Shown: positions 1-64,000 of the stretch, piece after piece
How positions within the stretch are numbered: the stretch's first letter is position 1
Layout: each line of letters opens with the position of its first letter
Source of the DNA: Panorpa germanica
Taxonomy: Eukaryota; Arthropoda; Insecta; Mecoptera; Panorpidae
Assembly (NCBI GenBank): GCA_963678705.1
Contig: OY783211.1
Coordinates: forward strand, 15,762,603-15,826,602
Direction of reading: 5' to 3'
DNA: 64,000 bases
Program-made: the position numbers and the translations under genes
Notes under the pieces: generated by a model
The model's database searches: none
The model's input: the letters and a program-made list of their open reading frames with translations, nothing else
Told to the model about the DNA's origin: nothing

Positions 1-2120
1 TATCTTGTATCCCTCTTTTTGGAGGCATTACATTTGTTATTCTAGCCCACATATACGAGAATTCAACATCATAAAATAATCAGCATCATAACTCAGATAA
101 TAGGTACTAGCAACCTAAAAAATTAAGTGACTTTAGGTTCGATTTCATGACTTGTTTAGACAGAACCCGCTAAATACAGTAACGTGTGCCTAAGGTTTAG
201 TTAAAAATCCTTACGGTTTCAAACGACTAGAACCGCAACAACCTGTGCGCCCGATTGGAAAAGCCTTTCACGCCACGATCTGTATAGATTTTAATAAAGT
301 ATTTCATAAAAATTTGTGTTGTTAAAAAATTGTATTATTATGTGTCAAAAACCCCGGCATTGTAGGTTTGATAGTTTTCGCATAATTAATTAATAAAAAT
401 CACTTAAAAAACAAGCTTCTAGACGGTAATACCTCTATTATATACGTAAGTTACTTGAGACAAAGCAACCCTGTTTTTCTGATAAAATTATATTTTGGAA
501 ACATCTTCCTTTAATTGTCCTTCGCATTTTAACGTATTGTACACTTTATAGAGCTAGTTCTGGCACTGTAACAATACGTATAACCTCTTTAAATTAGGCT
601 AGAGATAAATCTATATAATCAGCTTACGTATATTACGTACGTCTGTTACATAGACCCGCCGCGCCATCTGACAATGACATTTAGAACACTCTCCTAACCT
701 AGAAATAAAAATATCTTCATTCTTTATTATTTATATATTTTTCCAACTGAATACTAATTATGTATAATTGATTTTATGCTTACTGTCAAAGACATGTTAA
801 TAATGACATATCCTCCTTTTAGGAGCTAAAACTATTTAGGTCTTGACAGTTTTATTTACAAATTAAAATATATTTGTATTTTTAAGTATGCATACCTAAA
901 TTATATCTCTAAAAAAAGAAAAACTTTCAAGCGAAACAAATTTGATTCACAAAAAAAAGGTACAAGTATTTCTTGGATTTGGTAATCGTTTTATAAGAAT
1001 GAAGAATAGAATAAAAGAAAAGATTTTCTTCATTTTGGATTATTTGTTGAAAATATTTAGGGATTATTATTGTTTGCTTGTAGATTAAATAATGGGGTTC
1101 TCACGGTGGTCCAATTTATACGTATATGGGTATGTGTGTGTTAGGCAACCTTGTTACATAAATAAATTATAAATGCTTTAAATGTTATTGTTGTATGAAC
1201 ATTAAACTAACTAATCTAATTGTTAAATAATGCATTCATGGTCAAAAAGAAAAACACAGTCTTTTAATAATAGTATAAATGTTTGATAAGGGCCACCTGC
1301 TTTAATAACTCGAAAGCAAGCTTTTTAATCTTAGTCTTCATATAAATTTATATCCAGAGGCGTCACCGAACCCAAAACAAACCAAATTTCATTGTGTCTA
1401 GTGTAAATATTGTCACAAATTTCATTCTGCCCACTGTAATTTATCTATTGTTTGGAGCTCTAAGCAAACCGGGCCTCCACATATGCCTTTTCTTACTACT
1501 TGCCTTCTTTTCAAAATTTTATTTATTAAATCAGTGCGTTATGCACGTGATTTTTGATTTTTAAACAAACGAGATGTTTTCAAAAATTAACCGGAATTTC
1601 TAGTTTAAAAATTATTAAAATCTTTTTTGTCCGTAACTTGGTAGCACTGTAATCAATTACTAAGCCGAACTTGAGATTAGTGTACCTGTTTGTTTAGAGC
1701 TGCTGGTTGAAGCAGTCCACTTCAGCAATACATGGTGAATGATGCAAATTCTTACAAAATAATTAGCGCGGGATTTTTAACTCCCAATAAATTACCCTTA
1801 ATTTTCGGAAGCACCTTTTAAGTGTCAAAACTACACTTGACACATGCATAAAAGGTTTTTCAATAAGAGCTGTCTTTTTAAATCAACAGAAAAGCGAAAT
1901 ATTTTTGTGAAAAATAGTGTAATTTTAATTTTAATCCAAAGTACAAACTCTGCTGTAGAACAAGTACTACCAAATGTCACGGATAAAAAGTTAAAAAATT
2001 GTACGAAATTTAAAATGATACCTGTTGTTGAAAACTGTGCATTAGACAAGTTGAGAGGATCACAAAACGAATATAAGCAAACAGAATTTGATACCAAATT
2101 AACTATCATTTTATATTCAA
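1..2120. other. A+T-rich non-genic stretch, upstream flank or intron of Wnt10
   Basis: No exon with Wnt-like or other recognisable coding content was found on either strand. The small open frames at 1831-2125 lie on both strands over the same DNA and look like chance frames. Positions about 1620-1740 carry a degenerate repeat that recurs near 15.65 kb and 42.2 kb. If the Wnt10 N-terminal exons lie further upstream, this DNA is inside the gene's first introns. Confidence 0.5.
1620..1740. repeat. Dispersed repeat, copy 1 (family of the 42.2-kb repeat)
   Basis: This segment shares the order of several short blocks (AACTTGGTAGCACTGTA, then a CAATTACTAAGCC-like block) with 42,190-42,290. A second part of the same family (a TTTGTACTTTAGATTAAA block) is seen at 15,650-15,730 and 42,570-42,600. 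No coding potential or terminal structure is visible, so the class is unknown. Confidence 0.45.
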
Positions 2121-2470
2121 ACTAGCTGTCCCGGCCACGCGTTGCTGTGACTAACGTTTTTGTCATATTACATTACATTGCGCCATCTATTGAATATTTA
2201 CTCAATCTAGTCAACAGAATATTTACTCAATCTAGTCAACAGATGTCGCCATCATCGTCGCCAGATGTCATATGTCATATACAGATAATTAATAGACAAA
2301 TAATTTGCAATAAGATAATATTGCAATCATAAATTGAGATGTAAGCTATCCTATCTTTCAAGTTGGATCAAACTGCACACGGTGTACAAATTTGATTAAA
2401 ATCGGTTAAGTAGTTTAGGAGTCCATCGCGGACATACAACGTGACACGTAATTTATATATATTAAGATAA
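2121..2470. repeat. RTE/SINE-like non-LTR repeat
   Basis: The copy opens with CTAGCTGTCCCGGCC and closes with a block on the theme CAAATTTGATTAAAATCGG-TTAAGTAGTTTAGGAGTCC, followed by a TATATATATTAAGAT tail. That head and tail pattern is typical of small RTE-derived or SINE-type repeats in many insect genomes (established knowledge; no search was run). It contains a local tandem duplication at 2192-2242. Short frames inside it are not coding. Confidence 0.65.
2192..2242 (+). repeat. Two-copy 25-26 bp tandem duplication
   Basis: A 25-26 bp unit reading GAATATTTACTCAATCTAG plus TCAACA occurs twice head to tail with no visible mismatch. It lies inside the RTE/SINE-like repeat, so the duplication is probably a recent local event. 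Confidence 0.9.
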
Positions 2471-3180
2471 ATTTTAAATTACTTTAAGCGCTAGTTTCAC
2501 AACCTATATGGACCGACCTGACCGCCCCTGATATACATATATTATTGTAGTTTATTGTTTCCATTTTCAAGATTAAGGTCGACATACTTGAAACATATCA
2601 TTTATAAAAACTCTAGACATAATTTCCTGGATTGAGCATAAAATTCAACTTCCTTTTAAAAAAAGCAACATCAAAATAAATCGAATAAAATCAATAAAAC
2701 TAACATTAATGTCTAGAATTTCCGTTATTTTATGTGATTGTTTCTTAAATATTCGGTGATAAATTTATTGATTTGTTTTACTAATTAAATAAACAGTAGC
2801 GGCGCTTATTAAAATTTCTGGAGAACATGACATGTTAGAAATATATGTAAAATGTAAGGGGAATTAATATCAGATTAGACTGGTAAACAACCTTAACGAC
2901 TGTGCTGCCAATCTTATCAAAAAGCAAGGAAAATCAGTCGTACACCAGAATCTAGGCCATATAGAGCATTATATGCTAAAAATACGACACAAAACAATTT
3001 CGTTTAGTCTTATTTTCTTTTCTTAATTTATTATTAGATGTAACGTCATGAAGCTTATGATTCAGCCCCCTCCCCCTTCCTTGTCCTGTCTTGGCACACT
3101 GTGGGGATATCCTCCTCCTTCTTTTGTAAGGGATGTAATTACTGGATGGAACGTACTACTAAAGCGTAGATGTCACTGCA
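2471..3180. other. Intergenic or intronic A+T-rich DNA, nothing recognised
   Basis: No open frame of note, no hairpin and no repeat shared with the rest of the window was seen. A C-rich patch at 3066-3086 is the only compositional break. Confidence 0.5.
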
Positions 3181-3405
3181 TAACCCAATAAACATTTTGG
3201 AGTCACTTTGACATCATATTGAAGACGCGTATGATTTTTTTGCAATGAAAGAGCTCATTTACAGTTCAGTTTCTCACAGTCGTTCATATGTAATGTCTAT
3301 GTTATCGGCTACAAATGGCGAAACCACTCCTGACGGAATACAAATGAAGATAAAATTGATGCGAACTGTAATTGAATTGGAATAGTGATATAAATTTACT
3401 GGGTA
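3181..3405. mobile_element. Short TIR element (family 1), copy at 3.2 kb
   Basis: The ends are inverted versions of one motif: the left end reads AACCCAATAAACATTTTGG and the right end ATTTACTGGGTA. The interior is shared with copies at 17.0, 36.2 and 43.9 kb. It holds an uninterrupted plus-strand frame of about 50 codons (from about 3222 to a TAG near 3384) with the segments KELIYSSVSHSRSY and GIQMKIKL. The element is non-autonomous in size. The flanking TA hints at a TA target site, but this is not proven. Confidence 0.75.
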
Positions 3406-6400
3406 CGCTTCTTTCCCGATTTATTTCACTCCACGTTTTGCCACGTGGACGTTTACCTTTAGAAAAATGATTGCATCATTACAATAAATGTAAAGTCTTT
3501 CCAAAATGATAGATATTTGTTGCAATAAGTGTACTGAACTTATAATAAATACAAGAAATACAACTAAATGCTTTTTACAAAAATAAAACTTGATAACAGT
3601 TGCATCAGTTTAACGTTCCTTTACAATACACTTACACGATGTACAAATATGTGTCTTTTCACACATACGCACCTGAGTCCACTATTTACAAGTACTTCCA
3701 TTTAAATCCATTCCATTGTTTTCATCTTCTATGTGTAATTATGATTTATAAAACTAATTTATATTTCTTATTCTTCATTCTTATTTTGTGTGTAGCTGTA
3801 TGTGTGTGTGTGTTTTTTTTTTTTGTGACAAAACTAATTTTGTAATTATTAAAGTTCTCACAATGAAAATGAATCACGTACTGCTATAAAAGCATAAGAC
3901 GTTATTTAAGAAGTTAATAAACATTCCACAGTAAACATAAAAAATAAATAAATTAAAAAATATGAAATTAGCACCAAGCACCGAGCTCCGACGAAAACTC
4001 GTAAAAATTAGGTATTTATATTATAAAAACTATCCGTCATAATTATTTTGAAAAAACAATGAAGATATTTGCCCACACAAATAGAAGGAAGGGCATTCAA
4101 TTAAGGGAATACACCACCCCTCTTTTATACATATATGTACTTATATATACATTTTTTTTTATTTAAGTGCAACTACCAATATTAGCACTTAAAAAGAATA
4201 TATACATTTATAAACATTCACAATACATAATTATGAATATCACACTAGACGCATGACGTCAGAAAAAGTTACAAAATAAGGCACTAATTATTAAGTAAAA
4301 TACATCTATTAACTTCTGTAGGTTTAAATCCTCGGTAATAGGTTTCAATATTTACTAAAAATATTTATTTACGTACATCGATCCAATATCCAATTAAAAA
4401 GAAGTTTAATATATGTTAGAATTTTGATACGTATCAGTCAGTATATATTCTTGATAATAAGATTTAAAAAAAACGTAAGAAATATGTTAGATTTAAATAA
4501 AAAAAAGCAAACCAGTTTCATTGTTTTGGTTTTGTTCTGTAGATGTCTCTGATTGATTGACAGGATTCAAAATAACAAAAATATCAAACAGAAAACACTT
4601 ATTTCAATAACAATTTATTCTGAAGAATAAATTTTGAAAAATAAAAATTTATTTTATTCATACAATTCGACAAATATAGAAATTGTAATAAAAGAAACAA
4701 CACTACTGTCTGATTTGTGTTATAGATGAAATCATATTGGGTTGACTTTGATAAAATTATAAGAACTAAAAAATGTTAAAATTTATAAATTAAGAATTTC
4801 TTATGAATTATTTAACAACTAGTAATAAAAAGTATGCAAACATTATCGATTTTACATATAACAATTTATTTATACATTGAAACTAGTTTTTATATGCCTG
4901 TTAGGGTTTGCCATAATTTTAAAACGTTTACTATGGTTCTCAAACTTACGCTTAAGACTTAAAAATATGTAGAGTATTCGATAATATCCCAGTCATATAA
5001 AAATTGAAATTTAACTAGAAAATATAGCAATATTCATTTTCAAAAGTTATTTTTGCAGTTCCAACTCATTCAAAGTCAGTGGAAGAAAGCTTAAAATGTA
5101 GATACGTTATTCATCTAACTAATTGCAGCTTTAGATTTTGATTCGCGCTTATAGTTAGTTACATAAAACGATTTAAACATAAAAGAACATGGTTTTTTTG
5201 ATAATATTTTACCTGCTGTATAGTATCGCCATCTATATTTCGCGAGTCAAAAATGGCCAAGTATCGTTTCACCTTAAAGAAGAATAAGAAACTAAATAAA
5301 AAAGCAAAAGTATCTGAAATTAACTTTTCTTTTAGCACCACGAAAAAACAATTATATTTAGTCATAATTAACCTTGGAAAAATTGAAATTTCTAGGCCTA
5401 ATTAAACTTAATTTAGTTTCTTGGGATCTACTTTGTGCCGGTGCATGTGGAGGATCACTGAGTGTGCCAAACGGAACTATCTCAAGATAAAATGTTTCAA
5501 TATTTCTATTACAAAGACAATATTACTACAACACACTCGTGCTTCCTGATAATTTCAAAATATTCCACACAATTTACCTACACTCACACAAACATGATCT
5601 GCTATACAATCCTTAAATCCATAAATGCAATATTCATTACACGTACAATGGCTACACCATAGTTCTCGCGATTCGATCGTCAATAAAAAAAATACAACAA
5701 AAATGTACCAGAGTATACCTTCATAAATATAAACAAAACGCATGAAAAGCGCTCTGGATATTTTAATATGATTTTAAAACCTGAATATATCTAAATGTAA
5801 TAGGGTTGCTGCTCTGAACGTTACCAGTGTTTGGAGCACAGAATGAATACGTGGTCTAATACGTACAGTGATGAGCAGAAACAGAAACGTCATATGTCAA
5901 TTTTTGTAAATACTTTTATATTCATCAATATAAAATACAATAAACCACTCAGGGGGTAAACTAATGAGTTCTAGCGGTCACTTGGTGCAATAGTACTTGA
6001 ATAATAATAGAAAATGTCATATTTATATGTATAAATCTTATGAAATACATGATATAACAAATTTCAAGACAATAAATTGCCATTGACATATTGCAAGCAG
6101 TCCTCAAAGATTCTGCGTAGAATTATTAATGTTTAAGGATATTGTATACCCAATTTAAAAATTAACTATAAAGACGGCAGAGGTTTGGTTACTTTTTTTA
6201 AGATATATATATATAAATATATATTGGAATTGTAAATGTTAAACAAACTCATGTGCTGCTTCTGAAATTTGAAGTTTATTTTGGTAATTTACATACATGT
6301 TTTAATACCTACATTGTTTAACTTAAATCATACTATCATACCTGAAATTTAAAGAAACGACATTTAAAAATTATTATTTACCATAAATTGTCAATTCTTT

Positions 6401-6430
6401 TTTATCCAATTTTATTATAACCTCACAATA
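3406..6430. other. Intergenic or intronic A+T-rich DNA, nothing recognised
   Basis: Only chance open frames of 60-80 codons occur here (for example at 3600-3845, 5159-5365 and 5462-5743). They are low-complexity, and some overlap on opposite strands. A short (TG)n/(T)n run lies near 3802-3823. No exon of Wnt type with flanking splice sites was found. Confidence 0.5.
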
Positions 6431-6471
6431 TGCACTAACTAACTAACTAACTAAAAACGTGAGTTCTGTTG

Positions 6472-6630
6472 ACTCAAATATCAACTGCGTTGGCCGTTAT
6501 TCCTACAGCGACATCTATGTCGTTCATGAGTATATGTTTTCACTGAACGGTTACTGTTTTACCGACAGACGAGCTTTGAACTAACTAAAGAAATATAATT
6601 TCTTTCCATATATACATATATATGTCTCGC
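6472..6630 (+). repeat. Solo copy of a 150-bp repeat also nested in the 7.4-7.9 kb element
   Basis: About 150 bp here matches 7595-7745 with roughly one difference per 10-15 bases. The shared core runs from CAAATATCAACTG through GACATCTATG and TTTTCACTGAACGG to TATAATTTCTTT. A short (CTAA)n run lies just before it at about 6434-6454. Both copies are in the same orientation. Confidence 0.8.
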
Positions 6631-7375
6631 AATGGTTGTAATATAATAATTGTGCATTTTGTAGATTTGTTTATTGGTACATTATTTCATTGTCAGTCAT
6701 GGAATAAGTTATATTCGAAATCCGTGGATAGAATACGAAGCTTAGTTTAGTTTTAGAGTATAGAATTGGTTTGCAAATTGTAATGCATATTTGAAGGGCA
6801 AAGACTGTTCGATAGCATCTGCTGTTAATAAAATTTAAAACAAAACAGAAGTAGAAAAGATAGTAGATGAAGGTAGATATTAAGAAATCATAAATAAAGA
6901 AAAAGTAGTAAAGAATTAGTTGAGAGAAAGCAGTGAACAAGAGATTAAATGATGTCCTCCAAAAAAGGATAAAAATTAGACACTGAAAATGTTAATAATT
7001 TTTCATGAACTAGTTGATCAACTTAACAGTTGGCAGCCTTGCTTTTTGATATGTTATCATACGTTGTTACAGTTGGCAGTTAAACTTTATATTGGTAATA
7101 AGTTATTCCAAGAAAGGGAATACGATTTATTCCATCAAAAAAACACGTCACTGTTAAAAGAAGAACAAAAATATGGAAGCTCCTACGTCATAAATATTAA
7201 ATGGACATTGACAGAGGCTAAATAACACCAAGCCATGAAATCAGGAATTAATTAAAGAAAGGATGGATTTGACAGATCGGATAGACACCTTAGGACAGTG
7301 GTTCTTAACTGACCTACGTCATTCTAAGCAAGCCGATAATTTTGAGAATATATAGTGTAATTTGTAGTTAAGAAC

Positions 7376-7922
7376 CTTAGAGCATATACTCGTATATATG
7401 GAGAGAAAATGCTGAACCTGAAAGTGTGTCCAAAATGTGTGCGAAAGAGAAAGGTATATGTTCCTATTTGTTCTCTATGCGCAAGCGTCGAAAGTGGCAG
7501 TTGTTAAGTCAGAGCTGTCTAAATATAATACGTGTCAGTTGTTAAATATGACATTATATTGATGTAGAATAATGTAGATATGTATAAATATAACTCCAAA
7601 TATCAACTGTGTTGGCCGTTATCCCTAAAGCGACATCTATGGCGTCCATGAAGATATGTTTTCACTGAACGGTCACTATTTTACCGATAGAAGAGCTTTG
7701 TACCAACTAAAGAAGTATAATTTCTTTACATATTTAATAATTATTATGTCCTAATAGAATATTAATATTTATTATATCTAGGCAGCTGTCACTTTCGACG
7801 CATGCGCATGGAAAACAAATAGGAACGTATACCTTTCTCTCTCGCACACATTTTGGACACACTTTTAATCTTTAGGAAATGCTCTAATAAAATGCTCTAA
7901 TGCGAAATATATATGCTCTAAG
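7376..7922. mobile_element. Long-TIR DNA element, non-autonomous, with a nested repeat
   Basis: The ends start with CTTAGAGCATATA and its inverse near 7910-7922. A second, longer block of inverted similarity (about 75 bp) runs inside each end: 7424-7500, containing TGTGTCCAAAATGTGTGCG, faces 7786-7866. Between the arms sits the 150-bp repeat also found alone at 6472-6630. No transposase frame is present, so the element would depend on an enzyme made elsewhere. Confidence 0.8.
7595..7745 (+). repeat. Nested copy of the 150-bp repeat
   Basis: This is the second copy of the 6472-6630 repeat, placed between the arms of the 7376-7922 element. Either the element captured it or it inserted later. 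Confidence 0.75.
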
Positions 7923-8224
7923 AGTGTAATATGTATAGTTCAGAACGTATGCGTATTTTCTGGCTTGAAAGCGGAGTTCTTTTACTGATACCTGGTAGAA
8001 AACGTACGTAAAAACCTCACCCACCTACTAGCTAGAAAGTGTAAAACTGCGTTGCAAGATAATTTCTATTATAAGCAGTAGGAACTGAATCTTGGAATTA
8101 GCTTGTCTAAGGGTCCAAAATGTATGGTTGGTCTCTTTTTAACGACGGATTACCCTGAAGATTTTTATGGCGTAAAACAATATTTCACGAATACGAAACT
8201 AATCCATTAATGTATAATTTGTAG

Positions 8225-9072
8225 GTTACAGAGAGTCGGCATTTGCATACGCCATCATGTCTGCAGGAATTGCATTCAGCGTGACCAGAGCTTGTGCGCA
8301 AGGACATTTAATAAGTTGCGGTTGTGAAACGAAACGAAATACCCCTACAGGAATCCAGAAAGGTCAAATGCCGCAGGACCTTAACACTAATAACAAAATC
8401 ATTCACGGTAAGAACTTACGCAATGAAATTTTACACTTCCCTCGATTAACACGGTACTTTTTAGACGCTTTTAAATTATGTAATCATTTTTATACTTATA
8501 AACCGCGTAAATCGAGGGAGGGAATGTATGTATGTTGTTATATTCGGTAAATATGTTGTTATTATTATTATTTTTTTTATTTTGATGTTTTTGCCATTTG
8601 GCACTACATTCTTGTGCCTTAACTTATTTATTTACATGTAATTTTGCTTAATTTAATTTTGATTCTTATTAAATCTAAAAATTCTCACTCCTTCCACTCG
8701 AACACAAAATTATTATCCTTATATAAATAAAAACAAAACTGCTACTGCTACTGCTTCGCTCCTCCTGCTACTCTCTATCCTGTTTCTATTCTGCCATTCC
8801 TTCTCTTTTCTTGTTCTCTTGCTCTATCTCCACCATCCACCTCTTCCCTTTAGTGCCACCCTTTAATAACTGCCCAACATTCTTTTCGTTTATTACCTTT
8901 TTCTCACATGAAAAGTTAATGTGCTCCAATGTTTCTATCTCCGTTCCGCACACCCTGCACAGCCTTCCTCGCTATTTGCCCAGTATTTGTTGCCTTTCTC
9001 CTAGATGCCCAATCTAAATTTTGGCAATCTTTCTCATGTTTTTTATATCTTTTTCTCTTAAGTATTGTGATA

Positions 9073-9103
<31 letters not shown>

Positions 9104-12100
9104 CTTTTATATCTTTTGCTGTAATTGCTCTTCCCAATTTTTTCCATTCTTTCCTGTTGTTGTATCTCCCTGTCTCTTCTCCTTAGCTCCTCTTCCACAC
9201 TTGTGCCTTCTTCAGTAAATCTGTTGTTTAATTGTTAAATTTTATTATTAGGTAAAACTAGTAGTCGATGGAAGTGGGCGGGATGCTCACACAATCTGGA
9301 ATACGGGATAGATTTCAGTAGATTATTCCTGGATGTCCGGGAAAAAGCTGGAGACCTTCAATCCAGAATTAACTTGCATAATAACAACGCGGGACGTTTG
9401 GTTAGTACTGTCTTATATATTTTCTCTATATATTTAACCACACCCGCGACACTGGCTCCAAAAGCCGTCAACTATGCCACTTTCTAAACAGCTTCAATTT
9501 CATTTAGAAATTTAGATAGCACCGATCTTTGTTTTCAATGAAAGACAATACTTCTTCTACGGTTTAACATTAGGTAAGTTAATCACCTGGTTTAATGCAT
9601 AACAATGATTTGACAGATCTGTTTGACACAGAGTTGATTACCCTGCCATCTCGTGTTTATTTCTGATAACTTTATATCAAAACAGAAGACATCTCTATCT
9701 TCTTCTTATTATTATTCCTTTGTTTACGCTCCAAGCATTTATAGAGGTATGAACAAATTGTTTAATAACATCATATTATTGCGGGTGGTCTCGTGCTCTT
9801 CTATCCCATCTAACTTACCTGAATATAGAGTCTTTGGACCATCGAGGATGCAATCTGTTCTTCTGGAATGGTTCTTGTCTTCTCCTCGCACGTGATCACA
9901 TGGTAGTATATATTTCTGACCATTTTATCCGGTTCGCTCTCTCAATCTCCTGTTATTTTTTATTTTATACCCCTTAAGGCTTTAAAGATAAAGGTAAGTC
10001 TACATTCCTTGTTAAACTCATGGATTATTAAGGATTACAACGGAAGTACTTATTCTTAGTTTATTTCATGGTGGGTACATTCTTTAAGATCATTAAACGT
10101 TCATATCTTCTACTTGAACAGTTTAATTATCCTTTAATGCTTTTAGGATATTACAAATGTTGTTTTTTTAATTAAATTTACTTTTTACAATTGCATTGTA
10201 AAGTTTTGTAATCAACTCAAAACGATTGCATTATGGTTTATCGAATTTTATTATGGTTCAGCGGCATACCGAGAAATTCTTGTCATTCATTCTTTATAAT
10301 CTTCTTCCAATAAATAAAAAACGAATTATTTACTTTTTTCTATTTAACGTCTTCCCATTTCATATGTAAGTTCTATAACGGACGAACTCCTATACCCTTC
10401 TTCCTACTGACTGTGGTGTTAAAGCCTCGTTTATGTATACTTTACATGAAATTGATGTAGAAGATATGTTAAGACGTAAGAGTACTTCAATAAGCGGTTT
10501 TATTTTAAATTGATACGAAAATACTTTTAACAAAAAATGCTTAGATTTTTATATCAATATAATGAAACACTTTAGAATTAAATGTGAGCTAATTACTAAC
10601 TCGACTTTTCTTTCAAATGCGAATCTATTTTGTCAATAGGTGCTCTTATACCAAGTTTGAATGTTTTTGTGCTTTGTGGATCATTTACGTAAACTATATG
10701 CTTTTCACATAATCAACAAGAGAAAATTTATCGATTTTAAACCGTACGATCCAAGTGGGTTTTTAAAATTTTACATACATTCTAATACCTCAAATACATT
10801 CGAGGGCACAACTCTACTCAAAATCGAAATGAGTTTGCATTTACATTTTGTAAAGTTAAAAAAGAAAAATTCTTATTATTTATCTTTAGTAATGACGTAA
10901 TATGCAGTAGGTTACCTATAAATTTAAAAGATACATATGACAAAATTTTAATAGATGTTGAGTTTTTACTTTATTCTACAAATACGATAATTTACCACTA
11001 TAAAATAATAATTGTATACATTTAATTAAGATAAAAACTAGTTGCTTTATAATTACTACAGTTTACCTCCCAGATTTATAAACCAGATTACTAATAATTT
11101 GCAATATACATATCCCTTGCAACATAAGTTTTCATTTTCATAATTTAAAAATTAACATATATTGGAAAATGTAAACTAATCTTTAAATTTTTTAATGTTA
11201 GTTGTTTATTTCGCCCCCAGGCTGCAGGCAAGTCGCTGTGGTGTTATAGTAACACAATATAATGAAACATTAAAGTTCGAAACCTTGTAATTTTCTTTAA
11301 AAACACTGTGTCTTTAATTTAAAGACCAAATCACACCTTCAGTCAATGAAATCTTCTCTGTTTTAATAAGATTATGTCAAAGAAATTGAGGTATTAATAG
11401 ATGAGTGTGATAACCAACGCATTTAAGGAAAAACTGGTTGTTGCATTTGTACGCTTAAAATTATGCAATGTAGACAATAATGGAAGTCATCGTTAGAGGT
11501 ACTAGTATCGTAAATACATTGATTTTAAATTTAAAAAATATATGGTCAAAATTTCCTACTTCCGAGGAAAGTGTTTAATAAGTTTATGATTGTGTAAACA
11601 ATCAATCTGCTACCTTTGATAACTATTTATCCCAGCAAATATAGCGCTGGTCTAGGAATCAAATCAGAAGACGATGACAAACAATTCTCTGTGCCACTGT
11701 TTCGTAAACTGAAGTATATTGTCCCGAATAATCTTTCTTTAAAAAGAAAACAATGATAGTTCAATTTATAAATTTCTTTACTCTTTGATTATTGTTTTAT
11801 ATAATTTCTTCATCTTTAATCAACTTCCAATTAAAATATAACAAAATTCAAGATAGTAACTTTAAATGAAAACGTAAAATACATTGTAAAAAACATCTAA
11901 CATTATTTAAGACACTGCAAACTTTCCATCGGTGTGATGTTGTTTTTACAGCGACACGGGTGGCAAGAATGGGCGTTTTACAAAATAACTAACTAATAAT
12001 TTTATAATTTTGTTTCTTTTTTTTTATATATATATATATATATCTTGTTTTTATTTTTGTTATGTTGGCATACCTTCCTTCTCTTTGTGTGAACAATACC

Positions 12101-13304
12101 ATAATTTAGCAGTGGGATTTCTTAATTATATTATATTAAAAACTTTAATGAAATAATCAAAAGAAATATTTAAAAATGAAATTTCACATTAAATTATACT
12201 AATAGCAAACAAGAATAATTATATGAGCAGTGAAGACAATGTGGGAAAGAGAAGGAAATATAGAAACTTTAGAAGATAGAGCGAAACACCTATAGATGGA
12301 TCTTGTAGGGTATTTTGCTAAGTATTCAATTTCTTATTTGCAATAGTACAATTTGGAAAATACTTTATAGAAGCTAATTAATTACTATTATCTATTTAGT
12401 ATCAATTTGTGAGAAATTAATTTGATTAGTAATGTAAAGTATGATTTCACGTGACATCACGTGCAGTATAATGCAATATAAAATGTAACATAACTTATAG
12501 TGCATACTTTAGCGCCCTATTTCTGATTTCTGTCTGCTTCCTCTTTTCACAAACTTACCCAATACCAAATTTATAATATTGGTACCAAAAGTTTCATCAG
12601 ACTGCAATTGATATTGCATAAATATTTCTCAATATTTTGGTTAGTTTTTATTTTTTAAAAGCGTAACTTTTTTTGAAATTTAGTAAACTAAAAATTAATT
12701 CATGATTGAAATTATTAATAGCAATAAAACTTTGTCAATTCCTGTATTGTTTCAGGTTCTATCCAGGAACATTCAAATCCGTTGCAAATGCCACGGCATG
12801 TCTGGAAGCTGTCAACTGAAAACTTGCTGGAAAACAAGTCCAGAATTTCGTGTAGTCGGAAAAATCCTCAAAGACCGTTTCCGTTCCGCAGTGTTAGTGG
12901 AACAAACAAACATCAATAACGGAAGTCCATTCTTGACAAACAAAAGAACAAAAAATAAGAAGAAACGAATCAAATTTCTAGACAACCAAAATCGAAGAAG
13001 ACGTGGTCAAAATTCAGGAAGAAAATCTAAAAAAGTTAAAATGGAGGAAACCCTTTTGTATTATCAAAGATCTCCTAGTTTCTGCGAGAGGGATCTATCA
13101 ACGGGGATTCTGGGAACGTCTGGAAGGACTTGTACACGTGGCAATGAAACTAGGACTGACACGTGTGATTCATTATGTTGTGGACGTGGTTATGACGTCA
13201 TCAAACAAGTGACGGTTGATCAGTGTCATTGTAAGTTTAATTGGTGTTGCACCGTGGAATGTCAGGAATGTGTCAATGAGAGGTGGATTAGCGTGTGTAA
13301 ATAA
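8225..13304 (+). CDS. Wnt10: Wnt10-type secreted Wnt ligand, 3' part (three exons)
   Basis: Coding exons are 8225-8407, 9252-9400 and 12756-13304, with AG/GT borders and matching phases; together they give 292 residues. The gene enters the window mid-protein: a GGT codon split by the preceding intron leads into [14 protein letters not shown], the family's G-x-R-E-(S/T)-A-F site, so the N-terminal exons lie upstream. Exon 2 carries [13 protein letters not shown]. Exon 3 has the [10 protein letters not shown] motif with the serine that is lipid-modified in Wnts, then the cysteine-rich C-terminus with [16 protein letters not shown] and a final WISVCK. The SPSFCERD and WISVCK signatures fit Wnt10 better than Wnt6 or Wnt1. 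A basic linker of about 40 residues rich in K, R and N (coded near 12,930-13,040) separates the two halves of exon 3. The product is a secreted Frizzled ligand. Intron 1 holds an antisense LINE 3' end, and intron 2 is 3.36 kb. Confidence 0.92.
8575..9230 (-). mobile_element. 5'-truncated LINE (family B) 3' end, antisense in Wnt10 intron 1
   Basis: On the minus strand, sequence matching 20,443-21,115 runs from about 9230 down to the 3' end near 8575. It ends with a small perfect hairpin (TGCC-AAAT-GGCA, 8592-8603) and an A-rich tail. Broken minus-strand frames resemble the C-terminal tail of LINE ORF2. A (TC)n run at 9073-9098 has expanded inside it. The element is reversed relative to Wnt10, so it adds no sense-strand poly(A) signal. 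Confidence 0.75.
9073..9098. repeat. (TC)n microsatellite
   Basis: About 13 uninterrupted TC units lie inside the antisense LINE copy in Wnt10 intron 1. Confidence 0.95.
9401..12755 (+). other. Wnt10 intron 2 (3.36 kb)
   Basis: The intron runs from a GTTAGT donor after exon 2 to a TTGTTTCAG acceptor before exon 3. Apart from short T and (TA)n runs near 12,018-12,042, nothing was recognised in it: no open frame with family signatures, no repeat shared with the rest of the window. Confidence 0.7.
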
Positions 13305-13626
13305 GAAGCGCCATCTTGTTTAAATGGAGAACTGATTTTTTCGTAATTTAAGTTTTAAATTATTATTTCTTTAAGATTTTTAGGAAGTAATCTAATGGTT
13401 AACAATAACATAATGTTAAAGAACAAAGCTACGGAAAAGTTTTAAAGATTATGACCACAGCTGTCGTCTGTGCTTGCTTGTTTTCAGAATTAATTTGATT
13501 ATGTATTTGTACCACTAATTTGGTATGTATTAGCCCTCAGATATGAGGTCATGACTCCACAAAACATCATCAAAATTGTAGGTCTTCGGTGATAATACTC
13601 AGCATCGTACGAATAAGTCGGTGTTA

Positions 13627-13632
13627 AATAAA
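13627..13632 (+). terminator. Candidate Wnt10 poly(A) signal
   Basis: This is the first clear AATAAA after the Wnt10 stop codon, giving a 3' UTR of about 350 bases. Other signals may be used. Confidence 0.5.
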
Positions 13633-13792
13633 ATATAATTTTAAAAAAATTTAAACGTTTTTTCACATTCTGAAAAGGTTTGAACTGTCAAACATTTTGA
13701 GGACTGTTCTTGTTCGTCATTATTTTTTAACCAAATTATTAAATCAAATTTTAATTTTAAAATATTTTTAATTTATAGTTTGCAATGCTAGA

Positions 13793-13985
13793 ACCCTATT
13801 CCCACTCACTATTTTTAGTTTCAATTTAAGGTTTTAATCTTAAAAGCAATTTTGAACTTGTGAAATCATGCGTAATAAATATTATTTTGAAAAAAAATAA
13901 TATTTATTATTTAATTTTTTTGTATTTTGCAAGGTGAAACTTACATTTTAAATTAACACTAAAACTCAATGAGTGAGAATGGGGT
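13793..13985. mobile_element. Short TIR element (family 3), copy at 13.8 kb
   Basis: The left end reads ACCCTATTCCCACTCACT and the right end is its near inverse, AATGAGTGAGAATGGGGT. It is about 190 bp with an A+T-rich interior. The interior resembles 57,871-58,107, with blocks such as TGTGAAATCATGCG and TTAAATTAACACTAAAAC. It has no coding capacity. Confidence 0.8.
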
Positions 13986-13989
13986 TTTA

Positions 13990-16290
13990 TAGTTTAATAA
14001 TTAGTAATATTTAAAAATGGTTCGATTTGTATTGTACATTTAGAATTGTTTGATAAGGTTACTAGGTTATCGAAATAGATCGATATATATTGTAGACTTC
14101 ATTCCATCGATATTTATTTATTTCATTGAATGTTTCATTAATATATGATATTTATATGAGGATTTATATATGTATATACATATATACATTAGATGTGTAT
14201 ATATATACACTTAATTCCAAATAAAATAAATTGACTTTATGTATGTATTTAAAATACACTGTAAATAAATTGATTTCTTATTAAAATACGATCCGTAGTT
14301 CATATGTATTCCTTTACCTTTATATCTGTAGTTAATAACGTTGCAAAGTTTGGTTACATAAGTTTCTCAGTAGATCAGTAGAATTAGCCGAAAACGCACC
14401 GAAATCTCAAAATAACTTATTGGAATATTTCCTTCTAGTTTGGTCCTTCTAAATTAATAAGTCTCTACCAATATATTTCACGCATAGTTTCACAGTGTTA
14501 ATTGTTTTACATCTTCGTAAGTTATATAACAAAAGAAAGCTAAGAAAATGTACTACATATTTTTTCATACAAACAAGGGTTTTCACGAAAGCTCGATAAA
14601 ATGCCTAACACAGTGTTGTATTGATAAGCTTTAATCTATAAGCTTACCCTCATGGTAGAGTTTGCTGATGTGAAACAACTCCATTACACCCTGTAGCCAA
14701 TAATCGTCATGGTTGGTAGTCGTAGGTGGTATTTTTCAACGAGAGAGCAGTCTAATAAGACAAATCCTCAACTGGACGGATTACAAAACACAGAACACTG
14801 CCTTTGTGTAAATATCGGTAAAGATGGACGCCAAAAAGATTCGAGAAATCGGGCGCCAAAATGTAAAAATGGGGCATCTATTGTTATTTAATAGAATGGT
14901 GTAGCGCACTCTAAGGTAGAATTATGTATTTGGTTGTAAGTATAAGTTGAAATTTAAGTAAGTTAAGCTAGTCTATAAAAATTCAAAGCCCCACAATTCT
15001 TGAGATATTTAGTTTACAAACAGACAAAAAAAAATCATTGATATAAATATATGAATGACGCAATCTACGTGCTAATAAATATACAACAGAGAAAAATAAC
15101 AATTGAAAAGGAGCAGAGAACATCTTATTACTTTCTAAGATACTTTCTACAATCACTTTATCCACTCCGAAAAGTAGTAAATAATTTAACATTACTATGT
15201 TTCCATTTGTTCCCAAACACAAAAATAACAATAGCTTTAATCTATTGTATGTAATACAATAATATGTAACAATTGTTAAAAATCAGATTTCAACAAGCTC
15301 TCACAAGTTTTGACTTGATCATGAAGTATGAGAACAATTATAAATTTCAATGGGATTCACAAAAACTGAAATACGTCTCGGAGCCGATTCTGTTCGACCT
15401 CAATTATCGTAGTATTTTCTGTATATTTTACGCTTGATTAATTTTTTAAATATATTACTTTAATAAAATAAATAGTTTGCGAGGAGAGGATCTAAATTTA
15501 AGTATTGGAGATTAAGAAAAGATTTTAAACACAAATTCTCAAACTGTTTTTATAAAGATAGGTTTAGTCATACCCGGTAAATACTGCTACGTTGAAATCT
15601 TGTATTTTCTCTAAAAGATATATTCGGGGTTTCAACAAGAGAAGAACGCAATATTTCGATGAAATTTGGCAGATATTGTGTTTCACTACTAATCAGAGTT
15701 TGTACTTTAGATTAAAGTAAAAATATCACCACTTTTCAAGAAAATTTTACATTTTTCTATTGTTTTAAAATTTTCGCTCTAGTTTAAACATTTATAAAAT
15801 GATTGCTCTTGTTGAAGGACTCTGTAGATATTATAAAGAAGCGTTCCTAAAGCAAGTGATTCCATTTGACCTCTTTAGAACCCCTTCTCCACTTCATGCA
15901 ACCTGACGTAACCCTCACCTTAGATGGAACGTAGTATTTTTCCTATTAAGTCTAGAAGACATTTGGTGCTATTAATAAAACTATTTAAAAATTTGTTTGA
16001 CACGTATACATTTTTATTTAAATGACGACAATAACCACTCCTGCAATTTATCAATTATGGAAGAAAGGATGTTCCCTTTCCATTATAATAACGTGTTCTT
16101 TTTTCAGCTACTTTACTGTCGCTTCAAAGGTATCAAGCTCTCACAGAAAATTACGTAGCTTGATTCTAGCTTTCCTCTGCATCTTACGTAGTCCTGCACA
16201 GCTTTCTACGTAAACCCCCTCTCCTCTCCTCAAGACACGTGGTCTAGGTACACACCGTAATTACATTTAATGATGAAAAGCTTTTATTTA
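13990..16290. other. Intergenic DNA between Wnt10 and ninaC, first part
   Basis: No gene was recognised. A frame at 14,709-14,891 codes 60 residues without family signatures or splice support. The 15,650-15,730 block is a fragment of the repeat also seen at 1.6 and 42.2 kb. C-rich patches at about 15,870-15,920 and 16,210-16,240 break the A+T background. Confidence 0.45.
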
Positions 16291-16291
16291 A

Positions 16292-16510
16292 TATAGTTCA
16301 AATTACGAGAGTTCGGCGGCAACTCATACTTAAAACAAGTTGTGGGGTATAAACTGCCGATATAACTAAAAAGCACTGACTCACTTATTTTTCTATAATG
16401 TGTATAGAAACGAATAAGATAAAATTCATTATCGTATTGTAGATTTATATCGCTCTCATAACCTCTATTAAGTATAAATCGCCGCCGAACTATCGTGATT
16501 TGGACTATAG
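16292..16510. mobile_element. Short TIR element (family 4), copy at 16.3 kb
   Basis: The terminal inverted repeats are about 28 bp: left TATAGTTCAAATTACGAGAG then TTCGGCGGC, right GCCGCCGAACTATCGTGATT then TGGACTATA. The whole 219-bp unit recurs in inverted orientation at 52,528-52,731. The size, TIRs and flanking TA fit a Tc1/mariner-type non-autonomous element (inference). Confidence 0.85.
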
Positions 16511-16990
16511 TAAGAAATACATCATAATTTAATATAAGTTAACTCCATCGCAATTAAACTGAATATTGAGAACCACTGGTAGCAGAAGACACTTTTTTTG
16601 TGTACCACTCAATAGACAAAACGGACATTTGTTTCATAATAGCAAATGTTGCAAATAAATTAAGCGTAAAAAGATTAAGTGTATTCCGAGCAAGCAGAAA
16701 AAAACTATTACGAGTTATTAGCATTGTGAGAAAAAAATGTAAATACTATTTAAGAATTTAAACATTTATACAACGAAGATTAACATCTATTCTGATGGAC
16801 ACACACACACATAAATATATAAGGCACGGTTGATCTAGAGAAGCTCTGAAAGCAGTGCTTGCCTAAACCATCAGAAAATGATTTACGCTACTATGATATT
16901 GAAAATAAACTAATAATAGATTAATTTTAAATAATTAAACTTAAATCGAAATTAGACTAATTCAAAAAATGTACAACCTTTATGTAAATA

Positions 16991-17258
16991 TAACCCAGTA
17001 AACATTTGGTGAAGTGCCCTATTTTGTGACGTTTCTATCACTATTTCACTTCAATTATAGTTCGCAACAACTTTATCTTCATTTGTATTCCGACAGGTGG
17101 AGTGGTTCCGTCATCTGTAGCCGATAAAACAGACATTTCAAATGAAGAATTGTGAGAAACTGAACTGTAAATGAACTCTTTCATTACAAAAAAATCATAC
17201 GCATCTCCAATATGATGTCAATGTGACTCCAAAATGCTCCAAAATGTTTACTGGGCAA
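16991..17258. mobile_element. Short TIR element (family 1), copy at 17.0 kb
   Basis: The ends read AACCCAGTAAACATTTGG and, inverted, TGTTTACTGGG. The coding-like interior lies on the minus strand and is open over about 50 codons, including FFVMKEFIYSSVSH and PVGIQMKIKLLRT, ending in a stop after EVK. The orientation is opposite to the 3.2-kb copy. Confidence 0.8.
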
Positions 17259-17579
17259 TTACCTTCCGATTCCCCTTTTCTTATGTAGCATACATTCCTA
17301 CGCTAATCGAAATATAAACTTAGAATTAATTTAAAGGCCACACATGTAAATGTTAATGTTAATATTAAAATAGGTAATAATCCTAATAATAATAATAAAT
17401 AAGGAACATAAAATTGAAATTTCAAATACATAATTTTCTAATTCATAATCGTGTAAGCATAACAAACCACGACAAAGAACAAATCAACAGCATCATTCCA
17501 TGAATGGAAGGAGCAACAGATGCAAACATTGCTCTTGGATTTAAAGAATTAAGTATAATTATACATCACGTTTATTGTT

Positions 17580-18418
17580 ATTAAGAAGGCAGGAACCAAA
17601 TTACGTGATCAGCAACAAGAACAACATTAGATTGGGAAATGAGGAAAAAGGAAACAGATACTGGGAAAAGAGTGAGGAAAGAAAGTGTAGAATGTGCGGA
17701 GCGGAGGACGAAACACTGGAGCACATTAAGTTTGAGTGTAAGGAAAAAGTAGCGAGCGAAAGGAATATTGGCCAGCTATTAAAGGGAGGCAGTGAAGGAA
17801 AGAGGTGGATGCCGGAAATAGTAAGAAGGAAAGAAAAAACAGGAGAATAAATAAGCTGATGGCTGAGTTGCACAAGGAACAGGAAGAGAAAGGAAGTACT
17901 AAAAGAGGCAATGAAGGGAAGCAGGAGAAAGAAAGAAGTAGCGAGGAAACAGTTAAACTTCAGCCCAGAAAAATAGACTAGGGAATAGACCAGTATAGAA
18001 GGAAGACTAGAGAAAATGAAGGAAGAGGGTCAAGAGAAGAAGAAGCAGAAAGTACGTTTGGAGATAAAAAGGTCTAGAATAACGTAAATTTAATTGTCTG
18101 CGAAGTGACCGTCGTCCATATATAAAATCCAGTTATCTGGTCCAGCTCGTTATCTAGTTTGCATGGGGAACATGAAGAGAGAGGGTCAAGAGAAGAAGAA
18201 GCAGAAAGCACTTTTTGGAAGTACTAAAAGTCTAGAATAATATTTTTTTTAGTTTTAATAAATAAAATTAAGTTTAGTTTTAAGAAAATAATTAGTTTTA
18301 AATAAAATTAGTAAGTTTAGTTTTAAGGTTGAATTGTTAAGATAGGAATGAAATGTAACAAGAAACAGAATACGGTAGATTGTAAAGCCGAAAGGCACAC
18401 ACAATTAACAATAAAATA
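17580..18418 (+). mobile_element. 5'-truncated LINE 3' end (family B-like)
   Basis: A frame at 17,575-17,850 codes the C-terminal tail of a LINE ORF2: RLGNEEKGNRYW, then a zinc-knuckle-like CRMCGAEDETLEHIKFEC, then a charged tail with LLKGGSEGKRWMPE. Such tails are known from non-LTR retrotransposons of ants and other insects. The frame ends early, and the following purine-rich DNA is the decayed tail and 3' UTR. The 3' end carries the stem-loop GCC-GAAA-GGC (18,387-18,396) and an A-rich end. Confidence 0.8.
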
Positions 18419-18419
18419 A

Positions 18420-19815
18420 AACAAGAACAACATATACTCATACAAGTTTAGTAATTACTTATTTTCTGAAGAAATGGTCTACTTTACAGCGGTGCAGCTC
18501 GTTATCTATTAGATATACAAAAAAATGTTGTATGCACAAGTTGTAGAAAATTGAGTCCTCTATTAGATTGATTATAACAATTTTTTTCATAGGACATACA
18601 GATAAAAAGATATTGCAAGAAAACTGTTTTTTCTTTTAGCTTGAAAAAATAAACAGTGTATTGTCACCTTAATATCAAACGTTGCCATTAACTTTGTATT
18701 CTATACAATCGCTACGAATATATTTATAATAAATGATATAATAATTCGTTGCTAATTCAAATGTAATTTACTTATTTTAATATTTATTTATTTATTTTCG
18801 TTCTGAGAACTATTTTAAATGAATATTAAATGAAAAATTTAACAGCAATTTACAAGAAAATATTTATTATGTGGTATGACAGGGTTACTCAAAAAGTAAT
18901 CTTCATTTTTTCGTAAATGTAAATATTAAATTTTTATTTCACCTCAAAGATGAACTTAACTCACACCCCAAGGTTTATTTAACATTTAAAATTAAATATT
19001 GTTGTTTAAAATAGCTTAAACTTCTTGAGGGCTGACGCATTTCTGTTAAAGAACGAATTTGCTTTATAAAAAAGACAAGTCCTAAATCTTAAGGCAATAG
19101 GATTTCTTTGCAAGATTTTGACGACTATGAGAAAGCTATTATAGGTTCTCTCACACTGCAACCATTTTCTTGCGAGTTGCGACTTTTTCAGTAGGGTGTA
19201 GTCGCATTGACACACTTTATCATAGGAGGAAGCTTGTATTTTAATGTTTTTTAATACACCACTGTACCGTAGAAGCATATATTTAATATATCTGTCATAA
19301 TATGGTTTATACATCTGTTAATCAAAGTACCGCACTATGAATTACTTGTAGAGATCCGGACAATGCTGAGATACATGCATATCTATACATAACTTCATCA
19401 CGGTCTTTATGTTTATTGTTTCAATGAGAACGCATCGGAGAGAGGAGAAACATTAGAAATATATAATAAGCACTATTATTACCGACAGTACAATGGTGTA
19501 TTGATAAAGATTAAAGTAGATGTTTCATCTCTCAATAAAGTGTATTAATGCAAAGCAATTGCACAGTGTAAAAATTTTGCAATGTCAGCCCTAATCATAA
19601 TTATTTAGAGTTAATTCAAGCCAAATGTTTGGGGGATGTCTTTTAAATTTACGGAAAATTGCAGTGTCAGGCACAAAGAGGGTGTGTGATAAGTTTGAGG
19701 TCGATAGGTTACCAAAGAATAAATTTATGCAAAGTTTTGTCCATTTTTTGACGAGTTTTAGATGGGAGAAAATTACTAAAATGTTTTTAGATACACCCAG
19801 TGTAAATATATATAT
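18420..19815. other. Intergenic DNA with degenerate repeat pieces
   Basis: No gene was recognised. A minus-strand frame at 19,006-19,314 (102 codons) lacks family signatures; part of it (about 19,150-19,310) recurs, diverged, at 46,430-46,575, so it is repeat-derived. A segment beginning ACAGGGTTACTCAAAAAGTA near 18,881 resembles a transposon end, but no partner end was found. Confidence 0.5.
19130..19310. repeat. Diverged repeat matching 46,430-46,575
   Basis: Blocks such as TAGTCGCATT, CTTATCAT and TACACCACTG/TACACTACTG occur in the same order and spacing in both places. The class is unknown, and both copies are decayed. Confidence 0.5.

Positions 19816-19818
<3 letters not shown>

Positions 19819-19870
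<52 letters not shown>
19819..19870. repeat. (AT)n microsatellite
   Basis: This is an uninterrupted dinucleotide run of about 26 units. Nearby open frames that read through it as alternating I and Y residues are artefacts. Confidence 0.97.
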
Positions 19871-19875
<5 letters not shown>

Positions 19876-20442
19876 AATTTACAAATTTAAAAAATATAAT
19901 TAGTAAGTAGTTATTCTTAATGACTTGAAATGAGTGAGACGAACGCTTAAGCACGTACAAAGTTATCATAATTTTATATAAATTTATTTATGTCGTTGTT
20001 AGTTTCATATATATTCTTATTCTTCTTTTTCAAAAACATTTTTTTTTTAAATATTTATTATGCGAAACAAATCAAACAAAAATTTAAAATTCTTCAAGTT
20101 CACATTTAATAACTACTAAACTATTAAATGTTAAGTTCTCACAATTTATTTGCTATTATGTCAAATGTATATTTGAATGGGAGTAATAATTAGTAGTAAA
20201 TCCATTAATTAGCTCGCATTAAAAATGTTTTCAGTAATAGCAACAGGTTTATTAATTAAATGTAGTGGTAAAGTGTATTTAAATATGAATTTAAAAATTA
20301 ATGAAGCGATATATAAATGTAAGTGTCTGCGTTTGCATATAGCTCGCATCAAACGCTTTAGATTTATCGTATTAAACATGGAAAAGAAGGAAAGCAATGG
20401 AGGGAGGTACGCAAGACGCTACTGGTCTACTGAGAAAACTAA

Positions 20443-21115
20443 TTGATTGAAAGGAGTATTACGAAAGGAATGGAATGGCGCCAAAAGAGGCAGAGAGAAG
20501 AAGGCACAAGTGTGGAAGAGGAGCTAAGGAGAAGAGACAGGGAGATACATCAACAGAAAAGAATGGAAAAAATTAAGAAGAGCAATTATAACAAAAGATA
20601 TAAAAGAATTTGGGAGAGAAAGATACCACAATACTTAAGAGAAAAAGACACAAAAAACATGAGAAGGATTGCCAGAATTAGATTGGGAAACGAGTAGAAG
20701 GGAAACAGATACTGGATAAATAGCGAGAAAGGATGTACAGGGTGTGCTGAACGGAGATAGAAACATTGGAGCACATTAAATTTTCATGTGAGAAAAAGGT
20801 AATAAGCGAAAAGAATGTTGGGCAGTTTTTAAAGGGAGGCAAGAGATGGGGGAGATAGAGAAAAGGAACAAGGAAAGAGAAAGAATGGCAGGGTAGAAAC
20901 AGAAGGGAGAGTAGCAGGAGAAGCGATGCAGTAGCAGTAACAGTTTTGTTTTTATTTTTATAAGAATAATTTTTTTTTTTTTTCGTTTGGAAGGTGTGAG
21001 AATGTTTAAACTTAATAAGGATCAAAATTGAATGAATCACAATGATATGTGAATAAATGAGTTAAGGCACGAAAATGTAGTGCCAAATGGCAAAAACATT
21101 AAAAAAATATATATA
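20443..21115 (+). mobile_element. 5'-truncated LINE (family B) 3' end, sense copy
   Basis: This matches the reverse complement of 8575-9230. Broken frames give RIARIRLGNE and a damaged knuckle region, which is typical of the C-terminal tail of a LINE ORF2. The 3' end holds the same perfect hairpin TGCC-AAAT-GGCA (21,081-21,092), followed by an A-rich and (TA)n tail. Stop codons and frameshifts mark it as dead. Confidence 0.8.
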
Positions 21116-21440
21116 TATTAATAACTAATTGATTAAAAACTGATTAACCGATTTATTAAACGTGTTTTGACAAAATTGCATTAACACCCTGTTCTACTAG
21201 TCTTCTTATTCTTATATTTCATTTTTCTTCAAGAAACTTTAAAAGTAGAAACACAAATACTACTACAAGTAAAATATAAGTAAAAAATACCAAACCTTGT
21301 GACTTTACATTACTTTACTGCGGTTAAATAAATAATCCCCTTAAAGACGACATTTTTGAAGCCTTCCAAGTTAGAAATATAAATGCACGGACTTAGAACA
21401 GACTTGTACGGATTCGTTCTGGTAAAAATAGGTTAAAAAT
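21116..21440. other. Short intergenic gap before the ninaC promoter
   Basis: A+T-rich DNA without open frames or repeats that I could recognise. Confidence 0.5.
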
Positions 21441-21443
21441 TGT

Positions 21444-21454
21444 TAATCAAATTG
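21444..21454 (+). promoter_or_regulatory. RCSI-like palindromic homeodomain site upstream of ninaC
   Basis: TAATCAAATTG matches the photoreceptor rhodopsin core sequence I consensus TAATYNRATTA at 10 of 11 positions. It lies about 60 bases before an initiator-like GCAGTTT (21,504-21,510) and 120 bases before a strong splice donor (21,572). The link to ninaC, which is photoreceptor-expressed in flies, is inference; such A+T-rich sites also arise by chance. Confidence 0.35.
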
Positions 21455-21504
21455 ATTTGAATGTTCACTCTTTTCAAATGAATCCTTCTCTACGATTCGT
21501 GGCG

Positions 21505-21571
21505 CAGTTTGGCCGGAACCGCGGATTAAAGTGGAAGTGCAAATTGGTTTAGTTCTTTTGTGACAATCCTG
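21505..21571 (+). other. Probable ninaC 5' UTR exon
   Basis: A locally G+C-richer segment (GGCCGGAACCGCGG, 21,511-21,524) ends at a strong donor, TG|GTAAGTA. The first coding exon of ninaC is preceded by an acceptor (TTTTTCACAG, ending at 22,011) only 12 bases before its ATG, which requires an upstream noncoding exon. This segment is the best candidate. The transcription start is not known. Confidence 0.45.
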
Positions 21572-22023
21572 GTAAGTAGAATAGAACTTCGCTGTAAGAA
21601 AATATACTTATTAATTATATTAAGGAAATGTTAAACAATGTCTCAAAAAGAGCTGGAAATTACTACTCGATATCTTACATATCAAAATAAAAGAGATAAG
21701 AAAATGAAACTTGGTTCAATCTCGGAATAAAAGTAAAAGAGCTGAACTTTTGCACAGACCCTTATTGTGACATTCTGAATTCTAACTAAAATTAGTCTCA
21801 TAAAATTACGGGTCCGCGAGCTAAGATATTGGAGGTCAAAGGTTGCATAAATCGGGTTTTTGCTAATATGTCATTGGATGTTATTACGAAAGTTGTAGAT
21901 CATGAAATTCTCTACAAATTTGATATTGTGCCATTCACCGTTCTCGAGATATAGCGCAGAAAGTGGTAGACCCCCAAAAAGAGATATAGCACTTAATCCT
22001 AATTTTTCACAGACTTCTCAATC

Positions 22024-25000
22024 ATGGCTGATCTAACATGGCTTAACGACGTCCCAGACCCAGGCAATCGATACGAGATATGTAAGTTTAGAAATACCTT
22101 CATTTTAAACCTTCCAAAGAATATTATTTTAAAGAAGTGATAAATTATCAGGTGAAAGTCTAGGAGTAGGTGTGTGTGGGGAAGTATTCGCTGCAATAGA
22201 CAGCCAAGCAAGTGGAAAACGAGTAGCCATTAAAATCCAATCCGTAACTCGTGAAAATGTTAAATCTATTCAAGAAGAATATAGAGTTCTAAAGGACTTA
22301 AGTGACCATCCAAATTTACCTGATTTTTATGGGATTTATAGAAAAAGTGGAAAACCAGACCAAATTTGGTTGGTTATGGAGGTAATTTCGTAGTTTCTTT
22401 AAAAATAATTTCATTGAAGAGAAAATTAATGAGTTGATTGTTTTAGCTATGCGATGGCGGATCAGTAGCCGATTTAGCTCGTGCTTTGGTCTCAAATGCA
22501 AGACGAATGACAGAAGAACATATTGCCTTCATTTTGAAGGAAACCATAAAGGTAAACTAATTAGCTATTTAAATAACTTGAATTGAAAGAAGGTTATACA
22601 AGCGCCATCTATTAAACACTAGATATAACATATAAAGTTAATCTGTTATTTTATAAACAGCACTTTATAAATTGTAACGCCTGATCAGTTTGCAACCATA
22701 TATACTTAGAAGCTTGTTGATCAGGCGTTGAAAATATTTCTGTATTTCTTGAGATGACAATACTTATATTTTTTGTCAGGCCTTAAATCATTTGCACGAG
22801 CATCAAATAATTCACCGAGATGTCAAAGCTAGCAACATTCTTCTAACCAAAGAAGGAGAAGTCAAACTCGTCGATTTTGGACTTTGCCGACAATATGAAG
22901 GAGAAGTTGGAGAACTCAGAACTAGTATCGGATCTCCTTGTTGGATGGCGCCAGAGGTTAATCTTTTAATATCTTTTTGTCTAGAATTTAAAGTGTTTAT
23001 CTATATCATTCTGCTTTTAATGTTAGGTTGTAACGGCTGGCAGAAGCGAAGATTCTTTCTATGGTAACCGTGCCGATGTTTGGAGCTTAGGAATAACAGC
23101 AATTGAACTTGGCGATGGAAAAGCACCTTTCCAGGATGTTCATCCTACCAGAGTTCTTTTTATGATAATGCGTAATCCTCCGCCCGGATTATACCGTCCT
23201 GCCAACTGGACACAAAGTTACAATGATTTTATAACAGAGTGCGTTACATCAAACAAAAGTATGCGAGAAATACCAGCGCTAATTTTAATGGATGAATTCT
23301 TTCTTATAGATGTCTAGAAAAGAATCCAGAACATCGTCCGTTCATGGCGGAACTTCTGGAGCATCCGTTTTTCACAGAACTTCCGGAAAATGACTTTCAT
23401 GTAAGCTAGCATTAAGTTTACCTCAAACAGTTCTGATTTGACGTATTACTAAACCAATCTACAAATTCTAGTTAACTCAGGAGCTGAAAAAAATTATCGA
23501 TGATTGTAAAAGTTTTGACCGAAATGAAAGCAAACCTAGAGAAGTGATGGTGACAAAGAACTTCCTGAAGAATGGATTAAACGCCGAGCCAGAATTAATG
23601 TATGTTGAAGATTTAGCAGCGATTGAGCAGCTATCAGAAGATGCTGTTTTAGATGAACTGCAACATAGGATGAAATTTGGGCAGTTCTACACTTTTATTG
23701 GAGATGTTCTCTTATGTTTAAATCCAAATGAACGTAGGAAGGAGTTGTACACCCCTGAAGTAAGTTAATTGGTTGACGTTTAATGGTTCTTAGACACACC
23801 TTGTAACATGAGTTGCTCGTTAACAGATGCACGTTAAGTACCAATGTAAATCCCGTTGTGATAATTCTCCGCACATATTCGCTGTCGCTGATAGCGCGCA
23901 CCAGGATATGCTGCACCACGAAGAACCGCAACACATTCTACTTTCTGGAGAGAGTTATTCAGGGAAAACAACCAATTTTCTGCATTTATTAAAACATTTA
24001 ACATTTTTAGGTAGTGTATCCTTTATTCTTCTGCTTAGCATATTATGTTTTTCAACTACAATGACCAAATCTTCAATGCGTTGCTAGGTATGGGTAACCA
24101 CAACACTGGTGACCGTATTCTAAGAGCTGTAGACATTATCCACTGCGCTACACAAGCTGGGACGCCAATAAATCCCGACTCGACGCGCTGTGTTCTTCAA
24201 ACACAACTAACGTTTGGCTCTTCCGGTAAAGTGAGTGGTGCCATCTTCTGGTTGTATCAGTTGGAGAAATGGAGAGTCAGTTCCACAGATATGTTCGTGT
24301 TTCCTCATACTAATTAAATTAATAACCATAACAATTAATCTTATAATTACTCTGCTAAATAATTGATTTCAGGACTCAAGCAAACTTCCATTTATTTTAT
24401 GAGTTCTACGATTTTATGGAAAATGAAGGATCCTTGGATAAGTACAAATTAGACTCTGGACGTAAATACCGTTACTTACGGATACCGGAACATGTATCCC
24501 GACCACACTACATCCGGGATGATCCTAGTGGAAACGTAGACCGCTTCCGTAAATTTAAAAATAACCTCGATTCTCTAGAAATTTCTAAAGAACAACAAGA
24601 CATGTTTTGGAATATTTTAGCAGCTATTTTAATACTGGGTGATGTTAGATTTAAAGATGGCGGTAATGGGAAAACAGCAGAGATTGACAATCCAGATGTT
24701 GCCAGGAAAGTAGCTGAATTACTACAGGTTGATGAGAAGAAATTTACCTGGGCGCTGATTAATTACTGCTACGTTGATAAAGGTTTGTATTTGCTCAGTC
24801 CGATGTACGAGTATGTCTTCGAGTAAAATACTTTTTATGTCACCATTGCAGAAGTTGCAAAGAAACGTCATCACACTGCAGACGAAGCTCGCGATGCTAG
24901 AGACGTGTTATCCAGTACTATTTACGGCAGATTAGTCGACTGGCTGGTAAACAATCTCAACTACAAGCTATCTTTCGGGAGAGCAGTTTAGTAAGTGCCA

Positions 25001-28000
25001 CGATTTCACAATTGCTTGATTTCATCGACAAACGTTGTCACATTATGTGAAATTTTCAGCGGTGACGTTCATTCTATTTCGATTCTGGATATGTTCGGGT
25101 TCGAGTGCAACACGCCACCAAATTCCCACGGGAACCGTTTCGAGCAACTACTGATCAACTGTCTGAATGAGCAAATGCAATACCACTACAACCAGCGGAT
25201 GTTCCAGTGGGAGATGCAGGAAATGGAGGAAGAACAGGTCCCCATGACGGAACTCAAGTTTTACGACAATAAGCAATGTGTTGACCAACTTATCGGAAAG
25301 CCCGACGGTTTGTGGTTCATCATCGATGAAGCTACGAAGATGGGACAAGGAGCAGAGCTAATTATTGGTAAGCAAAAGTGCGCTTTCAATTTATTAAATA
25401 AATGAATCATAAAGATTATATAACAATTATGTTCTAGATATGTTAAAAAATAAGAAATCCTCCAATTTGATACCTGCCGGAAAGGAATTCGCAATTGCTC
25501 ATTATACCGGGAGAGTGACGTATGACCCACGTGACCTCAGTGATAGAAATCGAGACTTCCTGCCACCAGAGATGATTGAAACCCTGCGTCTGACTACGGA
25601 TACAATAATAGTGAAGCAATTATTCACGAATCAGCTCACAAAAAGTGGAAATCTAACAATCGCTGTTGAGAAAGCTCAAGAAGATAATCAGAAGGATAAG
25701 CAGGCCAGCAAGAAATCTAAGTGGAGTGCAGCTCTTGCTGCTGAGAAGCCTCAAGCTCGGGTAAGTAACTTTTGTAATACAATCTCATTTTGATTTTCAA
25801 AAAATTATTAACAAAATGTGTTTTATGTAGAAATACAACACACTTTCTCGCGGGCAATACTCGCAAACCAGGAAAATGCGTACTGCAGGTGCAACGTTCA
25901 GGGCTACTTCCTTGGAAATCCTAAAAACTATTTCTATTGGTAAGAACAGTACATATACTTCAAAGAATTTATATTAAACCTGGAATCTAATAAAACTTCT
26001 ATCAAAAACAGGTGGCGGCAGTGGTGCAACTCATTTCATAAGATGCATCCGTTCGGATTTGGAAAACAACCCTCGAGGGTTCCAGCCGGAAGTTATAAGG
26101 CAGCAGCTGAGAGCTATGGCAATTTTGGACACTGCAAGAGCGAGACAGAAGGGTTTTCCACATCGCATACCTTTCCAGGAATTTATCAGACGGTATAAGA
26201 TTTTCAGCACTTTTGTTAGATGTTCATTTACAACTTGATAATAATTTTCTGATGATAGTTACAAATTCCTGGCGTTTGACTTCGATGAAAATGTGGAAGT
26301 GACAAAAGAAAACTGTCGCCTCTTGCTAATTCGTTTGAAGCTTGAGGGCTGGTTGATTGGAAACACGAAAGTGTTTTTGAAATATTACAATGAAGAATAT
26401 TTGTCCAGGTTTGTTAATTCGCTGGTTCTCGCGTAGTAGAAGATCCAGAATTTAACGGATGCATTCTTTCAGATTATACGAGCTGCAGGTAAAGAAAATT
26501 GTGAAAGTTCAGTGCATGATGCGAGCATTTTTAGCTAAAAGGAATGTTGCTACAAAATTGAAGAAAGTTAGACAAGAATCAGGTACTTTAGATGACTAAA
26601 TTAATTCCTTGCAAAAAAAAACCTTTTAAAATAATAAAAATAAAACAAAGAAAATATTTAATTAAAAAAATAAATAAAAATACTATAAATATCTTTTAAT
26701 TTCACTCATTAATAATTTAAGAATGGATCTTAAAAATAAATAAATGATAAATAAAATAAATAATTAAGACTGTTCTATTTAATAATTGTTACCAAATAGT
26801 TGCCAAAGAAATTAAGCGTCAAGAAAGCAAAGAACTCACTGAAGAAGGCGCAGCGTTGGTTCTTCAGAAAGGTAAGACGCTCTTCGTGCACGTGTTGCGA
26901 ATAATCCTTCCGTATCACTCTCAATATATCCACAGCTTTTGCTTTCCTTTCAGCGTACCGTGGTTTCACTGTCAGGAAACAATTTGGGCCGCTTCTGAAA
27001 ACGACTGGAACTCTTGATGAAGACACAGCTGATTTCATGAGGCACTATTGCCGCGTGTGGAAGTCGAAAAGTATCTTTCAAGTCCTACTGCACTATAGAG
27101 CTAGACGCCATCAGGATTTAGTCTACTTCTCACAACAGGTGATTACAACTAAGATAAAACGTAATTCAATGCTTAAAAATGATGATGATTTCAACATTTC
27201 TTGTTTAATAGGTGCATATATTCAACCAAGCGGTACTAAGCAACTTGACAGACACCAATAACTGCATACACATTGAGAGAATAGATCCCAACGCAAAAGC
27301 TCATCACATTCTAGGGGAAATGCAACCAGCTGTGTGGAAATTACCGTTCAGATTGGATCAGATTCCATTCTTCGATTCCAGCTACTTATGCGATCCTCTT
27401 GGAAATTCTGGGTAACATTTTTGGATATTATCAGTATTAAGGATATATATTTACCAAGGATTAAATTAATATCTAAGAACTTATTTCGAATATAGATCAA
27501 ATCCAAATCAAGATTCGGATCAAGAATCATGGGATGGACCTTTACGGCGACGAACAACGGTATCCTCACAGATTTTAACGTCTCTTCGTGATAATTCAAC
27601 ACAAACATGCGTAAACGTTGGCACCTCTCCCATCCCCGCCAGGAAACTTCAACAATTAGCCAAGGAAGTTGGACCAGTTGACATTCCATATTGTAGAGAT
27701 CCTAAAGTTCCTATTCGAAAGCTGCCTCCTAGTAGACAATTCACAGCAGATGATCCACCGTAAGGATGAAACAACATCTAGAGAATTTGGCAACGTTGTA
27801 CTGCAAACGATTTAGTAATTAGGTCTATCATTGTTGTAGGTATATCGAACCTCAAAAAGATAGGTATTCTAGTATGTCACAATATTCGAGATACAACCAA
27901 GATGACTTTGATGACAATGTGAGTGTGTCAAGTAATAGAAGTGGTTCGTACAAGAAGAGACCAGCTCCTGCGGTTCCAGTGAATAGGGCACCAGCTGCAC

Positions 28001-28690
28001 CAGTTCGGATGATTAGATCTGTGACACCTTCCTCCAAATCGAACCCGATAAAAGAACTTCAACAGCTTGGAAGGAACCACCAGAATGACAATAACGATGA
28101 AGACAATCCCCCTTTTAACTTCCAGGTAACTGATTAATCATTTCTTAAAATCAAAGATTAGGTTCTATTTCCTTATCATCGATGTTGTAAGATCTTTTAG
28201 GATGTGTAAGATTCTTTGTATAAATTAAAAGCCATCTTAAAAGTGGATGATATTTTGTCTTGACCTAAGGAACTTAAAATATGTTACCAATCTATTCTTC
28301 TTCTTGTAGAGCATGCTGAGGAAGACAAAATACAATCGAGCATCTATGAAACGAGGTGAGCAGCAATTATCAAACTACAACAGGTATGGCGATGACCAAG
28401 AAGATGATCTTTACATCGATTCCAATAGTCAGAATGTTGTGTATCGTAGTGGAAGTGGAGGATACCGTGGTAGCAGTGGATTACCGCGTCCAAAGAGCTG
28501 TCAAAGCATGATGGAGCACGACAATGTGTATGACTACAACAGAGGAAATTCACAAGGAGACGAACGACGAAATAGTAACTATGAGACCAGAAGTGATCAG
28601 AGAAAATGGTCAAGTGAAAATGAAAGGAAAATGTCGACTACAGAAATAGCACCAGGTATTATAATGGAAGGGTACGTCGAGGATTTGTAA
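22024..28690 (+). CDS. ninaC: NinaC, protein kinase-myosin III fusion (p174-like form)
   Basis: There are 23 coding exons: 22024-22081, 22152-22381, 22447-22551, 22780-22956, 23027-23238, 23310-23400, 23472-23759, 23827-24010, 24088-24292, 24373-24782, 24852-24990, 25060-25367, 25438-25760, 25831-25939, 26012-26192, 26259-26408, 26473-26582, 26800-26871, 26954-27138, 27212-27411, 27496-27759, 27840-28125 and 28310-28690. The phases join without a stop into 1555 residues (fly p174 is about 1500). Residues about 17-290 are a kinase domain: GVGVCG loop, VAIK lysine 47, HRD 143-145, DFG 163-165. Residues about 335-1070 are a myosin motor with P-loop GESYSGKTT (428-436) in place of the usual GESGAGKT, as in fly NinaC. 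Two IQ motifs follow (about 1065-1085 and 1110-1125). The tail is Pro/Asn/Ser-rich and ends [15 protein letters not shown], like fly p174. The protein acts in photoreceptor rhabdomeres, in phototransduction and calmodulin localisation. The weakest joins are the donors after 23238 (GTGCGT) and 24292 (GTTCGT). Confidence 0.96.
22676..22729. repeat. Perfect 12-bp inverted repeat in ninaC intron 3
   Basis: AACGCCTGATCA (22,676-22,687) and TGATCAGGCGTT (22,718-22,729) are exact inverse complements with a 30-base loop. They lie 50 bases before the acceptor of exon 4. The structure could be the ends of a tiny element or an RNA hairpin near the splice site. The function is unknown. Confidence 0.85.
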
Positions 28691-29685
28691 GATCACAATC
28701 AGTAGATAACTTATTAATTAGTTTATGAGTTTTTAATTAGAAATATAAGATTAAAGAAACATATTACGGCAAGTCTACGAACTATGTAATTCAATATCTA
28801 AACCGTAACTTTATAGAATACTATATTATCTTTCCTAATATACTGCCAGAAACAGAGACATTTATAGAGACTTATCTTTAATAATAAGTAACGATTCAGA
28901 ATGATCATGATATTAATTACAATAGTCTTAGTTATTTATATAACATTAATCCAGAATTTAATCTATAAGAAAAGGTGTAAGTCTTTGCTGTACTTCGAAA
29001 AATGTGTTACTATGCACTTATAGATGGCGCAACATACTTAAATAATAAATATTGTATTAATTATACAAAAACCTAATAAAATATTTATACCTCATTCATG
29101 AATAATAAATTATTAAATATATTATTCATATGAATCAATTACTAATAATTTTGTATGTCAGTATTTGTAAAATCCATTCTTAAATAAACTACTATATAAT
29201 GAATTGATATTAAAATATAAAAAATATTAATAGTAGTTGAAAAATAGAATGATTTTAGATCTAGTAATAAACCATCTAGAACTAGTGTAATAGTTAATCT
29301 AACACAAAAATCATTAGTGAAATTCGTAAATAAAGATATTAAAAATACCTAAATCTTATGTACTATACAGTTACTTAAGAAACAGTAAGTTGTATGAGAG
29401 ATATGTAAACGTATTAACTAATATGCAATGAATAATAAAACAACATGTAGTATAAAGTATTGCCTTTCAATTAGGAGTAGAGTGTGTAATATGAATTGCC
29501 TATTTATTAGGCGTATAACTTTATTTTTAAGTGTTAACCATTTTCATATTTATTTAATGAGTATCATAAAATTGTCTAATGTTAATTAATATTTAATAAC
29601 AATATGTCTTATTCTAATTATTATTAATTACATACTATTCACCTATTCTCAGTCGTTCCAAAGATAAAAGATAAAGAAATACAAA
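28691..29685. other. ninaC 3' flank, A+T-rich
   Basis: This stretch contains the ninaC 3' UTR and then featureless DNA. AATAAA motifs occur near 29,044 and 29,073, but I cannot tell which is used. Confidence 0.5.
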
Positions 29686-29689
29686 CAAA

Positions 29690-29855
29690 ACAGATTATTT
29701 TAAACCCTACTCTGCTTCTCTCTTTCTGCTACTCTCCCTCCTGTTTCTTCTACTCTGCTATTCCTTTTCTTTCCTTCCTTCTTCTCTCTGTCTCCACCAT
29801 CCACCTCTTCACTTCACTGCTTCCCTTTAATAACTACAAAATCTCCTTTTCACTT
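29690..29855 (-). mobile_element. LINE family B fragment (minus strand)
   Basis: The pyrimidine-rich plus strand aligns with 8740-8900, sharing TCTCCACCATCCACCTCTTC and CCCTTTAATAACT, so this is another antisense copy of the LINE tail. It is cut off at 29,855, directly where the (TA)n tail of a family A LINE begins. Confidence 0.7.
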
Positions 29856-29857
29856 TT

Positions 29858-30180
29858 TACTATATATATATATATATAATTTCTCGGGCTTCCTAGACAT
29901 GTAGCCATTTATTGCACATAATAATGTTCTGCTTTAACTTTACTTTAACTAGACTTTATATATATTTGATCTGTTCATGGCTACTGCTGTTATAAATTTC
30001 GGTTTCGCAATCAGAAAGGCGGTGTTAACAGGAAGCGTTTGCGAAGTCTGCAGTACCGCACTTAGTAGTCCATTTCTTGCTATTGCTGTATTTTTACATT
30101 GCCACAGAATGTGGTGAGGATTTGCCTCCTCTTCACCACATTCGCATTTAGGGTTTGGAATGATCTAGTATAATTCATTC
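29858..30180 (-). mobile_element. LINE (family A) 3' end, minus-strand copy
   Basis: This copy mirrors 31,600-31,945. On the minus strand it codes a broken version of the ORF2 C-terminal tail (KCECGEEEA, then an H-x4-C pair), a stop, and a 3' end reading GAAGCCCGAGAAATT followed by (TA)n. It is 5'-truncated and defective. Confidence 0.8.
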
Positions 30181-30184
30181 TCAA

Positions 30185-31595
30185 CCATGGCCTACGTCAA
30201 ATATTTTTAGTTCTTAAATGGCGAAGCTAATAAACCTCACAACATTTTCTATTAATATAAGCGCGCTAGAAATTATTAATCGGAAAATCTCTTGCGTTTT
30301 AGTGCTCTTAAAACTGTTATCAACATTCATCGGTCAGTCTTGAAATTTGAACCATTTACGAAACGCAATTAACGGTAATTGCTGTAACCGTTTTAATGTA
30401 CCATTCAGTAAAAAAAGATCGCGTTTTCGACCCAACAATTTGTACTATATATGTGTCATTAACGTATCTGTATTAAGTGTGTAATAGTTTTGATATATAT
30501 CAAAACATCTTGACATCCTAAACCTGTCGTGCAGAGTCGTGTCACCTTCGTGCCACCTTCGTGCCACCGCACCGCAAACCTGTCATTTACTTGTAACCCA
30601 TAACATTTTGTAATTACCGAAAAGCAATCTGTCTCCCGCTGAAAACTAAAACAACAGACAAACTGACGTATTGTGGAACTTTGTATCATAACTATCACCA
30701 TGTCTACTACATGAGTTAACCTCCAGCTCCAGGAAGCCTTAGTCTAGCGCCTAGAACTTGGGAGATAAGACAATGAAGATCGATAACATCGTACATCGTA
30801 CTACCGTAGAATACTGTTTACTATTTCACGTTGTCATGGAAACGAAACGAGTTAATTAAACTTGAAATTCCTCGCACGATTTCAAACATGACAAAAATTC
30901 ATTTAAATTCAATTAATAATTATTTATCTTATAAATTCACTTTTTATTTTAACAAATTCTTCCTTTGCATGCTAATCAACTAGATACATTCCGTCACGCA
31001 AATATACAGTGAGAGAGGGAGAGAGAGAAATATACCCGCTAAACACTACTACATGGATTTATACGATATTACTTATAATTATCTTAAAAAATATATAAAT
31101 TCGTGTAAGAAACATTCATTAAAAATACAATTCTAGTGTGGTTAACTTTTTCAGTTTTAAGTACTACATTTATTGCATCAGGTAATCTGTTAAGACGTTA
31201 ATAAACTAGCATAAAGAAAATAGCTAGCTTTAATAGCGACAGCTTTTATAATAGAAAGAAGAGAAGTCTATTTCCACAGATTCCACATTAATTTACATAA
31301 ACTAAACACATAACAGAAAGGCTACTTTAAATAGCGAAAACAGCTTTAACCTGTAAAGAGTAAAATTTATGAATCTCTCGCAATATTTATGGTTATTTTA
31401 CAATAGTTTTTAGTTATTATGGAAATTATTGATTATTAATCTTTCTGTTGAGAATCGATATACATTTTTAAACTATTAATTAGGTAATTAATTAGGTAAT
31501 ATTTTTAATTAGGTAATGAAAATATATTATCTGTCAGATTAGAGCCGCCTTAAGAGACATGCAGATGGGTCTTATTTATTATTTTTGAAACTAAG
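30185..31595. other. Spacer between inverted LINE copies
   Basis: No gene was recognised. It includes a short repeat of GTGCCACCTTCGTGCCACC at 30,545-30,565 and a (GA)n-type run at 31,010-31,028. Three spaced copies of AATTAGGTAAT lie near 31,478-31,517. Confidence 0.5.
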
Positions 31596-31599
31596 AAGA

Positions 31600-31945
31600 A
31601 CTCAAAACTAAGAATGAATCATACTGGAGCTCCGAAGAAACAAAATCATTCCAAACCCTAAATGCGAATGTGGTGAAGAGGAGGCAGATCCTGAACACAT
31701 TCTGTGGCAATGTAAAAATACAGCAATGGCAAGAAATGGACTCCAAAGGGCGGTGCTACAGACTTCGCAGACGCTTCCTGTTAACACCGCCTTTTTGATT
31801 GAGAAACCGAAATTTATAACAGCAGTAGCCATGAATAGATCATTCTTGTTGTCTGGATATAAAGTATAAGAAGAAGCAGAACAATATTAAGGGCGATAAA
31901 AGGCTACGTGCCAAGGAAGCCCGAGAAATTATATATATAAAAAAA
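31600..31945 (+). mobile_element. LINE (family A) 3' end, plus-strand copy
   Basis: An open frame from about 31,650 to 31,869 codes the ORF2 C-terminal tail. It has CECGEEEADPEHILWQC, a C-x-C-x9-H-x4-C zinc-knuckle-like motif seen after the reverse transcriptase in many LINEs, and ends SGYKV. The 3' end is GAAGCCCGAGAAATT plus (TA)n. Of the copies seen it is the least damaged, so probably the younger. Confidence 0.85.
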
Positions 31946-32009
31946 ACATCTAAATGTTTTCCTCTTCATTTGATGTATAATTTGTTTGATTATTTTTATT
32001 TATTTAGAG

Positions 32010-32090
32010 ATATAAACTGTAAATGCCTTAGCCGGTGCTCATAACCCTTACTCACCCTCTGAGACCAACCAAGAGAGACCAGTTTAGAAA
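32010..32090. repeat. Dispersed repeat, copy 1 (pair with 34,965)
   Basis: The block around TGTAAATGCCTTAGCCGGTG recurs at 34,970-34,990, and the flanks stay loosely similar for about 70 bases. No terminal structure or coding sense is visible. Confidence 0.55.
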
Positions 32091-33825
32091 TAATTCTGTA
32101 ATGCATTGTGTTTCCTTTTCAATTTGTCCTTCCCGGTTAGTTTGAAATTTGGAAATGGATTTCCCGGGAAATCCCGCCCACACCAGATACTTTAGCCACA
32201 AGTTTCTAGTTTTACATAACAGCTGTTCAAATCGTGTAATTTTAAAGCAATGAGGCATAATTTTGCGCAGGTGTGGTTACCATTTGTAGACAACCTTCTC
32301 TCTTCTATGTATGATAATGCTGCAGTGACCTTCAAAGTATTTTTGCAGGACACTCATTAATTTGTATTATTTAAATTCAATGAATTTGTATAATGTCAAT
32401 AACAACACCATTGAATTATTAATTAGGTGTTTGCTTTTGTGTTATCAAACATTTCGTTATAATGATTTGAATCAAGCGTGTAATGTATTAGACTCAGAAA
32501 AAAATATGCATGTTACATTAATTGAAAATTACGAAGTACATTTCACTCAAACTTCACCAGTTCAAACAAAACGCACGTTTAAAACGAACAGTATTTCAAT
32601 CTCAATTCGTTTTTTATACAGACTTATATTAACCGACTTTGCTTGTTATCAACTTCAATTGATACACATATACAACAAGTGCCAGCATAATAAGAGTTCA
32701 TCGGTGACAGGATTCAGCATCGGAAATAGGTCAAAGTTAAATAAATTTACTTTAAAAGAAAAAAAAATGATACAGTATTTTTGAGTTTTAAGTACTGTCA
32801 CAAATTTTGCTTTGCTTTTTCATAAACAGAGCTTTTTACTTTCAAAATATATTTTTTAAATATTTCTCTCTTAAAAATACAAATACTACATACTATAATA
32901 GAAGCATATAGAAAAATCATACGCATTGTTATTATCAGAAAAAAGCTTCACAAATTATCCAAAGCTTTATGTAGCAGGAGCTTTAAGCGCACATGCTTTC
33001 TCTAAAGCTTATAATACGTGCTTTTAACTACAAAGCTTTTAATACTAACACTTTTTAAATAAATATGAGTAATAATACATTATAATTATGTTTTGTTTAA
33101 TATTTTTTAAAATTTGTTTTTTCATTTTACAAAGCTGTAGCACATCTGGCCGGCTTATGTAAATTAATTTTTTTTAAATCCTGCCAAAAACATTTACAGT
33201 CTTTGGTATTATATAAAGCTCCAGGGAGGAGTAAATTAGATTGATCAAAGGCTTTTTGTTTCATATTTCTGACGATTTAATCGCGTGTTGTGTATAATTT
33301 GTTTAATAAAAGCTGCTTTTATTTTACAAAGCAAATGATATTTTGAGAGAAACAGATAAATTTGAAATAAATTAAAATTGAATTTTTGTGTACAGAGGTT
33401 TTTTATATTCAGGGCGATACGTTTAAGTTTTTGAGTTGATGTAAATTTTTTTGGTAAAAAGAACAAAATCTCTAGCCAGCTAGACGAACAAAGCATTTTC
33501 TATGATAATTTTATAAAGAAGACATAGTGCAAATTTTATTAAAATTGAATGAAATGTTTTTGAGCTATCGTGGTAGAGAAAAGCATAATAAGCAGAATAA
33601 GTATTGTATAAGTATATGTATATACTTTAAATATTGTGCATGTAACATTTTACATAAGCAAAACCTAGTAATATTTAATCTAAAAAGGATCATAAAAGAA
33701 TAGTTTTATTTTTCAATTTTCCTTTATAATCATTTAATCCTTAAAAAGATCAATATAAGATTTTAGTAATCACAAAAAAATTCTGTAAAAGATCATTTTA
33801 CAATAGCAATAAAATAAGCAGCAGA
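32091..33825. other. Intergenic DNA, no gene recognised
   Basis: The longest frame (32,362-32,784, 140 codons) is A+T-driven, has no domain signature and no splice context, and I do not call it. A segment at about 33,590-33,770 shares GCAAAACCTAGTAAT and TTTAATCTAAA blocks with 44,320-44,450. Confidence 0.5.
33590..33770. repeat. Dispersed repeat, copy 1 (pair with 44,320)
   Basis: GCAAAACCTAGTAAT-TTTAATCTAAA and AATCCTTAAAAAG occur in the same order here and at 44,320-44,450, with insertions between them. The class is unknown. Confidence 0.5.
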
Positions 33826-33829
33826 ACAC

Positions 33830-34290
33830 AGAAAAATATATTTGTAGATAAAGTGAATTGAGCTTGGAGGAGTTATTGCAAGGAAAGAGGGAAGGAAAAG
33901 TATGGATGAAAGAGTTAAGAAGAAGAAAATAAAGAAGAATGAGAAACAGGAGAGGAAAGAAAGACAAAACCGTAAGAATTGAGAGTATATGAGTGGAAAA
34001 TGCTATGTCAGGAAGGATAGGGAAAAGATAATAGAGGGTTTGTTGAGAAGAGCCATGTATGGCAGAAATGAGAGATGGAGGAACAAGCAAGAAAGAAGGG
34101 GAAGAAGAAGTCGGTGAGAATGAAAGATGGCGGAAGTTAGGTGAATGAAAAGAGAGAAGGAGAAGTGAGTCGAGAGGAACGATTACAAGACAAGAGAAGA
34201 AAGTAGATAGGTGTCGTAAATAAGGAGGAAGATAATAAGGGAGACAAACATTAAAAGAAAGAATGGAATTATAAAAATTTATAACTGAAA
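33830..34290 (+). mobile_element. Probable decayed LINE ORF2 tail and 3' UTR
   Basis: The plus strand is strongly purine-rich. Near 33,850 it codes a run on the pattern LEELLQGKREGKVWMKELRRR, which parallels the QLLKGGSEGKRWMPE segment of the 17.6-kb LINE. The opposite-strand frame of 183 codons (33,770-34,321) is a shadow of this composition and lacks signatures. Confidence 0.45.
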
Positions 34291-34964
34291 TGTAAAATGA
34301 ATGTTGTAATTGGAGATACAATAAAATATATAAAATATTTTTACGTGAAATACTTCGTTTATGTTAAATATCTATTTTACGCGGATTTATTTCTGCCATA
34401 TAATATACCTGACCATCCCTTCCTCCAATTTCCATCTAGGAAACAACCCTTCACAATTACTTTTATGTTCCGTCATTCCGTGACGTTGATTAACCGGCTG
34501 CTATTACTTACACAAAGTAAATAATCATAAAAATGTTTTTCATTTAATTGTAGCCATGTTTGCTTATCTAACTTCAACTTCTCCCTTACCCCACTTCACT
34601 TACCGCTCCGTGTTTTCCTCTTCTCTTCATAACGAATGTTAATGTACCGAGGTGTGATCCCATGAATATGTTATGCACCTTAATTACTCTCTCCAAATGA
34701 GAGACATGTGTCGCGCATGTTTAATTTATACACAGAAAATTAATATTTCACCCACGAGAGTTACGTCATAAATAAAATGTACATCACACGCTTTACAGTG
34801 CGAGTACATTGTTGTACAAACATTTGCAAAATGTTAATTATTGAACATTAATTTAACATAAAATTATTCTAAACATTGTATTGTTTCCTTTTATGTAAAA
34901 GTGGGTTTACCTCTTGAAAATAAAATGAGGTATACGAAGATTTCTGTATGTTTAGTTTTAATAT

Positions 34965-35040
34965 AAATTGTAAATGCCCTAGCCGGTGTAAGTGACCCAC
35001 AAGAGCACCTGTTAAGTCCAGCAGAGATGGATATAAACAT
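34965..35040. repeat. Dispersed repeat, copy 2 (pair with 32,010)
   Basis: This is a direct-orientation partner of 32,010-32,090, with the core TGTAAATGCCCTAGCCGGTG. Confidence 0.55.
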
Positions 35041-35159
35041 AAAGACTCCGACTAACGGGAGAAAATTAAAGTAAGACTACCAAATAGCTTAACTACTGGT
35101 ACCACTATACAGTTCAATTACTTTTGTCTTTTTTTTCTATTTCTAAATATGTATGAGTC

Positions 35160-35447
35160 ACTTTATCCGATGTAAACCAATGAGAACTCTCTCACTCTGT
35201 TTGATTCAATTACGATTTAATGCAAACTCTTTGATCCATTTTTTTCGACAGCAGAAAATCGCCGAACACGCAAAACACTTCTAACTTTTATGCCTCTCAC
35301 AAACAAACTAAATGTGCTATATAGCTAAAACTGTGAACATATGTTCGAGACGAGTGTACCAACATAACAAAATAAAAAAATCGATAATCGAATGTACGTA
35401 GCCCGCAAAATTTGAAAATTCACCTTATTTTTTGAACAGACCTCGTA
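35160..35447 (-). mobile_element. mariner-type element, 5' end only
   Basis: On the minus strand the terminal repeat reads TACGAGGTCTGTTCAAAAAA at 35,447. An A+T-rich leader follows, then an ATG (35,239) opening MDQRVCIKS before stops. TACGAGGT-type ends and an N-terminal QRVCIKF-like start are known for mariner transposases. The frame is broken within about 10 codons and no right end was found, so this is a dead, truncated copy. Confidence 0.65.
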
Positions 35448-35759
35448 TATATAAAGAAAACAAATACTAATTTTTAAATATCTATTTATTTGTTTCTTTT
35501 ATAAGCTTTTATTGAATTTGCTCTTGAAGAATTGCAACTTCAATTTTTTTCTGTTTATACTATTTCCTGATAAGCTATCGAGCTCAAATCAATGTCATTT
35601 TGTGGATGACAATGCAATGTGGTTTCTCATTAAAATGTCCCCTATATTATGGATCTTTATAAATTTCTTATACGAGTATTATTATCAAGTGCTTGTTCAC
35701 ACTAACTAAATATTAATTTTATAATAAATCATCTAAAAATAAATCATATTGATAAAAGG

Positions 35760-35930
35760 AAGAAGAAAAAGTATGCAGGAACTGTGGAAAAGGAAGAGGA
35801 AAAATTAGAGCACATTGGAGATTGTCTGGAGGAGATTTTAAAAGCGAAGAAGGAGTGGATGACAGAAGGTAGGAGTAAGCTGTGAGAGCTAACGGACAAG
35901 GAGAGGAAGCGTGGTATGTAATAAGAGTAA
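35760..35930 (+). mobile_element. Probable decayed LINE ORF2 tail
   Basis: Across frames the plus strand reads VCRNCGK, then pieces similar to EKLEHIGDCLEEIL and KEWMTEG. This is the same knuckle-then-charged-tail order as the 17.6-kb LINE, with frameshifts. The purine-rich composition continues to about 36,150. Confidence 0.45.
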
Positions 35931-36207
35931 GAGTTGAACTCTTAATAGATTTAGAAAAGATTAAGAAATAAAATGAAATGGAGAGGATGGAATGAAAGTT
36001 GAGTCTGTAGAAACTGTTGTTAGGAAATAGAGTAGGAAGAAGCTGGATGACATAAGTAAAAAGGAGGAAGTGAAGAGAAGTAGAAGAGGGGAAGATTGTG
36101 GAAGTTTGAAAAGAAACACATTGATTTTAATTGAAATAGAATGCAAAATAAATGTAAGTAGTACGCCAAAAGTAGGATTCTTCTTTTTCGTTAACATCTT
36201 TAAATAT

Positions 36208-36463
36208 CTCAGTAAACAATTTGATGAAGTGTCCTATTTAGTGACGTTTCTATCACTATTTCACTTCAATTATAGTTCGCATCAACTTTATCTTCATTTG
36301 TATTCCACAGATGGAGTGGTTTTGCCATTAGTAGCGAATAAATTACATACTTCATATGAGATAGACTGTGATAAACTGAACTGTAAATAAATTTATTCAT
36401 GATACGAAAATCATAAGCATTTTCAATTTGATGGCAAAGTGAATCCAAAGTGTTGACGGGGTT
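36208..36463. mobile_element. Short TIR element (family 1), copy at 36.2 kb
   Basis: The left end CTCAGTAAACAATTTGATG and the interior align with the 17.0-kb copy in the same orientation. On the minus strand the coding-like frame is shifted by small indels (KFIYSSVYHS is retained). The right end is eroded. It is the most decayed copy of this family. Confidence 0.7.
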
Positions 36464-36469
36464 TGAAAA

Positions 36470-37865
36470 GCTGTCGCTACTGCTTTCTTCTCTTTCTTTT
36501 AATAGAAACAAATGCAAAATTCTTTCCTTTCTCAGAAATAATTCTCAAACACCATTGCGTCCTGAAGCAATCAATGAGTTTATCACTTGATTAGAACACT
36601 TGGTACAGATGTTATGTCATTTGCAAAAAGTGGCTAATGTGGATGTTTATATATTAAATTGTTTGTTATATTTCCTCATTATCGTTTACACAGAATGTCT
36701 GTTTATTTTTGTTATTTAGCAAACATCAAACGTTTGTTATCATTCCCAATTTAGACCACTTACTGAGCATGGGTTATAAGGTCACGTGATCTAAACTCTG
36801 ATACAGATAATTAAACAACCGAGTTTATCGTCAATAAAAACATTTAACTAATGTCGCTTTACAAAATAAAAATTAAATTTTAGATAAAGAAATATGGCGT
36901 CATTAGAGGGGGTACTGAGTGTTATTTAATAGAGTGGGGTAGGGGGGGTGCACTTACTAGCTTTATATTGTCTTTACGAGTACTTCATTATATAAACAAA
37001 CATTAAACTGCTGAGTTTTATGGATTAAACTTATTTAAAAGTCAATTTGCAGACAAGGCTGGTCATAAATTTCTGTTGATGTTACAATTACTTTTTCAAC
37101 AATAAAATAATTAGTTATTACTATCTTGTTAAGATCTTCGTACAAGCCAGTATGCAATATTCGATATTTTAGCACTAAAAAATGCCATTGACTTGGTTCC
37201 AGAAAGGCAAAATCAAAACACAAAATCAAACTCTATGCAAACATGTTTACATTTTAGCCAAAGTTGGAAAAGATAGAAGCATATTTATTATACAGTTAAA
37301 AGTTTTATGAAAATCAAATAGTTCTGAATAATTTTTCAGGTTTTTGGATTCAGATACGTCCAGGATTTAGATACGTGCATATTTTGATTTCAGTAATGGA
37401 GGAACATATATAAATTTATAAATGTTATTTTCCAAATATATTTTTAAATTCTGTTCACGATTCGAAAAGTAAACATATCAATTATCAGCCTAATCGCAAT
37501 GTGTTGTTTGTAATTAGCACGCGTACCATAATTGCAAGGCATTAGAAAAATAATATATTCAATAATGCTTATTGAACACGGTAAAATTAAATTGTTTTTT
37601 ATTTATGGGCAATGTTACAATTCAACACCCAGTGAATTTGTCATATAGAAATGTTGTTTAAACGTTAATCAGAGTCCATTTATTAATTACGTTACACGAA
37701 AAGGGGAAGCGGGGAGAAAGGTTCTCGAAATTGTGACAAGACGTGACAAGCGGGGAAGGAGTCATAAACCTTCAATATGAAAGACCAATTAAGGAGGTCC
37801 TAGTACCACCGTAGTGTAAATAATGTCTAGAACCTAACCACAAAAATTTATAGATAATATTACAC
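36470..37865. other. Intergenic DNA, no gene recognised
   Basis: A G-rich patch (about 37,695-37,765, with TGTGACAAGACGTGACAAGC) stands out from the A+T background and resembles pieces of common insect repeats. I cannot assign it. No exon was seen. Confidence 0.4.
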
Positions 37866-37869
37866 TATA

Positions 37870-38365
37870 AATTATCACTGCTTTAATTTTATTTTATTTT
37901 GCATTTAATTTAAATTGTTTAGCATATGGCAATACGCGTAGTCATTTACAGTACCATTTTAAATTTAATTTATTTTTTAAGTTTTCTTAGTTTTTTTTAG
38001 AACCTTACAAGGTCCAATGTTTTAAATTAAATTTATTAAATTAGGAAAAACTATATTATATTATAACATCCAAAATGTGACAATCTGTGTCAAAATGCAG
38101 CAGGATTTTCTTTTAAAAGAAGTTTAATGTCAGTTTTTGAAAAATATAGAAGTGAAAACAATTTATGTTACTAATTGTTATTAAAAATAGCAATTTTAAT
38201 TATTTCACATCCAATTACTAACGATGCATACGCACCAACTAAATTAACTAAACTTAATGTAAAACACAAATGTGAAAAGGAATGCTTAAACGAAAACCTG
38301 AAATCTAGATTACAATATTAAATAAAAACAGTAAATTAAATTTCAAAACAGTGAGTAAATGAGGA
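37870..38365. mobile_element. Long copy of a TIR repeat (pair with 42,612)
   Basis: About 390 bp from 37,975 to 38,365 align in direct orientation with 42,652-43,060 at high similarity, for example CTATATTATATTATAAC and AAAATATAGAAGTGAAAACA. The ends seen in the 42.6-kb copy (ATTCCCACTCAC and inverse) are eroded here. It has no coding capacity. Confidence 0.75.
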
Positions 38366-38369
38366 AAAA

Positions 38370-40000
38370 TTAATTGCTAAAAATGTATAAATATTAAATT
38401 GATTAAAAAACAATAATGTACTCTAAATCGTTTAAGCACATTTGACAACGCCGCTAGAGTACATAACCTGAAAACTTAAACGTAATGGCTTTCGAATATT
38501 CGCGGTTAATCATGCGGCGATTAACTGTGTAAGCGACGTTGCCAAATCTTACACCGTGTTTTTAACAGCGGAAGAGACGGATGATTGAGATGATATTTTT
38601 TATAAAAAATTGTCAATTATTTATGTTATTTTTTCGGAAACATACTATTTTTATTATTTTAATCGAAACCTTGAAGTTTTCTGAACCATATTCAATTGAA
38701 ATAATAATTTTCTTCATTTCAATATTTCAATATTTTAAAAACTAATTATTTCCTTAAAAGTTTCGGAAACCTACCCTTATTTAATTTTGGTATTAATTAT
38801 TGACTATCGTAGAACAAATTTACAAAGTCTCAGCAAGTTCTTCATTCTTTCTTACTTCACGAGGATCTCTTTAACGTATCTTTATTTTCAAGTTAAGTAA
38901 CGGACAATGCACTTCACGAGTACTGCTTCCGTATCATAGATCATCTGTATATAAAGCACTATAGCTACACCAGACGACCGACCGTAAGACCGACCGCACA
39001 ATATAGTAGTACATAGCGAGGATTATTTTTTTCTTGGCTTGTACCTATTCGGTATGTAAAGTAGCTACTTCATAACGAAATTGATGTTGTCCCCCTACCT
39101 CCTGTCGTCCCTTCACCCCCTCTTTCAGTGTTACAGTACTACGGTACTTCAGTATGAGAGAAACTTTTGCTAAGAGAAGTTCAGTCTGAAACAACCGATG
39201 AAAAAAATAAGCTGTTTTTTAATTTATACGATTTATACGGTGGAAAATCTAAATAAGTAAAAAAAGGAAATTGTTTTAAGGAAAATTTCAGTAGGGGTAA
39301 GTTTATTAATTTACTGTTTGTTTAAATAATAGCCATTGTTGTATTTGTTGTTGTTTTTGAAGTTTGAAATTGTAAACAAACAAAACGTAATGCATGCTTT
39401 TCTTGCGACACTATTTACTTCTAAGAAACCGCTTTTTTATCGGCCACCCCTCCCGCAGCTCCAGGCCACCCCTCCCTTTTTAATAGACACTACTTATGAT
39501 ATTATTAAAGTAATTATCAATTCAATCAATTTCTTTTGTTGTTTATAATTGTTTGTTTGTTTAAATGTTACTTATTTTTATTCTACACGTCCCCCCTCTC
39601 CTTCTACACACATTCTTAATTACAGAAGCGTTTAATTTACATGATGGTGCTATCACTGAAAAAATATTAAACACAAATAATTAATTTAATTACACCATGT
39701 GTAAAAAAACAACTGTTTTTAAAAACTGCTTTGAGTTTTTTTAGTGTTACTCTTAAATATTTATCCATGGGTCTCCGTAGAAAGTTTGATAGGGGTGTAT
39801 ACCCTAGATTTTATCCAGTATAAATATGCAGAGGAGAACTCCCCGTTACTTTTCACCTGTGCACGCCACTGCACTGTATACGAGTTCCTAACAAAGTTAA
39901 ACTCGATGAATTAATAAGATGATACTATTTTTGAACTTTAGAACGTAGAAGGGTTGCTAATTTATAATAAACACACATAGGGTGTTTTTTTCAATTCTCA
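38370..40000. other. Intergenic DNA, no gene recognised
   Basis: Only chance frames occur. A small tandem duplication of GGCCACCCCTCCC lies at about 39,440-39,477. Some CpG-containing patches (38,440-38,580 and 38,970-39,010) have no recognisable content. Confidence 0.45.
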
Positions 40001-40033
40001 GTTAAACCTCAGTTTCTATAACTGAAGTTTAAC
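40001..40033. repeat. 13-bp inverted repeat with 7-base loop
   Basis: GTTAAACCTCAGT (40,001-40,013) faces ACTGAAGTTTAAC (40,021-40,033) with one mismatch. The block ACTGAAGTTTAACCTAAAA recurs at 44,980-44,998, so this may be the end of a dispersed element. Confidence 0.7.
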
Positions 40034-40684
40034 CTAAAAGAAACTATTTTTCAATTCCAATTTTATGAAAAAGTTAAAACAAATATCTAAGGCCCGGAAA
40101 TCCGGTGATTAGATACCAAGACACAATTCATTTCGGCGGAGCTATTGTCACTAAATACAATTTATTTGTCCTACGAAAAGGTTAATTCGATCCTATAGAT
40201 ACCATAGCTTTACCATACCTTAAGATACCATAGCTTTTGTACCTAAAGAAATTTTTAAATTTCTTCTAAATATTAAATTTATCTCTTTGATATAAATTTA
40301 CGTTTTCTGCTTTTCCTTAAACTTAAAACATAGAATTGAAATTGAAACAGTAGGTGGGAATAGTTTTTAAGATCGACAATGGATTTATCGCAATGTGAGG
40401 TGTTGGTAATTAATGTCTCGTTATGTGGCTACTATTAACGCGTCCAACTTGTCATGCGTCCACTTCAACACACTCGTAATATGATAATTATATTCATTAA
40501 CGGATTTGAGGTTAGAATGACCAGCTAGGAATTAGCATAAATCGAATTGGCCAGTTGTGTTCAAGCAGAGGTCTATATTGATGTTAAATATTAAATAAAA
40601 TACTGGATTAACAATCTAGAACAGTGTAATGCTTGTAAATATCCTAAATAACATCTGAAAATAAAATATTTCCATTTCTTCCTG
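40034..40684. other. Intergenic DNA with a small tandem repeat
   Basis: GATACCATAGCTTT occurs twice within about 35 bp (40,197-40,235). Nothing else was recognised. Confidence 0.45.
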
Positions 40685-40867
40685 TTAGCTGCCTTCATCT
40701 TCAAATTCCTCACACGGATCTTCTTTAGGTGTTCCTCGCACTGGATTTCTTTCTATCAATTTCTTAGCAGTTTTGTTTCCATCTATTCTTTCTACATGTA
40801 GTAACGATTGTAAACTTTTTCTCTTAATTTCCATCACATATCGCTCTGTTTTTATATACTGCTCCAT
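40685..40867 (-). mobile_element. LINE ORF2 C-terminal remnant (minus strand)
   Basis: A 60-codon minus-strand frame contains HVERIDGNKTAKKLIERNP followed by VRGTPKE. This pattern (GHVERMDGNRTAKK-, then RGRPK-) is common after the reverse transcriptase of several insect LINE clades. The usual RPRKRW-type ending is lost after a frameshift. It belongs to a different LINE family from A and B. Confidence 0.65.
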
Positions 40868-40984
40868 AAATTTTTCGCAAAATTTTTCTTTCCCAAATTC
40901 ACAAGAAGGTTATTAAGTGCTAAGATTCGTCCGATTGAAGGAGAAATGTAACTTGTAATTGGTGTTTAAAATTAAAATGACATC

Positions 40985-41212
40985 TTTACAAACATTTTTT
41001 CATATCGTAGTAATATGTCGAATAGTCTGATTATAATTTGAGTAAGATTTTTCGAAGCACGTTCTAAGTCAGGTAGAAAATGTATTTGGGTACGTTCAGG
41101 AAAAGAAATTTTGTATTTTAAAGTTTAAGTTCTTTTTTTCTGTTGGCCATAAGTCACCCTATGTCGCCCAAAATGTCTATTCCTATACTAGGTCGAGTTC
41201 TAGTTCGAGTAA
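40985..41212. repeat. Direct repeat, short copy (pair with 46,098)
   Basis: From ACAAACATTTTTTCATATCG to ACTAGGTCGAGTTCTA the segment matches 46,098-46,392 closely, but lacks about 95 bases present there. The class is unknown. Confidence 0.75.
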
Positions 41213-41986
41213 ATCTTTATTAGATAATCTTTCATGGAATTTCGTAATTGTCGTTTGCTGATATATCTTTCTCAGATGGCTGTATATATTTTGCAAGATA
41301 TCAGTAAATGTATTGTTAATTTCATAGAACGCGTAATGTATCAACCGCGTTATAGGAAAGTCCGCTTTAGTGAGTTTCTATTACACAGTATACGTGGTAT
41401 AAGTATTACATTTAAATATCTAAATATATTTTTGTCTTCAAGAGAAGCACTTGGAAAGGTCTGTTGTAAAGAAGTTAAAAGAGAGGGTGAAGGAGATGAG
41501 GAGAGGGGAGGGGGAGATGGAATCCAGTGTTTGAAATAATCATCTTTATTTTATGAATAAATTAAACCTACACAACAACGTTATCAAGTATTTGTATTAT
41601 TTCCTTGTTTTTTGAATGATATTTACTTTTAAATACGAATTCTCAGCCCACGGCAATTTGTTTTTCATTGTTTATGGAATCGCCCCCTTCTTAGATAATA
41701 ATTGTTATCTCACCACGGCCTTCATTGTGTGTTTAAATATTCGATGGTTGCACTCTACCGTTAAATGTTGTTTTAACATTATACATAATTCATGCATTAC
41801 AATAATTATACTTTAAAAATACTAATTAATCGGTGGGCTGGAAAATATTTTAGGTTATGTAGTATAAAATGAAACTCAGAACTTCAGAGGAAGTTGCTAT
41901 CTTTCAGGACTCCCAATTCGTAGAATTTATAGATATTTGAGGTTATTGTAGCTGCGGGGGTGCTCTTGGGTTGATGTCAGGAGCAT

Positions 41987-42094
41987 TCACTTGCACCACG
42001 GATTCTTAAAGCGGTCCTGCACCTCCTGAAAGTAACGCTGCCGGCGTCCAAGTTTGAGCACTTCATTTTCTTTGATTGTTACCTCCAGTTTCAT
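41987..42094 (-). other. Unassigned 35-codon open frame of unusual composition
   Basis: On the minus strand an ATG at 42,094 opens a frame rich in G+C at third positions. It ends at a TGA at 41,987 and codes KLEVTIKENEV, then LGRRQRYFQEVQDRFKNPWC. The composition is unlike the surrounding DNA. I see no convincing splice acceptor in frame upstream, because a stop precedes the ATG. It could be a remnant of a mobile or transferred gene, or chance. Confidence 0.25.
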
Positions 42095-42169
42095 TTATTG
42101 TTTAGTCAAAATACAAGATGTGCTCTAAAAGTAATGGTTATTTGTCATGGTTGGCGGTCAAGGATTATT

Positions 42170-42610
42170 TTATAAAAAACATTTTTTACATAACTTGGGA
42201 GCACTGTACTCAATTACTTAGCCAAATTTGAGCAATATCAGTCAACCCGTTTATTTACAGCAGGTGCTTGATTAAGTGGTTAATTAATAATAAATAATAA
42301 TATTGATAGAAGAACTTCAAAAGAAACATATCGCTATTAAATACCATGGCGGTGACATTTGGTAGATATTGTATTCTATTACAAACCTTAAGCCGGCAGT
42401 TCACTCTCGCCAAGACAGGCGACAGCGAGTGTGCATAGTAGCTCTCGCCCCGCGTTCATGAGCGATCTTTTGACACAATTCAAAGGAAACAAGAGGTGAG
42501 CCATGTTCATTCTCAGCACATCGACAAATGTTTTGGCAAATGTCTCGCCGAGAGCGAACTGCTGGGATAACAGTTTGTACTTTAGATTAAAATAAAAACA
42601 GACTTAAGTA
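42170..42610. repeat. Dispersed repeat interrupted by a GC-rich TIR element
   Basis: The flanks match the 1.6-kb copy (AACTTGG-AGCACTGTA) and the 15.65-kb copy (ATTTGGTAGATATTGT and GTTTGTACTTTAGATTAAA). In the 15.65-kb copy the two parts are joined; here they are split by 42,389-42,570. Confidence 0.6.
42389..42570. mobile_element. GC-rich short TIR element inserted in a repeat
   Basis: The left end reads TTAAGCCGGCAGTTCACTCT and the right end GAGCGAACTGCTGGGATAA, inverted copies with a few mismatches. At about 180 bp and roughly half G+C it stands out from the 30% G+C surroundings. The TTAA at the left edge, and ATAA at the right, would fit a piggyBac-type target site, but this is inference. 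Confidence 0.7.
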
Positions 42611-42611
42611 T

Positions 42612-43074
42612 TATTCCCACTCACGGCTTTAATTTTATTTTGTATTTACTTTATTTTTAAGTTTTCTTAGTTTTTCTAGAACCTTACAAGGTTCAATGTT
42701 TTAAATTAAAAATATTTAATTAAGAAACACTATATTATATTATAACCTCCAAAATGTGTCAATCTGTCAAAATGCAGTAGGATTTACTTTTAAAAGAAGA
42801 TTAATATCAGTTTTTGAAAAATATAGAAGTGAAAACAATTTCTATTACTAATTGTTATTAAAAATAACAATTTTAATTATTTCACATACAATTTTGTCGA
42901 ACTGTCAAAATTTATATTACTAACGATGCATACACATCAACTAAATTAACTAAACTTAAATTAAAACACGAATGTGAAAAGAAATGGTCAAACGAAAACC
43001 CAAAATCTAGATTACAATATTAAATAAAAACAGTAAATTAAATATCAAAACAGTGAGTGGGAATGAGGCTTAAT
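42612..43074. mobile_element. Long TIR repeat (family 3-like ends), copy at 42.6 kb
   Basis: The ends are ATTCCCACTCAC (42,618) and GTGAGTGGGAAT (about 43,062), matching the end motif of the 13.8-kb element. The interior aligns with 37,975-38,365 and has one extra insertion of about 25 bp near 42,890-42,915. It is non-coding. Confidence 0.75.
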
Positions 43075-43845
43075 TTATCACGCAAATCTTCCGTTTTTCT
43101 GTTGATTTAAAATGTTAGCTCTTATTGAAAGACCGTATATTTGCAAAAACTATCCAATATTTGTTAAATGCCGTATGTAGCACGTACTCCTTGTAGTCTT
43201 CTCATACATCTTGTTATCATAGGTCAATATATTTCGATAATAAAGATGATTAAAAAGACCTTGACAGCAACAAGTACGCGGTCGCAGTCCGCCGCGCCGC
43301 GCCGTTCCGCGGCCAAGATGTGTACGAATACGACGTTGCTAACAAAATCTTTTAAGAGTCTGATATCAAGTGACGGTCCTAAAACAGCGTAACCACTAGA
43401 TCCGCAGAATAGATCTTAAATGAAATCAAAATAGATTTAATAATTACATTAGATAATTGTTGTTTATCTATGTGTACTCCAAAAGTATTGCGTCATATGG
43501 TTACACATATGGAAGACTAGCGAATAAACAAATTTATTTTGAAGGTTATGTTACATCATCTTTTTACCTAATCTATAATTATTTTAAAGTATATTGAACT
43601 GATGAATGTACCTGACTTTGCTCGGGATTTAAGTCAGAAGTTAGATAGATTCTTATTTCTTTGTTTATCGAATATTTTTAAACTATATTGTAAGCCGTTT
43701 ATAATATTGGCAATGTTATGTATTAACAAATATAGTAACTGATATAATGCAAGGCTAGATGTAACTCTATTGACTGTTATTGAATGAATGAGTTGGAAGA
43801 GTCTTGAGCCAGATGTAAAAAGGTTATACACTTTCCAAAGTTCAA
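43075..43845. other. Intergenic DNA with a CpG-rich island
   Basis: Within A+T-rich DNA, 43,272-43,320 is strongly CpG-rich (CGCGGTCGCAGTCCGCCGCG). In one frame it codes SNKYAVAVRRAAPFRGQDVY before a stop. It has no match I recognise and no clear splice sites. The rest is featureless. Confidence 0.4.
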
Positions 43846-43849
43846 GGTG

Positions 43850-44032
43850 TCAGGTTACATCACTCATCATATTGAAGATGCGTCTGATTTTTTTGTTATG
43901 AAAGAGTTCATTTACAGTTCAGTTTCTAACAGTCGTTCATATGAAATGTCTATTTTATCGGGTACAAATGGCGAAACCATTTCACCTGTCGGAATACAAA
44001 TGAAGATAAAGTTCATCAAATTGTTTACTCGG
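43850..44032 (+). mobile_element. Short TIR element (family 1), copy at 43.9 kb
   Basis: The plus-strand frame is open across the unit (FFVMKEFIYSSVSNSRSYEM, then PVGIQMKIKF) and continues past the family's usual stop because the element's right part is shorter. The right end reads ATTGTTTACTCGG. The left TIR is eroded. Confidence 0.7.
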
Positions 44033-46097
44033 ATATCACTATTGCTTCCTGCTTATTGGTCTTAAAACTTCTGCGTGAAATCTTTCTGCGATCTCAATGT
44101 TAGAGATACACGTGGTTCCCCACAATTCAATGCCATATGACCAGATTGACATTGAATTAAAGTTTTTGCGCAAGATTATATAATGATACATAATAACTAA
44201 CTAATATATAATTAAAAAATGATAAATGTACTTTTTATTAGTTTAATGATACAGCAACAAAATTATGTTGAGCTGCGGTGAATAATAAAACCCTGACAAT
44301 TACATTCTCTACTTTACATTTATGTAATATGTATACTTATGCAAAACCTAGTAATGTTTAATCTAAATGTGTCTTATTTTACAAGTATTACCTTTAAACT
44401 TTGAAAAGTATTTCTTATTACTCTATAATCCTTAAAAAGGTATTCTTAAGGGCAGTTTATCGGTGAATATTTTTGTAGTGGAAAAAGTGCGTTGGTTGCC
44501 AACGTCGTGTAAGTACAATAATCAAAATTTGAAGAAAAAAAGTTTACAAAGTGATAAATAAAGGTTAAAACTAAGTCGTTGTTGAAATAAAACAAAAATA
44601 TTTTTTTTGTAAATATTTAAAAATTAAGTTTGAAATTAGGTAATTTTTAACTGCATATAACTTAAGTTTGGTTTGATATATTGAAAAAGCGATTCAACAA
44701 CAACGTAGATTGCACCTTCCTTAACAATATTCTTTTATAGTAATAAACTACTAAACTGTAAGCAAAGAGGAAGACGTTGGCAGCTAATGCACTAAAACAT
44801 GAATTTTTGAACCAATTTACAATCTGCTTAGAGGCGCCCTTCGCGGTGGTTTTTAGAAGCTAATATTAGATTGTAAATTGGGTAAAATCTTTCCTTTTAT
44901 ACTTTGAGTAAGGGGTACTAAGTCAAATTTGACTTGAAAGGACCCCCAATTAAAGGCAGTTAGACTTTATATATTATTACTGAAGTTTAACCTAAAAAAT
45001 TGGTGTTTTCATTGAAGTTTTGTGTATGAGATTTATTACCAAGGCATTTTCCTTGGTTATGCTATAGTTATGTTCGACTGAAACATAAACGAGAGCTGAG
45101 ATACAAATGTGTCATCCAAGATTTGCTTACAATAAACTACTTCTGAAAAATTGACTCTCGGAAATGTTACTCCAGAGCCGCATTTAAACTATAAGCATGT
45201 CGTTTTACTATATATTTCTTAAGAAATACTTCCTAGACGACATAAGGCTAACAGGTACTTGATTCAGGACTACTACTTATTAAGGCTTCTTAGACTAGAT
45301 ACGCTAATTCAATCTGACATAGCAACAAATATGCCTTACAGTTTAAATATGTTAATATCAAAGTTCATTGACCTAAGCATTTGAGGTTATGTTTCATAAA
45401 AACAAATATAAATTCAATTGAAGACAAAGTTTAATAAATATTTTTTAAAATTCCATTATTAAACTATTTGTAAACTTAAATAATATATTCTTTGAACAGA
45501 AAAACAAAAAATACTAACAATATCAAGAATTGTAGAAGAATGACAGGAAAAAACATCGGTGAAAATAATTTTGGTATTCTTTAAAAAAATATCAACAATA
45601 TGGAATTGAACTCACCGGCATTTCAAATGCAAACAATAAATATAAAATTCTTGATAACAAATATCAATATACAATACCTCGGTTTAATAATAACTTAGAA
45701 ATGTAGGTATGTCCTTCGCGAATTGCAATTCAAAACAATTTACTCATTCGCGGTATTTTGTTTGGTTTGGACATTTTTTTTAACATTCATATTGGAGGAC
45801 TTTGATATGATTCAATATAATAATTCCACATTACCTTAGGTTTGTTTTTTTATTTGAATTATCTATGAAAATATTAAATAACTATATTTAATTAATTGAT
45901 AAGGTTTTAAAAGTTGGCAAAAGTAAATGAAATCATACTTGAAATATACGGGTTATCTATTTAATTGATTATTTTTATGTTTTTCGACATGATATTATGT
46001 TTATCAGAACAAAATTGACCCAACCAAAAGATATTGAACGTAACACACCTCCTAAAGTTGAAGGACTCTATCACACTGGAACCGACTACTTCCCTGC
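44033..46097. other. Intergenic DNA, no gene recognised
   Basis: It contains the 44,320-44,450 partner of the 33.6-kb repeat and an ACTGAAGTTTAACC block (44,980) shared with 40,021. No exon was found on either strand. Confidence 0.45.
44320..44450. repeat. Dispersed repeat, copy 2 (pair with 33,590)
   Basis: It shares GCAAAACCTAGTAAT, TTTAATCTAAA and TAATCCTTAAAAAG in the same order with the 33.6-kb copy. Confidence 0.5.
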
Positions 46098-46575
46098 AAA
46101 CATTTTTTCGTATCGTAGTAATGTCGAATAGTCTGATAACAATTTGAGTAAGATATTTCGAAGCTCGTTCTAAGCCACAGTTAGAAAATATATTTGGGTA
46201 CGTTCAGGAAAAGAATTTCGTATTTTAAAGATTAAGTTTATGAGGTGGGCTAATGCTTTCTTTACCTATGAAACTTTCGCCTTCGTTTCTGATCCAAAAT
46301 GCCTTCGAAACGGATACTCTTTTTTCTTTTGTTGTCCATAAGTCACCCTATATCGCCCAAATGTCGATTCATATACTAGGTCGAGTTCTAAAATATCGAA
46401 TTCAAATTTTATACGCATCGAATCCAAATTGTTGCGTCTTGCGGCCTTTTTCTTTAAGGGTTAGTCGCATTAGCACTCCTTATCATGAAAAGAAGTTTAT
46501 ATTTTTATACTTATCAATACACTACTGCACCACATATATTACATACGTCTGTATTCATAATATTGTTCTTATCAG
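46098..46575. repeat. Direct repeat, long copy (pair with 40,985 and 19,130)
   Basis: The first 295 bases match 40,985-41,212 with about 95 extra bases (46,238-46,330). The last 145 match 19,150-19,310 more weakly. A 142-codon frame (46,253-46,681) runs through it without a recognisable domain, so I treat it as repeat-derived. Confidence 0.65.
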
Positions 46576-46637
46576 GGCTCCCACTTCTAACTATTTCCAC
46601 CCAGATCTCGTGATTTTGATTGTCATCTTCTTTTTTT

Positions 46638-46690
46638 TTAAATATAATTTCTCGGGCTTCCTAGGATTGTCAACTAGATAGCCAAGATAT
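46638..46690 (-). mobile_element. LINE (family A) 3'-terminal stub
   Basis: ATAATTTCTCGGGCTTCCTA on the plus strand is the inverse of the family A 3' end. Only about 50 bases are recognisable, so this is a very short 5'-truncated insertion or an old remnant. Confidence 0.65.
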
Positions 46691-48735
46691 TAATGATAAT
46701 ATCTGGGTTTTTTCGTAATTTATCGAAAGAGAAGGAAAACTCAAATACAGTGTGAGGCAATTGAGCTCTCCACGTGAAAATAACAAAAAAAAAATTCTCA
46801 GATGAAGTTATTTTCACCATATATGGTAAATAGAAATTGCTATGTTTTTTCTGGGTTTATGTAGTTGCAATCTGGGTTTATTAAAAATTAATCAGGAGCA
46901 CTGATATTTACTATTACTTTAAAGCAAATACATGTAATAAAGTATGTTCAATATAATTTTAAAAAAACCTTGAGTCAATTTGAAAATAATCTAAACCAAC
47001 AAAATATTTCAAGATTTATTTATACGAGTACGTTATCAGACCCAGAGCTACTCTTAATGTCACCGACCCTGATAACGGTTATCATTTTAATAACTTGGTA
47101 AAAATATATTTATCTAAGCATTCGATTAAGGATGTTCGTTGTTGTTCATTAATAAATTTGACACGATTTATTAAAGAAAAATTAAATGAAGTTTATTTAT
47201 TTTTTCCCATTAAAAAGCAATACTTTATTAACACATAAAGTTCAGATTTTTCCATTGTTTTGAAAATTTACAAAAGTAGCGTCAGTAAAACTATTATAGC
47301 TTGTAAACTAATGGTCCAAATGTTATGAAATTTTGACAAATATCGTTTGAAGGTTGGTACTATCAAATATTGTCAATATTTTTTGGATTAGAATTGTCTT
47401 CATCTAAATTTTGGTTTTGAACTTTGCTAATAGTGTTATTGGAATTTCTAATTATCTTTTTATTTTGACTTTTTCCGCAAGTTTTGGGGCATCATTCCCT
47501 TTAATTTCCAATATGTTTTTCTTTTAAAATCCTTAGTTCGACACACAATTCAATACTCATAAAATAAGTTCTAATGGCCCTTAATAACTCTATCGCTATC
47601 TCCACATTTTTATATCAATATCTACGTATAGTTTTCATCATTTTTTATACATTTTTAGACAGTTTAAAGTTAAAAATCAATAATTAGTCCCCCAGAATAA
47701 TGAGAAAATGCATTTATACCTATATCTGTATTATATGTATTCAATATGTCTACAAATCAAAAGCCAGCTTATGCTTCACTCTATAGGGTGGTGGAGGGAG
47801 GTCTAGGTGAGTTGATATAACTCCCTACCCCCTCCTAAAAACTCCCACCACCTGACTCGCTGTAGGAAAAGCTAAATAGTGCCGCACGTGAAGACTGACA
47901 GTTATTTTAATTTTATTTTTAGTGAGTGCAGCACCTAATAGATAAATTACTACTACTATCATTTATCATTGTTGCATAATCAGTCATTTAATTGTTATAA
48001 TTGTGATTGTGATTAATTGTTTGATACACAGGTAATTCTAAGTGGCATAGTGTGTATATAAGAATTTATTTTATTATAATTATTATTTAATTTCGAAATA
48101 ATTCAGTTTAGTTGAACTTATTCTTTATTATTTGTATATTATCGCTTAATTTAAAGTTTAGACGCCTGGAAATAAACTTCTACACTAACAAGTTTATTTT
48201 TATTTGAAATTTACTACCATTTAACCATGACATTGTGAACCATAACTCAATTTCTATAAAACTGTACCCTCAATAAAAGTTGGCTATTAAGACTGTAAAT
48301 ATTTAATTACTATTAATAAGTGGCAATATTATAGAAGTTATTAATAATCAATCAATTTTAATCATTAAAATTATTCAAATTACAATTCTATTAGTCTCTT
48401 AACTCTATGGTGTCTAGCTTAATCATTAAAAGTTTAAGTTGTTAAGTCACATTCAATTTTATGAATTGCCATCTCTTTTATACAAAGTGAATAAGTTATG
48501 AAGTTTTATTTTCTTTTTTAATATTTTACAGTGACTACCACCCTAATAAAGCCAACTTTTTTAAAAATATTTTTGCGTAGAATTTACAATTATAACCTAT
48601 AATTAAAATATTTTTCATTGACTTTTGCTGCCATCTTACAATCAAATACATTACTATTTTTGAATAGAGAACTATCGTCTTTGAGGTTTAAAAAATTGAA
48701 TGAACATGGAAGATTACTTTAATTTCTTTTACAAC
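46691..48735. other. Intergenic DNA, no gene recognised
   Basis: A G+C-richer patch at 47,785-47,860 contains an imperfect inverted repeat (GGTGGTGGAGGGAG against CTCCCACCACC). The rest is A+T-rich with no exon signatures. Confidence 0.45.
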
Positions 48736-49183
48736 GGGCTTGTGTCCTATATCTTAATTTCTACAAAAGTGTATTATATATTGATAAAGTGGGTTACTAG
48801 AACCTCAAATGTTCAATTATTTTTTAATAACTCCTTATATGTTAAGAGATATTAACAATTAAAAAAGTCATTTTGTCTCTTTAATTATTAAAGGGATTCA
48901 ACGTTGTACACATTTCAAGTGCATGTGACATCACAATCCTTGTGTAAGGTTACCAACCTTACAGCTCATAAATCTCTGCTATATGTATTTATAAATCAAA
49001 ATATCAAATATTATTTACAGCTTTTTCAAGGAACAATCAAATTTCAATACTATGTCTGCCTTAGCTGGGTTAAATAAAATAAAAACGTATTATTCTTTGA
49101 TTTAACTTGATTGTTTGACTACCAACAGCTACAAAACATTACCACTCGAAAAATCGACCACTAAAAAATGAGGACACAAGCCC
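48736..49183. mobile_element. TIR element (family 2), copy at 48.7 kb
   Basis: The ends are GGGCTTGTGTCCT and AGGACACAAGCCC, perfect inverse complements of 13 bp. The 448-bp unit recurs inverted at 63,031-63,655, with shared interior blocks TAATAACTCCTTATATGTTA and GTGACATCACAATC. It has no transposase frame. Confidence 0.85.
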
Positions 49184-49264
49184 ACTATTACTATCTAATG
49201 TTGATATATGATTGATGTCAATGTTTTTTTCTATATTCCTTCTGTTTGTCAGCTTTTAAAATAA

Positions 49265-49645
49265 TTACCCAGTAAACATTTTGGAGTAAATTCTACTTAA
49301 TTTTTATTACGTATCATGAATTTTTTGTCTGGAACGTGTTCGTTTTCTATTCAGTCGTTCAAAGGAAAGGTCCTTTTTATGAGCTACAGACATTGCAACG
49401 ACGGTTCACTGCTGAATTAAAAGCGGAGTAGGTTTATGATTTATGACCGGATAATAAAAATATACCCATGTGGGAAAGAAACAGAAATACTTAATGAATG
49501 ATGTTGGAAAAAGAAAGAATATTATTATGAAAAACTAACACAAAATCTGTGACAGGTAGAGAACTTGTAAAGCGTTAGAATAGAATTGTACGAGTGACTC
49601 GAACTTCACCAAATAGGACACTTCACCAAATTGTTTACTGGGTAT
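49265..49645. mobile_element. TIR element (family 1 ends, different interior)
   Basis: The left end TACCCAGTAAACATTTTGG and right end CCAAATTGTTTACTGGGTA are near-perfect inverse copies and match the ends of the 17.0-kb element. The 340-bp interior is different from the other copies and lacks the conserved frame. Confidence 0.8.
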
Positions 49646-50133
49646 TTAACTAATTAAATGTTAATCAAAGCAGATGTGTCGAACTTATTCATGTTATCCA
49701 TTAATGTTCATTTATCTCCGTAGCACCTATGCACATATGATCTAGAACAGTGATGCGGGGTTTGTATTGACCCCAGTCATGAGTTTGAATGTAGAAAACA
49801 TGAGTAATAACTTCTAGGTTACAATAAACCCACAACGTAGCTTATTACCTTGGGAAAACAGCGTTTGATGCGTACCATAAAATATCACGAACAAAGTATA
49901 ATTCATTTAACACCTTCTTACATTAATACCATCGCGTACAATGTTATTTAAAATTATTATTTGACAATCTGCCAAAAAGACGAGTACCAAATCCACTCAT
50001 CTTTCTATTTGTTTGATTTTAGTTTCTATTTTTATTTGGTTACTCCTCTAGAGGTGTTTACATTTACATACAAAATATTATTTTTAATTTATTTATATTT
50101 ATTTGCAGATTTTAAACTATCCAATCAAATAAA

Positions 50134-51660
50134 ATGGCTGACGAGAAAAACCCAATCACTGGACTTACCCTAACTGAAGTTGGGTACCTCAGGGAAACCT
50201 GGAAAATTCCATCGGCTGATACTGAAAACTCTGGAGTTGAGGTTTTAATGAGGTCAGTGTTAATTTATAGTCATTTTGAAATCATAAAGATCCCTATTTT
50301 GTAACTTTCTAAGGGCATTCGTTAACATTAGGCGAAGGAACTCTTTCTGAAAACGTCAAGCAACTTAATTTTAACATTTATTAGGAAGGGACTTTTAGGA
50401 AATCGCCTAATGTTAACGGGCGCTCTTAAAATAGGGTTCCTAGTGTACTTGTTATCAATCATAAAGTTTGTTTGTCCACTTCAGCAGAAATTTTCGTCAA
50501 ACTGTAACATTAACAATAGAATTCAGCTTTAATTCAAAGTTACTCAACATTTTGGGCCTTATATTATTACGTTTCCTATGTCATTATGCGTCATGCATTG
50601 GACTAGAGTGATATTTATAAAATTGTACTGAAAAAGCAACTTGAAATTAAGTTATTATTTACTAACATTAACAACCAAATAATCCAATTCATGATGCATG
50701 CCTTTGAAGAAAAAGTTACAAAATAAGGCCCTTTATTTGTTCATAAGTAGAGTGGATGGAATCTTGACTATCTGTCTTTTAAGTAATTTTAAATTAATAC
50801 TTAAAAACGTTTTTACCTTACGTTACCTAATTTAGTTTATAATTTAGTTGAATCTAAAATTCTTTTCAATTTTGTCAAAGAACGTTACTTCCTAATATTT
50901 ATCCTAAATATTTTTGAATCTTGTGAAAAGGAAATGTGTTTTTCAAACAGCAATAAATTAACATTTGTTACATAAAAAGTAAGTGTTTTAATGTTAAATA
51001 AACCTTGCATACACGTAACGTATCAAACGGTTTCCGAATTTCGTCCTGTTTCTCAAACGTGCTTCAAGATTTTCTATTTCTGATATGATAAAGAAGGGAC
51101 ATGAAGGAAGAACACCACTTTGCTTTACTTTGCTAGTAGTATTATTTGGCTGCTTATTGTAGTGAGCAGTAATTAGGGATTCTGAGTAAAAGGACTAGAT
51201 TTTTAAAAGATGGTACTTCTAAGATACTTTCTATTTTTCTTTTCCAGATATTTCACTGCATATCCCCATAACTTGAAGTACTTCAAAGCCTTCTGCGATG
51301 TACCAATCTCCGAACTCCGCGAGTACCCACGCTTCCGTAAACACGCCCATAATGTTATCAACGCCATAGACTTTACTATGACCAACCTGGAGACACCAGA
51401 AGTTGTCATCGAGCAATACAATAAACTGGGGGCTTCCCACGCCAAACGAGTGATACCGAAGCAGTCCTTCCTTGTGAGTATACCTTTGCTTATAGCTCTC
51501 TCGAAAATATATTAATCCTTATCGAAATATTTAGGAACTTAAAGGAAGCATCATAGAGACAATAAAGGCTGTAGCTGACATAGATGAAGAAGGTGAAATT
51601 ATATGGGGAAAACTGTTGGACACTGCCAATTCAATCATGTTTCCATTTTTGACATCGTAA
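50134..51660 (+). CDS. glob1: Insect cellular globin (glob1-like), 156 aa
   Basis: The exons are 50134-50252, 51248-51473 and 51535-51660. A 5' UTR segment starts after an acceptor at 50,108. The protein opens MADEKNPITGLTLTEVG and then LRETWKIP, close to the N-terminus of Drosophila glob1. Globin landmarks are present: YP at B16/C2 (45-46), Phe52 at CD1, His72 as the distal E7 residue and His104 as the proximal F8 residue, so haem binding with possible hexacoordination is expected. Length is normal for the family. Intron 1 splits Arg40 after its second base, which aligns with position B12.2. Intron 2 lies between codons 11 residues after the proximal histidine, about G7.0. These are the two classical globin intron positions. 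The role in insects is probably oxygen handling in fat body and tracheal cells (family knowledge). There is no signal peptide, so it is intracellular. Confidence 0.88.
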
Positions 51661-52525
51661 GAAATGAAATCAATCAAATTACCAACCATTTACATATCTT
51701 TTTATACAATGGAATAATCAAATCGGACAAAACTATGACTTAATAAGAATTTTAATGGTAATCTCATTTATATTCATTCGAAATTGAGATTGAGATCAAT
51801 TTTGTTCTCAAAGTTTAAATCTGTTTAATATAAGTATTCATTGTTTTACCAATTTACCAAAAAGTATTGAAAATTATTTCTCAGGAAATATTCATTAGCC
51901 GAGAAACATTTGTTAGATTGGTGGTAAACCTAAATACTCCAGGCGGTAGAAGTATTTTAGCCATCTATATTCGAAAACATGTACTACATAGAGATTATCA
52001 AGGCAGGAGCGGACTAAGGAGTAATCTGCGTTTTGAAATTAGGACTAATTCTACCAATCTAACAATTTGTTAATACCTAAAATAATACATCTTCTTTAAA
52101 ACTTTAAAGCAACGTTTTTATTAAAATGGTTTACTTATAAATAGCAGGTTTAACTAATTGGTATTTAAAATGTTATAATTTTTATATTAGATTATATTAC
52201 TTTTAAATGTTTAAAACTATATGAATAAGGACCAGCTTTTCGACTGTAGCTAAAGTAAAGCTTCAAAAGTTGTCAGCTATAATTGTTAAGCCAGTCTTGA
52301 ATTTAATATTAATACGTTAAATATATACATATATATATATACAGGGTAGATAAGAAAAAAGTATTACATCAAATTGATTTGAAGATTTTTATTAATTATT
52401 AATTAAAATGATTCTTTGCTTTTGATGTTACTAATAAATATGTATAATTATTGTTAAAAATAAACATATTTTAAATAAAAAATTATTCGTTATATTTTTT
52501 GTTTCTTTTGTTTATTGTATTCCTA
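51661..52525. other. Globin 3' flank, no further gene
   Basis: A frame at 51,867-52,073 has no recognisable content. A (TA)n run at 52,321-52,341 is followed by ACAGGGTAGATAAG, which resembles the end of a transposon or a retroelement tail, without a partner. Confidence 0.4.
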
Positions 52526-52527
52526 TA

Positions 52528-52731
52528 TATAGTCCAAATCACGACTTATACTTAAAAGAGGTTATAAGACCGGTTTAAATCTATAATACGATAATGAATT
52601 TTATCTTATTCGTTTCTATATACATTATAGAAAAATAAGTGAGTCAGTGCTTTTTAGTTATATCGACAGTTTATACCCCACAACTTGTTTTAAGTAAGAG
52701 TCACCGCCGAACTCTCGTAATTTGAACTATA
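52528..52731. mobile_element. Short TIR element (family 4), copy at 52.5 kb
   Basis: This is an inverted copy of 16,292-16,510. It has TATAGTCCAAATCACGA at the left and CGCCGAACTCTCGTAATTT at the right. The left TIR has lost about 10 bp relative to the 16.3-kb copy. Interior similarity is high (for example ACGATAATGAATTTTATCTT). Confidence 0.85.
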
Positions 52732-52734
52732 TAC

Positions 52735-53435
52735 TATATATTCCTATATAAACCATTTATAACTTATTCGTATCCCCATACAACATAAAACTGCTTCTTT
52801 ATTATTATATACAACCATAGAATAACTCTTTCTTCGCAAATTTTGTCTTCTTATCCAATTTTAACTCATTAATAAACCTCCATATCTCTCTCCCCTTCGC
52901 ATTATTTCGTGGATAATGTTCTGTCCTTCCATTTTTTTCTAGCTATCTTATGTTATGCCTTTTTTTCTTCTTTTTTCTCCTATTCTGTTTATCTTTTAAT
53001 ATTTCCGCTTTTATTACTTTTAGCAGGTTGCAACACTTTCTTTGTTTGCACTTCTCTTCCTTCGTATCACTTATCCTTACATAAAGGATGAAAGGAAGAC
53101 ATAACTGTCTTAAGACATTCTAAATATATTTCACGGTCCATGGAAACATGTGAGATAAAACTATCGTTTGACCGGAGTACTAAAAATGTTGTTTCCTACA
53201 TTTAAAATAACATCAGTATATATTGTAAATTAAGGCAAAGATTGTTCATAATTAATTAATTACAACAGTATGATTTCTTTTATAGAGTTAACAATTAAAA
53301 AACCATTTACATATATTCTCATTTTTATTACTAGCTAATTAAATTTATCTAATATAAATTACAACTCATGATTTGTAGTACTAGTTAATTAGAATTAGTT
53401 CATTAAATAATTAAATTTTTAAAAGATTTATATAA
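52735..53435. other. Gap between globin and Taf9
   Basis: A pyrimidine-rich stretch at 52,850-53,090 may be an old antisense LINE tail but is too decayed to align by eye. The Taf9 3' UTR (minus strand) lies at its right edge. Confidence 0.4.
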
Positions 53436-53439
53436 TATA

Positions 53440-54469
53440 TTATCCAACAATTTCAAATTCATCTTCTTCTCTTTTTCTTTTTCCTGTTGGCATTTCATCC
53501 ATTTCCATTTTAACAACTGCAGAAATTGGTGCAGCCGATGATGCCGTGTTTATTTGTATCTTCGGTTTTACTTGATGTTTTGCAGTAGCGCCTGTACTAA
53601 ATTTGAAAACAGGTTTCGGTATTGGTATATTTTGTGCTTTTGAGGCAGACGCTGCTGAATTATGTTGTCTTTTTACTCCTGCATTGTTTCCTTTTGTTGA
53701 AAACTTTATGTTCTGCCTTCCTTCATTATTTTTCTGTAATACAACAAAAGATATTAATAAATTTTCGTATACCTCGTTAGGTGGTGCATTAGTAATATAA
53801 AGTAATTATCGATAAGGAAATCAGACATCAATGTTTGGACATAACATGTTGCTGATAGAATTTTGTACCTTTTTTGGCAAATGTTTCAACTTATAATTAC
53901 AAGCAGAGAAACAATATCGATCCGGTGGTAACCGTAGTCCACAGTGCGGTTTTATTGGCGGTAGTGGAGTATGGTTTTTGGTTCGTGCCAATTCTAGATA
54001 TGCCTTAAACAAAAATGTTTTGCTTTACAAAAACAGAATTTCGATAACACTATAAGAATTTAAAATGAAAGAAACCTCTCTTGGCATTGGTGATGTAAAA
54101 GTATTTTCCAATGTTAATTGTACTGCAAGTTTGATATCTTCTAAGTGGATAAACTTCTTCTTTGCATGATTTGCATATATTTTAGCATCATCCAATACAC
54201 AGGTAACATATCCTAAAATAAAACAGTAATTTAACAAACCAATAAAAACTTTGATTAATTGCAAAAAAGTAAGGTTATGCAAGTTACTTACGGTACGTAT
54301 AATCCAATAATTGATTTATAACTCGAGGCTCATATTCAGTAATTCCTACATCTTCCATTATAGCTTTCATTAGGAGTTCATCTTTCGATTTTGCCTTTGG
54401 TTCAGGCTTTTCCTTGGCTTTATTAGTTCTCGCCCAAAAACTTTCAATGCTGTCACCGCGCTCCGCCAT
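53440..54469 (-). CDS. Taf9: TAF9, TFIID/SAGA histone-fold subunit, about 247 aa
   Basis: Minus-strand exons in transcript order are 54469-54292, 54212-54076, 54003-53869 and 53733-53440. After an N-terminal stretch of about 30 residues rich in K and E, the protein has GITEYEPRVINQLLDYTYR, then YVTCVLDDAKIYANHAKKK, the H3-like histone fold of TAF9. Next come TFTSPMPRE and LPPIKPHCGLRLPPDRYC, the conserved post-fold block. The tail ends KRKREEDEFEIVG, like the acidic KRKRE end of animal TAF9. It pairs with TAF6 in TFIID and SAGA (family knowledge; fly gene e(y)1). The exon 3 donor is uncertain: GTACAA after 53869 keeps phase 0, but a GT 39 bases later (GTCTGA) also does and would add 13 residues. 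Exon 4 must be read in phase 0 because the other frames stop at once. The start lies head to head with the death-domain gene. Confidence 0.94.
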
Positions 54470-55600
54470 TTTTATGAATATATTTGTTTTTTATTTTATC
54501 GTTTGATTGTGTTACAAACTTCTTACAAGAATTGATAACACAGCTAGAGCAGGTAATACTAAATATAATTTTAAGAAAGCTTATATTTATATTTATTTCT
54601 GTATTAATTGTAATTGCAGGTTTCATATTTGTTTTCTAGGTTGGAATCAAAGATCAGAGACTGATAGATATGATATGTCAGATATGAAGCACAGATAGAT
54701 GGAGTAGCATATACACCAAAGAATTAAATCTTATATAATTATAAAATTCAAAGTGTAGGAGTTCCTACCCTGGCATAAACACTTATCCTTAGATGCTGTA
54801 GTAATTGAAAATATGCACTATATTAATAAGAACTTATTATTTAAAAATAATATTCTATTACAAAAAATATGAACTTTCTAGAGCCATCTATGAAAGGGTG
54901 GGTTTAAACCTTGAATAGAGAATATCTTCTCAATCAAATTCAAAATCTTTTGTCTTTTGAATATTTAAATAGGTGTAGAGGATCAGGAATGTAAAACACA
55001 ATTTTATCTTTATAATTTAAAAGATTGTTAACTCTGTATCTAGCTCACTACACAACTACATATACTTTAATCTTTTGTAATTCCTCAACTCCATTAATAA
55101 CAGTTAATGATAAACATAAAATAACTTCATTAAACATGAATGCAAAGTCAAAAAAATCAATAGCTTCGCTGAAATCAATTATATCCAGTCACAACTTGCG
55201 TCTAATTAATACGTAAACTGCTAAGAGTATCACTCCAAAACAGCTGCAGTACCATTTTTTAGACAATATAGTTTGTACTCTTTTGTTTGTCTCTCTTTGT
55301 TCGTAGTACTTATTGAGGTGCGCTCGCTTTAACTTTGCAATACAACCCAAAAATAATTACATTTGTAATTGAAATTTATATTTTTATTTATAAATAAAAG
55401 ATAAATGCATATATCAATACATTATCAATAACGGTTATAATTATACAATTAATTATTTATATAAATATATTGCGTTGTATGTGTGTAGATTTGATTATTT
55501 ATACATCGATTTAAATGAACTTGTAATCAAAGGTTAAACCTAATATAAATTATGATCAATACATATACAAAACAACAAAACCGAATGCAGTTGCATTTGT
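54470..55600. other. Bidirectional intergenic region, Taf9 and death-domain gene
   Basis: About 1.15 kb separates the divergent start codons. Both promoters must lie here or close to it. I see no clear TATA box or repeat, and the small frame at 55,025-55,216 has no signatures. Confidence 0.5.
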
Positions 55601-55649
55601 TCCTAAGTGCTCGTTCTTGATGCATTTAAGCATAATAAGGCATTTAAAA

Positions 55650-57605
55650 ATGAATTTAAAGGTTGTGTTTTTTCTTTATGTATATTTCAATTACGTAAAA
55701 TGTTCTATAGACATGAATTTGTCACAATTTCAATATCTTGCGAACCATTTAGAGGATGAGGAATGCAGAAAACTTGCAGGAACACTACATTTTGAGGGTT
55801 ATAATCTGCCAAACGCAGCTGAGCAAGCAGGTATTTAAATAAATGGTTCAGGGTATGGTAAATCTATGTGAGATTTGGACACTTGATGTGAAATAAACAA
55901 ATATTGTGTTAATTTTATAATAAACCGTAATATGAAATGTAAATGAGGTTCTTTGATGAATCCATAATGAATCCTTTGTTAACTCAGGTTCGTTATTTGA
56001 ACTCCACATGAATTCGACTTCGCTGAATGTTCATTTCTATGTAACTGAAGTAAACATTAATTCCATTTCCATTCGAATCGAATTTTATTTCTAAATACCT
56101 CCTTTCAAATATTTAAACGAAGTTCGTATTCGCTGTTCCATACTTTGTAGATTAGTACGAATCATTAAATTACAGCACTTCAATATGATTTCCCTAAGAA
56201 CAACGAGTAACTTTAACTTATAATTAAATTCAATTTCCAATTTATGAACAAATTATTTCACAAATGGTACGATTGAAACTCACTAACATCATCTTCTTTG
56301 TGTAATTCAGGCAGAAAAATCTCAGATGAAGTTTCTTGCCTAAAATTGCTGCTACATTACAATTCTTCTCCTGGTGAAGGAGTAGGTAAAACGCATGATC
56401 AATTATCCAGACGTTTGAAACAAATTGGAAGAAAAGATTTAGCAGATTGGCTTGGAATATCTGTGTATACGCAATTAACAAAGGATGTCAATAATACTTT
56501 ACTAAATGATGCATTTACTGATGATACTGTTAATAATACTACAACTGAAAGGTAATTTATTAGTTTATATTTAAAAATATTAAATTTAGTAAAGATTCGA
56601 CTCAGCACACACAAAATCATAGATGTCTCTGAAAACTATTTCATTTGCGTATCATACTATAGGCACACAAATATAATACAAAATTATATTATTATTAATA
56701 AACCTAAACCATAGTTCTTTTTTAATCACTTCTGATATCATCAGGGCTATACTTCTAATCTATTGCATTATTCAAGTAATTTTGTTTTAGCGACACCTAT
56801 CAACTTCATTTGAAATATGAAAAAAAGCCATGTTTTAGAAGAGACTTATTTATTTATTATTAAAAAATTCGTGTTCTATTCTATTAATAAAAATAAAATT
56901 ACTATTTATTTTACAGCCTTGACATTGACCGCGATTTGAATAAATCATTTTATGAGCATGCAGAGTGGACGGCTGTGGATACAATCTGTTGGGTGTTAAT
57001 TGCAGTTTTAATCTTAGGAACATTGACTGTATTGTGTAATTTTATCGTAGCTGAAATACGATTGAAACGGCAACAATTAAATCTTAATCAAACCCAGTAT
57101 GTACCGTACACTTATCTTCCAAATGCTAATAATGTTTAGTATAGCTTATTAAGAGACTGTTTTAACAATAAACGTTGTCTTCAGTAATTTATAAAATCAA
57201 AATTATTGACAATTCCCTATACTGGCTCACTCAGTCGTTAACTATATAGTATCAATAGTTAAGTAATGTGTAGCTACAGTAAATTTATTAGAATTACATT
57301 AATAGATACAGAAAATGTCACCTTCGTTTTGATCTGCTGGATATAACATCCGCTCTCTCAATTTAAGAGAGTAATTTTGTAGAACTAAACTAACGAAATT
57401 ATCTATTCCCAGTTTCTCAAATTTAAATATTAATGTACATATAAAATGTATTAAACAAACTGTTACATTTCATGTAATAATGCTTATATCCAATTTTAGA
57501 AGACTTATTAGTTCAAAAAGTTATAAACAACTAACCGAGGAAGTACATTCAGAATCATCTGAAGAAACTACTCTTGAATCGTTATCAATAGTAACAACTA
57601 ATTAA
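55650..57605 (+). CDS. Membrane protein with signal peptide and death-fold domain
   Basis: Shared exons are 55650-55830 and 56311-56551. Exon 3 starts at 56917 and either reads through to a stop at 57139 (214 aa) or splices from 57096 to a last exon at 57500-57605 (235 aa). An in-frame ATG at 55620 would add 10 residues; I prefer 55650 because VVFFLYVYFNYVKC directly after it looks like a signal peptide. Residues about 30-125 form a death-type fold: CLKLLLHYN, then GKTHDQLSRRLKQIGRKDLA, DWLG. An Asn/Thr-rich spacer with N-x-T sites leads to one transmembrane helix (ICWVLIAVLILGTLTVLCNF, about 165-187) and a basic stop-transfer segment. By topology the death fold faces the lumen or outside, unlike receptor death domains. 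The architecture resembles vertebrate transmembrane and death domain protein 1, but I am not sure of orthology. Function is unknown. Confidence 0.78.
57097..57499 (+). other. Alternative terminal intron of the death-domain gene
   Basis: The donor CCCA|GTATGT and acceptor CAATTTTAG|A give matching phase 2. Retention gives a tail ending YVPYTYLPNANNV. Splicing replaces it with RLISSKSYKQLTEEVHSESS and a further 15 acidic or Ser/Thr-rich residues. A poly(A) signal AATAAA within the intron (about 57,167) would serve the retained form, and signals at 57,696 and 57,713 the spliced form. Confidence 0.65.
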
Positions 57606-57695
57606 AAAGCAAGCTTCAATATTATATTAAAAAAAAAGTGTTAGAATTAACTTATGTATACTGTATTATTGTAATTATCATACAATTTTCTTATA

Positions 57696-57718
57696 AATAA
57701 AAGTCTTATATAAATAAA
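57696..57718 (+). terminator. Poly(A) signals of the death-domain gene, distal form
   Basis: Two AATAAA motifs occur at 57,696-57,701 and 57,713-57,718, 90-115 bases after the distal stop codon. They lie about 30 bases from the RpL38 signal on the other strand. Confidence 0.65.
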
Positions 57719-57745
57719 AAACAAAGATTTGATTTTTTTGATAAT

Positions 57746-57751
57746 TTTATT
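57746..57751 (-). terminator. RpL38 poly(A) signal
   Basis: AATAAA on the minus strand lies 18 bases after the RpL38 stop codon. Cleavage 10-30 bases further would fall in the 3' end region of the convergent death-domain gene. Confidence 0.7.
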
Positions 57752-57768
57752 TAGACAAAAAAATCCAT

Positions 57769-59387
57769 CTACTTGACTTCTTTAACTTGGAGACCTGAAA
57801 CAATAATAAAAATATTATTAGAAAAGGAAAATTATTTATAAGGGTGAAATAAATAGAATTTTAATATTACTAGAATATTATACTATAATTTTTAACTCGC
57901 TGTTTTTAGTTCATAATTGTAATTTTGAACATGTGAAATCATGCGACTTAATATACATTATTTTGTAACAATTACTAATATTTATTTAATATACATTATT
58001 GTATTTAATATAATTAATTTTATTTCTTTATATTTGACAAGCAGAACACTTACATTTTAAGTTAAAACCTTAAATTAACACTAAAACTTTGATTAGGAAT
58101 AGGGGGCTTTAGAATGCTGATGTTAAAAAGATTATCGAATAAAAAAAATTCGAAGCATTGTTCAAATAACGATAGATCGCCGGTGACTAACGCTTAAAAC
58201 AACAAGTTGTGCCGTATAAATCTGCGACACAATGAAAAGGCTTTGTCTCTATAATTCTTTCATAGTGTTAATAGGAGCAAATAAGGTAATATTAATTTTA
58301 GTAGATTTTATGGCTCTTACTCAACTCGTAACTTGAACAACTATAGCTATTATACTGTATCCTTCCTAATTTGAAAAATGGTATGCAAGAAGTCTTGTAA
58401 AGAACAAAAACCATGCTTTAACTACTATAACTGCAAAAATTACAATAGCACATCGATATTAGCCTTTCAGGATAGTGCATTTATTAATTTCACAATAGGA
58501 GCTCAGTCGAATAACTAGCCAAATAAGAAAATGCCACATGGTATTGTAGTAATCGATATAAATACAGAAAAAAAATAAAGTTTTCACAAAATTGTCGCTG
58601 TTAATTATATAACATTGCGTACATCAAAAGTACGCACTGAATTTAACTTTCAGCATTTGCTTTCACAGTTATAAACGCCGCATCTATTATAGAACCTAGA
58701 CGCGGAGCTGGAACTGTGATAAATGGTAAATAATACATCATTTAAAATACCTGGAGGTAAAGATTGTTTTAGTTTTTCAGCCTTCTCCTTGTCTGTGATA
58801 ACCAATGTGTATAAGAACCTGGAGCAACGGACCTTGAATTTGGTGTTTTCAGGATTCTTCTTTATCTTAACAGCTAGAATAATAGTTTAAAATTAATAAC
58901 TTATAACCTCAAATTTATTTAAGTAAAAAGTTGTAAAAAGATTTTGTTGCTAGCGATACTGGCAATGTATACATAACTGGTACACATTGAGGTAAGATGC
59001 CGCCTTTACTCTCACAGTAACAAACGCCGAATATATTATTAATAAGACATATTCGGTAAGGAAACTGTGTTTAATTAATAAACATTAAGTAAATAATAAA
59101 CAAGTACATGTGCATACTAATATCTATAACTACAACAAATAAACGATAAGAAACTTACATTTGGCGTCCTTCCTCCTCGCTTTCAGAAGGAAATCCTTGA
59201 TTTCTTTAATTTCTCGTGGCTAGAAAAATAAAACAAAAAATAAGGTTAGAATTTAAAAAAAACATGTTATGAATAAAATATTTTAATTAATTGTTTTAGG
59301 TAATGTAAGCATAAGTTATTAACTAAAAAGCAGGAAATACAATTAAAATAATTAATGCAACGCAAAATAGTTTAGCAAACTCACCAT
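57769..59387 (-). CDS. RpL38: Ribosomal protein L38 (eL38), 70 aa
   Basis: Minus-strand coding exons in order are 59387-59385 (the ATG alone), 59219-59159, 58873-58751 and 57794-57769. The protein reads [20 protein letters not shown], then [40 protein letters not shown] and [10 protein letters not shown], which is full-length eL38. It is a 60S subunit protein. The ATG is the last codon of its exon, which also holds the end of the 5' UTR (to 59,421). A further leader exon at about 59,620-59,590 begins with a pyrimidine tract (CTTTTTCTTTTTCC), a 5' TOP motif that couples translation to TOR signalling. Introns 2 and 3 carry H/ACA snoRNA-like structures, and intron 3 also carries a short TIR element. 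The gene converges on the death-domain gene. Confidence 0.97.
57871..58107. mobile_element. Short TIR element (family 3), in RpL38 intron 3
   Basis: The interior aligns with 13,793-13,985 in the same orientation (TTTTGAACATGTGAAATCATG and TTAAATTAACACTAAAAC). The right end GATTAGGAATAGGGGG matches the family end, and the left end is eroded. Confidence 0.7.
58590..58722 (-). ncRNA. H/ACA-type snoRNA candidate in RpL38 intron 3
   Basis: On the minus strand, hairpin 1 has a lower stem CACAGTT/AACTGTG, an open pocket (CCAGCT against CGTTTAT) and an upper stem CCGCGTCTA/TAGATGCGG with one G-U pair. A box H-type AAAGCA follows at once. Hairpin 2 has an outer stem GCTG/CAGC and a perfect inner stem TGCGTAC/GTACGCA around a pocket. 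An ACA box lies one base after the outer stem, three bases from the inferred 3' end. The length, about 133 nt, fits the class. It lies about 30 bases inside the intron, in the sense direction of its host ribosomal protein gene, which is the usual place for such RNAs. Confidence 0.78.
58942..59073 (-). ncRNA. H/ACA-type snoRNA candidate in RpL38 intron 2
   Basis: On the minus strand, hairpin 1 has a lower stem CACAGT/ACTGTG, a pocket (TTCCTTA against CGTTTGT) and a perfect 8-bp upper stem CCGAATAT/ATATTCGG. Box H reads AGAGTA. Hairpin 2 has an inner stem AATGTGTA/TATACATT with one G-U pair, a short outer stem GGCG/CGCT, and ACA four bases later. The right arm of hairpin 1 (CGGCGTTTGTTACTGTGA) is nearly the same as in the intron 3 RNA (CGGCGTTTATAACTGTGA), so the two look like paralogues with different left pocket arms. 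Confidence 0.72.
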
Positions 59388-59589
59388 ATTGGTAAACTAT
59401 TATGACACGATGAAGTCACACCTGGAAATAAAAAATATTATTAAATAAATTTTGAGTAACTTACAAAATATATTTCTTATTATAATGATACACATTCACA
59501 CTCGATTTATACATATTTTAAACTATTATATATTAACTTACAAGCCAGATGAAGGCTGATGAGACAAGAGAAAGAATTTATGTACTTAC

Positions 59590-59620
59590 GAGATAATGTG
59601 AACACCGGAAAAAGAAAAAG
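59590..59620 (-). promoter_or_regulatory. RpL38 leader exon with 5' TOP tract
   Basis: The minus strand reads CTTTTTCTTTTTCCGGTG from 59,620, ending in a strong donor (CTC|GTAAGTAC at 59,590). A pyrimidine tract opening the leader is the hallmark of ribosomal protein mRNAs. The exact start base is inferred. Confidence 0.7.
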
Positions 59621-59624
59621 CTTA

Positions 59625-62575
59625 TGCGTTTAGCAACGATGAAATATAGAAGTATAAATTTTAGTTATGTGGATTATTTTGGTAGCTGAAACAATTTTAT
59701 AAACCGCGGTGTTTTTAAAATAGAAATCGAACTTAAACAAAATATAAATTACGAATCGGGTGAAAGATGATTGCAAAAAGATAAATTAAAATATTATTTT
59801 AATACGTTATAGAAACTGACGTATCAAACTAAGTATTTCTTAAATTTATTCCTAATAATTTATTGCTAAATTTTGGTAAAACCGATACTTCTCCGAGAAT
59901 TTCTCGACCTTTTATTAATTTAAAATAAAAAATTCTGTTGATTATGTTTAAAAGAAATTATGCATTAATTAAAACAAAAAGGAATTTGCATTTATTAATT
60001 ACAAGAAGAATTGTTCATGAAAGCTTGTTTTCAAATTCTTTCTTAAAACTAAAGTGCTCTCCGACCAACAGCGCTATATTTGAATTTGACTTGTTCATAG
60101 TAATAATTATCATAAAACTACTAACATTAGTAGGAGGCCATTGCTGACATAACTAGTATCGGAAATTGGTCAACGTTAAAAAGAATATGAACTTGAAAAA
60201 AAAGAATATATTAATTAACAGAACTTGAAAAATTACTTATAGGCAACAAAAAATTAATTCTGCATCATAGTGATTACATACTACAAATTTAATAAAGTCT
60301 ATTAATTAACCCTAAATTTATATCTACTAAATAGTAGTTAAATAAAATTATTAAAACTAGTATTTGTATCTACTAATACTAAATAGTAAATTCAAATTTT
60401 AGCGCCTGATTAATATGCTACTACTGATACATTAACGCAGTGAAGTTCAAATTACAATGTAATAAATTTAACTAATGCAAAGTAATAAATTGGTTATAAA
60501 AATAAAAAAAAACAGGAAAAATAAAACAATATAATTGCTTTTGTATAAATAACAATTAATATAATTATTTGGTTTTAATTGAATTGTAAATTATTAATTA
60601 TTAATAATAATCACATATGTTTTTTATTTTCAATTTCATAAAACTTAAAACTATTACAGAAATTTTATTATTATCATAATTTAAAAAAAAAATATTTTTA
60701 TTCTACATAATTTATATATGAATATCTAAACACAACAATATAAAAGTTTAAACCTAATTTATAATTGGCTTTTATGAGACTTGATGAGAACTTCTTAATT
60801 TCGTTATATTACCCTAATTGCTACAGTTTTAAGATTGTTACAAATTGATCAATAATTAGTACATGAGATTTTATTTACTGGTAACAGTGAACAATATGCA
60901 CACAACACCAAAACGACTAAATTATTTATTTCTATTAAGCTCATGTCAAAAACATTTCTATTATAGTTTTTACTCTTTCTTTCTTGCTAACAAAACAATG
61001 TACATTCTGTAAAAATCTTAAAACTTCTCGCATAAAACAATTATATATATTGTTAAATTATTAAACTAGTGTTTTTCTAATTTAATCCAAGTTATTTTAT
61101 TATATAAGATTATTAGTGTATTTTTACATGAGCCGTTTACTAGTTCTTCATATTGTAACTATGTACTTGAATATAAAGTTTGTTTAAATATATATTTGTA
61201 AAATTATATATCTACAAAATATAGATATTGTTTTATTTAACGATTAACGGTTGAATTAACTTATGTATATGCAAAACCTTCATAAAAAATCGAAGTATGT
61301 TCGAATTTCTAAACGTGCAACATCAAAAGAACAAATTTATTTTCACAATTTGTTTTCATGTTGTTCAGAATATTGTCTTTTATTGATATTACTAGTAGTA
61401 TATTTATTACGGTTTAATATTCATGATAGAAGACACGGAAAACGAAATGTCATATGTCTTATAAATATAATTTCGATGTTGCCAAAGTTGAAATGAAAAT
61501 TGAATCACAACATTCTTGAAACAACCGCTGTCAGGAAAAACATGTACCCTTCAAACCCTAATTATTGAATATCGATGCGTATATTCTAATTAACTAATTA
61601 AATCAATACGATTTTTTATTTATTCAAATCATCATTAAGCAATATCGTCATTATTTATAAATCTGCTGTAATTTATAGCAAACAGCTTCTTGTAGTTTCA
61701 TGCGATTTCACATTTAAATAATTTATTATATAATAAATAAGTTAATTAAAATTAAAGTGATAGAATGGCAAAAATGAGTATTAAATTTAATGGTTTATAG
61801 CAATAATTGTAAATATTTTGTAGATATATTTTTCTAAGTATATAAATACTGGAACAAAAAAACCAAATTAATTTTTAATAATTGGAATATTTCTTATATC
61901 TACATCCATTTATTTATTATAAGAATTATATTAATTTATTTATAGTGTAGAAAATGAATTTAATATGTTAGTTAAATTTTTTAACTAATTTTTAAAGCTA
62001 ACACTATAAATAAACTGAAAAATAAATTCTTTTACAGTCAAATATTTGATTTAAAATTAATTTCTTATTTTAACATTTACCACAATGAAAAACTTGAATA
62101 TTTTAGGTTAGAAAATTACATATACAATACAGTCAGATATTTTAAAAAATAAGTTTTACAATTACATTTTATGTATACTTGAAAAATCGTCAAATATTTA
62201 AATATTGCAGTCTCTCCATTTATAAAATAATATAGTAAAATGTATCATGAAAATTAGAAAATATTTAAAGTAAATGGGAACTTATATTATTTTTGTTCTT
62301 AAAGATTATGGAACAAAAATTATGGCAGTTGAATCCTCTTTTCTTTATGAGAAATTAATTCGTCCTGTCAGCTCTGAAATTATAAGAAAATATAATAAAT
62401 AATTTGTTCATAAATTAGTGGTTCTTATCTCCGCTAAGTAATTATAGAAAATAAAAAATGTTTTAAAATAAAAGTGTTTAATTTCTAATTTAATTTTAAA
62501 ACTAATCTACAAAGCAATAAAATCGAGTTTTGTACAGGTTGTTAAACAGCTTTAAACATTTATATTATTTATACT
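59625..62575. other. A+T-rich stretch, nothing recognised
   Basis: Small frames (59,938-60,147 and 61,263-61,496) have no signatures or splice support. Composition is close to 80% A+T with many short direct repeats. Part of it may be the intron that follows the 62.6-kb exon on the minus strand. Confidence 0.5.
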
Positions 62576-62578
62576 TAC

Positions 62579-62689
62579 GTAGGGCCTGGATAATAATAAG
62601 GCGGTGGTCGTTCATATTCTGACGACAAGGGTGGAAGCGGGGGGCTATGATAACGTGGGGGCGCACCCTCAGGGTAGTCGTCCCAATGC
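62579..62689 (-). CDS. Internal exon of an unrecognised Pro/Tyr-rich protein
   Basis: On the minus strand a 111-base segment is bounded by a CTTTGACAG acceptor and a strong TAC|GTAAGT donor. It is open in the frame HWDDYPEGAPPRYHSPPLPP, then LSSEYERPPPYYYPGP, entering with one base and leaving with two bases of a codon. Its G+C content (over 55%) contrasts sharply with the surroundings. PPPY is a potential WW-domain ligand. The flanking exons were not found in the window; the upstream ones would lie beyond 62,690, and perhaps past the window edge. I do not recognise the family. Confidence 0.6.
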
Positions 62690-62690
62690 C

Positions 62691-63030
62691 TGTCAAAGAT
62701 ATTATAGACATTTTTATAAAAACTTACATACATTATAAGATCAAGCAGTTTTTAACGTAACATGTTACCTCGTAACTATAATAACGTTCCGTTATTTATG
62801 GCTTTACTTTACATGTGTATATTGAAAATTTAACAACATGAAATTTTAATAATGGGCGTGCATATCTGTTGCATTTTAAAACAATCATTTATTTATTTAG
62901 TGTTCAAGGGCTAACACTACTGGGAGAATTCAAATTTGAAGATATTTTGAAATTCTGATTTAGTAAAAAGAAAACAATTCGAAAAGATTCTCTGTTTATG
63001 GATGTTTCAAGAAGAAACGTTTTTTATAAT
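62691..63030. other. Short gap beside the Pro/Tyr-rich exon
   Basis: A+T-rich, presumably intron of the minus-strand gene. Nothing else was recognised. Confidence 0.4.
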
Positions 63031-63655
63031 GGGCTTGCGTCCTCATTTTTTAGTGGTCGATTTTTCAATTGTTGATTGAAATTGATGTTAATAAATGTGT
63101 ATTGGCGTGTCTATTTGATTAAATATCTAAATATTGACGGAGATATAGCAATTAAAACTTTGAATTGTAGTTTTAGCGCTAGAAATGTTCGGCCATATTT
63201 GTATGACGTGAAATGCATTTTAACGTCTCAGTTATTTGTTCAGTAGGTCAGTGCTGTGGTAATGTTTTGTAGCTGTTGATAGTCGAAATAATCAAGTCAA
63301 GTCAAAGAATAATAAGTTTTTATTTTATTTAACCCTGCTAAGGCAGACATAATATTGGAATTTTATTGTTCCTTGAAATAGTTGTAAATAATATTTGATA
63401 TTTTGATATATAAATACATATAGCAGAGATTTATGAGCTGTAAGATTGGCAGCGATTGTGATGTCACATGCATTTGGAATTTGTACAACGTTAAATCCCT
63501 TTAATAATTAAAGAGACAAATAGAGTTTTTTAATTGTTAATATCTCTTAACATATAAGGAGTTATTAAAAAATAATTGAACATTTGAGGTTCTTGTAACC
63601 CACTTTATCAATATACTGTCCACTTTTATATAAATTAGGAGATAGGACACAAGCG
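63031..63655. mobile_element. TIR element (family 2), inverted copy at 63.0 kb
   Basis: The ends are GGGCTTGCGTCCTCA and AGGACACAAGCGC. The interior is the reverse complement of 48,736-49,183 plus about 180 extra bases near 63,070-63,240, so either this copy is longer or the other carries a deletion. No coding frame is present. Confidence 0.85.
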
Positions 63656-64000
63656 CATTCTATGACACGTATTTCTCGAATTAAATGTATTAGTCAAGAA
63701 TCTAAACTTAAATATTATTTTTAACATTGTTTTAAATAACCAAGATTAAATTGTTTATATCAACTATATGATAATACATTTTTGACATAACATGACGCAT
63801 GAGATTATTAGAAATGAAGTGTAGTTATTCCAAGTTAATAAACAGTTACATCATTAATTTACTACCAACACCAATTTAATTAATCCAAACGAAAAAAAAA
63901 CAACAAAACTTGACAACACACAACACATATAATCATACCATGTTTAGTTATTAGTAGGAGACGTTTACATGTGGCTAATTCCTTCAAAACGACGATTTCT
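63656..64000. other. Window end, nothing recognised
   Basis: A+T-rich DNA without open frames or repeats shared within the window. Confidence 0.45.

Follow-up and report, generated by a model that had tools for sequence, protein, structure and literature searches.

Two paralogous box H/ACA-type RNAs in neighbouring introns of RpL38 of Panorpa germanica, one with a putative guide for a conserved large-subunit rRNA uridine

If two structured RNAs lie in neighbouring introns of one gene, did they arise from a single RNA, and do both still address the same target? This question is raised by the RpL38 gene of Panorpa germanica, which was analysed within a stretch of 64,000 nucleotides of contig OY783211.1 (called 'the window' below). 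The coding region of RpL38 was located by its spliced translation on the minus strand, at 57769..59387. It consists of four coding exons (59385-59387, 59159-59219, 58751-58873 and 57769-57794, minus strand), is interrupted by introns of the GT-AG type, and yields a spliced product of 70 amino acids that matches Pfam Ribosomal_L38e (PF01781, E = 2.6e-37). The second coding intron (58874-59158) contains the RNA designated here 'RNA2', and the third (57795-58750) contains 'RNA1', located 29 nt past the 5' splice site. RpL38 belongs to the usual class of snoRNA host genes, and intronic snoRNAs are common in ribosomal protein genes; in Drosophila, 27 genes for cytoplasmic ribosomal proteins are reported to carry snoRNAs in their introns (PMC2246290). 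C/D-like boxes in the RpL38 introns amounted to one weak pair. In viral contigs, 98 pattern matches to RpL38 relatives were obtained, none of which was confirmed.

The sequence-only reading had described two-hairpin RNAs with a hinge box and an ACA in introns 2 and 3, and this description was borne out by folds, boxes and spacing. RNA1, of H/ACA type, spans 132 nt (58590..58721, minus strand) and was placed by its fold z-score, its boxes and a match to the SNORA69 family that stays below threshold; RNA2, its H/ACA-type paralog, spans 130 nt (58942..59071, minus strand) and was placed by paralogy, fold z-score and boxes. In H/ACA RNAs, box H (ANANNA) occupies the hinge, the ACA lies 3 nt from the 3' end, and the pocket lies 14 to 16 nt upstream of box H or of the ACA. 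The H boxes AAAGCA (RNA1, 58658..58663, minus strand) and AGAGUA (RNA2) both fit ANANNA, and each is found 14 nt past the base of the upper stem of the first hairpin (HP1). The ACA boxes, recognised by their sequence, are at 58593..58595 in RNA1 and at 58945..58947 in RNA2 (both minus strand), and each is followed by 3 nt up to the inferred 3' end; since these ends were inferred from the ACA rule itself, it is the presence of the boxes alone that counts as a test. Pocket spacing is 14 nt in HP1 of both RNAs and 15 nt in the second hairpin (HP2) of RNA2, all within the rule. For HP2 of RNA1, counting the outer CA/UG pairs brings the distance to 17 nt, which the rule does not allow. The lower stem of RNA2 HP2 is weak, and the alignment is poor there.

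Folding of both segments, as the earlier reading had advised, gave stable structures. RNA1 folds at -43.9 kcal/mol (z = -5.61), with 0 of 200 shuffled sequences equally stable, and RNA2 at -32.0 kcal/mol (z = -2.84), with 1 of 200. Alternative boundaries for RNA2 gave z-scores of -3.08 (0/200) and -2.48 (1/200), while a segment with HP1 and part of HP2 reached just -1.65 (12/200). A fold scan was also conducted across RpL38, using 128 windows of 130 nt on both strands with 60 shuffles each: the highest rank went to the RNA1 window and the next to one that overlaps RNA1, and the RNA2 window came third, as the best outside the RNA1 region.

A covariance search of Rfam, which had likewise been suggested, gave a divided answer: sub-threshold H/ACA matches were found at RNA1, but the whole window had no match at the gathering thresholds. 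When 2,201 bases were searched under permissive filter settings, RNA1 was matched over its full length by SNORA69 (RF00265) with E = 3.2e-4 and 36.7 bits, against a gathering score of 47, and the same place was matched by two further H/ACA families, SNORA41 (28.0 bits, E = 0.068) and ceN36-1 (27.8 bits, E = 0.026). When the whole window was run by E-value, the SNORA69 match was lost to the filters and ceN36-1 alone was left at RNA1 (E = 0.77); at another place, that run also gave E = 0.085 for CrcZ, a bacterial family whose match is clearly spurious. For RNA2, no convincing match of its own was found in the gathering, permissive or whole-window runs, a weak match to a Tetrahymena H/ACA family at 58883-58995 (21.2 bits, E = 3.8) having boundaries that differ from those of RNA2. 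Since Rfam families are built one per snoRNA, sub-threshold scores count against those families and not against the H/ACA class. Rfam therefore backs the class of RNA1 moderately, and no particular family. RNA1 and RNA2 may represent paired H/ACA RNAs, hosted by introns of a ribosomal protein gene, that escape the Rfam thresholds.

SNORA69 itself was considered as an identity for RNA1 and rejected. Although sequence and structure are matched over the full length, the score falls short of the gathering value, and the arms of the RNA1 pocket differ from a guide for the SNORA69 target, which we take to be 5.8S Psi69. The SNORA69 model, run against this genome, gave no match, but the controls were equally silent.

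The relation between the two RNAs was assessed by comparing them with each other. Their first hairpins align with a local score of 25, and the whole RNAs with a score of 32, while the best of 5000 pairs of dinucleotide shuffles reached 17 and 23, respectively. The second hairpins, when compared alone, are not significantly similar (619 of 5000 shuffles), yet they align in line with the first ones. When 3,456 tiles of the window were compared with RNA1 HP1, RNA2 was the best place outside RNA1 and its complement (25), and the next place scored 19. On these sequence comparisons, we regard RNA1 and RNA2 as paralogs. The proposal of an intron-to-intron duplication is upheld by a similarity that 0 of 5000 shuffles reached.

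Compensated pairing had also been put forward, as an argument for selected RNA structure. Among 30 drawn stem pairs, 20 are unchanged, three have changed on both sides with pairing kept (two in the upper stem of HP1 and one in that of HP2), three have changed on one side and still pair, and four are non-standard in RNA2 (two of them terminal in the lower stem of HP1, the other two in the badly aligned lower stem of HP2). The part of the claim that stands is the pairing kept at three double changes, but this makes modest evidence of covariation, coming as it does from two paralogous sequences only. A covariance model made of the two sequences finds RNA1 and RNA2 in the window by construction; its fourth match scored 16.1 bits (E = 0.15). 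The third was the antisense of RNA1 (58661-58749, plus strand) at 23.3 bits, as is expected of a strong hairpin.

Could the two structures be chance hairpins, or copies of a mobile inverted repeat that entered two introns? In favour of this, the introns are rich in A and T, hairpins are frequent structures, and the covariance support from Rfam stays under the gathering scores. The fold and paralogy statistics argue against this explanation, as does the count of copies. In a DNA search of the 464-Mb genome (249 contigs), RNA1 and RNA2 each matched their own place only, and a 22-nt motif common to both was found exactly at these two places only. With two mismatches allowed, the motif occurred at three further places, compared to 4 hits for a reversed-pattern control; in these three loci (3,022 bases each), the two-sequence model gave at most 12.8 bits and no match at the motif. 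Neither DNA search retrieved the other RNA, so that any copy as distant as the two RNAs are from one another would be missed, and a missing match in this search is no proof of rarity. Overall, we consider chance hairpins or a mobile repeat to be very unlikely.

HP1 of RNA1 (58663..58719, minus strand) contains a pseudouridylation pocket with left arm UUCCAGCU and right arm CGUUU. With the canonical two unpaired bases, these arms pair by 7+5 bp to the large-subunit (LSU) rRNA sequence GGGAACG-U-GAGCUGGGU (around the pairing, GGGAACG-U-G-AGCUGGGU), so that matching the pocket to rRNA, another check that had been advised, led for RNA1 HP1 to a conserved LSU uridine. Conservation was examined on eight eukaryotic LSU stretches, taken from contaminated bacterial assemblies and fetched by a pattern in another part of the LSU. 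The site was unchanged, with 7+5 bp, in six of them (L012, L013, L015, L017, L018 and L019), two of which, L018 and L019, each have an additional, weaker 4+6 place for the guide. The two stretches where the site was absent (L014 and L016) are on contigs that end 469 and 607 nt past the anchor, compared to 578 to 1244 nt between anchor and site in the other six, and so both probably stop before the site. A further sequence, L011 from the edge of a viral contig, pairs by 7+5 bp as well, but there the fetch pattern itself contains most of the site. The predicted complementarity of RNA1 to this conserved site is new here, and it was established on the LSU of other eukaryotes.

A mammalian rRNA was used as a stand-in. 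It was checked against the human modification table in PMC6182160: five blocks agree with it at 126 of 126 residues, with offsets chosen for best fit, and the block that carries the site fits 45 of 45 tabulated modifications. A sixth block fits 5 of 5 at an evidently false offset and contains no Psi used here. On this stand-in, the LSU site was the best for RNA1 HP1. By its register, the target uridine would be human 28S Psi4491, which is listed as 91% modified (PMC6182160). Judged by energy, shuffled guides were as good in 0 of 200 cases in the canonical pocket, and in 4 of 200 when the pocket was moved by one stem pair. Twelve base pairs were reached by 24 of 1000 shuffled guides at any U, and by 2 of 1000 at a known site, that is, one of the 58 mapped positions among 61 tabulated human 28S Psi (18S Psi sites are outside that set). 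Under looser pocket rules, the best overall score of RNA1 was equalled by 9 of 40 shuffled guides, and by 0 of 40 at a known site.

HP2 of RNA1 had no strict target match, and none was significant by the looser rules, in the stand-in rRNAs and snRNAs or in the genome's own 5.8S and U2; a 9+3 bp place in 18S was dismissed, as 21 of 40 shuffled guides did as well. The CUUACC present in both RNA2 pockets is complementary to the GGUAAG of a conserved LSU stretch and of a 5' splice-site-like sequence, possibly by chance.

The RNA1 guide bears on another explanation, in which the hairpin arrays would regulate the splicing or expression of RpL38 without being snoRNAs. Both arrays are indeed in introns of one gene, RNA1 begins 29 nt from a 5' splice site, and intronic snoRNAs have been reported to affect the splicing of their host (PMC10324135). 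However, a role in splicing would not lead one to expect H/ACA boxes at correct spacing, a sub-threshold match to H/ACA families, or a pocket with canonical pairing to a known Psi site. We consider it very unlikely.

It is very probable, in our view, that RNA1 and RNA2 are intron-encoded box H/ACA snoRNAs derived from a duplication between neighbouring RpL38 introns, of which RNA1 guides the 4491-equivalent uridine and RNA2 has diverged. A single snoRNA would have been duplicated from one intron to the other. RNA1 would be expressed and freed from the spliced intron, presumably be bound by dyskerin-type H/ACA proteins into an RNP, and by its first pocket direct the pseudouridylation of the LSU uridine in GGGAACG-U-GAGCUGGGU (human 28S 4491), for which the insect's own rRNA would have to carry the equivalent site. 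RNA2 would be the diverged copy, still carrying the scaffold and right guide arm but a different left arm, and it would either serve another uridine or be an orphan.

The fate of RNA2 was examined by the same matching. At the 4491-equivalent site, RNA2 pairs by 0+5 bp, having retained the right arm but not the left, in agreement with the claim of the sequence-only reading that the guide sequence changed after duplication. With the left guide arm lost, the site should no longer be guided by RNA2. This pairing is consistent with a duplication after which the former address was lost, RNA1 presumably being the copy that kept the conserved one. Neither HP1 nor HP2 of RNA2 had a strict target match, and none was significant by looser rules, in the stand-in rRNAs and snRNAs or in the genome's own 5.8S and U2. 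A place at the LSU equivalent of human 4212 (7+7 bp, GU-rich, with an offset pocket) was rejected, as 21 of 200 shuffled guides equalled it and no human Psi is tabulated there.

A second site is human 28S 2826, the second-best overall for RNA2 HP1. The pairing there consists of 10 uninterrupted base pairs to the left and, to the right, 7 with a bulge, and it requires two base pairs of the upper stem to be opened. At known sites, 3 of 40 shuffled guides were equal, which is not significant. RNA2 might in that case have acquired the left arm UUUCCUUACC and now address LSU Psi human 2826 (AACAAUG-U-A-GGUAAGGGAA). Such a neofunctionalisation is unlikely on these figures, and it would, if true, place a parent guide and a retargeted daughter side by side in one gene.

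Alternatively, RNA1 may be a working snoRNA and RNA2 a decaying, non-functional duplicate. RNA2 lacks the left arm needed to guide the conserved site, no target was significant, the fold is weaker (z = -2.84) and the lower stem of HP2 is poor. Decay is harder to reconcile with an upper stem of HP1 that differs and yet pairs (two doubly changed pairs), with H and ACA boxes kept at the right spacing, and with 20 of 30 drawn pairs unchanged. We take decay of RNA2 to be a real possibility, though not the probable one. With RNA2 as a diverged H/ACA snoRNA, one guide half kept and the other replaced, the locus would offer a placed parent-daughter guide pair, and a simple case for the origin of new pseudouridylation sites.

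The 4491-equivalent site has known guides. Chicken 28S-3976, guided from a 5' hairpin, is listed together with snR37 and SNORA82/ACA10 (PMC2653536); by the 3875/4390 offset in the same paper, chicken 3976 would correspond to human 4491. Yeast snR37 is listed as one of the guides around the peptidyl transferase centre (PMC1766470). RNA1 resembles SNORA82/ACA10 (human), snR37 (yeast) and GGgACA30 (chicken) in that its 5' hairpin is complementary to the same 28S site, but it lies in another host gene and has no Rfam match to them. In Drosophila, there are presumably several snoRNA:Psi28S isoforms for a 28S site located 31 nt before the next Psi, as is the case here.

The mode of origin has a precedent as well. 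Duplication of snoRNAs in cis, between introns of one host gene, is described in chicken, with guiding altered or lost in some copies (PMC2653536). The vertebrate cases share with the present pair the intragenic duplication and the kept structure, while the host here is RpL38 of an insect. In a mosquito study, the method is stated to have recovered C/D-box RNAs only and no H/ACA RNAs (PMC4300560). The pair was not recognised among the matches listed for RpL38-intron snoRNAs and insect snoRNAs, at the level of titles and the first lines of abstracts, which is no proof of its being unpublished. As far as these tests go, RNA1 and RNA2 are a new pair within a known class: the mechanism and the duplication mode are already known, and a change of address is ordinary in such RNAs.

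Some observations were made on other RNAs of this genome. Its own 5.8S and U2 yielded nothing convincing for the guides. On U2, in comparisons run without control, RNA2 HP1 pairs by 5+5 bp at one position with an offset, and RNA1 HP1 by 6+6 bp at a neighbouring position with two stem pairs opened. Several copies of the 5.8S rRNA gene (L002-L009) lie on one contig with long AT-rich flanks, and an exact anchor for the 3' end of 18S was absent from the readable part upstream of these copies; lower-scoring 5.8S copies are present on other contigs. U2-like matches number 27 at E <= 0.001, and six of them, equal in score, are spread out along a single contig. In the window itself, an open frame at 12702-13304 on the plus strand codes for the C-terminal portion of a Wnt protein (E = 1.4e-53 to Pfam wnt, over residues 18-200).
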